A DNA stretch of 40,885 nt from a virus: IMG/VR virus record IMGVR_UViG_3300047319_001483, positions 1 through 40,885 of that record; one strand, given 5' to 3'. Below are positions 1 to 40,885 of the stretch, in pieces. The first letter of the stretch is position 1; the number at the start of each line of letters is the position of its first letter. Made by a program: the position numbers and the translations under genes. The notes below the pieces were generated by a model. The model was not told where the DNA came from and searched no databases. It saw nothing but the letters and a program-made list of their open reading frames with translations.

Positions 1-64
1 CGCACTTCAGCGAGAGAGATACCGACCGCCAGGCTGGTCAGACCACCTTCATCTCCTCGCTCCC
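1..64 (-). CDS. Frameshifted extension of the tail assembly chaperone (partial)
   Basis: After a -1 slip at 65-71, the reading frame continues without a stop for 21 codons to the window edge, starting RERGDEGGLTSLAVG. This would be the beginning of the T domain of a GT-type chaperone. Only the edge fragment is visible, so its length and fold cannot be judged. Confidence 0.5.
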
Positions 65-388
65 GAAAAAACTTTCGTCCTCCTCCGTCGAGGGAGACGA
101 GAGCTTGTTGTACGCCTGGAGAACGAGCGACCGCAGTTTCGGGTCCGCCTTGTCCCACCAGATGTCTACCGTCCCATCCGGGTCCACCTTCCGGCCGTCG
201 AACTCCACGATGGAGAGCTTGGCCGCTGCGTACTGCGCCTTCATGTAGTCGAAGCGCCCGGTCTTGGACGCCATCAACTCCTGGTCCGCGTTGAGCTGCT
301 GCATCCCAATCTTCGTCGGGCTCGGCGACCCATTGGGCGCGCTCCGCAGCGACTCGGGGATGGTGTACGTGTGAATTGCCTTCGCCAT
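38..388 (-). CDS. Tail assembly chaperone (short form)
   Basis: A 116-residue protein directly downstream of the tail tube gene, the usual place of the tail assembly chaperone that coats the tape measure during tail building. The sequence itself is not a strong family match: mixed polar, with an acidic C-terminal tail (EEDESFFGSEE). The start is supported by GAGGAG 7 nt before the ATG. The best evidence is a perfect slippery heptamer T TTT TTC inside the codons for Ser-Phe-Phe near the C-terminus. The -1 frame stays open past the stop to the window edge, as in G/GT chaperone pairs of tailed phages. The chaperone role is inferred from position and frameshift. Confidence 0.65.
   Translation of the reverse strand: MAKAIHTYTIPESLRSAPNGSPSPTKIGMQQLNADQELMASKTGRFDYMKAQYAAAKLSIVEFDGRKVDPDGTVDIWWDKADPKLRSLVLQAYNKLSSPSTEEDESFFGSEEMKVV
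65..71 (-). other. Programmed -1 ribosomal frameshift site (T TTT TTC)
   Basis: Read on the minus strand, the zero-frame codons AGT TTT TTC contain the canonical X XXY YYZ heptamer T TTT TTC. It lies nine codons before the stop at 38-40. It follows the pattern known from tail assembly chaperone genes, where a fraction of ribosomes slip back one base. Confidence 0.65.
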
Positions 389-401
389 TCAGGGCTCCTC
401 G

Positions 402-836
402 CTACGTGGTGACGATGCGCGCGTTGGCGGACTCGAAATCGAGCGTCACCTCGCCGTACTCCGAGCGACCGCCGAACGTCATCGGCAGTTCTCCGAAGAA
501 CACATCGTTGATGAAAATCTTGGGGCGCTCGCCGTTGGGGAAGTTGAGCGCCGCCTTGATGTTGATCTGGGTGCCGGCGGTGCGGCGCTGCGCCCGGTCG
601 ATGATGGACTGGAACAGTGTGAAGATGGCCTGGTTCTCAAAGTTCAACGTCATCTTGCCCTTGACGCCGTTGAAGATTTCGTCCTTCCGGTTGGTCGTCT
701 CCCCGAGGTAGCCCTCGGTGAGGACCTCAGTCTGGAAGGCCACCTCGAACGACTTCACGTCCGTGATGGTGTCCTGCTGGACGCTGTCGACGATGATAAG
801 GACCGATACCTCTTGACCCTTAATCCTCTGGGCCAT
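402..836 (-). CDS. Tail tube protein
   Basis: A 144-residue protein forming the inner tube of the contractile tail. It lies downstream of the sheath gene, separated from it by one unknown gene, in the usual sheath-then-tube order. The composition fits the beta-rich XkdM/gp19-like tube fold: GQEVSVLIIVDSV near the start, a central KGKMTLNFENQAIF, and a C-terminal GEVTLDFES strand. The length is typical for the family. A GAAAGGA ribosome site precedes the ATG. A terminator-like hairpin lies upstream at 889-923, so the tube could have its own transcript level or be reached by read-through. Family identity rests on pattern and order. Confidence 0.8.
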   Translation of the reverse strand: MAQRIKGQEVSVLIIVDSVQQDTITDVKSFEVAFQTEVLTEGYLGETTNRKDEIFNGVKGKMTLNFENQAIFTLFQSIIDRAQRRTAGTQINIKAALNFPNGERPKIFINDVFFGELPMTFGGRSEYGEVTLDFESANARIVTT

Positions 837-880
837 GTCTTTTTATCCTTTCTTCGCGGAAGAAAACCGCGCTAACCAAA

Positions 881-923
881 AATGAAAAGGCACGTTCAGG
901 GTGGATGAAGCCCCGAACGTGCC
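881..923 (-). terminator. Intrinsic terminator-like hairpin upstream of tail tube
   Basis: Positions 889-897 and 915-923 form a 9-bp perfect inverted repeat (GGCACGTTC / GAACGTGCC), extendable by GGG/CCC after one mismatch. On the minus strand the hairpin is followed by the T-rich run TTTTCATTTTTGG. It sits about 80 nt after the stop of the 1002-1538 gene. A second small hairpin (855-859 with 867-871) lies just before the tube ribosome site. Confidence 0.6.
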
Positions 924-1001
924 CTATCCCACCCCCGGACGAGAGGAAGTGGTGCGGTACGTAGTCTTCAGGCTGCCATCACCAGCCTGGCAGTGTCAAG
1001 G

Positions 1002-1538
1002 TTACGCGATGTAGCTCGGCCACCACTTGGTGCCGTCGTACGTCATCGTCAGCGCCTTGCCGATGACCGCGGCCCCCGCCAAGCCGATGTTGCCGGCGGC
1101 GGTCCACGTGAAAGCGCCGTCGGGGATGATGGTGATTTGCGCGGCGAGCCCCGACGTGAGGCCGATGGGCGGCGTGATGTTCACGATGGCCACCGCGCCC
1201 GAGACGTGGAAGACGTTCTGCGTCGGCGCGAGGGTGGCTGCTGAAGCGAGGACGGCGCCCAACGAGAGCGTCTCGACGTTCGAGACCGGACCGCCCGTGA
1301 GGGTGCCCGACGACTGGTCGTGGTAGCTGGCCTGGAACGAGCTGCCCGGCGGCGTCGGCCCGATGCTCCAGATGCCCCGGACGGCTGCCGCTCCGCCCAT
1401 GTTGGCGATGACAGTGGCTGGCGAGTCGACGAGCAGCGCGACCTGGACGGCGTCACCGAAGACCAAGCCCTTGTACGGATAGGGCAGGGGGAGCGGGTTG
1501 GCGGTCTGGTTCGTGACCTGAGTGTTAGCGATGGCCAT
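1002..1538 (-). CDS. Unknown structural protein between sheath and tube
   Basis: A 178-residue protein rich in Ala, Gly, Thr and Val, with no charged stretches. This is the look of a beta-structured virion surface or fibre-type domain. The C-terminus (TMTYDGTKWWPSYIA) resembles the closing strand of small beta-sandwich or fibre modules, but no family is recognised. It starts 13 nt after the sheath stop and is separated from the tube gene by a terminator-like hairpin, so it would be co-transcribed with the sheath. It could be a decoration or tail-surface protein. No catalytic motif is visible. Confidence 0.6.
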   Translation of the reverse strand: MAIANTQVTNQTANPLPLPYPYKGLVFGDAVQVALLVDSPATVIANMGGAAAVRGIWSIGPTPPGSSFQASYHDQSSGTLTGGPVSNVETLSLGAVLASAATLAPTQNVFHVSGAVAIVNITPPIGLTSGLAAQITIIPDGAFTWTAAGNIGLAGAAVIGKALTMTYDGTKWWPSYIA

Positions 1539-1550
1539 TGGTCTCTCCTA

Positions 1551-3761
1551 TTACGCCCGAGTGATGGTGACGCCTTCACCGATCTCGGCCTGAAGCACGA
1601 TGAAGTCGGCCGTGGCGAGAGTGCGAACGCGGATGATGATGACGAAGACGCCCTGCGCTTCCAAGGTCGGCGTGTTGCCGCTCTTGGTGTCGACCTCGTA
1701 ATCGTCGATGCGCTGAGCCGCCGGGTTGTTCGGCGAGAGCAACGAGTCGAGGAAGGCCACGCACTCCGCCGTGGCTGCGTCCCGCAGGTTCTGCGTCAGC
1801 GGCAGCTTCGACAGCGGGTTGAGCGCCTCCGCGATGCTGTCCTCGATGAAGTCCGCCATGCGGCGGCGGTTGATGTTCTTCTGGCCGGGGACGAGGTCCG
1901 TCGTGATGCCCGACTGGAAGATGGCGCCCACCGTCCGGTCGATGCGGAGCGCGGCGATACCCGAGTGCCGGAACTGGATGTACTCGGACATGCCGAGCAC
2001 CGGAGCCCCGTACTGGAACCCGATGACCGGAGCCATGATGCCGGGAACCGGCGGCGCGGACTGGCCCGGGTTGTTCTCCGGCGGAAGGTTCGACTCGACG
2101 GAGATGAGCCACCCGGCGGCAGGCACTTCGATGATTCCCGCCGGGTGGTTCTGGTCTCCGCCGGCCAGATGACCGTCCGACGTCGGGATGAGGAACGGGA
2201 CGGCCTCGGGCACGAACGTCTTGGCGCCCGGCCAGGAGTAGTTCACGCGCTCGTCGCGGTACGCGCCGACGCCGGGGCTCACATCACCAAGCACCGCCGA
2301 CGTGTTGGTGACCGAAAGCTCCGGCCAAACCGTGGTGGTGCGCCCGACACCGACCGCTGACGACTGCTCGACGTGGGACTTCTGCTTGACGCGGATGTTG
2401 TTCGAGGTGCGCGCCACGTCGAGCAGGTTCACATCGCGAGCCGGCGCGTTCTCACCGAGCAGCGAATCGATGGCGGTCAGGTACAGCACGTCCATGAACG
2501 ACGACGCCGGGGCGTTGGGCGCCTGGGTGGCCGGGTCGAACGCGAGGCCCGTGAGCCCCGACGTCATCTGGAGCCCCGACAGCGGGTTCCACGACAGCGC
2601 CGTGGCAGCCGGCGCGGCGATGGTCGGGTTGATGACCGTGGACGCTGCGATGGAAGCATCAAGCGGCCGCGCCGGGATGGTGTAGCCCGGAGCCTGCGCC
2701 AGGATGGTGTTGGCCCCGGTGTCCGCCGTCGAGGCCAGATGCAGGCGCCACGGAACGAACGTACTGGGGAAAAGCGCGGAGGCGAGCCAGTTCGAGTCCG
2801 TGAAGTTCGACCCGTCCTGACGCTCGATAGTCAGGTTGTTCGCATCGACGACCGACGCCACGCGGTACGTTCCCGCATCGTTGACCGCCGACACCGTCGC
2901 GCCGGCCGTGTGCGCGGTCGCGACTGAGCCGAGAGCACCACGAGTGGCGCCCGTGAAGCTGGTCGACGTGACAGCCGTGTACGTAATGAACTCCGTCTCA
3001 ATTTCGATGACGCCCGACGCGGGGAAGCCGGCCGTCGAGACCACCGGGATGATGGTCACGACCGCGTCGATGTCCGAGAACAGAGTCGTGCTCTCGCTCG
3101 GGATGACGTCGAGGACGAGTGCGTCGCCGACCTTCACCTGAAACTTGATGAAGTCCGCGCCCAGCGATGCGAAGGGCTGAATCGCTACGGGCAAGCCCGC
3201 CGGAACGATAGAGCCGTCGATGCCGGTCTCGTAGGCCGCGAAGTCGTTGAACGAGACGCGCGCGCTCAGGTCGACCCGGTTGTCGCCCAGCTTGAACTCG
3301 GTGCCCGGGGCGACGCCGGCCGCCTGCATCGGCACAGCGGGGGTCGTGTTGGTGGCGCTCGTATTCGTCGGTAGCTGCCGCCACAAGCGCACCGCTTCCG
3401 GCGAAGACAGGTTTACCGGGACACCGATGAGGCGGCTGTATTGCTTGTTTCTGACGGCTACAAACCCATTGCCGCAGGAGTTGCCGAAGTCGCCGATGGT
3501 GGGGTCGAACCCACCGAGCTTGTCCTGCATGTCCTGCGCGGAGAACAGTTCGACCGGGCGCGGGTTGGTGACGATGCCGCCGTTGGCGTCTGCCATCGCG
3601 GCGTACGTCATGTCAGCGAACTCGCCAACGATGGCGACCACACCCGTGCCGACGCCCGTGATGTTTCCGGGGGGCGGAAGATCGATGATGATGACGCCTT
3701 CGATGAGGGTGATGGTCTCCACCCCTGGGAAGGACGTGTACCGTCGAATGAACCCAGCCAT
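1551..3761 (-). CDS. Contractile tail sheath protein
   Basis: A 736-residue sheath subunit that polymerises around the tube and contracts at infection. The N-terminus (MAGFIRRYTSFPGVETI, then GTGVVAIVGEF) has the typical sheath start of a PGV motif followed by a hydrophobic strand and GxAxxGP-like turn. The C-terminal roughly 180 residues have the conserved sheath layout: FRHSGIAALRIDRTVG, then NINRRRMADFIEDSIAEAL, then a final VIIIRVRTLATADFIVL strand. The length is large for the family, and the central Ala/Thr-rich portion looks like an inserted surface domain. It is followed closely by the 1002-1538 gene. Confidence 0.93.
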   Translation of the reverse strand: MAGFIRRYTSFPGVETITLIEGVIIIDLPPPGNITGVGTGVVAIVGEFADMTYAAMADANGGIVTNPRPVELFSAQDMQDKLGGFDPTIGDFGNSCGNGFVAVRNKQYSRLIGVPVNLSSPEAVRLWRQLPTNTSATNTTPAVPMQAAGVAPGTEFKLGDNRVDLSARVSFNDFAAYETGIDGSIVPAGLPVAIQPFASLGADFIKFQVKVGDALVLDVIPSESTTLFSDIDAVVTIIPVVSTAGFPASGVIEIETEFITYTAVTSTSFTGATRGALGSVATAHTAGATVSAVNDAGTYRVASVVDANNLTIERQDGSNFTDSNWLASALFPSTFVPWRLHLASTADTGANTILAQAPGYTIPARPLDASIAASTVINPTIAAPAATALSWNPLSGLQMTSGLTGLAFDPATQAPNAPASSFMDVLYLTAIDSLLGENAPARDVNLLDVARTSNNIRVKQKSHVEQSSAVGVGRTTTVWPELSVTNTSAVLGDVSPGVGAYRDERVNYSWPGAKTFVPEAVPFLIPTSDGHLAGGDQNHPAGIIEVPAAGWLISVESNLPPENNPGQSAPPVPGIMAPVIGFQYGAPVLGMSEYIQFRHSGIAALRIDRTVGAIFQSGITTDLVPGQKNINRRRMADFIEDSIAEALNPLSKLPLTQNLRDAATAECVAFLDSLLSPNNPAAQRIDDYEVDTKSGNTPTLEAQGVFVIIIRVRTLATADFIVLQAEIGEGVTITRA

Positions 3762-3800
3762 GGCTAGACCTCTCCCTCGTTGGACAGCGTCGGCATCCTA

Positions 3801-4511
3801 CTACCCCCTGCCTCGGATGACTCCCGGTTTCTTCTGCTCGCCAACCGCCAAGTCCGGCCCCAAGCGCGAGCGGAAATTGGCCGGCGGAGCCTTCGCGAGG
3901 CGCGTAACAGAAACGCGGCCACGGACAGTGACGCGCGCGCGGCGAACGCGCTGCTGTGCGACGTCCTCACTGTCGATGTACGCCATGCGAATCATCTCGT
4001 AGGTGCCCCGTTCATTGAAATAGAACGGCAGCTCCAACAGCATGCCATATCGCCAGTCCACCGGGTTGAGAGCTTCTTCCATCATGGCGACGAGGTTCTG
4101 ACGCATCAGAGGGTCGGTCGCCCAGATGTCGAGCACCATGTCGAGCATCAACTCGCAGGGCTGGATGAGGTAGACGGTGTTGATGGGGTCGCCACCCGCT
4201 TGAACAGCGACGGCGGTCTGGAGAGCCGGCGTCAGCTTGGACGCTTCGTAGTCTCCCGGGGTTTCCGCATAGACGGCGGCCATCGGGTAGGCCGCCTCAT
4301 CCTCGGGCTCGGCCCACGTCTGGTAGGCCCGATTGAAGATGAACTGGCGCCCGCTCGCGCCATCGATTTCGAGCGTGCTGGCGTACTCGGCCAAGCCGCG
4401 CGTCAGCGCGGTGCGCGCGTCGGTCTGCTGCGTCACCGTGTAATGCTGCGGCTCGTCGGGCTCGGTGATGAGCCGGGTGGTCGTCGAGTCCGGCAGCAGT
4501 GGCTCAGACAC
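3801..4511 (-). CDS. Tail terminator-like protein
   Basis: A 236-residue protein between an HK97-gp10-like gene and the sheath, the position of the tail terminator or neck protein in many myovirus gene orders. It has a GTG start that overlaps the upstream stop (GTGTCTGA). The central part (AAYPMAAVYAETPGDYEASKLTP, shown here only in part as AAVYAETPGDY) looks like an alpha/beta tail-terminator core. The C-terminus is very basic (RRARVTVRGRV). The function is from gene order; the sequence alone is not diagnostic. Confidence 0.55.
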   Translation of the reverse strand: MSEPLLPDSTTTRLITEPDEPQHYTVTQQTDARTALTRGLAEYASTLEIDGASGRQFIFNRAYQTWAEPEDEAAYPMAAVYAETPGDYEASKLTPALQTAVAVQAGGDPINTVYLIQPCELMLDMVLDIWATDPLMRQNLVAMMEEALNPVDWRYGMLLELPFYFNERGTYEMIRMAYIDSEDVAQQRVRRARVTVRGRVSVTRLAKAPPANFRSRLGPDLAVGEQKKPGVIRGRG

Positions 4512-4989
4512 GCGCCAACTCCTTCTGAAGCGACAACTCCACCTCAGCAGTGAGGATGCGAGCGATCTCAGGCTCGTTCTTCTTGAGAATGAACTTGCCC
4601 TTGGTGCCCTTGATGCCGATGGCGCGCGCGACGGCGAACGCCACGCTCCTGACCTCGTCTCCCGACACCCCCAACCGCCGGCGCACCCACGGCTCGATAG
4701 CCTTGACCGGCGGCTGGCGGGCGCCCGGCCGGCGCCCCTCCTCGATGATGCCGGAGTACGGCGTCGAGTTGAAGAACCTCACCCCAGGCGGCTTCGCCGA
4801 CAGTTCGTACTTCCAGCCGCGGCGGTAGTTGCCCGTGTCGACCGCATCGGCCACCGAGGTCGCCGTCTGAAGGAGCAGCACCGCGCGCTGGCCGCCAACG
4901 GCCAAGCCGCGCGCGACAGCACCTTCAAAGCTGGCCGGCAGCTTCTTCGCCCACTTCGTCCAGTCCTTGAGCGACAGCTTACGGGCCAC
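4504..4989 (-). CDS. HK97 gp10-like head-tail joining / tail completion protein
   Basis: A 161-residue protein starting at a GTG with AGGGGGTG upstream; longer in-frame ATG starts would overlap the preceding gene almost completely. The pattern is that of the HK97 gp10-like family: an N-terminal helix (LSLKDWTKWAKKL), then TGNYRRGWKYEL, then the loop FFNSTPYSGIIEEGRRPG and a C-terminal PWVRRRLG helix. Such proteins act at the head-tail joint. It overlaps the previous gene by 11 nt and the next by 8 nt. Confidence 0.75.
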   Translation of the reverse strand: MARKLSLKDWTKWAKKLPASFEGAVARGLAVGGQRAVLLLQTATSVADAVDTGNYRRGWKYELSAKPPGVRFFNSTPYSGIIEEGRRPGARQPPVKAIEPWVRRRLGVSGDEVRSVAFAVARAIGIKGTKGKFILKKNEPEIARILTAEVELSLQKELARV

Positions 4990-5608
4990 GAGGCACCCCC
5001 TGGCGAGTCCGGTCGCTGCGCTGACGCTCCAACGTGATGTTCCACTGGAAGCGGTCAGCGAAATACATCGGGGCACCCTTGATGGTGAAGCGGCGGCGCT
5101 CACCCTCATCGCCCTCGCACGCCGGCGGGAACTCGACCTCGTAGTAAAACTGCTGGTCGAACGGGACGGGGTCGCCATCGAAGATGTGCCCGCGAAGCTG
5201 GTCCTCGGTGAAGGTGCCCGACACCTGGGACAACAGCACCGAGCCGAACTCGTCCAGCCCGACCGGCGTGACAATCTCCGCCAGGCTGGTCATGTCCGAG
5301 ATGAGCGGGGTCGGCAAGATGACGCGCGACGACACCACCAGCTCCACGCCGAGGCCGCGCCTACCGCCTGACCACGAGGTGCGAACCAGGCTCACCTTGT
5401 ACGGGCGCAGCCCGAACGTGGTGTACAGGTCGCGAATCATGTCAACGACGGGGCGCAGGGTGAACGCGAGCGAACCACACAACTCGGTGACGCCGGCGAT
5501 GTTCTGCCGGTTGAGCGGGTTCTCGTGGACGCCGAGCCCCCCGGTGACTACGTGGTACGGAGGTCCGCACCCGCCGCAGGAGGCCGAGCCACAGCAGCCG
5601 CAAGACAC
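4979..5608 (-). CDS. Unknown head-tail region protein with Cys-rich N-terminus
   Basis: A 209-residue protein with a GTG start 6 nt after the upstream stop. The first 15 residues hold six cysteines (CGCCGSASCGGCG), a possible metal-binding or cross-linking tail. The rest is mixed alpha/beta with a RRRFTIKGAPMYF strand near the C-terminus. Position between connector-like and gp10-like genes suggests a head-tail interface role, but the family is not recognised. Confidence 0.55.
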   Translation of the reverse strand: MSCGCCGSASCGGCGPPYHVVTGGLGVHENPLNRQNIAGVTELCGSLAFTLRPVVDMIRDLYTTFGLRPYKVSLVRTSWSGGRRGLGVELVVSSRVILPTPLISDMTSLAEIVTPVGLDEFGSVLLSQVSGTFTEDQLRGHIFDGDPVPFDQQFYYEVEFPPACEGDEGERRRFTIKGAPMYFADRFQWNITLERQRSDRTRQGVPRGP

Positions 5609-5614
5609 GAGCGG

Positions 5615-6034
5615 CTATCCATTCCTGACGGGGATGTTCCCGGTCGCACCCGTCAACTGGCTCTTGTAGCGGTTCGAGTAGGCGTAGAACGGAACGCCGA
5701 GGTCGTCCGCGAGGCGCCCGCCCCACCGGTAGTATTCCTTCTCCAGCAAGTCGGGCTCTTGCATCTGCTGTCGCTCGATGGTGATTTCACCGAGCTTCGA
5801 CGCGACGAGGCGGCCCTGGGAGTCGACCAGGCGGCACTCGATGTTGTCGAGAATCTGGAGCATCCGCCGGATGCGCGGGAGGGCAATCTCCATGAGGTTG
5901 TCCATCGCCATCTCGACGATGAACAGCGTCTGCACCGGGCGGGGTAGGCCGAACTGAATGCTCGGCCCGATGGCGACGTTCAGGTAGCCAAGGTGGTACC
6001 GGACGCGCTCACGCTCTGACTGGTCCAACGGCAT
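5615..6034 (-). CDS. Head-tail connector/adaptor candidate
   Basis: A 139-residue mostly helical protein. The start is set at MPLDQSERER because GGGGAGGACC lies just before that ATG; a longer frame would run into the upstream gene. It contains LIVEMAMDNLMEIALPRIRRMLQILDN in part (helix with LMEIALPRIRRML) and a Tyr-rich end (YYRWGGRLADDLGVPFYAY). Position two genes after the capsid fits a gp6/gp15-like adaptor. The assignment is inference from order. Confidence 0.5.
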   Translation of the reverse strand: MPLDQSERERVRYHLGYLNVAIGPSIQFGLPRPVQTLFIVEMAMDNLMEIALPRIRRMLQILDNIECRLVDSQGRLVASKLGEITIERQQMQEPDLLEKEYYRWGGRLADDLGVPFYAYSNRYKSQLTGATGNIPVRNG

Positions 6035-6056
6035 GAACGGTCCTCCCCTCTTGAGG

Positions 6057-6386
6057 CTACTCGATTTCCTCCAGAACAGCACCCTGGTCCCGGAGGAGGG
6101 GAATCGCAGCGACGCCCCAGTGCTGCTCGGAAACGACCTGCCCCTTCATCAGATTCGTGAGGCAGCCGTTGACGTGAACAGCGACGTCGTCCTTCACCCG
6201 GTATCGCTTGCGCTTGCCGAGCACCGCTTCGACTTCGGCGTCCGACGCTGGCGGACGGACAAGCTCGACCTTGGCGGGGGGCGGCGCGGGCTTCTCTTCA
6301 GGCTTCTTCTTCTCGAACAGAGTCGAAGGCGCCTTCATCTTGGCCGCTTCCACCGGGTCGAACTTGACCGTCTCCTTGTCAGCCAT
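6057..6386 (-). CDS. Small Lys/Pro-rich head-module protein
   Basis: A 109-residue protein with a low-complexity basic, Pro-rich N-terminal half (KKKPEEKPAPPPAK) and a compact C-terminal part (KRYRVKDDVAVHVNGC then GVAAIPLLRDQGAVLEEIE in part). The latter resembles small beta-barrel SH3-like modules. No family is recognised. It is the first gene after the gene-free structured stretch that follows the capsid gene, so its leader would contain that element if both are on one minus-strand transcript. Confidence 0.5.
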   Translation of the reverse strand: MADKETVKFDPVEAAKMKAPSTLFEKKKPEEKPAPPPAKVELVRPPASDAEVEAVLGKRKRYRVKDDVAVHVNGCLTNLMKGQVVSEQHWGVAAIPLLRDQGAVLEEIE

Positions 6387-6402
6387 CGGACACCTATGCG
6401 TT

Positions 6403-6830
6403 CAGAGGCATCTCTGCCTCGCGTTGAAGGTGGGGCGTAGCAACGCACAGTAGAGGGGGACGAACCGAGTTTGACCCAACCCGTAAGGGAGTGTCCCCCA
6501 AAACAACGTGTGGCCACGTGTAGTTCGGCGATGTAGCACCGTGAGGTGCAGTTGCCGAAACCAACCCAATCTGCGTGAGCAGATGCCCCGAGTGGAGTCG
6601 GCGGTTCCATGGGCAAAGCCCAGGGTTTGCAGACTCCGAAGGCTCCCGATCAAGGGAGCACAGTGCCGACTCGACTTCCATCCCAGTCCTAGAACCAGGG
6701 TCGTGTCGGTGGACGCGAGACCCCATGGAAGTGGGGTGATTCGGTCCGAATGCCCCCGAAGGGGCACAGCTATGAATGGCGGCTGCCATCTCTTCATCGA
6801 CTCCCCCAGCGGACCGCTCTGGGGGAGTCT
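6403..6830. ncRNA. Large structured RNA candidate after the capsid gene
   Basis: The 454 nt between the capsid gene and the next gene hold no credible ORF but are packed with helices. Hairpins: 6405-6420, 6421-6446, 6480-6489, 6506-6519, 6536-6549, 6569-6584, 6610-6622, 6642-6659, 6721-6736, 6739-6751, 6751-6766, 6776-6789 and 6799-6829 (11 bp). Long-range helices: 6455-6461 with 6493-6499, 6524-6529 with 6554-6559, 6595-6602 with 6665-6672. On the plus strand several loops are GNRA (GTGA twice, GTAA, GGAA) and some flanking pairs become G-U. On the minus strand there is one cTTCGg and one GAGA loop. The strand is therefore open, with plus slightly favoured by loops and minus by transcription of neighbours. 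It resembles ornate phage RNAs (GOLLD, ROOL) in style only. Confidence 0.65.
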
Positions 6831-6840
6831 GTGAAAGGAA

Positions 6841-8241
6841 TCAGCCGTGCTGGATGACGATCTCACGCTTGTAGCGCGAGGCGTCGCCCGTGGTCGCGTC
6901 GGTGCGCACCGGCCAGTCGCCGATGAACTTCCACGAAGCCGCCACCGTGTCCTGAAGGCGGTTCAGCGGAGACCGGAGGATGAGCTGGATGCGGTCGGTG
7001 AAGACCTCGATGCCGTTGTTGCTGATGCGCGGCTCGCCGACCTTGCCCGTGACGCCCGCCTCGGTGATGAGACCCGACAGGTCCTGCCAATACTCCATGA
7101 TGCCGCCCTGCGCGGTGAACAGCGGACGGTGGATGACCACGCCGCTGGAGTTCACCAACTCGCCCGCGAACGGGTCCTGGAGGGAGTAGCTCAGGGAGCC
7201 GCTGACGAAGGTCGTGTTGCCACCGACCACCGTCTGCGGAATCGGGCACTCCGAGTTGCGGAAGAACGCGCAACCGAGGAGCTGGCCGATGGCGAACTGC
7301 TGGTACATGAAGTAGTCGGGCAGCGCGGTCAGGAGGCGCTGCCACTCGGGGTCGTTGAAGACCTCGGCCTGCGACGTCGGGTCCAGGTGGCAGTGGAACC
7401 GCGCGTCCGGGTGCTCCGGCACGTTGTTCTGCCAGAAGTCGGCCACCGCCGTGCGGATGTCCGTCAGGCGGAGCTGGTTCGCCGTCGTGATGCCGTCGAT
7501 GGTCGTGGCGCCGCCGACGTTGACGATGAAGCTCTTGTCGACCGCGAACACGCCATCACGGTCGGCGACGGTCACTGCCGCGTCGAGGATGAGGTTGCCC
7601 GGGCCGGTCGTGTCGCCAGGGTTCAGCGACGTGAAGCCGATGACGTTGCGGGCGGCCAGCGCCGGCCCGATGAGGACCGGGAGCGGGTTGGTGCCCGACA
7701 CCGTGGTGAACTGGACCGCCGAGCCCGACGGAAGGTCCGGGCGGCGCGCGGTGGTGAAGCCGTTGAGGCGGGCCACCAGAAGCGAGGTGACACCGACCTG
7801 AGCGCCCGTGGCGACCGTCGAGCCCGACAGCGCCGCGTTGTACAGGCGGTTGCGGACCAGGCGGTTCAGCGTCTGGCCCGACGCCATGCCGAGCTGATGG
7901 GCATTGCGAAGGAACAGGTTCGCGATGGCCACGATGCTCGTCGGCATGTGGGTGTCGATGGTGGAGGCGTACTGCTGAAGCTGCGCCGTCCACTGCTCCT
8001 TCTGGTACGTCGCCAGAGGCGGGTCGACACCCGGGGTGAGCGGCTGGAGCGTGGGGCTCATCAGGCCGACGCCCGTGAAGGCCATCGTGTCACCGATGTT
8101 CGCCGGCCACACCTGCGGGCTCGCGTCGCCGCGGAACAGCAGGCGGGGGAAGAGCGCATCGTGGAACGCACGCTCAAGGATGTTCTCTTGGACGATTGCC
8201 CGGATGTCGGGCGACTGGAGGATCGTACTGAAGTCGGCCAT
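6841..8241 (-). CDS. Major capsid protein
   Basis: A 466-residue protein encoded directly after the scaffold gene; it should adopt the HK97 fold and form the head shell. The N-terminus starts with a helix (FSTILQSPDIRAIVQENILERAF in part) followed by WPANIGDTMAFTG. The C-terminal half has a P-domain-like run (FHCHLDPTSQAEVFNDPEW) and ends in WKFIGDWPVRTD. An AAGGGG site lies before the ATG. The length and the scaffold-then-capsid order support the call. The leader (8263-8338) can form a long stem and the 3' side is followed by the structured stretch. Confidence 0.88.
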   Translation of the reverse strand: MADFSTILQSPDIRAIVQENILERAFHDALFPRLLFRGDASPQVWPANIGDTMAFTGVGLMSPTLQPLTPGVDPPLATYQKEQWTAQLQQYASTIDTHMPTSIVAIANLFLRNAHQLGMASGQTLNRLVRNRLYNAALSGSTVATGAQVGVTSLLVARLNGFTTARRPDLPSGSAVQFTTVSGTNPLPVLIGPALAARNVIGFTSLNPGDTTGPGNLILDAAVTVADRDGVFAVDKSFIVNVGGATTIDGITTANQLRLTDIRTAVADFWQNNVPEHPDARFHCHLDPTSQAEVFNDPEWQRLLTALPDYFMYQQFAIGQLLGCAFFRNSECPIPQTVVGGNTTFVSGSLSYSLQDPFAGELVNSSGVVIHRPLFTAQGGIMEYWQDLSGLITEAGVTGKVGEPRISNNGIEVFTDRIQLILRSPLNRLQDTVAASWKFIGDWPVRTDATTGDASRYKREIVIQHG

Positions 8242-8262
8242 CGGCTCAACCCCTTCTCTGTA

Positions 8263-8338
8263 CGGCCGCGCGTAAGCGAGCCGGTTGGTTGTACTCTACG
8301 CCACCACTACTTCACTGACTAGTACGTACGCGCGGCCG
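8263..8338 (-). promoter_or_regulatory. Capsid gene leader with 12-bp inverted repeat
   Basis: Positions 8263-8274 and 8327-8338 are a perfect 12-bp GC-rich inverted repeat (CGGCCGCGCGTA / TACGCGCGGCCG) enclosing 52 nt. It fills most of the 106-nt gap between scaffold and capsid genes. No T-run follows, so a leader structure controlling capsid translation or mRNA stability is as likely as a terminator. Confidence 0.5.
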
Positions 8339-8347
8339 GACAACCCT

Positions 8348-9250
8348 TTACGCGGGGAAGCTGTTGGGGTCCAAGTTGAGCCCCCGCTTGCGCAGGTGCT
8401 CCTTGTACTCCTTGTCGTTCATCTTCGCCGCGTCGACCTGCGCGCTATTCGCCGCCTGCTGCGTCACCTTGCCGGGCGTCGGTGCCGTCGGTGCGTTGCC
8501 AGCCCCCGTCCCCGTCGTCGCGGGGCGCGAAATCTCCCCGAACAGGTACGGCTGCTTTTCGCGCAACTCCGAGAAGAACTTCTGCTCGTCGTACGACTGG
8601 AGTTCCCTCTCGGTCTTGCCCTCGATGCTCCGGCGCAAAAGCGTGACCGCGTAGTCCACGTCCTTGACGCCCGACATGATGGCCTGCTCGCGCAGGTACA
8701 TCTCGGCTTCCAGAGCCTCGGTATGCTGCTCAGCCCGCTTGCGGCGCTTCTCCTCCTGAAGACGGAATCGACGCTCCTCATCACGGGCCTTCCGCTCACG
8801 CTCAAGAAGCTGCTCGTGCCGCCGCTGCTCCTTCCACGAACGGTTGCCATTGCTCTGGCCGTTGCCGTTCGTGTTGGGCCGCTGCTGCTGTACGGGCTGC
8901 TGCTCCTCGGAGGCTTCCTGGTGGTGCTGGGTCGGCGGTTGCTGCCGCTGCGGTTGCTTCTGGGCACCGTTCGTCTTGGCGCTGACATGGTTCTGCCCGC
9001 CCTTGACGAGAGCCGCCGTCGTCGCGAACATCGACTGAAGCGACTCGAACCCAACCGCTTTGGCCTGCTTCTCCAACTCCGCCATCGCCTCCTTCTTGCC
9101 TCGCTCCCTGGCCTCCTGCTTCAGACGCCCGAGGGCTGAGGTGGGCATCACCACGTTCTTGCCGCCACCGACTACCTGCGTCGGGGGCGCCTCGGCTGCG
9201 GCGCTGCCATTCGTTCCGGTGCTCCCATCCGTGCTGCTATCGTCGCCCAT
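8348..9250 (-). CDS. Capsid scaffolding protein
   Basis: A 300-residue highly charged protein with a long central coiled coil (ERERKARDEERRFRLQEEKRR in part) between low-complexity Gln/Pro/Asn-rich linkers. This is typical of scaffolds that fill and shape the procapsid. The C-terminus is short and basic (EYKEHLRKRG), as expected for a capsid-binding helix-turn-helix. It immediately precedes the major capsid gene. GAGGAACCAC precedes the ATG. No protease motif is visible. Confidence 0.85.
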   Translation of the reverse strand: MGDDSSTDGSTGTNGSAAAEAPPTQVVGGGKNVVMPTSALGRLKQEARERGKKEAMAELEKQAKAVGFESLQSMFATTAALVKGGQNHVSAKTNGAQKQPQRQQPPTQHHQEASEEQQPVQQQRPNTNGNGQSNGNRSWKEQRRHEQLLERERKARDEERRFRLQEEKRRKRAEQHTEALEAEMYLREQAIMSGVKDVDYAVTLLRRSIEGKTERELQSYDEQKFFSELREKQPYLFGEISRPATTGTGAGNAPTAPTPGKVTQQAANSAQVDAAKMNDKEYKEHLRKRGLNLDPNSFPA

Positions 9251-9349
9251 GTGGTTCCTCGCTCCTTGGTTTCACCGATGGTTAACCGCCCATCGTAGGC
9301 GTTGTGGTCGAGGGGTTGTGCCCACAGTTTAAAGCACTACCAGCCGGCG

Positions 9350-9817
9350 TTAGTCCGCCGCGAACAGCGCGAGCAAGTCCGTCGCCGAGCGAGGGACGTA
9401 GTAGATGACGAAGGCCGAGACCGTGGCCTCGAACGTGATGCTCTTGCCGTCATCCGACAGGACGGCGACCGTGGCCGACGCCGTGCCGCCAGCATCGGTC
9501 ATGAGGCGGGCGCCCGCAGCCGCCGCACCAGCGGTGACGCGGACGGCCATCGAGCCGGGCCCGAGCGCGGCCGGAAGACGGGTGATGTCGTCCGGGGTCG
9601 TCAGCGCCGGAGTGAACGGGCCGGGAACAGCCGCGGCAGCGACTGCCGCCGTGGTGATGTCGATCGTCGTCGCGGCCACGAGGCCGGTGACGGTGAACTT
9701 GAACGGGCAAAGCATGTTGCCCATCTGCGCCTTGAGGAAGGCGTCATCCATCTGCCCCTCTTTCGAGGCGTTCAGGATGTCGCGGACTCGGGTCGGCTTG
9801 GTCGCGGTAACGCTCAT
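9350..9817 (-). CDS. Head decoration-like protein
   Basis: A 155-residue protein with an N-terminal helix (RVRDILNASKEGQMDDAFL) followed by a beta-rich Ala/Thr/Val region (FKFTVTGLVAATTIDIT, then GSMAVRVTAGAAAAG). It sits two genes before the capsid. Beta-rich 150-residue proteins in this position often decorate the capsid surface. That is inference; no family is recognised. Confidence 0.5.
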   Translation of the reverse strand: MSVTATKPTRVRDILNASKEGQMDDAFLKAQMGNMLCPFKFTVTGLVAATTIDITTAAVAAAAVPGPFTPALTTPDDITRLPAALGPGSMAVRVTAGAAAAGARLMTDAGGTASATVAVLSDDGKSITFEATVSAFVIYYVPRSATDLLALFAAD

Positions 9818-9848
9818 GGTCTGCTCCTCAGCGAGGGTGGCTCAAGGG

Positions 9849-10238
9849 TCACGGCGACACCTGGCCCATGAAGATGTCGACTCTTGTACTCACACCAGGA
9901 GTACGGGTCAAGTCGATGGCAGTGATCGGAACCGTGCGCGAGATGTTCGCGAAGAACGTGTCGATGGGGACCGCTTGCTGAATCCCGTCGGTGCTGGTGA
10001 ACCGGGCTTTGACCTTCTGCCCGGTCACCTTGATGATCACGACCGCTGCGTTCGACACGCCGCCGACGTTGAACGGCACCGACACTGGGGTGTCCACGCC
10101 AAGCATGATGGTGTCGTAGAACTTGGCGGTCAGGACGAGCTGCTCATCGATGGGCGCCGGAATGGAAGCCACGCCCGAGGGCGAGCCTACGAGCGGCGAT
10201 GACGAGTAGCTGCCCGAGAGTGCGAACTGGTCGGCCAC
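9849..10238 (-). CDS. Small beta-rich head protein
   Basis: A 129-residue protein rich in Val, Thr, Ser and Ile. Alternating strands such as SNAAVVIIKVTGQKVKARF and a C-terminal STRVDIFMGQVSP give a compact beta-sandwich look. It lies in the small-head-protein run upstream of scaffold and capsid. It could be a decoration or internal head protein. Family unknown. Confidence 0.45.
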   Translation of the reverse strand: MADQFALSGSYSSSPLVGSPSGVASIPAPIDEQLVLTAKFYDTIMLGVDTPVSVPFNVGGVSNAAVVIIKVTGQKVKARFTSTDGIQQAVPIDTFFANISRTVPITAIDLTRTPGVSTRVDIFMGQVSP

Positions 10239-10245
10239 CTACGAG

Positions 10246-10431
10246 CTACCGGCCGCCGGGCGCCATCGGGCCGAGCTTGAAGGGCGAGGGGTCAGCGCCT
10301 TCCGGCATCTGCGACTCCTGCCACTTGTCCGCGTCGGGGATGTCGTCGACGTCGTTGTGATACTCGCCGGCCAGGTTGTGAACCGGGTCCGACGGGGTCG
10401 TAGTGACGAGCTTCGACAGGTCGATGGGCAT
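10246..10431 (-). CDS. Small acidic protein
   Basis: A 61-residue protein, MPIDLSKLVTT at the start, with an acidic middle (NDVDDIPDADKW) and a Pro/Gly-rich end. It is likely disordered. It ends 7 nt before the next gene start and belongs to a run of four short genes between the peptidyl-tRNA-hydrolase-like gene and the head proteins. No function can be assigned. Confidence 0.4.
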   Translation of the reverse strand: MPIDLSKLVTTTPSDPVHNLAGEYHNDVDDIPDADKWQESQMPEGADPSPFKLGPMAPGGR

Positions 10432-10434
10432 GAC

Positions 10435-10623
10435 TCACTTCCCTCCGTGCAGCCCACCGAATGGGCTCTTGGTGTCCTTCGCGGGCTTGGGCGAGGAGAT
10501 GTAGTTGATGCCGGCGTGGCACTCGTACTCGCCGTGCTCGGCGTCGTAGACCTCGACGTTGGTCTTCACCGACTTGTCGGGGCCGAACTTGTCGCCGGCC
10601 ATGTCGTTGGGAGCGCTGGGCAT
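10435..10623 (-). CDS. Small Gly/Lys-rich protein
   Basis: A 62-residue protein with a short strand-forming centre (KTNVEVYDAEHGEYECHAG) and a basic end (KPAKDTKSPFGGLHGGK). Only one cysteine is present, so a zinc finger is unlikely. It lies in the run of small head-module genes and its stop is 3 nt from the next gene's start. No family is recognised. Confidence 0.4.
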   Translation of the reverse strand: MPSAPNDMAGDKFGPDKSVKTNVEVYDAEHGEYECHAGINYISSPKPAKDTKSPFGGLHGGK

Positions 10624-10640
10624 GGTCGTCTCCTACCTGC

Positions 10641-10865
10641 TCACTTGATGGGGTTCTTGATCGACTTCGACGGAATGGGCGTCTGGGTCAGGGTGCCCAT
10701 GACGTTGCACGTGTACGTTCCACGTGAAACATCCTTGGCGTCCTTGGGCGTGCCGCCCATGGCGTCGTAACTCGCGTCGCTCGGACCGTCGAACCCACTC
10801 GCCTCGTTCTTCTCTTCGGCGATGCCGCGGAGCGAGCGGTGGACGCCTGGCGTTGCCTTGTGCAT
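10641..10865 (-). CDS. Small unknown protein
   Basis: A 74-residue protein. The start is set at MHKATPGVH because its ATG overlaps the upstream stop by one base (TGATG), implying translational coupling; a longer frame has no support. It contains GTYTCNVMGTLTQTP, which resembles the YECHAG-type strand of the next small protein, so these two may be related paralogues. No function can be given. Confidence 0.4.
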   Translation of the reverse strand: MHKATPGVHRSLRGIAEEKNEASGFDGPSDASYDAMGGTPKDAKDVSRGTYTCNVMGTLTQTPIPSKSIKNPIK

Positions 10866-11083
10866 CAGCGGCCCCCTTTCATGTTCTTCCACGGTGCGCC
10901 TGGAGTCGAGAGCGGCTCAGGATCGAAGTGCGGAATCGGGTCCATCTGAAGGTCGCCAGCCTCGGGATTCGGGAACGCCTTGAGGTGGCTGTCGTTGCCC
11001 GGCGCGGCATTCTCTCGATTCACAATCCGCTCGCTCTCCAGATGCGGAACGTCGAGCGGATAGGTGAAGAAGATTGTTGCCAT
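10865..11083 (-). CDS. Small unknown protein, probably leaderless
   Basis: A 72-residue protein (MATIFFTYPLDVPH at the start, Pro-rich C-terminus). No ribosome site precedes the ATG. Instead a TTGACA / TACGCT pair ends 7 nt upstream, which would place the transcription start on or next to the A of the ATG. It would open the short-gene operon leading to scaffold and capsid. Function unknown. Confidence 0.45.
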   Translation of the reverse strand: MATIFFTYPLDVPHLESERIVNRENAAPGNDSHLKAFPNPEAGDLQMDPIPHFDPEPLSTPGAPWKNMKGGR

Positions 11084-11090
11084 GAAATGA

Positions 11091-11118
11091 AGCGTACCAG
11101 AGACGACAGACGTGTCAA
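11091..11118 (-). promoter_or_regulatory. Sigma-70-type promoter for head gene run
   Basis: On the minus strand TTGACA (11113-11118) and TACGCT (11091-11096) are separated by 16 bp. The -10 box lies 7 nt before the ATG of the 10865-11083 gene, so the transcript would be leaderless, which agrees with the absence of a ribosome site there. Confidence 0.55.
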
Positions 11119-11217
11119 CAACTGCCCGGAATGTGGCGCGGTCGGGAGGTGCTGCCCCTCCTACCTCCGAGGTCATTACTCTCGGCGCTCTGCTGATGAG
11201 CTACGACCGCATGGTGG

Positions 11218-11580
11218 TCAGAGCTTCTCCTTCAGCTTGGGGTAGGACGAGAGATGGCGCTTCAGTCGCGCCTTTGGCGCTGGCGCACAGCCGACTGCCA
11301 TGAGGTGTCCCGCGTGCGCGCCCTCCGTCTCGACGATGGCGGCATGCGCGATACCTGCGGCTGCGAGCGCATGTCTGAGCGCCGTGAGGGCGGCCTCATC
11401 GGGCACCGCAAGGGCGACGGCGTTGGTGCCGGGTGGGACCGGACCAGTGACGGACTCGTCAGATGCGTGGATGAGGTAGGCGCCGATGAGACCGATTGGT
11501 AGGTCAGATCGGACGATGCAGTAGTGATAGAGAAGGTGCTGAGGTTGTAGACCGTCAGCGTCGCGCTGGTGTCGGTCCAC
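11218..11580 (-). CDS. Peptidyl-tRNA hydrolase 2-like protein
   Basis: A 120-residue protein whose core resembles the PTH2 fold: YHYCIVRSDLPIGLIGAYLIHASDE in part (compare the family's VRxDLxMxxGKxAAQxxHA), then TNAVALAVPDEAALTALRHAL, then AHAAIVETEGAHAG and a C-terminal KLKEKL. PTH2 enzymes free peptides from tRNA. The glycine-lysine pair of the active family is not intact here (GLIGAYL), so the enzyme may be diverged. The start is uncertain: the listed GTG has no clear ribosome site. A good promoter lies about 60 nt upstream. Confidence 0.5.
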   Translation of the reverse strand: MDRHQRDADGLQPQHLLYHYCIVRSDLPIGLIGAYLIHASDESVTGPVPPGTNAVALAVPDEAALTALRHALAAAGIAHAAIVETEGAHAGHLMAVGCAPAPKARLKRHLSSYPKLKEKL

Positions 11581-11642
11581 GGAGCCGGCGGAGAGAAAAT
11601 CATCCGAAGGGCTGAGGCTAATGCGAGGAGGACATGGGAACC

Positions 11643-11671
11643 AACCTACCCACGAGCGGCAGGGCTGTCAA
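11643..11671 (-). promoter_or_regulatory. Sigma-70-type promoter upstream of PTH2-like gene
   Basis: On the minus strand TTGACA (11666-11671) and TAGGTT (11643-11648) are separated by exactly 17 bp. The promoter lies just past the stop of the 11674-12219 gene and points toward the PTH2-like gene. A five-codon ATG frame begins 7 nt after the -10 box and may be a leader peptide or chance. Confidence 0.55.
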
Positions 11672-11673
11672 CC

Positions 11674-12219
11674 CTACGCGCCGCCACCGCCATCGTCGTC
11701 CTCATCCTCGTCGTCATCCATGTCGTCGTCATCGTGGCCGTGGCCGTAGCCCTTGCCGCCGCCATCCTTGAAGCCACCGCCCATCTGCTCGTAGACGTGC
11801 ATCACGACGGCGTAGGGCTCGTCGTACTCGTCCCACTTGGGCTCGACCGCGTTCTTGGCCTTCTCCCAGGTGTCCTCATCTGTGATCGAGTCGGGTGGGT
11901 TGGTCTCCTCGGTGATGCCCTTCGCGAGCTTCATCAGGCGGCCATCGCCGTTGCCGGATTGCACGCGCTGCCCGATGGCCTCGACGTCGACACCGTCCTC
12001 GTGCAGGCTCGGGTCACCATCGTCATGCTTGCCGAACCCAGGCGGGCCGCCGCCGGTCGACGACGTCTCGTCCGGCTTGTGGTAGCCGTTCTTCCCGCCC
12101 TTGCCCCCCTTCTTGGCGAACGGGTTGACACCCTTCTTGGGCGGGGGGAAGCCGCCAGGCTTGCCGGGCGCCTTCTTCTGGTTGGCGAACGCAGCCAGTT
12201 TCTTCGGGTCAACGGCCAT
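11674..12219 (-). CDS. Low-complexity protein with KKLAAFA N-terminal motif
   Basis: A 181-residue protein in three parts. The basic N-terminus (KKLAAFANQKK, then Gly/Pro/Lys-rich) shares KKLAAFA with two other genes here. The middle is a short globular segment (EDTWEKAKNAVEPKWDEYDEPY, shown in part as AKNAVEPKWDEYDEPY). The tail is Gly/His/Asp-rich and ends in a long run of Asp, which could bind divalent metal. It lies directly after the MuF-like gene. A virion-internal or capsid-associated role is possible; no family is recognised. Confidence 0.5.
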   Translation of the reverse strand: MAVDPKKLAAFANQKKAPGKPGGFPPPKKGVNPFAKKGGKGGKNGYHKPDETSSTGGGPPGFGKHDDGDPSLHEDGVDVEAIGQRVQSGNGDGRLMKLAKGITEETNPPDSITDEDTWEKAKNAVEPKWDEYDEPYAVVMHVYEQMGGGFKDGGGKGYGHGHDDDDMDDDEDEDDDGGGGA

Positions 12220-12259
12220 GGGAGCCTCCGTGGGAGATGCTATCGATGTGAGGGGTAGT

Positions 12260-13183
12260 TCACAAGTACCGCCTGCGCCGGCCGTTGAACGTCCAAGCCA
12301 GGCCGCCCCAGTCGGGACGCCAGGGCGAAAGGACCGCGCGGTCGTTGGGCCGGTTGGGGGGAAACGCCCAGCGCATTCCGACCAGCGAATCGCTGACGCC
12401 CTCCTCGTCGGGCATCGTGAAGAGCCCGCCGGGGCGCGTCACCTGACCGTGCATCGCGATGGAGTCCGCGCCGACTCGATTGTCCATCGGCTCGCCGTCA
12501 TCGGTGACGTGCTCGGTCCACCGCATGTACATATCGTCGACCTCTTCGGCTATCTCCGCGATGCCGTCCGCGTGGGTCGCGTTCATGGCCCAAGCGGTCT
12601 CCGTGCGGACGATGCGTTCGGCCTGCCACCACTCGTTGCCCGCGACTTTGCGCACGCGGTCGATGGCCTGCTCGGTGGTCTCCTGCTGGACGAGTGAAAG
12701 CGCCAGGTTCTGCTCGACCGCGCCGACCACACGCTTACCGTAGCTGGCCATCGAGGTCTTGTGCTGTTGGAGCAAGGACGTGCGCCGCTTGTCGACCACG
12801 CCCCAGAAGCGAGCAGCTTCATCGATGGGAAGCGGGACGTCAGCGCCTGTGAACTTCTGCTCCAGCTTGCCAATCATGGAACCGAGCCCGCGCAGTGAAT
12901 CCACCTGCGCCTGCCGCGTCAGGTCTCCCTGCTCGCCGGCCATCCGCCTCGACAGCACCGCCTGACCCTGCCGAACCTGGGCGAGCACGATGCGCTGCTG
13001 ATGTGCGGTGAAATCTTCCTTCCGCCCGGGCGTCGTGCGCTGGAGCTTGGCGTGAAGCTCGTCCTGAGCGGTGTCGTAGAGGCCCTTCAACTGACTGACG
13101 TTGCGGTCCGCCGCGAGCCGGTTCAACCGGTTCCGCGACACCTCCAGCGTCTTGTAGTAGAGCGGGTCAGGCTTGGTCGCCAC
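12260..13183 (-). CDS. MuF-like head morphogenesis protein (minor capsid)
   Basis: A 307-residue protein with the hallmarks of the phage Mu F / SPP1 gp7 family. There is a long helical N-terminal half, a helix with AEQAIDRVRKV-like spacing (TTEQAIDRVRKVAG), the RTET signature (AERIVRTETAWAMNATHADG in part), and a final Trp-rich domain. The family is usually encoded after the portal and is carried in the head. Here more than ten small genes separate it from the portal. The final residues (NGRRRRYL) are very basic. Confidence 0.8.
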   Translation of the reverse strand: MATKPDPLYYKTLEVSRNRLNRLAADRNVSQLKGLYDTAQDELHAKLQRTTPGRKEDFTAHQQRIVLAQVRQGQAVLSRRMAGEQGDLTRQAQVDSLRGLGSMIGKLEQKFTGADVPLPIDEAARFWGVVDKRRTSLLQQHKTSMASYGKRVVGAVEQNLALSLVQQETTEQAIDRVRKVAGNEWWQAERIVRTETAWAMNATHADGIAEIAEEVDDMYMRWTEHVTDDGEPMDNRVGADSIAMHGQVTRPGGLFTMPDEEGVSDSLVGMRWAFPPNRPNDRAVLSPWRPDWGGLAWTFNGRRRRYL

Positions 13184-13192
13184 GAGTGAATC

Positions 13193-13528
13193 CTACACAC
13201 CCGTTACGTAGACCTTCTGGCCGCCCGGCGAAAGGTAGAACTGGCCGCCTCGTTCGCCGCGCTGAATCTTGCCGCGGCCGTCCTTCAGGGCAGCCTTGAC
13301 CGCATGGTTCACCTGGGCGTGAGCCTCGTTGGCTTTCTGCATGTGCTCATCGTGCTGTGCAGAGCCGGCCGGGTGCTTGGCCATCTCGTCCTGGTGGAAC
13401 GTACGCTTCTCATCGGCAGCCTTGATACGTTCCTCGTGGCCGCCGCGGTCAGTGTCCACGATCCTGAGACGGGCGGCCTTCCCACCGCGCGCGAACGCGG
13501 CGAGCTTCTTTCCGCTAGGCTTGGCCAT
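13193..13528 (-). CDS. KKLAAFA / GGxFYxSPGG motif protein
   Basis: A 111-residue protein with a KKLAAFA motif near the start (MAKPSGKKLAAFARGG). A helical, His-rich centre follows (EMAKHPAGSAQHDEHMQKANE in part), and the C-terminal motif is GGQFYLSPGGQKVYVTG. Both end motifs recur in the 15225-15620 protein, and the C-terminal one also in 16018-16416. It ends 10 nt before the MuF-like gene. The shared tag may direct all three to one partner such as the capsid interior. No enzymatic motif is seen. Confidence 0.55.
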   Translation of the reverse strand: MAKPSGKKLAAFARGGKAARLRIVDTDRGGHEERIKAADEKRTFHQDEMAKHPAGSAQHDEHMQKANEAHAQVNHAVKAALKDGRGKIQRGERGGQFYLSPGGQKVYVTGV

Positions 13529-13706
13529 CGGTGAACCCCACGCGCTTCAACACGCAGTCGAAGCACGAGCACGCAGCCTTGTGGTCGTTGCGCCACTCGG
13601 GAATCGCGAGCGGCTGCACCTTGACCGGGATGATGCCGTGGCAGTTCTGGCACTGCCAGGGCTGGGTGCCGCCGACGGCGCGCGGGCGCAAGCACTTGCA
13701 CTTCAT
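13515..13706 (-). CDS. Small zinc-finger-like protein
   Basis: A 63-residue protein starting MKCKCLRPR; a longer frame would overlap the superoxide dismutase gene. Cysteines occur as CKC, CQNC and CSCFDC with nearby histidines, consistent with one or two zinc sites. It overlaps the preceding gene by 4 nt and the next by 14 nt. The role could be DNA, RNA or protein binding; unknown. Confidence 0.5.
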   Translation of the reverse strand: MKCKCLRPRAVGGTQPWQCQNCHGIIPVKVQPLAIPEWRNDHKAACSCFDCVLKRVGFTDGQA

Positions 13707-14212
13707 CGAGACCTCACAGTCGCCCAGCGGCGTTCGAGTTCGGGCCAGTTGATGACTTTCCAAAGCGCAGACAAGTAATCCGCCTTGCGAGTTCCGAAGT
13801 CCATCCAGTAGGCGTGCTCGTACGTATCGATGGCCATGATAGGCTCGTAGCCGGGCACTCCTCCGTTGTGATCATCCTGCGCGATGATGCGTAGGTCGTG
13901 GTTCCCCCTCACAGCGAGGAGTGCCCACCCGCTCGACTTCATCGCGGCCGCGGCCATGTCACGCCAGAACGCGTCGACCGAGCCGAACGCGGAGATGAGT
14001 GCCCCGTGCAGAACAGGAAGGACGACGGGTGTCGGCGTGGGGGTGAGCCCCGAGAAGTACAACTCGTGGAGCAGTGCGCCGGCCAGAGCGTGCTCGTTCT
14101 TGTCCTTGGTCTGCTCGTAGACGGCCCAGAGCTTGACGTGCTCCGCGAGGGCAGCCGACGAGATGACGCCGGGCAGGGAGTCGTACGGGAGGGCAACGCT
14201 GGACGGCGCCAT
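13703..14212 (-). CDS. Fe/Mn superoxide dismutase-like protein
   Basis: A 169-residue protein (family usually about 190-205) of the Fe/Mn superoxide dismutase fold, which converts superoxide to oxygen and hydrogen peroxide. The four metal ligands can be placed: His25 (LAEHVKLW), His49 (ALLHELYFSGL), Asp129 and His133 (DTYEHAYWMDF). The C-terminal ADYLSALWKVINWPE matches the family end. Gln112 fits the Mn-type outer-sphere glutamine. The usual second-shell His-His of the first helix is replaced by Trp-Ala, so activity may be altered. The start overlaps the HNH stop (TGATG). Finding it inside a virion gene run is unusual. Confidence 0.8.
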   Translation of the reverse strand: MAPSSVALPYDSLPGVISSAALAEHVKLWAVYEQTKDKNEHALAGALLHELYFSGLTPTPTPVVLPVLHGALISAFGSVDAFWRDMAAAAMKSSGWALLAVRGNHDLRIIAQDDHNGGVPGYEPIMAIDTYEHAYWMDFGTRKADYLSALWKVINWPELERRWATVRSR

Positions 14213-14667
14213 CAGTGGCGCTCCGGGTGCGCCTTCTGCTCGGCGTCGCCGTACTCGGCCCGGTCGCGCTCGTGGACTGCGTCGTGGCAGTGCGCGCATA
14301 GCGCCACGATGTTGCTCTCGGCGTCCTTCTTTCCCTGGCTGCGGAGCAGTTGCGAACGGGCCTTGGCCTTCGGGTTCTCCAGGTGCTCGCTCTTGTGGTG
14401 GATGGACAGGCCGCCGTTGGTCTCCATGTCGCCGAGCCGGCCGCATGCCTTGCACTCGTAGTTCGCCTTGCGCATGACGCCAAGGACGGTCGACGGCGGA
14501 AGTCCGCCCTCGCCACCGGTCGCCAGGTCGGAGCCGGCCTGCTTGGCCTCGCGCTGGAGAGTCTTGAGCGCGCGCTGCTCGTCAGGAGAATTTTTCTTCT
14601 CCTCCTTGTCGGGCTTGCCTCCACGACCGCGGTCAGACTTGGCCCACTTCGCGAGATGACTCGACAT
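14212..14667 (-). CDS. HNH nuclease-like protein
   Basis: A 151-residue protein with a C-terminal HNH domain: CKACG, then LSIHHKSEH, then NIVALCAHCHDAVH. The two CxxC pairs would hold a structural zinc and the His/Asn residues the catalytic metal. The N-terminus is basic and Lys-rich. The start is the ATG overlapping the upstream stop (TGATG). In phages such nucleases support packaging or act as homing enzymes. There is no interrupted gene nearby, and it sits far from terminase, so its role is open. Confidence 0.75.
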   Translation of the reverse strand: MSSHLAKWAKSDRGRGGKPDKEEKKNSPDEQRALKTLQREAKQAGSDLATGGEGGLPPSTVLGVMRKANYECKACGRLGDMETNGGLSIHHKSEHLENPKAKARSQLLRSQGKKDAESNIVALCAHCHDAVHERDRAEYGDAEQKAHPERH

Positions 14668-15221
14668 CACAGCCTCTCCAGTTCGACGTCAGCCAAGGGC
14701 GAGGAAAGCGCGCTCGTGCCCTCGATGAACAGCGCGCCGTGGTCCTCATCATCATGCCACCGCTCGTCCAGCTCATCGAGCGGCACCCATGCGTACGACC
14801 CACCGCTGGCCGGGTCCATGACGTACGCGTTGGCGTCGTCCATCCCGACGAGCACGACGTAGTGGCCGTCGTCATCACTGCTCGGGTCATCGCCGGACTG
14901 GATGTCGAGGATGACGGTGAGCCCGGCGGTCAGCGCATCCTTGAGGTCATCCGTCGTGACGTCGCCGCGGTAGTTCGCCTTCAGACCACGCGCCTCGGCT
15001 TCCTCGGCCATCGCGTCGGGCGGCGTGCCGTCCCGCTCCGTCGTGTCGATGTCCTCGTAGAGGTCAGACTCCTCGACGTCCTGGCCGACGCCCCAGTAGC
15101 GGAGCACCGCCAGCAGCGCGGCCGCGCCGCACGAGTAGTCCGTGTCCTGGCCAGTGAGTGGGACGGCGAGCGCGTCCTCGGGCATCGAGGGCTGGGTGTC
15201 GGTGAGCGGCCGCGCGTCCAT
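14667..15221 (-). CDS. C39-type papain-like cysteine peptidase
   Basis: A 184-residue, strongly acidic protein with the C39 layout: oxyanion Gln25 and nucleophile Cys31 (GQDTDYSCGAAALLAVL), then His120 (DDGHYVVLVGM) and Asp136 (YVMDPASGG). The family cleaves peptides after glycine pairs. As a stand-alone domain it may process a virion protein or an injected substrate. The three neighbours end in Gly-rich tags, which are possible substrates, but that is speculation. It is coupled to the HNH gene downstream by TGATG. Confidence 0.75.
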   Translation of the reverse strand: MDARPLTDTQPSMPEDALAVPLTGQDTDYSCGAAALLAVLRYWGVGQDVEESDLYEDIDTTERDGTPPDAMAEEAEARGLKANYRGDVTTDDLKDALTAGLTVILDIQSGDDPSSDDDGHYVVLVGMDDANAYVMDPASGGSYAWVPLDELDERWHDDEDHGALFIEGTSALSSPLADVELERL

Positions 15222-15224
15222 CGG

Positions 15225-15620
15225 CTACCCGATATACGTCTTGGCGCCCGACGGTGAAACGTAATAGTGCCCGCCCTTCGGTCCGGTCTCCAGGTGGCCC
15301 TTGCCCTTGGCGATGTCCGAGTGAGCCTGCGACAGGGCCTCGTGTTTCTTGGCGTCCGTCGTGTTGCCCTGCGCCGCGTGGGTCTCGGCAATGGCCTTGT
15401 GCTGCGCCGCCGCGTCCTCGTGCGCCGCCTTGTGCTCCGGCGCGTCGGGCTTGTGGGACATGGCCGCCTCGGTCGCCTGCTTGGCCTTGTCGACGCTCGC
15501 GTTGAAGTCCTTGAGCGACACGTACGGGCGGGCGCCCTTCTGCGGCTGCGGCGGAGCGCCGCCGAACTTGGGCTTCTTCTCGCCTGCGAACGCCGCCAGC
15601 TTCTTCGCCTTGTCGTGCAT
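15225..15620 (-). CDS. KKLAAFA / GGxYYxSPSG motif protein
   Basis: A 131-residue protein starting MHDKAKKLAAFAGEKK; the ATG overlaps the upstream stop (TGATG). The centre is a long Ala/His/Lys-rich helix region (HKAAHEDAAAQHKAIAETHAA in part). The end is TGPKGGHYYVSPSGAKTY. It is the clearest relative of the 13193-13528 protein. Likely a small virion-associated or head-internal protein sharing a partner with it. No catalytic motif. Confidence 0.55.
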   Translation of the reverse strand: MHDKAKKLAAFAGEKKPKFGGAPPQPQKGARPYVSLKDFNASVDKAKQATEAAMSHKPDAPEHKAAHEDAAAQHKAIAETHAAQGNTTDAKKHEALSQAHSDIAKGKGHLETGPKGGHYYVSPSGAKTYIG

Positions 15621-16021
15621 CACGCCACCTGGATGATGGGCTTGTCCTTGCCCGGGCCACGGTCGATGTCCACCAGCACCCACGACGGGAGCTTGGCGAG
15701 GGTCTTCTCCAGCGCGGGCTGGCAGACCTCACAGCAGTAGACGGTCCCCAGCTTCACGAAGTCCGCCGCGGTGTCGTCGTTGCGCCCGGTCTTGATACGC
15801 AGCATCGGCACCTGCCCGTTGTTCTGGGCGGCCAGCCAGCGGATGCGCATCGGGTCCTTGTCCATCAGCTCCTTGAGGGGCGCGAACGTCATGGCGCGCG
15901 TCGCCGCCGGCAGTCCGCACGGGCACTTCCGGTTGGCGAGCGCGACCCGACGGTGAACATCCTCCGCCGTCTCCCGCCCACCGAACAGCTTGGTGGTGTG
16001 GATGATCTTGGGCTTGCTCAC
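15620..16021 (-). CDS. Unknown protein with two CxC/CxxC pairs
   Basis: A 133-residue protein with CPCG (near residue 34) and CCEVC (near residue 97), which could form a zinc ribbon. Between them lies a basic helix (ELMDKDPMRIRWLAAQ). It overlaps its upstream neighbour by ATGA and its downstream one by TGATG, so the four-gene group 15225-16416 is translationally coupled. Function not recognised. Confidence 0.5.
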   Translation of the reverse strand: MSKPKIIHTTKLFGGRETAEDVHRRVALANRKCPCGLPAATRAMTFAPLKELMDKDPMRIRWLAAQNNGQVPMLRIKTGRNDDTAADFVKLGTVYCCEVCQPALEKTLAKLPSWVLVDIDRGPGKDKPIIQVA

Positions 16022-16416
16022 TTGTTGCCCCCGAGGTAGACGCGGTGCCCCGACGGCGAGGTGTAGTACATGCCGCCCTTCTCGCCAGTCTCGACGGCAC
16101 CGTGGCCGACCGACGCCGCCTTCTCGGCATGACCGCGCGCCATCGCCTCGAACGCGCGGCGCATGGGCGGCGCGGCAACGTGACGCTCCGCCCTCTCGGA
16201 ATGGATGAGCACCTGCTCAGCATGCTGGCGCCCGGTCATCTCGGGCGGCTGCCAGCCGGGCTTCGCAGACGCCTTCGCAGCCTTGTCGCCGGCGGGGCCA
16301 GCCGCAGGCAATGGTTCACGGCCCGTCCCCGTCGCGCGCCCCCCGCTAGCCTCATGCGCGTGCGCCGTCGCCGGCAGGCCGCCCTTGAACTTGCCCGTGT
16401 TCTTGAGGGTGCTCAT
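16018..16416 (-). CDS. GGxYYxSPSG motif protein
   Basis: A 132-residue protein; start taken at MSTLKNTGKFKGG just after the previous stop, although an ATG 36 nt upstream is possible. The N-terminus is Gly/Ala-rich. A helix with HAEQVLIHSERAERHVAAPP in part leads to the C-terminal TGEKGGMYYTSPSGHRVYLGG. That tag matches two other genes in the window. The KKLAAFA motif is absent. Probably a virion-associated protein of the same group. Confidence 0.5.
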   Translation of the reverse strand: MSTLKNTGKFKGGLPATAHAHEASGGRATGTGREPLPAAGPAGDKAAKASAKPGWQPPEMTGRQHAEQVLIHSERAERHVAAPPMRRAFEAMARGHAEKAASVGHGAVETGEKGGMYYTSPSGHRVYLGGNK

Positions 16417-16426
16417 GTCGACCAGC

Positions 16427-16636
16427 CTAGCTTGACAGGAGGTAGAAGTCATCAGGCGCCCGCTCGGCGACGGGGAGTCCGCACATGCTGCACGAGCAGT
16501 CCTCGGGCTCGACCAACATGGTGTGCTGGCAGCGCCGGCACCACACGAACACGTCGGGCGTCTCGTGGTTATCGGGGCAGTGGAGCGCGTGGTCGACGTC
16601 GCTCAGAAAGCCGCAGACGTCGAACCCGAATCTCAC
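16427..16636 (-). CDS. Small zinc-ribbon protein
   Basis: A 69-residue protein with CRRC and CSCSMC plus two N-terminal cysteines and several histidines, enough for one or two zinc sites. It starts within the end of the HAD phosphatase gene (4-nt overlap). The C-terminal APDDFYLLSS is reminiscent of zinc-ribbon adaptors. No specific role can be given. Confidence 0.5.
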   Translation of the reverse strand: MRFGFDVCGFLSDVDHALHCPDNHETPDVFVWCRRCQHTMLVEPEDCSCSMCGLPVAERAPDDFYLLSS

Positions 16637-17076
16637 GGGGAGCCATACGCGCGCTTGATGTTCGCCCAGGACAGCCCCGACAGGCCCTCGCCATACTTGA
16701 TGGCGCGGTCGTCGATGAACAGGTCGGCGGAGACCTTGCCAGCGGCGCCGTCATCGATGGCGTCGAAGATACCCGGCAGCTCCTTCGCGACGAACGCCAG
16801 CATCTGCTGGTACCGGGCGACGTTGAGCGGCCGCGCCTTCTCCCACTGCGCCACGTTCATCCGGCGCTTGCCCACGCGGACCAGCGGGTCGTAGCTTGGA
16901 TTGTAGAGCAGCCACCGCGAGGCGCGCGCGGACCAGAGGATGAGCAGGTGCTCGGCCTTCTTGAGCGCGAGCAACGCCTCCTTCGCGCCAGGCATCAGCA
17001 CGAGCGGAGAGGTCACGTCATCGTAGGCGTGCCCCTGCTCCACGATGGTGCCGTCGAAATCGATCGCGATGACCAC
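16633..17076 (-). CDS. HAD-superfamily phosphatase
   Basis: A 147-residue protein with motif I DFDGT (residues 6-10, nucleophile Asp6), motif II in LLILWSARAS (Ser/Thr-type), a basic residue region MNVAQWEKARPLN, and motif III ADLFIDDRAIKYG near the C-terminus. It has the size of small phage nucleotidases or polynucleotide phosphatases. The substrate cannot be read from the sequence. Located just downstream of the portal and a small gene. Confidence 0.75.
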   Translation of the reverse strand: MVIAIDFDGTIVEQGHAYDDVTSPLVLMPGAKEALLALKKAEHLLILWSARASRWLLYNPSYDPLVRVGKRRMNVAQWEKARPLNVARYQQMLAFVAKELPGIFDAIDDGAAGKVSADLFIDDRAIKYGEGLSGLSWANIKRAYGSP

Positions 17077-17077
17077 G

Positions 17078-17320
17078 TCACACGTTGGGCGGGGCGACAG
17101 CCTTGGTCCGCTCCATATGCGCGACGACCGCGTCGATTTGCGGAATCTCGACCGCCGGGTCGTGGCCGAGGAAGTCCCGCAGGCAGATGTAGATGTCGTT
17201 GCGCCCGTTGAGGTCGAACTTCTCGACGCGCGCGTAGCCGACCGCCTGCCAGCGTTCGACCATGTCGAAGTCGACGCCGAAGACTTTCAACTGCTCGGGC
17301 AGATACCACTGGCTCCACAT
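17078..17320 (-). CDS. Small unknown protein downstream of portal
   Basis: An 80-residue protein (MWSQWYLPEQLKVFGVDFD at the start), alpha/beta in look, with a conserved-looking WQAVGYARVEKFDLNG stretch. It starts 9 nt after the portal stop and ends 2 nt from the phosphatase start, so it is in the same operon. No family is recognised. Confidence 0.5.
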   Translation of the reverse strand: MWSQWYLPEQLKVFGVDFDMVERWQAVGYARVEKFDLNGRNDIYICLRDFLGHDPAVEIPQIDAVVAHMERTKAVAPPNV

Positions 17321-17329
17321 GCGTTCCCC

Positions 17330-19294
17330 CTACCGCTTGCCCTTACCGAAAGCGCCCGGCGTGGGGGTAGGCGCTTGCCCATCCACGCTGCCGTCCTCGG
17401 CGTTGGCGGCTGCGGCCACCGTCTCTTCGTGCTTCGCCTTGAACTGGGCGATGGTGAGTTCGCCATCGGGGTCCCAGTTGCCTGTCTTCTGGTCGATGAG
17501 CGGGCCGAGCCCGACCGACGAGCGCGCCTCGTTGACCGTGACGATGATGCCCAGGTCCGTCGAGGTGAGCTTGAGCGCGTCGGTCTGCGGCGGCAACTCG
17601 TCGGGCACGTACTGGTCGTCGGGCGCCGCATCGGCCGGCAGCGCGCCCGCATCGGGCGGGACGCCACCGGTCAGGTCGCCCATCGACTGCTGGTCGAACT
17701 GGCCCTGCTGCGCGGCCTGCTCGTCCTCGATCTTCTTCATCATGGCCGGGACGTTCTCGACGTGGAAGTAGTCCGACACGAACTTGGTCGCGTGCTCGTC
17801 ATCAATGAGCTGCGCCGCCTTCGCGCCGGTCGACGCCTGGACGGCCATGTTCACGTCCTGAAGGGACGGCTCAAAGTACCCGGGCCACTGGAGCTTCATC
17901 ACGCCGCCAGGTCCAGGGCGGCGCGGAATCGTCGAAGACTCGCCAGTACCGGGGTCCTGCTCGATGCGGTCGGGCAGGGTAAGCGCGCCACGCACGATGG
18001 ACTCGCCCTCGGTACGCGGCTGGGTCACCTGCTTGGCCGCCTTGAGCATCTTCTCCATGAGCGGCTTCACACCGCGCTCGCCGTACTGCTCGCGGAGCAC
18101 GTCGGCCTTGGCGAGCATCGAGGAGTAGGCGCGCTCAATCTCCGTCGCGGTGCGCTGGCCGCCACCAGACTCCGGGTGTTCGAGCACGCACTGAGCGACC
18201 TCCAACGCGTAGGTGCGGAGCTTGTCCGCGTAGTCTTGGGCGGCCTTCGGACCTGAGCCGGAAATCTCCATGTAGGCCGCCGAGCCGGTCGTCAGCTTGA
18301 TCGCGTTGTTCGAGCCCTTCGCCAGGTCGGCGAGTGGGTCCGGGGACACGACCACGACCGTCGGGTCGCAGTTGGCGATGATGCCGCGGTTCGCCTGTGC
18401 GAGCAGGGCATCGATGGCCTCGACCATGTCGTAGATGCCGAGGCAGTCCGGGTCACCGTCAATGTCATCTACCACCGGCAGGTTCTGAATCCACTGAACC
18501 GGGCACCAACCGAAGTTGTGCTCGACCATGCTGGCGATGTTGTCCGGGTTGTCCCAGTCGGGCTCCTCGCCCTCGCCAACAGGGATGGGCTTCCACAGGA
18601 TGTCGTGCTGCTCATCGATGACCCGGCGGTACCAGTGCGGCACCTCGACCCAGACGCCCTTCTCTTCGTCGAGCATCTCGACCGGGTACTGGTACCGCTT
18701 CTCGATGGACCGCAGGTCATGGGTGACGCGGTCCTTGAAGTCGGGGAACACCCAGCGCGGGTCATGCACCTCGACGATGGGCTTGCCATCGAGGAACTGG
18801 AAGCCGATGGCCGCGGTGCCGGTGCCGCCGCCGAACGTGCGCGCCTGAATCATGGCCGCCCACAAGCGAGCGGACTCGGCGAGCGCGTTGACGAAGTCCT
18901 CGGTGATGGGGTCGCCCTCGACACGGAGCTGAGGGTGCCGGCGCTCCGAGAACAGGAGCCCAGTGAAGCGGTCGACGATGACCTTCACCAAGTTGTACGG
19001 CGTGGTCGGGCGGCGGAACTTGAGCGGAAAGGTCTGACCAGCATCGTAGAAGCCGGGCGGGATGAAGCCCGCCATCGAGATGGCCTCGTGGCTCACGGCA
19101 TCGACGCGCTCTCGACCATCCCAGTCGACACGCCGGGCGTCGTAGTTCGAGCACCGGTAGACGGCCCAGTAGTGGTTGAGCACTTGCTGTCGCGGGCTCA
19201 TCCCGAGCCTCGCGACTCTGCTCATCAGGCGCGGGCCATCCGCCGCGATGTTGACCTTGCCGGCATTGCTCGTGGTCCGCGTCGCTGAGGACAT
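17330..19294 (-). CDS. Portal protein
   Basis: A 654-residue portal subunit, the dodecameric ring through which DNA is packaged. The start is the ATG with AGGA 7 nt upstream; a GTG two codons earlier is less likely. Visible features: an N-terminal clip/wing region with YNLVKVIVDRFTGLLFSER, DPRWVFPDFKDR, a stem and crown region with RTATEIERAYSSMLAKADVLR in part, and a long Ala/Asp/Pro-rich C-terminal tail. The position after terminase and the length support the call. The Gly/Lys end (GAFGKGKR) is basic. Confidence 0.88.
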   Translation of the reverse strand: MSSATRTTSNAGKVNIAADGPRLMSRVARLGMSPRQQVLNHYWAVYRCSNYDARRVDWDGRERVDAVSHEAISMAGFIPPGFYDAGQTFPLKFRRPTTPYNLVKVIVDRFTGLLFSERRHPQLRVEGDPITEDFVNALAESARLWAAMIQARTFGGGTGTAAIGFQFLDGKPIVEVHDPRWVFPDFKDRVTHDLRSIEKRYQYPVEMLDEEKGVWVEVPHWYRRVIDEQHDILWKPIPVGEGEEPDWDNPDNIASMVEHNFGWCPVQWIQNLPVVDDIDGDPDCLGIYDMVEAIDALLAQANRGIIANCDPTVVVVSPDPLADLAKGSNNAIKLTTGSAAYMEISGSGPKAAQDYADKLRTYALEVAQCVLEHPESGGGQRTATEIERAYSSMLAKADVLREQYGERGVKPLMEKMLKAAKQVTQPRTEGESIVRGALTLPDRIEQDPGTGESSTIPRRPGPGGVMKLQWPGYFEPSLQDVNMAVQASTGAKAAQLIDDEHATKFVSDYFHVENVPAMMKKIEDEQAAQQGQFDQQSMGDLTGGVPPDAGALPADAAPDDQYVPDELPPQTDALKLTSTDLGIIVTVNEARSSVGLGPLIDQKTGNWDPDGELTIAQFKAKHEETVAAAANAEDGSVDGQAPTPTPGAFGKGKR

Positions 19295-19303
19295 GCTCAC
19301 ATC

Positions 19304-19408
19304 CTACTTGTAGAAGAGGCGGCCGAGAAGCCAGGTGACCAGAACGTAGCTGGTGCCGACGCCAGCACCGACAGCAAGCGCGAGCAGGATGGCTTGGGTC
19401 GGCGTCAT
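19304..19408 (-). CDS. 34-residue single-pass membrane protein
   Basis: Translation of the gap before the portal gives MTPTQAILLALAVGAG followed by VGTSYVLVTWLLGRLFYK: one hydrophobic helix and a basic end. The ATG overlaps the upstream stop (ATGA) and the stop lies 9 nt before the portal ATG, so it fits the operon exactly. Such peptides can be holin-like or membrane-targeting, but no role is proven. Confidence 0.55.
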   Translation of the reverse strand: MTPTQAILLALAVGAGVGTSYVLVTWLLGRLFYK

Positions 19409-19758
19409 CGACCCGAGGCCGTGAGGATCTTGTCGGCCAGCCGGTCCGCCCGCTCGGCGATGTCGAGCAACTGAACGACAACGAGGGAACAGTCCTCGGC
19501 CTCCTCGGGCTCCCGAGCCGCGAGCAACACGTCGCAGTCCGCGAGCGCCTTGGTGGCCGCCCGCAGTGCGAGCACCGTCAGGATGCGGGAGTTGAACAGC
19601 GCCAGCTCCACCATCTGGTCAGGCGGGTCGAGCGCGCGCGACCGCTCCTGCACCTGACGGAACGCCCGGGTGTACTCATCAGCGGTGACGCCAAGCGGGA
19701 CGGAGGCGTCGTTCGCCAGTGCGGCCGCCAACTCTTCCTCCGTCCGCGGGTCAGCCAT
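19405..19758 (-). CDS. Small helical protein upstream of portal
   Basis: A 117-residue, mostly helical protein with acidic N-terminus (TEEELAAALANDASVPL) and a middle helix (NSRILTVLALRAATKALADCD in part). It ends in a stop shared by ATGA with the tiny membrane gene. It could be an adaptor of the packaging machinery, but no family is recognised. Confidence 0.45.
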   Translation of the reverse strand: MADPRTEEELAAALANDASVPLGVTADEYTRAFRQVQERSRALDPPDQMVELALFNSRILTVLALRAATKALADCDVLLAAREPEEAEDCSLVVVQLLDIAERADRLADKILTASGR

Positions 19759-20194
19759 CGACCGGAACCATCTTGAAGTTGGCCCGCATGAAGTCGGTCA
19801 GGCAGATGAAGCAGATGGGACCGGTCGAGATGCGCAGCCCGTGCTCCACGAGCGAAAGCGTCGGGGGCGTGTGCGGACCCTTCACACGCATCTCGTGGCC
19901 GGCGGGGCAGTGCCACAGCTTCTCGGGCAGTGGGTTCTCCGCGTAAGTCAGGTACTCCGGGCTCCCTTGCAGCGGGAACTCCTCGCCGGTCGCCGTCGGC
20001 TCAGACACCGGCGGGGGTTCCTCGGCAGGCGGCGCCTCGACCGGCGGCGCGGCAGGAACCTCGGGCGGCGACTCGGCCGGAGCGTCCGTCGGCGCCTCGG
20101 GGTTCTCCTCGGTCATGCCCATGTGGTGCGCGACGTTCTCGACAACGCGGAGACGCTGGGCGTGCTGCTCATCGGCGACAGTGTCGTTCATCAT
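19751..20194 (-). CDS. Pro/Glu-rich protein with C-terminal zinc-ribbon-like part
   Basis: A 147-residue protein. A Pro/Glu/Ala-rich disordered middle (EVPAAPPVEAPPAEEPPP) leads to a C-terminal region with CPAGHEMRVKG and CFICLTDFM, a possible zinc-binding fold. AAGGAG lies 7 nt before the ATG. It overlaps the next gene by 8 nt. The upstream neighbour is on the opposite strand, so a promoter is expected at 20195-20236, but none is clear. Confidence 0.5.
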   Translation of the reverse strand: MMNDTVADEQHAQRLRVVENVAHHMGMTEENPEAPTDAPAESPPEVPAAPPVEAPPAEEPPPVSEPTATGEEFPLQGSPEYLTYAENPLPEKLWHCPAGHEMRVKGPHTPPTLSLVEHGLRISTGPICFICLTDFMRANFKMVPVDG

Positions 20195-20236
20195 GAGGAT
20201 TCTCCTTGCGTTGTCCCGTAGGCTAACATCTCAGGC

Positions 20237-20479
20237 ATGCCGAACCAATCCGTTACGCTCCTCCAGTTCGTGGCGCGGGCACGGGATGACGTGAGGCGCT
20301 TCCAAGTCATGTACGAACGGGCGCAGCGGGCCGCGCCGGGCGCCCTGCCGGACAAGCAAACACTCCGCGAATGGATGGGACAGTACCGGCTCTTCATCGA
20401 GCAGGAGTACGGACTCGGCACCCGGCGACCGCGGACCGTCTCCGAGGTGACCGTCGTGCGCAAGCGTCAGGGGACGTAG
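20237..20479 (+). CDS. Small plus-strand helical protein
   Basis: An 80-residue basic, helical protein (LLQFVARARDDVRRFQVMYER in part; TLREWMGQYRLFIEQEYG) on the strand opposite to nearly all other genes. Residue composition is protein-like, unlike the antisense frame. It starts 42 nt from the divergent 19751-20194 gene and its 3' end runs into the 20467-20658 gene by 13 nt. No ribosome site is clear, so it may be leaderless. It could be a regulator; unknown. Confidence 0.5.
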   Translation: MPNQSVTLLQFVARARDDVRRFQVMYERAQRAAPGALPDKQTLREWMGQYRLFIEQEYGLGTRRPRTVSEVTVVRKRQGT

Positions 20480-20658
20480 TTCAGCAGGAAGGTGTCCTCG
20501 AACGTCTTGGCCAGAGACGGCGGGAGAGGCGTCACGTAGGTCGTGGCCAGAGCGATGTAGCTCCGCCGGGTGTCCAGCGGGAGCAAGTCCCAGGACAACT
20601 CGGTCGCGGCCTCGAACGCAATCTTGGCGGCGTCTTCGACCTTCTCGTTGAACGTCAT
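20467..20658 (-). CDS. Small unknown protein
   Basis: A 63-residue protein (MTFNEKVEDAAKIAFEAA at the start, then TRRSYIALATTYVTPL). The second of two in-frame ATGs is chosen because GAGGAGG lies 7 nt before it and is almost touching the first. It belongs to a coupled run of short genes below the terminase. No family is recognised. Confidence 0.45.
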   Translation of the reverse strand: MTFNEKVEDAAKIAFEAATELSWDLLPLDTRRSYIALATTYVTPLPPSLAKTFEDTFLLNYVP

Positions 20659-20660
20659 GG

Positions 20661-20849
20661 TCATTCCTCCTCGGTAGCGTGACGACGCAGTGCCTTGGTG
20701 CCGAGCACGACCGCGTCGATGTCCGGCTCGTACCAGCAGGTGTCGACGTCCACCTCATGCACGTCGAAGCGAGCGGCCTCCACATCGAACACCACCCGCA
20801 AGTTGGGCGGGGCCGACCGGAGCTTGGTGATTAGCTCCTTGACCTTCAT
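20661..20849 (-). CDS. Small alpha/beta protein
   Basis: A 62-residue protein starting MKVKELITKLRSAPPNLRVV and ending in an acidic strand. The start is fixed by an ATGA overlap with the upstream small membrane gene; the longer frame is a shadow. The LITKLRxxPxxxxV opening with FDVHEVDVDTCWYEPD resembles small phage proteins of unknown role. Confidence 0.45.
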   Translation of the reverse strand: MKVKELITKLRSAPPNLRVVFDVEAARFDVHEVDVDTCWYEPDIDAVVLGTKALRRHATEEE

Positions 20850-20998
20850 CTGCGGTACGCCAGCCACGACGCCGCGGCGAACGAAACTGCACCGACGCCG
20901 AGCATGGCGGCATCGGCCCAGTCGTGGCGCCAGGCGCAAACGGCCGCGCCCGCCACAGTCGCCGTCACGAGCCCCCACGCGAACAGCGTCACCCGCAT
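20846..20998 (-). CDS. 50-residue two-helix membrane protein
   Basis: The gap translates to MRVTLFAWGLVTATVAGAAV, then CAWRHDWADAAMLGVGAVSF and AAASWLAYRR. That is two hydrophobic helices joined by a short charged turn and ending in Arg-Arg. It starts 3 nt after the upstream stop and overlaps the next gene by ATGA. The topology is compatible with a small holin or accessory membrane protein; no lysis partner is visible. Confidence 0.55.
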   Translation of the reverse strand: MRVTLFAWGLVTATVAGAAVCAWRHDWADAAMLGVGAVSFAAASWLAYRR

Positions 20999-21001
20999 GG
21001 G

Positions 21002-21283
21002 CTACTTCGGGACCTTGCGCTTGGACTTGGGCATCGGCAGGTCCGAGCCTTCCGGCTGGTCGATGAGCGGCGCGTCCGGGTCGGGCGGCGCCTCTTCACC
21101 ACTGCCGCCCTCGCCGGTCTCCGCCGGCGGGACCTCGGGCGGCGGCGCGGACTCGGCCGCATTGGTGCGAGCGCGGGCGTAGTACGGCTCGCGCTCATGG
21201 CCGGACAGCGCGTCCCAACTGTAGTTGGGCGCGTCCTGGGCGTACAGGGCGCGGGCTGCGGCTCCGATGGCGTCTTCACTCAT
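21002..21283 (-). CDS. Unknown acidic Pro-rich protein
   Basis: A 93-residue protein. Its N-terminus is AIGAAARALYAQDAPNYSWD, a Pro/Glu/Gly-rich disordered centre follows, and the end is basic (PMPKSKRKVPK). It sits 14 nt after the large terminase stop. No family is recognised; the basic tail could bind nucleic acid. Confidence 0.4.
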   Translation of the reverse strand: MSEDAIGAAARALYAQDAPNYSWDALSGHEREPYYARARTNAAESAPPPEVPPAETGEGGSGEEAPPDPDAPLIDQPEGSDLPMPKSKRKVPK

Positions 21284-21297
21284 GGTGGTCTCCTTTG

Positions 21298-22755
21298 TCA
21301 GCGGCTCAAGAGGTCGAGCCTACCCACTTCAGCACGAATGTTCCCGAGACGCGATGCCTCGCGCGCCAGCCACAGACTCATGATCCGGTCGCCTGTGTGC
21401 TCCTTCGGACTGTACTGCAACAGCTCGGCGATGAGCGCGTTCAACTCGCGGCTGATGCCGCCGCGGCAGGGAAATATCCACTGGCCGGTTTCCATCTCGG
21501 TCGCCAGGTGCTCGACACCGAACTCGGGATGCACCTTGTTGCGTCCGGTCGTGTAGCCGCGGCACGGGATGCCGGCGGCGCGGCTGTACTGCGCGATGAA
21601 CTCCTGCGCCGCGTTGTTCTCCACGAGCACGACCGAATGGTACCGCCGATGGTGGTCGTGGATGCGGTCAACAATCTCCGGGCCGTGCCACTTGCCCGAC
21701 TCGATGCAGAGCAGTTCCTTGCGGTGGTTCGGATGCACGATGATGGTGGTGAGGACCGTCAGGTCGGCCGCGGCGTGCTGCTGCACCGCGAGGTCGACGC
21801 CGGTGTACGTCGAGCAGCCGGCCGGCACGGTCGCCAACCCGTACGCCATCTCCTTGTCGCGCCCCAGTGTCAGGCAGACATCGACCCACGCCTGCTTGAA
21901 GACCGCACTGGAGTCATCGCGCGCGATGCACAGCATGTTGCGAGCGAACTCGAACGAGCCCATGGCGATGCGCTCGCGCTCGATGAGTTCGGGGGTGAAC
22001 CGTTCGGGCCAGCGCGGCAGGCCGGTCTGGTCATCGACCACCGGGTAGCGCACCGCGCGGTAGGCGCCGGTGCCTGCCAGCTTGTGCATGAGGTCGTCGG
22101 GGTAGAACGCCGTCCCGATGCAGAGCACGCGCGCCTGATTGGTGAGACGGCCGACCATCGTGTTGGTGTGCCACGTCCAGAGCTTGGCGCGCTGGTCCGC
22201 GGTCGCCGTGTTGGAGAGCGTCAGCACGTCGTCGTAGATGAGGAGGTCAACGCGGGCGCCCAAGATCTCCCCACCCACGCCGAGCGCGCGCACGGTCGGG
22301 TCCTTGATGCCGTACGGTCGCTTGACCGTCAACTCGGTCGTGTTCCACGGGTCGGCCGGCGCGATGTCAGGGAAGATGGCGCGGTACGCGAGCGAGCCCC
22401 GCGCGTAGTCCGCGATGGACGACAGAATCTTGGAGGCGCGCTCGTGCGTGCTGGAGACGATGAGAATGCGGATGCTCGGGTTGCGTCCCATCTCCCAGAG
22501 CGCGCGGGCGATGGCCATCTGCTGCGTCTTGCCCGCGCGGTTGTGCGCCCAGATGATGAGCCGGTCGTGTTCGTTCGCCAGTTCGTGCCACGCCTTGTGC
22601 ATCCCGGCCAGCTTGACCGGCAAGTGCGTCTGCTCGTCCCGCAGCACAAGCTGAGCAAACAGGGCCGGGTTCTGGACGGCCAGCGGGTACAGCCGCTGGA
22701 GCGCGTCGCTCGCGGCGCGGGCGTGCTTGAGCAGGGCGGCAGGCGCGCGCGGCAT
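21298..22755 (-). CDS. terL: Terminase large subunit
   Basis: A 485-residue packaging motor with an N-terminal ATPase and a C-terminal RNase-H-like nuclease. Walker A is at about residues 69-77 (WAHNRAGKT), Walker B at 171-176 (LLIYDD), a coupling-like region follows (VLCIGTAFYPDDL), and the nuclease aspartates lie in TGVDLAVQ and HTGDRIMSLW, with VLVENNAAQ between. It pumps DNA into the head through the portal and cuts it. The start overlaps a 20-residue frame by TGATG. The length is normal for the family. Confidence 0.92.
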   Translation of the reverse strand: MPRAPAALLKHARAASDALQRLYPLAVQNPALFAQLVLRDEQTHLPVKLAGMHKAWHELANEHDRLIIWAHNRAGKTQQMAIARALWEMGRNPSIRILIVSSTHERASKILSSIADYARGSLAYRAIFPDIAPADPWNTTELTVKRPYGIKDPTVRALGVGGEILGARVDLLIYDDVLTLSNTATADQRAKLWTWHTNTMVGRLTNQARVLCIGTAFYPDDLMHKLAGTGAYRAVRYPVVDDQTGLPRWPERFTPELIERERIAMGSFEFARNMLCIARDDSSAVFKQAWVDVCLTLGRDKEMAYGLATVPAGCSTYTGVDLAVQQHAAADLTVLTTIIVHPNHRKELLCIESGKWHGPEIVDRIHDHHRRYHSVVLVENNAAQEFIAQYSRAAGIPCRGYTTGRNKVHPEFGVEHLATEMETGQWIFPCRGGISRELNALIAELLQYSPKEHTGDRIMSLWLAREASRLGNIRAEVGRLDLLSR

Positions 22756-22817
22756 CAGGACACGCCGTTTGGCGATTCAAGGGTGTCCACCCGCGGCCGT
22801 TTGGCAATCGGCTGCAT
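22755..22817 (-). CDS. 20-residue micro-ORF between HTH gene and terminase
   Basis: The only frame filling this gap is MQPIAKRPRVDTLESPNGVS. Its ATG overlaps the upstream stop (TGATG) and its stop overlaps the terminase ATG (TGATG). The double overlap suggests it is translated and couples both genes. It could be a coupling device rather than a functional peptide. Confidence 0.35.
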   Translation of the reverse strand: MQPIAKRPRVDTLESPNGVS

Positions 22818-22999
22818 CAGGCCGACCGCCCCAGGCGCCGGATGGCGTACGCGACCACCTCTTCCAAGCTCTCCGGGTCGAACCGGTTCTCGCAGATGAG
22901 AACGCGCACCGCACCCTCGGTGGTGCGCAGCAGCTTGGCGAGGTCAGCGTAGCCGTACGCCCACAGCTTGACCTGCCGACCGCCCTTCTTGGGCTTCAT
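22817..22999 (-). CDS. Small helix-turn-helix-like protein
   Basis: A 60-residue basic protein starting MKPKKGGRQVKLWAYGYADL; the longer frame runs into a promoter and palindrome region. The segment YADLAKLLRTTEGAVRVLI has the look of a DNA-recognition helix pair. GAGGGT precedes the ATG. It is the first gene of the terminase transcript and could regulate it or bind packaging sites. Family not recognised. Confidence 0.5.
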   Translation of the reverse strand: MKPKKGGRQVKLWAYGYADLAKLLRTTEGAVRVLICENRFDPESLEEVVAYAIRRLGRSA

Positions 23000-23048
23000 C
23001 ACCCTCGGGCTCGCATGCACTGTTCGCCGCAGCGTCGTCACGCCTCCA

Positions 23049-23077
23049 GCAATATCAGAGACTTGGCGGGAGGTCAA
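23049..23077 (-). promoter_or_regulatory. Possible promoter for HTH-terminase operon
   Basis: On the minus strand TTGACC (23072-23077) and TATTGC (23049-23054) are 17 bp apart, about 50 nt upstream of the 22817-22999 start. The -10 match is weak. The palindrome at 23087-23111 lies just upstream and could be its operator. Confidence 0.4.
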
Positions 23078-23086
23078 ATTTGGCTG

Positions 23087-23111
23087 TAACGCTAGCCCCA
23101 GGCTAGCGTTA
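23087..23111. promoter_or_regulatory. 11-bp perfect palindrome (operator candidate)
   Basis: TAACGCTAGCC (23087-23097) and GGCTAGCGTTA (23101-23111) are perfectly inverted with a 3-nt centre. It lies in the 148-nt gap between divergently arranged genes, 37 nt before the plus-strand start and upstream of the possible minus-strand promoter. No T-run follows on either strand, so an operator is more likely than a terminator. Confidence 0.5.
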
Positions 23112-23147
23112 GGTGTCAGAAATAGGTACTGACAACGTCTAGCTAGC

Positions 23148-23375
23148 ATGGGACGAGACGGAACGTGTGCATGGTGCGGGCGGCGGGTCGACCTGGACGA
23201 GGACGAGTGGATACGTGGACGGACGGGCGATGTCCTGGGGTCGCTCGACTGTGCGGACAGGTACTGGATGGCAGAGGCGGCGTTGGACCCGGTGGGGTGG
23301 CGGCAGGCTCAGCTTGTAGCCGACGAATGCTTCCCACGATTCGAGGACGAAGACGACGCGGATGAGGTGTGCTAG
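23148..23375 (+). CDS. Small plus-strand acidic Cys protein
   Basis: A 75-residue, very acidic protein with an N-terminal CAWCGRRVDLDEDEW, a second Cys-containing turn (GSLDCADRYWMAE) and a final Cys. A zinc-ribbon-like N-terminus is likely. The residue pattern is protein-like while the antisense frame is Pro/Ser/Arg-rich. No ribosome site precedes the ATG. It ends 4 nt inside the TerS-like gene on the other strand. The divergent setting beside a palindrome suggests a regulatory gene. Confidence 0.5.
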   Translation: MGRDGTCAWCGRRVDLDEDEWIRGRTGDVLGSLDCADRYWMAEAALDPVGWRQAQLVADECFPRFEDEDDADEVC

Positions 23376-24175
23376 TGGGCGAGGCCGTTGCCTGACCCGT
23401 TGGTGCTGGAGCCATTGGGTGCGGGAGTGTCGTCGTCCTCGTCATCGCGCAGTAGGGCGGCGGCGCTGGCGGCCTCCTCGATGACGCGGAGGGCGTCTTC
23501 TCTATCCATGTGCTCGACTTCCACCTTGACGATGTCGGTGGGCTGGCCGAGGCGCTTGCGTTCGGCGTCGAGGACCGAGAGGTCGAGTTGTGCGAGGTCG
23601 CGGCCGAAGGCGCCGAGGGTGCGTAGGAGCTGGTGGGCTTCGCGTGGTGAGAGGTCTTGGTCGGCGAGGGCCTTGGTGTAGGCGGCGGCGAAGGCGCGGA
23701 TGTTGGCTTGCTGGAGCACCTGGGCGGCGAGTCCATGAAGGGACAGGGCGACCTTGCGGGCGGCCGAGACGATGGTGGCTTCTTCGGCCATGGTCTGGAC
23801 GGCGTCGATCTTGGCCTTCTCGTGCAACTCCTTCAGGCGGGCCTTGACGTCCAGGTCGGCTTGCGCCATCCGGTCGATGGCGGCGCGGTCGGCGGCCGAT
23901 AGCTTGGCGTCGGCCTCGGCCAGGCGCTCATCGGCGAGCGCCTCTGCGCGGAGGATGCGCGCCAGACGCTGCTCCTCCTCCAGCACTTCCTTGATGGGAC
24001 GGAGGTTCTTGAAGGGCATGCCCTTGTCCCACAGGCGGATGCAAACGGCGTGTGTCAGGCCGGTGGCGTGCTTCGCGTAGATGTGGTCGCCCGGGTGCGC
24101 GCGGTACGCTTCGACGGCCTTCTCGTACTCGGGTAGGCCGACGCCGGTGTGCTTGGGTCCCCATGGGGTGCTCAT
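23372..24175 (-). CDS. Terminase small subunit-like protein
   Basis: A 267-residue protein starting MSTPWGPKHTG, with GAGGA 9 nt upstream; the longer frame would run through the regulatory region. The N-terminus has a helix-turn-helix-like segment (HATGLTHAVCIRLWDKG). A long Ala-rich coiled-coil region follows (ERLAEADAKLSAADRAAIDR), and the end is acidic then Gly/Ser-rich. This domain order and the place upstream of the large terminase fit a small subunit that recognises packaging sites. It is separated from TerL by a plus-strand gene, which is unusual. Confidence 0.6.
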   Translation of the reverse strand: MSTPWGPKHTGVGLPEYEKAVEAYRAHPGDHIYAKHATGLTHAVCIRLWDKGMPFKNLRPIKEVLEEEQRLARILRAEALADERLAEADAKLSAADRAAIDRMAQADLDVKARLKELHEKAKIDAVQTMAEEATIVSAARKVALSLHGLAAQVLQQANIRAFAAAYTKALADQDLSPREAHQLLRTLGAFGRDLAQLDLSVLDAERKRLGQPTDIVKVEVEHMDREDALRVIEEAASAAALLRDDEDDDTPAPNGSSTNGSGNGLAH

Positions 24176-24210
24176 GACGCGTTGTTCCTCTAGTGGGGCT
24201 GCAAAATTAC

Positions 24211-24265
24211 TGTGGATAACGTGGGGGCAACTGGACGCAGCCCCGATACTGACAACGTATCCACA
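24211..24265. promoter_or_regulatory. Two inverted DnaA-box-like sites (origin or operator candidate)
   Basis: 24211-24219 is an exact DnaA box read on the minus strand (TTATCCACA). 24257-24265 is GTATCCACA on the plus strand, one mismatch from it. The two face each other across 37 nt as an imperfect inverted repeat. They lie in the 103-nt gap between the TerS-like and Nudix genes. The 12-mer TACTGACAACGT occurs here (24247-24258) and again at 23128-23139. This may be a replication origin or a shared regulator site. Confidence 0.45.
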
Positions 24266-24278
24266 GCGTTGGGCGCGT

Positions 24279-24701
24279 TCAACGCTGCCACTGGCCCCAG
24301 CGTAGCGCATCTCGCAGAATCTGTGCGTGGTCGAAACCTAGTTCTACGTCCTGAACGGACAGCCAGGCCAGGCCGGTCAGACCCTCGCCATGTCGCGCGG
24401 GCGGCACCTGGGAGACACTGCCCATGTAGGCGAGCGAGATGGTCGGACCGCGCGGGTCGCGGAGCGGGCTGCCGTAGAAGCTGAAGGCGCGGAGTGGGAC
24501 GTGGAGGCCGGTCTCCTCCAGTAGCTCGCGAGCGACGGCGTCATCGGGGTGTTCGTCGGGTTCGACGCGGCCGCCGGGGAGCACCCAGGCGCCGGCGAAG
24601 GGTTCGCGTTCGCGGCGGACGGCGAGGACGCGAGTGGTCGGACCGCCGATGTCGAGGACGACGGCGTCGACGCAGACCATGAACTCGGGGCGGAAGCTCA
24701 C
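24279..24701 (-). CDS. Nudix hydrolase
   Basis: A 140-residue protein with a complete Nudix box: GGRVEPDEHPDDAVARELLE followed by ETGL. It would hydrolyse a nucleoside diphosphate linked to another group, using magnesium held by the RExxEE glutamates. The GTG start shares bases with the upstream stop (GTGA); an ATG seven codons later is possible. It ends the modification block, suggesting clean-up of a nucleotide intermediate or unwanted dNTP. The substrate cannot be told. Confidence 0.85.
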   Translation of the reverse strand: MSFRPEFMVCVDAVVLDIGGPTTRVLAVRREREPFAGAWVLPGGRVEPDEHPDDAVARELLEETGLHVPLRAFSFYGSPLRDPRGPTISLAYMGSVSQVPPARHGEGLTGLAWLSVQDVELGFDHAQILRDALRWGQWQR

Positions 24702-25780
24702 CCGACCTTCTCGACGACGGCGTCCCACAGCCGGCGGCGTGCTTGGAGCGAGGAGATCGCTGCACCGGTCGCCTCATGCCACCGGGCCACGTCCTCCCCA
24801 CAGAACGCAGACAGCATCCGCATGGCCAGGCCCGAGTGCTCGTTGGAGTCCACCTCGATGTGCCGCTCCAGATACTGCTTGAGAATGGGGACGTCGGCGG
24901 GCAGGTTGCGCACGCCAGCCAGGAACATGGCCGGGATGGCGGCCTCGCGACCGATGGTGAAGGCGGCGCAGATGGCGTGCGGGCGGCCGACGTTGATGAG
25001 GTCGAGCGTCGACAGCACGAACTCCTGCGCGGGCGCCGGGACACCAGCCTTCTGGAGCGCGGTGTGGATGAGGTGGCCTTCGCGAACGCAGCGGACGAAC
25101 GTCTTGATGGGCTCGACGTTGGCGCCGGCCTCGGTCATGGCGCGCAGGTACATCTCGAAATGCGACTCGACCTGGCCGGGCGAGGTGATGTCGCTCTCCT
25201 CGCCGATGACGATTTCGTTGATGAGCCGGCGCGTCTCCGGCGTGCCCTTGGGCGTCCAGGGCACATCGACGCAGGTCGTGAGCCGCTGCAACGACTTGAG
25301 CAACGACATGAAGTCCCAGACCGCGTAGACGTGGAACTCCATGAACGTGCGCAGCGCGGCCGGCGAGGTCAGGGCCATCCACATGCGGTGCGACGCCACC
25401 GCGTCCAGGTGCCCCGCCACGGCGTCTCGCAGCTCCCCCATGCGGTCGAGCGTCGGCTGGTGGACATGGGTCATCACCGGCGGCACCGGCAGCCCCATGG
25501 CCTCGGGCGCCTCGGGGCCGAGCAGCGCGCGGATGAACTGCACGGCGAGCAGTTCCTTGGTGCGGCGCGGGTCGTCGGCCGGGACACCCATGAGTTGAAG
25601 CTCGGCCAGCCGACGATAGCTGGCGGCAATTGCCACCGTTGCCACCTCTTGGCGGGTGGTGTGGCCCTGGAACACGGCGGTCTCGACCGCGGCCCACGCC
25701 TGGACGGGGCCGTGGATGTGGATGGTGCAGCCCTGCACCGCTTGGCGGAGGCGGGCGGCGAGGTCTCCCGCGGTCATCAT
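24698..25780 (-). CDS. DUF3050 heme-oxygenase-like protein
   Basis: A 360-residue helical protein. The start is the ATG overlapping the GTP cyclohydrolase stop (TGATG), with a second ATG directly after. The segment TFMEFHVYAVWDFMSLLKSL and the stretch LINEIVIGEESDI match the DUF3050 pattern as I know it. A C-terminal RHIEVDSNEH (Glu309, Asp311, His315) is a likely metal site. The family belongs to heme-oxygenase-like diiron proteins, many of which oxidise small molecules. Next to GTP cyclohydrolase and a DpdA-like gene it could tailor a modified base. That role is inference. Confidence 0.75.
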   Translation of the reverse strand: MMTAGDLAARLRQAVQGCTIHIHGPVQAWAAVETAVFQGHTTRQEVATVAIAASYRRLAELQLMGVPADDPRRTKELLAVQFIRALLGPEAPEAMGLPVPPVMTHVHQPTLDRMGELRDAVAGHLDAVASHRMWMALTSPAALRTFMEFHVYAVWDFMSLLKSLQRLTTCVDVPWTPKGTPETRRLINEIVIGEESDITSPGQVESHFEMYLRAMTEAGANVEPIKTFVRCVREGHLIHTALQKAGVPAPAQEFVLSTLDLINVGRPHAICAAFTIGREAAIPAMFLAGVRNLPADVPILKQYLERHIEVDSNEHSGLAMRMLSAFCGEDVARWHEATGAAISSLQARRRLWDAVVEKVG

Positions 25781-26397
25781 CACGCGCCGAAGACCGGGCG
25801 CTTGCCGTAGGCAGTCGCCAGGAAGTCGCGGCGGTACGGGTCCTCCTTGAGGCAGCCGCGGAAGTCTTGGACGGTCACGATCTCTTGCGCCGGCGCGTTC
25901 GACTTGCAGATGAGGCACATATGAATCGAGTGGAGCACGAGCCCGACGCCCTTGGGCTGGAGCACCTGCTCGCACGCGTTCAGCGCGTCGAACAGCAGGC
26001 GCTCGTTCAACTGCGGCTGGCGCGCGAGGTAGTTGAGCGCCTTCTTCACTTTCGAGTAGCCCGTGATGAACTTGTCGGGGACGTACGCGAAGTGGGCGAC
26101 GCCCAGCGCGGGCGCCAGGTGATGCTCGCACATCGACACGTAGTGGCAGTCGGTCACCATCACGAGGTCGTTGACGCCCGGGTTGGGGAACGTCTTCCAC
26201 GGAATCTCGATGTCGCACCACGGCGCGTTGATGATGTCCGCGTACATCTCGGCGACGCGGCGCGGAGAGTTCTGCATCACCTCCGCCTTGTCGCCCTGCC
26301 CGAGCGCCAGCAGCATCTGGCGCACGGCGTCCTCCAGCCGGTCGAGCATCAGCGGCTTGGGGGGAAGCTGCGAACCGACCTTCTTCTCACTCTCCAT
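25780..26397 (-). CDS. folE: GTP cyclohydrolase I
   Basis: A 205-residue enzyme converting GTP to 7,8-dihydroneopterin triphosphate, the first step to folate and to 7-deazaguanines. Zinc ligands Cys90 and the HH pair (His92/His93) sit in SMCEHHLAPALGVAHFAYVP. The third ligand Cys161 is in HSIHMCLIC. The final FRGCLKEDPYRRDFL is family-like. Length is normal. GGAG lies 9 nt before the ATG. It overlaps the SLOG gene by 11 nt. In phages the enzyme usually feeds DNA base modification, which fits the DpdA-like gene two kilobases upstream. Confidence 0.93.
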   Translation of the reverse strand: MESEKKVGSQLPPKPLMLDRLEDAVRQMLLALGQGDKAEVMQNSPRRVAEMYADIINAPWCDIEIPWKTFPNPGVNDLVMVTDCHYVSMCEHHLAPALGVAHFAYVPDKFITGYSKVKKALNYLARQPQLNERLLFDALNACEQVLQPKGVGLVLHSIHMCLICKSNAPAQEIVTVQDFRGCLKEDPYRRDFLATAYGKRPVFGA

Positions 26398-26890
26398 TGG
26401 TCATCACTCCCAGACGCTCGGCGTGGCTGCGGAGCCACATCTCGACGCGCGTCGAATCAAGGCGGACGTTCGCATGGTCGACGCCGGGCAGGTCCCACGA
26501 GTCCCACGAGAACACAGGGCGCTTGTACTCCAGCGCGTAGCTCATCTCCTGCAACGTGCCCAGACCACCGGGCACGGCAATCATCACGTCGCACGCCAGC
26601 GCCACCAGGACGTTGCGCGCCAGCCCGATGCCGGTCGGCAGCACGAGCGAGAGGTGCTCGTTGCCGTCCTCATGCGCGGTGCCGGGCAGGATGCCGACCG
26701 TCAGCCCGCCGGCGGCGCGGGCGCCGCGTGCGGCCTCGGTCATGACGCCCGACAGGCCGCCGGTCAGCACCACGAAGCCGGCGCGCGCCGCGGCGAAGCC
26801 GGACGTGAACGCCATCTCGGCCACGTCGGGCGCCCACTTGGTGCCTCCCACCTTGGTGCCGACGACGGCTGCCACGTGGAGGCGGCTCAC
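26387..26890 (-). CDS. LOG/SLOG-family protein (TIGR00725-like)
   Basis: A 167-residue Rossmann-like protein with the signature PGGLGTLQE and the preceding TGGLSGVMTEAARGA. Both are typical of LOG-type nucleotide phosphoribohydrolases and the TIGR00725 relatives. LOG enzymes release a base from a nucleoside monophosphate. In this block such an activity could supply a free base for the transglycosylase, but this is a hypothesis. It overlaps ParB (ATGA-like) and FolE at either end. Confidence 0.75.
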   Translation of the reverse strand: MSRLHVAAVVGTKVGGTKWAPDVAEMAFTSGFAAARAGFVVLTGGLSGVMTEAARGARAAGGLTVGILPGTAHEDGNEHLSLVLPTGIGLARNVLVALACDVMIAVPGGLGTLQEMSYALEYKRPVFSWDSWDLPGVDHANVRLDSTRVEMWLRSHAERLGVMTNGE

Positions 26891-27543
26891 TGTGGACCCT
26901 TGGCGCTATCGAGAATGGCCTGCGCCATGAGGACCAGAGAGCGGGACGCGTCGGTCGGGTCGAACGTGGCCAGGGCCTCGCGTACTGCGGCCGCGCCCTC
27001 GTCCGTCTCCACGAAGAACCGGAAGCGCCGGCGGTCCTGGGCGAGCAGGTCGTCGACGTCCGGCGGGGGCTCGGACGAGGGCTGCGGCTGGAACGTATCA
27101 TCACCAGCCACGTTCAAGATGTCGGCCGCCTCAGCCTCGGTGAAGCCCGTCAGGCCGATGAGCGAGGGGTCGGTCGCCTCGAACTCGGCGAGCAGCACGC
27201 CCAGCTTCTCGTAGTCCCACTCACCCGAGATGCGGTTGAGCGCGAGGTTCAGGGCCTTGGCGCGCGCGTCGTCGACGCCGGTCAAGAGGATGGTCGGGAC
27301 GGTCACGGCGTCCGCGTCGGGCGCCCCGTCCTCGGTCAGTATCTCCGTCAGTGCCTGGATGCGCTGGTGGCCGCCGACCACCAGGAAGTCTTCGCGGCGC
27401 GCGATGACGGGCTCGGCGAAGCCGAACTCACGAATCGATGCCTTCAGCCGCTCCATCTCGGCCGGCGCCATCGTCCGGGGGTTGTACGGCGCCTTCTGTA
27501 GCTTGCCCAGCGGGACCAACGAGGGCTCGTGCAGCTCGACCAT
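26887..27543 (-). CDS. ParB/Srx-fold protein (possible DpdB-like partner)
   Basis: A 218-residue protein. The start is MVELHEPSLVPL with GAGGAG 8 nt upstream; the longer frame lies in the DpdA-like gene. The N-terminal ParB-like domain runs VPLGKLQKAPYNPRTM, then FAEPVIARREDFLVVGGHQR in part, with the family's GGHQRIQAL motif. The C-terminus has an acidic linker and a helical end. From memory, bacterial DpdB, which works with DpdA to insert 7-deazaguanine into DNA, also has a ParB-like fold. The neighbourhood supports that reading. Confidence 0.7.
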   Translation of the reverse strand: MVELHEPSLVPLGKLQKAPYNPRTMAPAEMERLKASIREFGFAEPVIARREDFLVVGGHQRIQALTEILTEDGAPDADAVTVPTILLTGVDDARAKALNLALNRISGEWDYEKLGVLLAEFEATDPSLIGLTGFTEAEAADILNVAGDDTFQPQPSSEPPPDVDDLLAQDRRRFRFFVETDEGAAAVREALATFDPTDASRSLVLMAQAILDSAKGPQ

Positions 27544-28339
27544 TCCGGCGCTCCTCAATCCAATCTGCAAGACGGTAGCATGACTCTACGCCTAGGTCTG
27601 CTTGAAGTTGGATTGACGAGGTCCGCATTGCGACATCACGAAGGTCAGCCACGCCATACGACCGGAGCAGCGCGCGGTTCTCCAGCACCGACTGACGCGA
27701 CCGGAGGTTTATCTCGCGAACGCGGGCGCCATCGAAGAGGAAGATCTTGGCGTACCGCCGGCCCGTGCTCCACGTCGAGGAGTCCGCCGAGTAGAACGGG
27801 AACCGCTGGAGCAACGACGCGGTCGTGCAACCGAACGCGTGAACCTGCTGGTCCGTCAGGAAGGTGAACGCCTTGTCCAGCCAGTGCGAGAGCAGGGTGC
27901 GGCTGCGCAGGAGGTAGGGCACGAGACCGCCGAGCGCGAGGTACGGCACCCGCTTGGCCCAGTGCTGCAAGAACTCCCACGGCTCGCCAACATGGAAGAC
28001 GGGCAACACCGGCACCTTGAGCCCGAGAGCCAGCATCGTCTCGGTGTCGCGCGCGGTCGCCTCGGCATCGCCGATGACGTCCGGTGCGCACGCCACGGTG
28101 AGCAACGACTCCCACCGCTTGACCCAGGCGAGGTAGTCCTCCAGCACGACGGTGCCGCCATTGGCCGCGGCGGAGAACGCGCCGGAGTCCGCGAACACGT
28201 CCACCTTGCGCCCCTGGAACAACTGCCCGAGGTCGGCGCGGCCGAAGTAGTGATACGACAGGAGTATCTGCGACGGGCGCGGGTGCGCGAGCACCTTGGG
28301 CACGCCTTCCATCGTGGCGACGGCGAGGTAGATCTTCAC
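27428..28339 (-). CDS. dpdA: DpdA-like TGT-fold DNA transglycosylase
   Basis: A 303-residue protein with the queuine tRNA-ribosyltransferase / DpdA pattern: Asp51 in FADSGAFS (family DSGxF), VPVLPVFHVGEPWEFLQHW, LALGGLVP (family GGL), and GCTTASLLQRFPFYSADSST with Asp186 as the probable nucleophile. DpdA proteins exchange guanine in DNA for a 7-deazaguanine. It is shorter than tRNA enzymes and lacks their usual zinc site in the visible part. The last 38 codons overlap the ParB-like gene in another frame. It follows SbcC directly (ATGA). Confidence 0.85.
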   Translation of the reverse strand: MKIYLAVATMEGVPKVLAHPRPSQILLSYHYFGRADLGQLFQGRKVDVFADSGAFSAAANGGTVVLEDYLAWVKRWESLLTVACAPDVIGDAEATARDTETMLALGLKVPVLPVFHVGEPWEFLQHWAKRVPYLALGGLVPYLLRSRTLLSHWLDKAFTFLTDQQVHAFGCTTASLLQRFPFYSADSSTWSTGRRYAKIFLFDGARVREINLRSRQSVLENRALLRSYGVADLRDVAMRTSSIQLQADLGVESCYRLADWIEERRNGRAARALVGPAGQATEGAVQPPDDGAGRDGAAEGIDS

Positions 28340-29970
28340 GTGAGAACGCCTCCGGGCGTGACGCGCAACCGGAGCGCGGGCGTCAGCCGCTCCGCGAGGT
28401 CGTCGGAATGCGAAATGACCACGACGGTGCGGGTTTGCCCGAGGTCGTCGAGCGCCCGGGCGACCGCGTCGACCCCCGCCGGGTCGAGCGCATCGAACAC
28501 CTCGTCGAAGAACAGCGTCGTGCCCGACGACTGTCCATGCGCGGCCTGGGCTACCTCGGCCAGCGCCATGAGCAGGGCGACGTCGATGCGGCGGCGCTCG
28601 CCACCCGAGGCGGCGCGGTACCCATGACCGCCGCCCGCGCCCTCCACCTCCAGGCCGATGGCGTCGCTCACACCGCCGCTCTTCTTCTCGCTGTACGCCT
28701 GGAGCTTGAGCCGCAGGTCAGGGCCTGCGATGCGCGCCAGCCACGCGTTGGCGCAGAACTGGAGCCCACCCAGGGTACGGCTGAGGACGTGGGCGCGCAC
28801 GCCCTTCAACCCCAGCACCCGCTCGACCGCCTCCAACTCACCGACCGTCTTGGCGGCCTCCATGCGGGACAGGTCACCGGACGCCAACTGCTTGGCGATG
28901 TGGTCCAGGTCCTTGTCCGCGGAGTCGAGCACCGCTTGCAGGCTCTTGCGCGTCGTCTCCATGGCGCGGGCCGCCGACACCTGCGCGGCGACATCGTGGC
29001 GCTTCCGGGCGAGCGCGGCCTGCTCTTCCTCCAACGACCGGGCGTCGGACTCGACGTCGGCGCGCGCCTGGCTGGTCGTCTGCCGAACCTTGATGGCCGA
29101 CACCTCCGCCACCCGGGCGCGGTCCTGCAAGTCCTTGTACCGCAGGCGCGGCAGCGTCTCGTGGCAGGTCGGACACTTGCCGCCCTTGAACCCGTCAAGG
29201 GCGCACTTCGCGTGCTCGGCGTCTGCATCCGCGCGGGCGGCCGCGGCGTCGGCCTCGCGCAGGCGCTTGCGCAGCCCTGCGTAGTCGCCGTCGTACACAC
29301 GGATGAGCCGTTCCAGATTCAGCAGGTCGGCCTGTAGCGCCGCGACGTCGCCGGGCTCGTGCAACTCGTTGAGATGGGTGCGGGCCTCATCCCGGCGGCG
29401 ATGCTGGGCAGCCTGCGACAGCAGCAGCAACTCGACGGCGTTCTCCAAGTTGTGGTGCTCGGAGACCGCCTTCTTCAAGTCCGCGCGGCACTGGTCCAAC
29501 GCGTCGTCGAAGCGGTCGAGGCCCAGCATCGCCTCCAGCAACCGCTTGCGCTCGCCGTCGGTCGCCATCGTGAAGTGCGCCGCGTCGGCGGATGAGAACA
29601 CGTGCGTGCGACGCCAGAGGTCCAAGGTGCCGACGACGTGTTCGAGGGCGGCCTGCGCCTTGGTGGCGGACTCGAACTTCTCGGCGTGGCCGTGGAGCGA
29701 CCACCACAAGATGCCACGGTCGTTCAGCCGGCCGCGGTCCACGACCAACGAGGTGTCCGCCTCCACGGTCACCGTGCCGTCGACACCCGGGCGCCAGGGG
29801 CTCGTGCCGCGGAGCGACTTGCCCCAGCACGCGACCGCGACCGCCTCGATGAGCGAGGACTTGCCAGCCCCGTTGGGGCCGGTCACCAGCACCACGCCGT
29901 GGTCGGGCAACTCGACCTTCGACGCGATGTGGCTCATGAACTCTCGCAGCGTGATGGACCGAACCTTCAC
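28336..29970 (-). CDS. sbcC: SbcC/Rad50-like (gp46-type) recombination ATPase
   Basis: A 544-residue SMC-like ATPase. The GTG start shares bases with the SbcD stop (GTGA) and has GGAGGAG upstream. Walker A is at residues 31-39 (GPNGAGKSS). A coiled coil is broken by a CPTC zinc hook, and ASGGERRRIDVALLMALAE in part is the ABC signature, followed by Walker B TTLFFDEVFDALDP and a switch His (VISHSDD). The coiled coil is short, as in phage gp46. With SbcD it processes DNA ends for recombination-dependent replication. Confidence 0.92.
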   Translation of the reverse strand: MKVRSITLREFMSHIASKVELPDHGVVLVTGPNGAGKSSLIEAVAVACWGKSLRGTSPWRPGVDGTVTVEADTSLVVDRGRLNDRGILWWSLHGHAEKFESATKAQAALEHVVGTLDLWRRTHVFSSADAAHFTMATDGERKRLLEAMLGLDRFDDALDQCRADLKKAVSEHHNLENAVELLLLSQAAQHRRRDEARTHLNELHEPGDVAALQADLLNLERLIRVYDGDYAGLRKRLREADAAAARADADAEHAKCALDGFKGGKCPTCHETLPRLRYKDLQDRARVAEVSAIKVRQTTSQARADVESDARSLEEEQAALARKRHDVAAQVSAARAMETTRKSLQAVLDSADKDLDHIAKQLASGDLSRMEAAKTVGELEAVERVLGLKGVRAHVLSRTLGGLQFCANAWLARIAGPDLRLKLQAYSEKKSGGVSDAIGLEVEGAGGGHGYRAASGGERRRIDVALLMALAEVAQAAHGQSSGTTLFFDEVFDALDPAGVDAVARALDDLGQTRTVVVISHSDDLAERLTPALRLRVTPGGVLT

Positions 29971-31067
29971 GTCTCCTCCGACGGTGTCGCCCACAGGTAC
30001 TCGCGGGCGCGCAGTAGCACAAGCTCACGGTCGACACCCTCGTCCAAGGGCATCTCCTTGACGAACGCGTTCAACGCCTCGATGAGCGTCTCGGTGGACC
30101 GCGCGGCATCGGCGGCACCGCGGGCGGCGCTCTCGGCGGCCGCGCCATCGGGTATCACCTCGGCAGCGGTGAACACCATGCCCAGGCTGTCGACCAGCTT
30201 CCGGGCCTCGTCGAGCTGGTCGGGCGGCGCGACGTACTGAAGGTAGAGCTGCGTCCCCTCGGGGGCGCCCTCGATGGCGGCGTCAACGTCCTCGGGCATG
30301 CGGGCCTTGATGAACCGCGGGCCGGGTATCTCGCGCACGGTCAACGTCTTGTCCGCCGAGTCGTAGATGACGAGGGAGCCGTACCCCGTCAGGCCCGGGT
30401 TGTCCCAGCCGGTCGGCACCAGGGCGCCCACCTGCATGACGTTGCCCCACCGCTTGCGCGAGTGCCAGTTCCCGGCGAGCACGCAGTCGATGCCGTAGTG
30501 CGCCTTCAACTCCTCCACCAGACTGACCGGCACCGCGTCGTGCGCGTCCTTGAGGTAGGGCGGCGTGCTCTCATCGATGAGCCCCAGATGCAGGCACAGG
30601 ATGCGGTGCTTCGGTGGCTGGATGTTCTGGAAGCTGGTGGCCAGCGTCTTGGGCAGCCACTTCCGGGCGTCGCCCGGCTGGAAGGGAACCGTCCACAACT
30701 CAGCATCGCCGACCGAGATGACCGTCGGCCGCTCGACCACCTCGATCATGTTGAAGCCGTCGAGCGGTCCGAGCGCGTGGTCGCCCGGCGCCATGCTCAC
30801 CATGTCGTGGTTGCCGAGGAGCAGGTACGTCTCGACACCGCGCAACGCCTGCTGCACCGCGGCGATGACCTGCGGAGAGGGCGACGCGGAGTCGAACAGG
30901 TCCCCGAGCACGGCCAACGCCCCGCACTGCAACTCACGAGCACGGTCGACCGCGCGCATCAACGCGTCGACGACTGCACGACAACGAGCGTTGAGCCCCG
31001 CCTCGACGGCGCCGCCGTGCCTCTGGTGGTTGCCGGCGTGGATGTCGGCTACGAATGCGATTCTCAC
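29967..31067 (-). CDS. sbcD: SbcD/Mre11-like (gp47-type) nuclease
   Basis: A 366-residue metallophosphoesterase. Motifs in order: FVADIHAGN, GDLFDSA, LLGNHDM, LCLHLGLID and GNWHSRKRW, giving the two-metal site used for exo/endonuclease activity. The C-terminal 80 residues are Ala-rich and acidic and likely bind the SbcC coiled coil. It overlaps the upstream unknown gene (ATGA) and SbcC (GTGA), so the three are coupled. Confidence 0.9.
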   Translation of the reverse strand: MRIAFVADIHAGNHQRHGGAVEAGLNARCRAVVDALMRAVDRARELQCGALAVLGDLFDSASPSPQVIAAVQQALRGVETYLLLGNHDMVSMAPGDHALGPLDGFNMIEVVERPTVISVGDAELWTVPFQPGDARKWLPKTLATSFQNIQPPKHRILCLHLGLIDESTPPYLKDAHDAVPVSLVEELKAHYGIDCVLAGNWHSRKRWGNVMQVGALVPTGWDNPGLTGYGSLVIYDSADKTLTVREIPGPRFIKARMPEDVDAAIEGAPEGTQLYLQYVAPPDQLDEARKLVDSLGMVFTAAEVIPDGAAAESAARGAADAARSTETLIEALNAFVKEMPLDEGVDRELVLLRAREYLWATPSEET

Positions 31068-31372
31068 GCCTCCGCTCGATCCAGTTCCACCACAACCGCA
31101 CCAACAGTTGAGTCCAAACGAGTGAACTCCTCAGCACTGAGCGCCGCGCATGCAGCGATCAGGTCTATCCTGGCCAACGAAACCGCGTCGAGTACGGCCA
31201 GCAATGACACGTACTCCGGCGCGCTGAGCAGCGGGGCCACGTGCTCCCTGAAGTCGGCAAGCGCCAAGCCCTCGTCAAAGTGCGCTTGAGGCACATCATC
31301 CTGGCCCTCGATACGAGCGCCGGACAGCAAGCCGAGCACCCACTGAATACTGCCTTGAACGGTCGATGACAT
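31064..31372 (-). CDS. Unknown helical protein upstream of SbcD
   Basis: A 102-residue helical, acidic protein starting MSSTVQGSIQWVLGLLSG with GGAG 9 nt upstream; a longer frame is not supported. Long aliphatic helices (EYVSLLAVLDAVSLARIDLI in part) suggest a small folded domain. It may be an accessory recombination protein by position. No family is recognised. Confidence 0.5.
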   Translation of the reverse strand: MSSTVQGSIQWVLGLLSGARIEGQDDVPQAHFDEGLALADFREHVAPLLSAPEYVSLLAVLDAVSLARIDLIAACAALSAEEFTRLDSTVGAVVVELDRAEA

Positions 31373-31385
31373 CCGAGATTCTCCT

Positions 31386-32375
31386 CTACGGCAAAAGGTC
31401 AGGAAAAGAAAGGCGTCCGATCTTCCCACGAGCGATGTCGGCCCACCAGTTACGCCGAGTCTTGAGCCCCTTGGCCCTACAAGCAGCCTCGTACTTCCGC
31501 ATCGCAGCCTCGACATCGAGGTGCCCATTCGCTCGCGCCCACTCAAACGCCGTCAGCCCTTGGCGGTCTCCGGTGAACGGGGCCTTCTTCGGCACCTTCG
31601 GTTTCGGTACGGGCCGCACCACACAGTACCCGTGCCCGTTGCTGCCCCTAGAAATTCTGGCCTTCGGCGGTCGGGCCCTTGCGTTCGACAAAGCCACGCT
31701 ACTAGCAACGCACGCACGCAGCTTTGCGTTCTGCTTCTGAACGCCGCCTTGAGCAGCAGGGAGATGGTTGCGCCAATTTCTGAACGGGCCTTGCTGACCT
31801 AAGTTCACGAGCCACACGAACGCGACGCGGAACACATCACGGTAAACGTCCCCAGCCACCTTGATCCGGTCGGCTACGTCCTGCGCCAACGAAACCAAAG
31901 TCGGAGGAAGGTTCACGCAACCGTAGACGAAACTCTCAAGCTCACCCTGGGAAAAATTGTCAGTCAACAACTTGACGGTGGTGAGGATGGCAGCGGGCGG
32001 GGTCGGACCCCCAAGGATAGTAGAAGCCACCCAGTGCGCCTTAGTGTAGTGCGCCTGAGACGTGTTAAGCACCTTGACGATGAGGTCGATCAGATGCTGA
32101 GGGCCGTCATACAGATACGTCCACAAATGCGTCGTGCCGCGCTCGTTGGAGATGATGACGCGGCGTGTCCCATCCCTCAAATCTTCAGAACTGCGCACAG
32201 CATGCACTGGGCAGAGAACGCCGCCCGCCGCATCGATCTGCCGGCGCAGGTTGTTCAGCTTCGGATCATCACTCCGAATCGGTGGGTTGAACGGCGGCGG
32301 ATGAAGACGGGCAACAGGGTGGAACACCAACTCACGAGTCACGGCTCCGTTGAAGAACGACTCTTTGACAGTCAT
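31386..32375 (-). CDS. ParB-like N-terminal domain protein
   Basis: A 329-residue protein. The start is MTVKESFFNGAVTREL with GGGAGGG upstream. Its N-terminus (FHPVARLHPPPFNPPIR, then RRQIDAAGGVLCPVHAVRSS and RRVIISNERGTTHLW) has ParB-like fold features, though the GxHR motif is not intact. The C-terminus is basic with LTAFEWARANGHLDVEAAMR in part, ankyrin-like in look. By eye the gene is less GC-rich than its neighbours, which may mark later acquisition. A 14-bp hairpin lies in its leader. A role in partition, DNA modification or nuclease work is possible. Confidence 0.5.
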   Translation of the reverse strand: MTVKESFFNGAVTRELVFHPVARLHPPPFNPPIRSDDPKLNNLRRQIDAAGGVLCPVHAVRSSEDLRDGTRRVIISNERGTTHLWTYLYDGPQHLIDLIVKVLNTSQAHYTKAHWVASTILGGPTPPAAILTTVKLLTDNFSQGELESFVYGCVNLPPTLVSLAQDVADRIKVAGDVYRDVFRVAFVWLVNLGQQGPFRNWRNHLPAAQGGVQKQNAKLRACVASSVALSNARARPPKARISRGSNGHGYCVVRPVPKPKVPKKAPFTGDRQGLTAFEWARANGHLDVEAAMRKYEAACRAKGLKTRRNWWADIARGKIGRLSFPDLLP

Positions 32376-32449
32376 GCTCAGGCCCTCCCGACGGCGAAAC
32401 ACCCGTCTCTCCGGGCTGCCACGCCTAGTGCCTCGGCGTTCAGGAGGAA

Positions 32450-32479
32450 CCGAAAGGGTGCAGGGCTGCACCCTTTCGG
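32450..32479 (-). terminator. 14-bp hairpin between SSB and ParB-like genes
   Basis: Positions 32450-32463 and 32466-32479 form a perfect 14-bp inverted repeat (CCGAAAGGGTGCAG / CTGCACCCTTTCGG) with a 2-nt loop, 8 nt after the SSB stop. No clear T-run follows (GTTCCTCC), so termination may be partial. It could set SSB mRNA end or stability. Confidence 0.5.
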
Positions 32480-32487
32480 GGGAGAGA

Positions 32488-33174
32488 CTACACGTCGTCG
32501 GAGACGGAACGCTTGGCCGGCAGGCGCCCGGGGTCGCGGGTGTGGCCCGCGCCGGTCAGCTTGCGAATCATCTCGGGGGTGCCGAGCGGGGCCGAGTCCT
32601 CCAGGCTGGGCAGCGTCGCCAGCCACTCTTCAAGCTGGGCGTCGTCCTTGGCCAGCTTGCGCTTGGGCTTGAGGATGGGGTCGGTCGTGTACTTCGTGTC
32701 CATCTTGCCGGTGCCGACGCGCTTGACGATGATGTCGTAGCCCTCGGTCGCGCTGGAGAAGTCGCCGTACTGCTCGACGAACCCGTTGAGCCGGTCGTAC
32801 ACCGACCACGACAGCTCGGCCACCTGCGGGCCGGCCTCCTCGTTGGCGCGGTCCACAATGAGGCACGCGTACGTCGAGCGGGCCGCGAACTCCTTGGACG
32901 TGACGTCGTCACCCGCGCGCGATGCTTCGGACGACCGCTGACACAGCGGGCAGCCGGCGCCCATGCAGGTGAGCGGGCGGCGCTGGTCCGCGCTGACGCT
33001 CACCCAATGGCGCTGCGTAATCATGAACGGGCTCTTGCCGCGCAGGCCGGGGAACACGCGGAACTGCGTCTTGCCCTCGGGGAACTTGAAATTCTTCTTC
33101 GCGTTGTTGACGGCCTTGCGCTCCGCATCGGCCATCTCGGGGGTGTACTCGGTGAACTCTCGCATGTTGCTCAT
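32488..33174 (-). CDS. Single-stranded DNA-binding protein (gp32-like)
   Basis: A 228-residue protein with the T4 gp32-like layout: an N-terminal basic strand region (KNFKFPEGKTQFRVFPGL), a zinc site (His in QRHWVSV, then CMGAGCPLCQ), and the strand SYVYDRLNG-like LSWSVYDRLNGFVEQYGD. The tail is acidic/Ser-rich (RSVSDDV). It covers single strands during replication and recombination. AGGAG precedes the ATG; the longer frame is not used. Confidence 0.85.
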   Translation of the reverse strand: MSNMREFTEYTPEMADAERKAVNNAKKNFKFPEGKTQFRVFPGLRGKSPFMITQRHWVSVSADQRRPLTCMGAGCPLCQRSSEASRAGDDVTSKEFAARSTYACLIVDRANEEAGPQVAELSWSVYDRLNGFVEQYGDFSSATEGYDIIVKRVGTGKMDTKYTTDPILKPKRKLAKDDAQLEEWLATLPSLEDSAPLGTPEMIRKLTGAGHTRDPGRLPAKRSVSDDV

Positions 33175-33217
33175 GTGGTCTCCTCGTTGCGGCGTGCCCG
33201 ATATTGGGCGGTGCCGG

Positions 33218-33673
33218 TTAACGCCTGCTGCTACGGTCCCGCGTGAGCGGGTCTGCCTGCATCTCCTGGCGCACCTGGGCGCCAAGCTGGACGGCCATGT
33301 CGCGCTTCGTGCGGATGGCCTCCAGGGTGTTCTTCGCCTTGGTCAGCGTCACCTCGGCTTCAATCTCGGCGAGGTGGGCGGCCTGGTAGTCGTCCTCCAC
33401 TTCGACGAGCGACTTGAGCGCCTCGACCGTGTACGGCTTGCCCGACGCCGGGTTCACCTTCTGCCCAGCCAGCAGGTAGAGGCGCGCGTACTCATGCTCG
33501 CATCCCGCCTTGGCCTTGAGGTAGTCCTCGGTCGCCGTCGCGTACTTGCCTGCCCAGTACGCGAAATCCCCCGGCAACCGAATGAACTCCTCGGACAGCG
33601 CGAGGGGCTCAATCTTCAGGCACTCCAGCAGGTACTCGTCTTCATCGGGCAACTGCCCGCGCTTACCAGCCAT
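33218..33673 (-). CDS. Unknown helical replication-region protein
   Basis: A 151-residue charged, helical protein starting MAGKRGQLPDEDEY; TGGAGG lies 8 nt upstream. The centre (EYARLYLLAGQKVNPASGKP then LTKAKNTLEAIRTKRDMAVQL in part) suggests a two-helix hairpin that could bind SSB or polymerase, similar in role to small recombination mediators. No family is certain. Confidence 0.5.
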   Translation of the reverse strand: MAGKRGQLPDEDEYLLECLKIEPLALSEEFIRLPGDFAYWAGKYATATEDYLKAKAGCEHEYARLYLLAGQKVNPASGKPYTVEALKSLVEVEDDYQAAHLAEIEAEVTLTKAKNTLEAIRTKRDMAVQLGAQVRQEMQADPLTRDRSSRR

Positions 33674-33696
33674 CAGCACGCCTCCAATATTGGGTA

Positions 33697-33725
33697 CTAC
33701 TATTGTGTAGCCATCGTCAAGTCAA
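33697..33725 (-). promoter_or_regulatory. Possible promoter for SSB operon
   Basis: TTGACT (33720-33725) is 17 bp from TAGTAG (33697-33702) on the minus strand, overlapping the polymerase stop. A second TTGACG overlaps at 33715-33720. The -10 box is poor, so this is only a candidate. It would drive 33218-33673 and the SSB gene. Confidence 0.35.
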
Positions 33726-36251
33726 TTTCGACATGCTTCCCCACTGCTGCCCCACTTTCACATCGACGGCCAGCGGCACCGGGCCGGAGTCCCACGAGCA
33801 CATCGTGGCGCGCATGTGCGCCGCCACCTCGGGCACCCGCGCCTCATCACACTCCGTCATGATCGAGTCGTGAACGGTCAGCACGACCTTGTCGCCCTGA
33901 CGCGAGCGAACGCACCAGTCGGTCAGCGAGGCGAGCGACGCGAGGCAATAGTCCGACGCCGTGCCCTGCACCGCCGTGTTGTAGCTGGCGCGCTCCGCCT
34001 CCGACCGCACGAGGTCAGCCTCGTCCCCGATGCCGAGCAGCGGGCGGCGGCGGAACCGGCGGCCCTCCCAGTACGTCCAGGTCATGCCCGTCTCGTGCGC
34101 CTCGACCACGCGGTCCTCGACCCACGACGCCAGCTTACTGAACTTGCCGAGGATGGCGTTGCGGATGGCGGCGGCCTCCTGCCGCGAGCAGCCGGTGCGC
34201 GCGACAATCCCAGCATCGGACATCCCGTAGATGACGCCGAACACGAAGGTCTTGGTGCGCGAGCGGTGCTCGTCCGTCACGTCGTCCGGTCGCACGCCCC
34301 ACACCATCGGCGCGATGAACTTGGCCGTCTCCTTGTGGAAGTCGACGCCCGACGTGAAGAGCCGCAGCATCTCGTCGTCCCCCGACAACATGCAGGCGAT
34401 GCGCAGTTCAAGCTGGGAGAAGTCCGCCTCGACCAACATGCGGCCGGGCGGCGCGATGAAGCAGTCGCGGAACTCCTTGCCATCCGGCGTGCCGGCGCGC
34501 GGCGCGTTCTGCATGTTGGGCCGCTCGCACGAGATGCGGCCCGACCGCGCGCCCGCGATGCGGAAGCTGGGATGCACACGTCCATCGGGGCGCACATGAG
34601 GAAGCATCCCGTCGGCGTAGGTGCCGAGCATCTTGGTCAGCTTGCGGTACGTCAGCAGGTCATCGACCACCGGATGGTGACCGCGCAGTGCCTCCAGCGA
34701 GTCGGCGTCGGTCGACGGCTTGCCGGTGTCGGTCAACTTCTTGGGGTGCAGCCCCAGCTTGCCGTACAGCAGTTTCGCCACTTGAAGTGGGGAGTCGGGG
34801 TTGAACTCGTACTGTGCGAGCGAGACCTTGGCGTCGTCGATGAGCAGGCGCAGGCGCCCACCGAAGGCGCGCACGGCGTCCTCGTCCAGGCCGATGCCCC
34901 AGGCTTCGATCTGTTCGCACGCCTGCGACGCGGGCCGCACGATGCGCGACCACACGCGGGCCAGGCTGGGCTCGTCCGCCATAAGCGACTCGTAGTGGTC
35001 GGTCAGTAGCGCGCACGACAGAGCGTCGCGGCCGCAGTAGATTTGCAGCACGTCGCGCGGCACCATCCCGTACGCGTAGGACTCGGCGTCGATGCCCGAC
35101 CGAACAGCCTCACGCACGGACTCGTCGAGCACCTGCACGACCGCCTGCTCATGGACGACCGGCACCGCCTTGGCGTCCTTGCCCCAGGCGTTCAGCGCGC
35201 GCTTGGCCTTGTCGACGTAGCGGTACGCCTCTTCCTTGTGGCCGCCCATGCCCACCAACTCGGCGAGCGACTCCAGGTCACCCGGGCCGTCCGGGTCGAT
35301 GAGCTTGGGCCACAGGTACGTGTCGCCATAGAACCCGCGGACCTCGACGCCGAGGCCGCAGCGGATGGCCGTCGAGTCGAACTTGAAGTTGGCCGCGGTC
35401 TTCTTGATTCGCACGTCCGTGAGCAGGTCCTCCAGCACGCGGCGGCAGCCCGGGTCCGCGAGCGCCTCGGCCGGCCACACCCACGTGGTCGTGAGGGACG
35501 AGACGCCGACGCACAGCAGTCGGAACTCGGGCGAGAACATCCGGCCGAACGTCTCGCAGTCGTACGCGATGAAGCGGCCGCGGCACAACTCGGTGGCCGC
35601 CAACTCGGCCTGGTGTCCGCTCGTCACGATGCCGACCTGACGCGACCACGGCGGAACGTCAGGCGCGGCACAGGTCAGCGCCCACGCCACGTCCGTGGCG
35701 AACCGCTTGCGCTCCAGCCGGTTGTGGCCGGCGGCGCGCGGCGAGGGCAAGCAGAACACGGGCACGGGCGGCGGGCCGTACAGCCAACCGTAGGCGCGGT
35801 GCATGTCGACCTTACGCCCCAGCAGTGAGAACGCGGCCCAGGGCCCGAGCGCGATGATGCGAGTCGGCGCGGCTTCGCGGACGGTCTGCGCCAGATGGCC
35901 GCGGCAGGCATTGGCGATCTTCTTGCCGACGTCCGCCAGCCCCGCCGGCCGGCACCGCACCGCGTAGTCATAGGCCACCGGCCCCGTCCAGTGCGCCCCC
36001 ACCAGCTTGCGCACCATCGCGCCGGTCGCGCCACAGAACGGGCGGCCGGGCTCCGCGTCGGCCTCGCGCGCATGCTCCCCCACCACGAGCACGCCACCGG
36101 GCGCCCCCTCGGCCGGGATACAACTGGCCGTCACCGCCTCGCGCGAGATGTCCCCCAGCGTGCATCGCTGGCAGTCCGTCATGACCTCGACGGACTCCGT
36201 GACCTCGACCAGCGCGCGCGGCTCCCCGTGGAACAGCGGCAGGTTGCTCAC
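33717..36251 (-). CDS. UDG-like domain fused to DNA polymerase I (family A)
   Basis: An 844-residue fusion. Residues ~20-200 look like a family 4/5-type uracil-DNA glycosylase (CQRCTLGDISREA, EHAREADAEPGRPF, ALGPWAAFSLLG, CLPSPRAAGHNRL). A 3'-5' exonuclease follows (YDCETFG with DxE). The polymerase starts around 430: motif A VEADFSQLELRI, motif B KTFVFGVIYG, motif C LTVHDSIMTE (Ser in place of the usual Glu after HD). It is the phage's replicative polymerase. The UDG part may sense uracil or modified bases. Such fusions occur in some large phages; glycosylase activity is not shown. Confidence 0.9.
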   Translation of the reverse strand: MSNLPLFHGEPRALVEVTESVEVMTDCQRCTLGDISREAVTASCIPAEGAPGGVLVVGEHAREADAEPGRPFCGATGAMVRKLVGAHWTGPVAYDYAVRCRPAGLADVGKKIANACRGHLAQTVREAAPTRIIALGPWAAFSLLGRKVDMHRAYGWLYGPPPVPVFCLPSPRAAGHNRLERKRFATDVAWALTCAAPDVPPWSRQVGIVTSGHQAELAATELCRGRFIAYDCETFGRMFSPEFRLLCVGVSSLTTTWVWPAEALADPGCRRVLEDLLTDVRIKKTAANFKFDSTAIRCGLGVEVRGFYGDTYLWPKLIDPDGPGDLESLAELVGMGGHKEEAYRYVDKAKRALNAWGKDAKAVPVVHEQAVVQVLDESVREAVRSGIDAESYAYGMVPRDVLQIYCGRDALSCALLTDHYESLMADEPSLARVWSRIVRPASQACEQIEAWGIGLDEDAVRAFGGRLRLLIDDAKVSLAQYEFNPDSPLQVAKLLYGKLGLHPKKLTDTGKPSTDADSLEALRGHHPVVDDLLTYRKLTKMLGTYADGMLPHVRPDGRVHPSFRIAGARSGRISCERPNMQNAPRAGTPDGKEFRDCFIAPPGRMLVEADFSQLELRIACMLSGDDEMLRLFTSGVDFHKETAKFIAPMVWGVRPDDVTDEHRSRTKTFVFGVIYGMSDAGIVARTGCSRQEAAAIRNAILGKFSKLASWVEDRVVEAHETGMTWTYWEGRRFRRRPLLGIGDEADLVRSEAERASYNTAVQGTASDYCLASLASLTDWCVRSRQGDKVVLTVHDSIMTECDEARVPEVAAHMRATMCSWDSGPVPLAVDVKVGQQWGSMSKLT

Positions 36252-36913
36252 GACAAGCCGAACATTTCCGCGACGCCCTCGATGCGGTCAGGCAGGTTCC
36301 CGACACGAGCGAGCAGCGGGATGTGGTCCCGCCACGCCTCGCAGCACTTGAGCAACTCCGTCCGGGTCCTGACACCCTGCTGCTCACAGAAGTAGGCGGC
36401 CACGTCCTTGAGCGATTTCGCACGCGCCAGGTCATCGGGCAGCGGCTCACCGAGCCGGTGGTGCCGCGCGGCCGCGTCGGTCGCCTGGGTGTCCGGGCCG
36501 TCCTCCACGAACGGGTTCTCGGGCGGCTTGTCCAGCCTGTCCGAGTGGCCCTCGACCTCAATCGGCGCGGTGCCGGTCGTCACCTCGGTTCCTTCCACTG
36601 GAATGGGGGGGACGAGCGCCAGGGCGGGTTCGCTCTCCACGGCCTCTGCCCGCCTCGCTGCGCCGTTTTTCTTGGCGGCAGGGGTCCTGACCTTGCCCAT
36701 GTCGGAACGCGCCTTGCGCGGCTTCTGAGGCGGCGGTGCGGCGGTGACGGGTGTCACCGAAGGTTCTGGGGCGGCCATGGTCGAAAGGTGTTGCAACAGG
36801 GCCAGGACTTCCTCCGGCCCCACACCGTAGACCTGGAGAGCCTCGCCGTCGTACCCGACCTCGCGAGACACGCCTGCAACGACGACTTCACCCTCGAACG
36901 TGTTCAGCTTCAT
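36248..36913 (-). CDS. Unknown replication-region protein
   Basis: A 221-residue protein. A small N-terminal beta domain (KLNTFEGEVVVAGVSREVGY) leads to a Pro/Ala/Lys-rich disordered linker and a C-terminal helical domain (SLKDVAAYFCEQQGVRTRTE, then LPDRIEGVAEMFGLS). The C-terminus overlaps the polymerase start by ATGA. Perhaps a polymerase or SSB partner; unknown. Confidence 0.5.
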   Translation of the reverse strand: MKLNTFEGEVVVAGVSREVGYDGEALQVYGVGPEEVLALLQHLSTMAAPEPSVTPVTAAPPPQKPRKARSDMGKVRTPAAKKNGAARRAEAVESEPALALVPPIPVEGTEVTTGTAPIEVEGHSDRLDKPPENPFVEDGPDTQATDAAARHHRLGEPLPDDLARAKSLKDVAAYFCEQQGVRTRTELLKCCEAWRDHIPLLARVGNLPDRIEGVAEMFGLS

Positions 36914-39696
36914 CCGCTCCCCCTTCGCGATGTCAGTACGGAATCTTGATCGATAGACCGACGCGTTCGCGCGGCCATTGCAGGTCGACGCTGATGTCGA
37001 TGCGCTCGTACGAGTACAAGGACGAGATGCTCACGTCGCCGAGCGGGTAGTCCGCGCGGACCTGGACCGAGTAGCCGCCGATGATGCCCTGCTGGGCCAT
37101 GTGGTCCAGCTCGTTGCGGACCACAGCCACCGCCTCGCGCTCCCCCACCTTGCGGCCGATGAACTGCTGCAAGACCTGGCCAATCGACTGGTGGATGAAC
37201 TCCGCAGAGTCGAGTGGTTCCTCCTGCGGCGCGTCGAGTTGGTACAGCAACTCGATGGCGTGCAACTCCGCGAGCTTGTCCTCGTCGTAGAGAAGAATCG
37301 AGGGGAAGCCGACCGCCGGGTCCCACCACTCGACCGCGCCGAGCGCGCCGCGCTCTGCCCAGAACTGGTGCCACGTCTCGCGGAAGCCGGCGCCGCCCGA
37401 CATCAGGGCGGTCGTGTACCGGCCCAGCATCCCGGCCGGGCCAGGCGTCGGCAGTATCGCCCGCTTGAAGCCCGGGTACCGCTCCCAGAACTCGGGGAGC
37501 GTCATCCGTTGCAGTTGCCGGCCCAGGTATTGACGCTCCCACTCCGGGTGTTTCATGCTCGACGTTATTAGTATCTCGGATAGAACTTGTCAAGACTGAA
37601 GACGACGCCGGCAGCGGAACGTCCGCGCTCACGTATTGGGTGGCGGGCTCTTCAGACGGGGAGGTGAGGATGAACCTGATGCCCTTATAAAAGGGATTCA
37701 AGGCCATCAGGTTCATGGTGCGGAGGAGCGCCTTGCCGATGCGCCCCGTGCGCCGACAGCGGCACACGTGCTGGGGGGTGATGCCCAGAGCGCGGGCGGC
37801 GCTGGCCACCGAGCCCGCGGCCTGGACCACGGCATCGACCGCGGCCCGGGCGGTGTCTGCGGGCAGGTCGGACGCGTGCGCCTTGCCGCCCTTGGGTCCC
37901 TGGGTAATGGTGACGTCGTCATCCGTCCAGTCGAGCGGCGCGACCTGCCCGATGTGGAGGTGCCAGGCGAAGTGGTCCGACCGGTTGACGTTGCGGGCGC
38001 GGCCGTGGACCTGCATGAGTTCTTCCGCGCAGCGGCGCCGGCCCCAGTCCATGTCCTCGGGGACGTGGAGCATGGCGACCTCCAGGCCGGCCGTCTCCAC
38101 GTTAATCCACGGGTCGGCAATCGAGACGCAGGCGTCGACCGTGAGGTAGTCGTTGCTCCCCTTGAGCCCGCCGTACCAGTGCAGGTGGACGGTACGGGTG
38201 GCGCGCAGGTGGGCGAGCAGGGCAGCGCACTTCTGTGAGCCGGGCTCGCCCTCCTCGATGCCCGTGACGATGCGCTTGTACGTGACGAGCAGAATCTCGC
38301 GGGCGTCGCGCTGCTCGATGCGGGAGGCCGCCAGTTCAAGCTGCCGCTGGAACAGCGTGTAGTCGGGGGCGCCGTTGGGCACGAGGGCTTTGCGGTTGCC
38401 CTGACTGGAGTAGTAGACCTCCTTGTCCCCCTTGTCCTGCACGCGGATGACCTCGACGTAGGGCGCCGGGATGTGCAGCTTCTCGGTCATGGCAAGCAAG
38501 ACGCGGATGGGGAGGTGGGCGCCGGCGACAATCTCACGCCCCAGGTTCTTCCAGAACGTGTGCCGCACCGCGAACATCACGGACGCCACGTGGCCATCCT
38601 TGTCGAACCGCTTCACCATGCGTGCGCCATCATCACCGGACTCGACCATCCGCACGAACGCGCGGCACGCCTTCACCGCAGCCCAGTGGACGTCGGGCCG
38701 CTTGCACTGCCCCCGCGCGACTTCGTCCTGGTCGGACGACAGCACGGCCTGCTCGTAGATGTCCGCCGGGTACTCGTACTGGAGGATGTACGGCGGTATC
38801 TCGTCCACCACGAACAGGCCCGAGCCCTTCACCGAGTCCATCATCGCGTGCGGCGCAATGGGAATGTCCTGGCCGACCGGCTTCTTGATGGTGCAGGTGG
38901 TGACCACGGGACACGGGGGGCAGAACGACGCGGCCGGGTTGCGAACGGCGGCCTCGTAGGCAGCCTCGAACAGGTGGAACCGGAAGCACTCGTGGGCGCC
39001 CTGCGCGTCCTTCACCTGCCCGACGCCGCGGTATCGCTTGGTGAGTCGGCCGGCCGAGATGATGTTGGCTGCGAACTGATCGAGGTTGGCGTGGGTGTTG
39101 GTCGTGTACCCGATGCGGTCTTCGGACTTGGCCATGTGCGCGGCAAGCACCGTGGACTTGCCGAGCCCGGCCGTTGCGTCGATGAGCGTGCCCCGGTTGC
39201 GCACGAGTGAGCCGCGCACGGCGTCATCGAGTCGGACGCGCGCTTCGTCGATGGGCAGGTACGTGACGCCGTCACCCTGCTCGCCAAGCTGATTGTGCAG
39301 GCGTTCGACGCCCGGGTCTTCAAGCTGGTCAATCTGCGCCGCGGCCTGGGGTGTGCGGCGGCCAACCTCTGCCCAGAACTCTTCCTGGCGGCGGCCATCG
39401 CACGACGCGTGGAGGCACACGATGCGGCCGGCGTACTTGCCACCCTCGAAAAACATCGTCGAGGTGTCGTCGAGTCCGCCGCTCGTCGAGTGGTACTTGC
39501 AGAACGGACACTCGATGGCGTAGCCGACGCCGCCCTCCACCTGCCGGGTCTTGTTCGACCAGACCAGATTCGCAGCGGCGAGCCCCGCCAGCTTGAGCGA
39601 GATGTTCTTCGCCGACTCGCGCCACCGAGAGCGTGTGTACTTCGGTGGTTCAGCCCACGGCCGTACTGTCCAGACTCCGAGCCCAGACCTAGACAT
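36910..39696 (-). CDS. Zinc-ribbon SF2-like helicase (primase-helicase role)
   Basis: A 928-residue frame starting MSRSGLGVWTVRPW. A zinc ribbon has Cys63, Cys66, Cys94 and Cys99 (CPFC / CLHASC), as in primases. A P-loop follows (DATAGLGKST), then a DE box (FVVDEIPPYIL) and an SF2 motif VI (QVHGRARNVNR). A C-terminal region with ARALGITPQHVCRCRR looks like a helix-turn-helix. Up to about residue 715 the residue pattern is normal. The last ~210 residues overlap the 36933-37556 gene and are Arg/Gly/Pro-rich, shadow-like. Either it is overprinted or a stop was lost. It follows the primase gene. Confidence 0.75.
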   Translation of the reverse strand: MSRSGLGVWTVRPWAEPPKYTRSRWRESAKNISLKLAGLAAANLVWSNKTRQVEGGVGYAIECPFCKYHSTSGGLDDTSTMFFEGGKYAGRIVCLHASCDGRRQEEFWAEVGRRTPQAAAQIDQLEDPGVERLHNQLGEQGDGVTYLPIDEARVRLDDAVRGSLVRNRGTLIDATAGLGKSTVLAAHMAKSEDRIGYTTNTHANLDQFAANIISAGRLTKRYRGVGQVKDAQGAHECFRFHLFEAAYEAAVRNPAASFCPPCPVVTTCTIKKPVGQDIPIAPHAMMDSVKGSGLFVVDEIPPYILQYEYPADIYEQAVLSSDQDEVARGQCKRPDVHWAAVKACRAFVRMVESGDDGARMVKRFDKDGHVASVMFAVRHTFWKNLGREIVAGAHLPIRVLLAMTEKLHIPAPYVEVIRVQDKGDKEVYYSSQGNRKALVPNGAPDYTLFQRQLELAASRIEQRDAREILLVTYKRIVTGIEEGEPGSQKCAALLAHLRATRTVHLHWYGGLKGSNDYLTVDACVSIADPWINVETAGLEVAMLHVPEDMDWGRRRCAEELMQVHGRARNVNRSDHFAWHLHIGQVAPLDWTDDDVTITQGPKGGKAHASDLPADTARAAVDAVVQAAGSVASAARALGITPQHVCRCRRTGRIGKALLRTMNLMALNPFYKGIRFILTSPSEEPATQYVSADVPLPASSSVLTSSIRDTNNVEHETPGVGASIPGPATATDDAPRVLGAVPGLQAGDTADAWPGRDAGPVHDRPDVGRRRLPRDVAPVLGRARRARRGRVVGPGGRLPLDSSLRRGQARGVARHRVAVPTRRAAGGTTRLCGVHPPVDWPGLAAVHRPQGGGARGGGCGPQRAGPHGPAGHHRRLLGPGPRGLPARRREHLVLVLVRAHRHQRRPAMAARTRRSIDQDSVLTSRRGSG
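36933..37556 (-). CDS. Unknown protein overlapping helicase C-terminus
   Basis: A 207-residue protein (MKHPEWERQYLGRQLQRM at the start; C-terminal SYERIDISVDLQWPRERVG strand set). No ribosome site precedes the ATG, but a good promoter ends 8 nt upstream, so it may be leaderless. Its whole length lies inside a longer frame of the helicase gene; its own residue pattern is more protein-like than that overlap. Function not recognised. Confidence 0.65.
   Translation of the reverse strand: MKHPEWERQYLGRQLQRMTLPEFWERYPGFKRAILPTPGPAGMLGRYTTALMSGGAGFRETWHQFWAERGALGAVEWWDPAVGFPSILLYDEDKLAELHAIELLYQLDAPQEEPLDSAEFIHQSIGQVLQQFIGRKVGEREAVAVVRNELDHMAQQGIIGGYSVQVRADYPLGDVSISSLYSYERIDISVDLQWPRERVGLSIKIPY
37565..37593 (-). 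promoter_or_regulatory. Promoter for 36933-37556 gene
   Basis: TTGACA (37588-37593) and TAATAA (37565-37570) are 17 bp apart on the minus strand, in a short AT-rich stretch that stands out in this GC-rich DNA. The -10 box lies 8 nt before the ATG, so the transcript would be leaderless or nearly so. Confidence 0.5.
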
Positions 39697-40282
39697 CGCC
39701 GAGGAACGGCAGCATCTGGATTTGGCCCTGGCGAGTACCGTGCGGCAACCGGTGCAAACGCGTCCAGTCAACGCACTTGGGGTCCGCGTCGATGTCGTAG
39801 CGCCGCTTGATGTGGTCCATTTGCGCGCGCATCATCGCCGAGTACCGCGCCGGGTCGTGCTCGTCTTCAATGGCGAACGGCGACATGAGGGCGTGGGTGT
39901 GGAAGCCGTTGATCGTGTGATAGATGAACGCGCCCATGTCCGCGTGCATCGCGAGGTACTTCGGCAGCTCCTCCTGCTTCCACACTTCGACTTTGCCGGC
40001 CTCCTTCACAGCCTTGGGCGCGTCGGCGTCAACGTGGAAATAGTTGACTGTCAGGTTGCGAACCCGCCCGATAGCTTCCCCTTTGAGTCGGTACAGCACC
40101 GGGGTTCCGTCTTCCCACTCGGCTGTGTAGAGCGCCATATGGGCTTCGACATCGAACGCCCCCATAAGCGCGTCGCGAACGGGCATGAGAGTGTGCTTCA
40201 ACGCGCCGGGCGACGGCCACGCAGTGGCGCGGTCTCGCTCAGCAATCACCAGAACCGAAGGGGCTTTTAGCAGGCTCTTCAT
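39689..40282 (-). CDS. Archaeo-eukaryotic-type (PrimPol) primase
   Basis: A 197-residue protein; the ATG has AGGAG 8 nt upstream. The motifs fit the AEP primase core: Asp85 and Asp87 in YFHVDADAP, a His motif in GFHTHALMSP, and a third Asp in VDWTRLHRLPHGT. It would make RNA or DNA primers for the phage polymerase, with the zinc-ribbon helicase downstream. It overlaps that gene by 8 nt. It is short, i.e. the catalytic core only. Confidence 0.65.
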   Translation of the reverse strand: MKSLLKAPSVLVIAERDRATAWPSPGALKHTLMPVRDALMGAFDVEAHMALYTAEWEDGTPVLYRLKGEAIGRVRNLTVNYFHVDADAPKAVKEAGKVEVWKQEELPKYLAMHADMGAFIYHTINGFHTHALMSPFAIEDEHDPARYSAMMRAQMDHIKRRYDIDADPKCVDWTRLHRLPHGTRQGQIQMLPFLGDV

Positions 40283-40336
40283 GGGCGTACTCCTGCATCG
40301 CCCGGCGCTCGCCACCCGGCGGTGCAAAAATTTACT

Positions 40337-40456
40337 TGCCCTGAAAGAGTCAGCCCTGCTAGGAAGGAGGAAGTCCTTACGAGCGAAAAGCCGGCTCACC
40401 GTCGTCTTTGACTCTTTCAGGGCAGCGAGCCCCAGGCCAAAAGCCTGGGGTTTTTG
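40337..40456 (+). ncRNA. Plus-strand small RNA candidate with long stem and terminator
   Basis: Positions 40338-40352 and 40409-40423 form a perfect 15-bp stem (GCCCTGAAAGAGTCA / TGACTCTTTCAGGGC), one more pair outside. It encloses a hairpin (40364-40378) and smaller helices (40379-40405). Just after it, 40430-40450 forms the terminator stem and is followed by TTTTTGCTTT on the plus strand. All nearby genes are on the minus strand. No clear plus promoter is seen. On the minus strand the same element would be a structured leader of the primase. Confidence 0.55.
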
Positions 40457-40460
40457 CTTT
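40430..40460 (+). terminator. Intrinsic terminator, plus strand
   Basis: CCCCAGGC (40431-40438 region) and GCCTGGGG (40443-40450) pair around a short A-rich loop and are followed by TTTTTGCTTT. The minus strand has no T-run after the stem, so it works only for rightward transcripts. Confidence 0.7.
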
Positions 40461-40526
40461 GTAGCCACACCACTGTGGCAGGCGTGATGTACCCCACCGC
40501 CCCGCGGGCCGGCTACCGAAATCTTC

Positions 40527-40885
40527 TCAGCCGACGCTGAAGCCGGCTTTCCGGTAGGCCCGGGCGCGGGCGGCCGACTGCGTCTCCAGCGCGGTGACAC
40601 CAACGTCGTCGATGTCGTGGACCTCGAACGTGGTCTTGCCCGGCGCCACGCGCATGCCGCGGCCGATGCGCTGGAGCGCGCCGATGACCGACTTGCCCGC
40701 GGTCGCCACGACCACCGACCGCAGGTCGGGGATGTCGACGCCCTCCTGCATGACGATACTCGCGACCATGACGTCGAAGTGTCCGAGTTGCAGGCGCTTG
40801 ATGTGCGAGCGCCGCCACTCGGTGGAGTGCGCGCCATGGACGAACGTCGCCGACAGCCCGGCCGCCGTCAGCAGCTTCTCCAGCG
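40527..40885 (-). CDS. SF2 helicase, C-terminal part (cut by window edge)
   Basis: The frame is open to the right edge and starts LEKLLTAAGLSATFVHGAHS. It has helicase motif V (VMVASIVMQEGVDIPDL) and motif VI (GALQRIGRGMR), as in UvsW-like or type III restriction-like SF2 enzymes. The C-terminal VHDIDDVGVTALETQSAARA closes the domain. It probably unwinds DNA in recombination-linked replication. The N-terminal ATPase half lies beyond the window. Confidence 0.85.
   Translation of the reverse strand, partial: LEKLLTAAGLSATFVHGAHSTEWRRSHIKRLQLGHFDVMVASIVMQEGVDIPDLRSVVVATAGKSVIGALQRIGRGMRVAPGKTTFEVHDIDDVGVTALETQSAARARAYRKAGFSVG

Follow-up and report, generated by a model that had tools for sequence, protein, structure and literature searches.

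The 454-nt gap between the major capsid protein gene and the next gene of the head operon harbours a conserved structured RNA, which is encoded on the minus strand and represents a new family: It is not in Rfam 15, in the papers searched or in isolated phages, and it is carried by dozens of relatives. Its fold has long been kept while the letters of the sequence changed. On the basis of sequence comparison, we propose with moderate confidence that the RNA is a cis-acting structured leader, which would set the expression of the gene that follows it, named here after its DPxEAAK motif, relative to that of the capsid protein.

Gene setting of the gap

The window, i. e. the whole stretch of DNA analysed, comprises the 40,885 bases of one record from an uncultivated tailed virus, the head genes of which are all on the minus strand. 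The gap (6387-6840) is directly bordered by a minus-strand gene on either side; its features are listed in Table 1. The first-pass annotation had reported no credible ORF at this place, and the comparison of relatives agrees: There is no conserved reading frame in the gap, as none of the frames stays open across the core in more than 9 of the 32 members. These findings and the length of the core, which varies from 28 to 33 nt among the relatives, rule out a conserved ORF. A self-splicing intron was rejected as well, as the match of the capsid protein spans its entire length whether or not a relative carries the RNA, and the next gene begins past the RNA. Neither tRNA genes nor a sigma-70-like promoter belonging to the RNA were found within the window, and the large terminase encoded there is of the ordinary type. 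Note that the 9-bp hairpin which follows the capsid stop codon lies outside the conserved RNA core; strong local structure occurs in the first 90 nt past this codon in relatives with and without the RNA alike.

Two further loci of the window (both on the minus strand) are worth mentioning. An 844-aa ORF (33717-36251) combines a family-A DNA polymerase (E=3e-92) with an N-terminal domain of the uracil-DNA-glycosylase superfamily (E=1e-6), which looks like an uncommon fusion. At 25780-26890, GTP cyclohydrolase I adjoins a SLOG-cluster-4 (LDcluster4) protein; this pair may point to modified-nucleotide metabolism.

Table 1. Features of the gap and of its two flanking genes, in order of position
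Feature	Position	Strand	Evidence or remark
Downstream head-operon gene, 109-aa ORF	6057-6386	-	homologue in 111 sampled loci
Tail: ACCUUC start (family consensus ACYUUU), small hairpin, translation start region of next gene	6387-6431	-	
Pc 3' strand, GCCCC	6432-6436	-	permutation test; pair probability
Pseudoknot arm 3' strand, GUCCCCC	6455-6461	-	minus-strand fold, pair probability
H-type pseudoknot	6466-6489	-	stem 1 6487-6489/6475-6477 (CCC/GGG); stem 2 6478-6483/6466-6471 (CGGGUU/AACUCG)
Pseudoknot arm 5' strand, GGGGGAC	6493-6499	-	minus-strand fold, pair probability
Variable arms inside Pc	6500-6584	-	not conserved; almost absent in compact member L019
Pc 5' strand, GGGGC	6585-6589	-	permutation test; pair probability 0.97-0.99
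P1 3' strand, GACUCC	6594-6599	-	covariation; pair probability 1.0
Conserved core hairpin GCAAACCCUGGGCUUUGCCCAUGGAACCGC, AAA/AACC internal loop	6601-6630	-	motif comparison, covariation; R1 60.4 bits
P1 5' strand, GGAGUC	6632-6637	-	covariation; pair probability 1.0
Peripheral hairpin GCUCCC-UUGAUC-GGGAGC	6642-6659	-	some relatives have a UCGGUC-like hexaloop here
9-bp GC-rich hairpin GACUCCCCC...GGGGGAGUC	6799-6829	-	just past capsid stop codon; minus-strand fold, self-complementary match
Major capsid protein (MCP) gene	6841-8241	-	phrog_1357 E=2.5e-11; 73 related loci

Folding and functional strand

Compared with dinucleotide shuffles, the gap folds with z-scores of -6.5 (plus strand) and -5.0 (minus strand), which were reached by 0 of 100 shuffles, in line with the large structured RNA postulated from the first inspection. 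GC-rich DNA folds readily on either strand, and the structure might for this reason be ascribed to chance folding of a GC-rich non-coding spacer. The z-scores, the controlled covariation in three modules (see below) and the one-sided occurrence of cUUCGg loops refute this explanation, the probability of which we regard as negligible.

The strand had been left open by the first-pass annotation, which leaned on GNRA-type loops of the plus strand. The distribution of cUNCGg (cUUCGg-type) hairpins gives a clear answer: In the 32 members, 46 of them are found on the capsid-sense strand and 0 on the antisense strand, whereas capsid coding sequence of equal size contains 2 and 4 on the two strands. 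Because of this one-sidedness, the functional RNA is the minus strand, which has the sense of the late head operon, and a plus-strand RNA is ruled out. The minus-strand cTTCGg loop noticed earlier is the informative one; the GNRA-type loops of the plus strand are background, with 26 antisense GNRA loops in the family versus 34 in an equal amount of capsid coding sequence. Neither the folding energy, which is lower for the sense strand in 12 of 32 members, nor the counts of G-U versus A-C pairs decide the strand. In the minus-strand ensemble of the window, the helices P1 and Pc and the pseudoknot arm have pair probabilities of 0.97-1.0.

Distribution of the RNA family

A search with the capsid protein led to 73 related viral contigs. 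A DNA comparison of the stretches past the capsid stop codon revealed a common motif of about 30 nt on the capsid-sense strand, the remainder being mostly unalignable. The search pattern GCAAACCCYR N3-22 YRYGGAACCGC, which was deduced from this motif, was found in 55 stretches when 2.9 million viral contigs were searched; in the sampled loci, the motif occurs in 46 distinct contexts. Four of these (L087, L092, L100, L103) were taken as chance matches, because they lack a capsid gene and because the core model reports three of them, each with only 15-17 bits. A further one (L108) is truncated by the contig end and is a near-copy of L045. All remaining cores are located 166-849 nt downstream of the capsid gene and on the same strand. 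The covariance model added members that lack the exact pattern (L008, L064, L041, L060), and the set used for covariation consists of 32 members which are less than 90% alike.

Among 84,980 prokaryote species genomes (GTDB), a pattern made somewhat stricter was matched seven times, in each case by chance and without P1 helix or capsid gene, and a core search in 50,697 phage records gave matches at chance level only. The family is therefore known solely from environmental viral contigs, and family-like matches are confined to those carrying one clade of the capsid protein. No DNA similarity to isolated phages was found, and the core is absent from Kromp and phiKX1, two phages with distant capsid homologues. 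At the gathering cut-off of Rfam 15, cmscan reported no family, be it GOLLD, ROOL, HEARO, OLE, group I/II introns, pRNA or tmRNA, either for the window or for 134 kb from 14 relatives, in line with the earlier impression that ornate RNAs such as GOLLD and ROOL give no specific match; for the element itself, only chance matches with E-values of about 1 were seen. The searched literature, in which subscription journals are sparsely covered such that a printed description could be missed, contained no description of the RNA.

The size of the RNA varies widely among the members, from about 120 to about 450 nt, and each long contig contains a single copy. The RNA is missing from two or three capsid sub-clades, in which the same downstream gene is preceded by a gap of only some 50-100 nt. 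As it is absent there, the RNA is dispensable in these sub-clades; the best explanation for them is loss of the RNA within a family that extends over the capsid tree. This tree comprises 61 rows, 13 of which are unclear, i. e. a gap is present and the modules were not recognised. In ten loci (L033, L034, L038, L043, L048, L056, L057, L058, L069, L071), the gene order is the same, the gap measures about 200-570 nt and no match to the pseudoknot template was recognised; these gaps may hold very divergent or unrelated RNAs.

Architecture of the RNA

The first module consists of helix P1, capped by a near-invariant hairpin with an internal loop: GCAAACCC-UG[stem-loop]CA-U-GGAACCGC. The core consensus is GC-AAA-CC-C-UG[stem-loop]CA-U-GG-AACC-GC, and its near-invariance is in part due to the search pattern, which demanded this sequence. 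For P1 and core, 104 double-change cells were counted in the 32 members, and the covariation score was 0.50 versus 0.13 for shuffled data (0/500 shuffles). In a slide control, moving the partner by one base reduced the fraction of paired cells from 86% to 36%. Covariation in homologues, which the first-pass annotation had named as a check, is thus present, both here and in the other two modules. In three members (L006, L014, L019), the core is of a second type, GCAACUCC...GGAUCGC, and the two sides of its internal loop are altered jointly, which hints at contacts of a non-canonical kind; all other matches to this core type were due to chance. The hairpin with a UCGGUC hexaloop was rejected as a family-wide feature, as it occurs in a subset of the members only.

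The second module is an H-type pseudoknot of the form CCC-UA-CGNNN-GGG-UAA-NNNCG-G, which is placed at the tip of a long arm and ends 66-186 nt (median 138) past the core. A strict template of it was matched in most members, and the best match outperforms nearly all shuffled versions of the sequence in question. For stem 2, we counted 38 double-change cells (0/500 shuffles); since the alignment of this stem was chosen by complementarity, the comparison of template and shuffles is the fairer control. Stem 1 is swapped as a whole in some members, examples of the variants being CCC/GGG, CGCG/CGCG (L004) and CCGC/GCGG (L125). Members which fail the template have variants that can be read by eye, e. 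g. L040, L051, L076 and L078.

The third module, the closing stem Pc, pairs a site 7-20 nt past the core with a site 25-38 nt past the pseudoknot. Its sequences include GGUGGC/GCCACC, GGCAGC/GCUGCC and GAUGGC/GCCGUC, and GGGGC/GCCCC in the window. With positions fixed, a member's own partners pair better than permuted ones (0/5000 permutations, 24 members); by free search, Pc is not significant member by member. The compact L019 (about 120 nt) contains nearly nothing beyond the modules.

Three long-range helices had been proposed for the gap before, and an inspection of the minus-strand fold gave a different result for each. Helix 6455-6461/6493-6499 is confirmed with a pair probability of 0.99-1.0 and carries the pseudoknot. 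The pairing 6524-6529/6554-6559 corresponds to a local arm in the variable part. Helix 6595-6602/6665-6672 is not supported: Its probability is 0, and it competes with the phylogenetically supported pairing 6594-6599/6632-6637, i. e. P1.

In most members, Pc is directly followed by a U-rich tail, and in the L080 group a GC stem precedes U7. This would suit a transcription attenuator, in which Pc and the subsequent ACYUUU form an intrinsic terminator controlled by the upstream domain. However, the window (ACCUUC), L019, L020 and L054 have no U-tract, and a terminator scan of the window gave no terminator at Pc. The terminator-like arrangement is not general in the family, and we regard an attenuator as very unlikely.

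Linkage to the downstream gene and proposed function

An iterated HMM/profile search found homologues of the next gene in 111 loci, many of which overlap or are near-copies. The protein has an N-terminal DPxEAAK motif, a disordered Pro-rich linker and, according to a fold model, a C-terminal beta domain of about 50 residues; there is no Pfam match and no PDB relative of the modelled fold. The distance from the end of Pc to the start codon of this gene is short, with a median of 24 nt (IQR 19-45). Between capsid gene and RNA, L015 and L086 contain an HNH endonuclease, and L060 contains an HNH endonuclease, a dCTP-deaminase-like ORF and others, which together span 2.5 kb (all identified by eye). 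Insertions of up to 2.5 kb part the RNA from the capsid gene, and never from the next gene. Because insertions and variable spacing fall on the capsid side, the RNA appears to be tied to the DPxEAAK gene rather than to the preceding capsid gene, with which it had been associated at first. HNH-endonuclease-like ORFs are found directly past the capsid stop codon repeatedly (L015, L060, L068, L086), and this site is possibly a hot spot of mobile elements.

The RNA lies on the same strand as the DPxEAAK gene and directly upstream of it, as a leader does. Our preference for a leader is due to the short spacing between Pc and start codon, to the insertions, which are restricted to the capsid side, and to the lack of a sigma-70-like promoter of its own. 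We infer transcription, action in cis, the level of control and any ligand as follows. The RNA would be transcribed as part of the late head mRNA, in the order P1 and core hairpin, Pc enclosing the variable arms and the pseudoknot arm, and ribosome-binding region of the next gene. The folded domain would be recognised by a phage or host factor, probably via the near-invariant core and the pseudoknot; the ribosome is another possible reader. Alternatively, the domain might act directly on ribosome access or on RNA cleavage at Pc or the tail. The effect would be passed on to the start region right behind Pc, such that expression of the DPxEAAK gene, and perhaps of later neck genes, could be set independently of the very abundant capsid protein. 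Several observations limit the strength of this argument: The RNA is absent in two or three capsid sub-clades that have the same downstream gene, compact genomes place any element near the next gene, so that short spacing alone is no proof, the HNH insertions may just prefer the capsid stop codon, and the RNA, with about 120 to over 400 nt, is large compared with a simple leader.

The same fold might form a barrier in the mRNA, between capsid and neck genes, that affects processing or decay: It would stop exonucleases or mark a cleavage site and thereby stabilise one part of the mRNA. The RNA does separate a gene required in hundreds of copies from genes for which few copies presumably suffice, and its knotted fold is very stable. 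However, a strong simple hairpin is already present past the capsid stop codon in members with and without the RNA, and a nuclease block does not require a near-invariant core sequence; we regard a barrier as improbable.

A place next to the capsid gene had suggested a role in head building, packaging or late expression. The link to late or head expression stands; for a packaging role, no evidence was found. A trans-acting structural or packaging RNA would be cut from the head mRNA and either bind capsid, portal or terminase proteins, like phi29 pRNA, or self-assemble, like GOLLD and ROOL. The strict linkage to one capsid clade, the ornate fold with a pseudoknot and the single copy per long contig are consistent with such an RNA. 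However, related phages that share the head operon lack the RNA, the large terminase of the window is an ordinary one, the 3' end of the RNA is fixed near the next start codon, and the size varies widely down to the compact form of L019. We consider this explanation unlikely; it is more doubtful still that the excised RNA acts in trans and, within a ribonucleoprotein, takes part in assembling the procapsid or packaging the DNA of this phage clade. If true, it would constitute a second, unrelated solution to the task of phi29 pRNA.

The new RNA class opens an old question to direct testing, namely how tailed phages set the large ratio of capsid to neck or accessory head proteins, the genes of which lie side by side. 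Its covariation is unusually clear, its core is near-invariant and accompanied by a pseudoknot, and its place within the head operon is fixed in a diverse clade of uncultivated phages; the compact L019 is a tractable target for structure work.

Comparison with known systems

The phi29 pRNA is a structured phage RNA tied to the head. Unlike it, the head-operon RNA occurs together with an ordinary terminase in the window. In the leader RNAs of ribosomal proteins, a complex conserved fold precedes a structural-protein gene of an operon, and the head-operon RNA likewise has such a fold in front of an operon gene. It differs from both systems in having no Rfam match.

GOLLD and ROOL are large ornate phage RNAs with conserved and variable regions, which are often located near tRNA islands; many GOLLD RNAs exceed 800 nt (PMC12286853). 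The head-operon RNA resembles them in being an ornate phage RNA with conserved and variable parts. In contrast, it is fixed between two head genes, is only about 120-450 nt long, lacks an Rfam match and is not accompanied by a tRNA in the window. The gene 32 leader of T4 and RB69 is a small pseudoknotted RNA, which is bound by the phage's own Ssb protein (PMC3014915, PMC535899). In both cases, a phage gene has a pseudoknot ahead of its start codon, whereas a near-invariant core and a closing stem are found additionally in the head-operon RNA. Nothing shows common descent of the two, and the gene 32 leader of T4 may serve by analogy as a precedent for a pseudoknotted phage leader.
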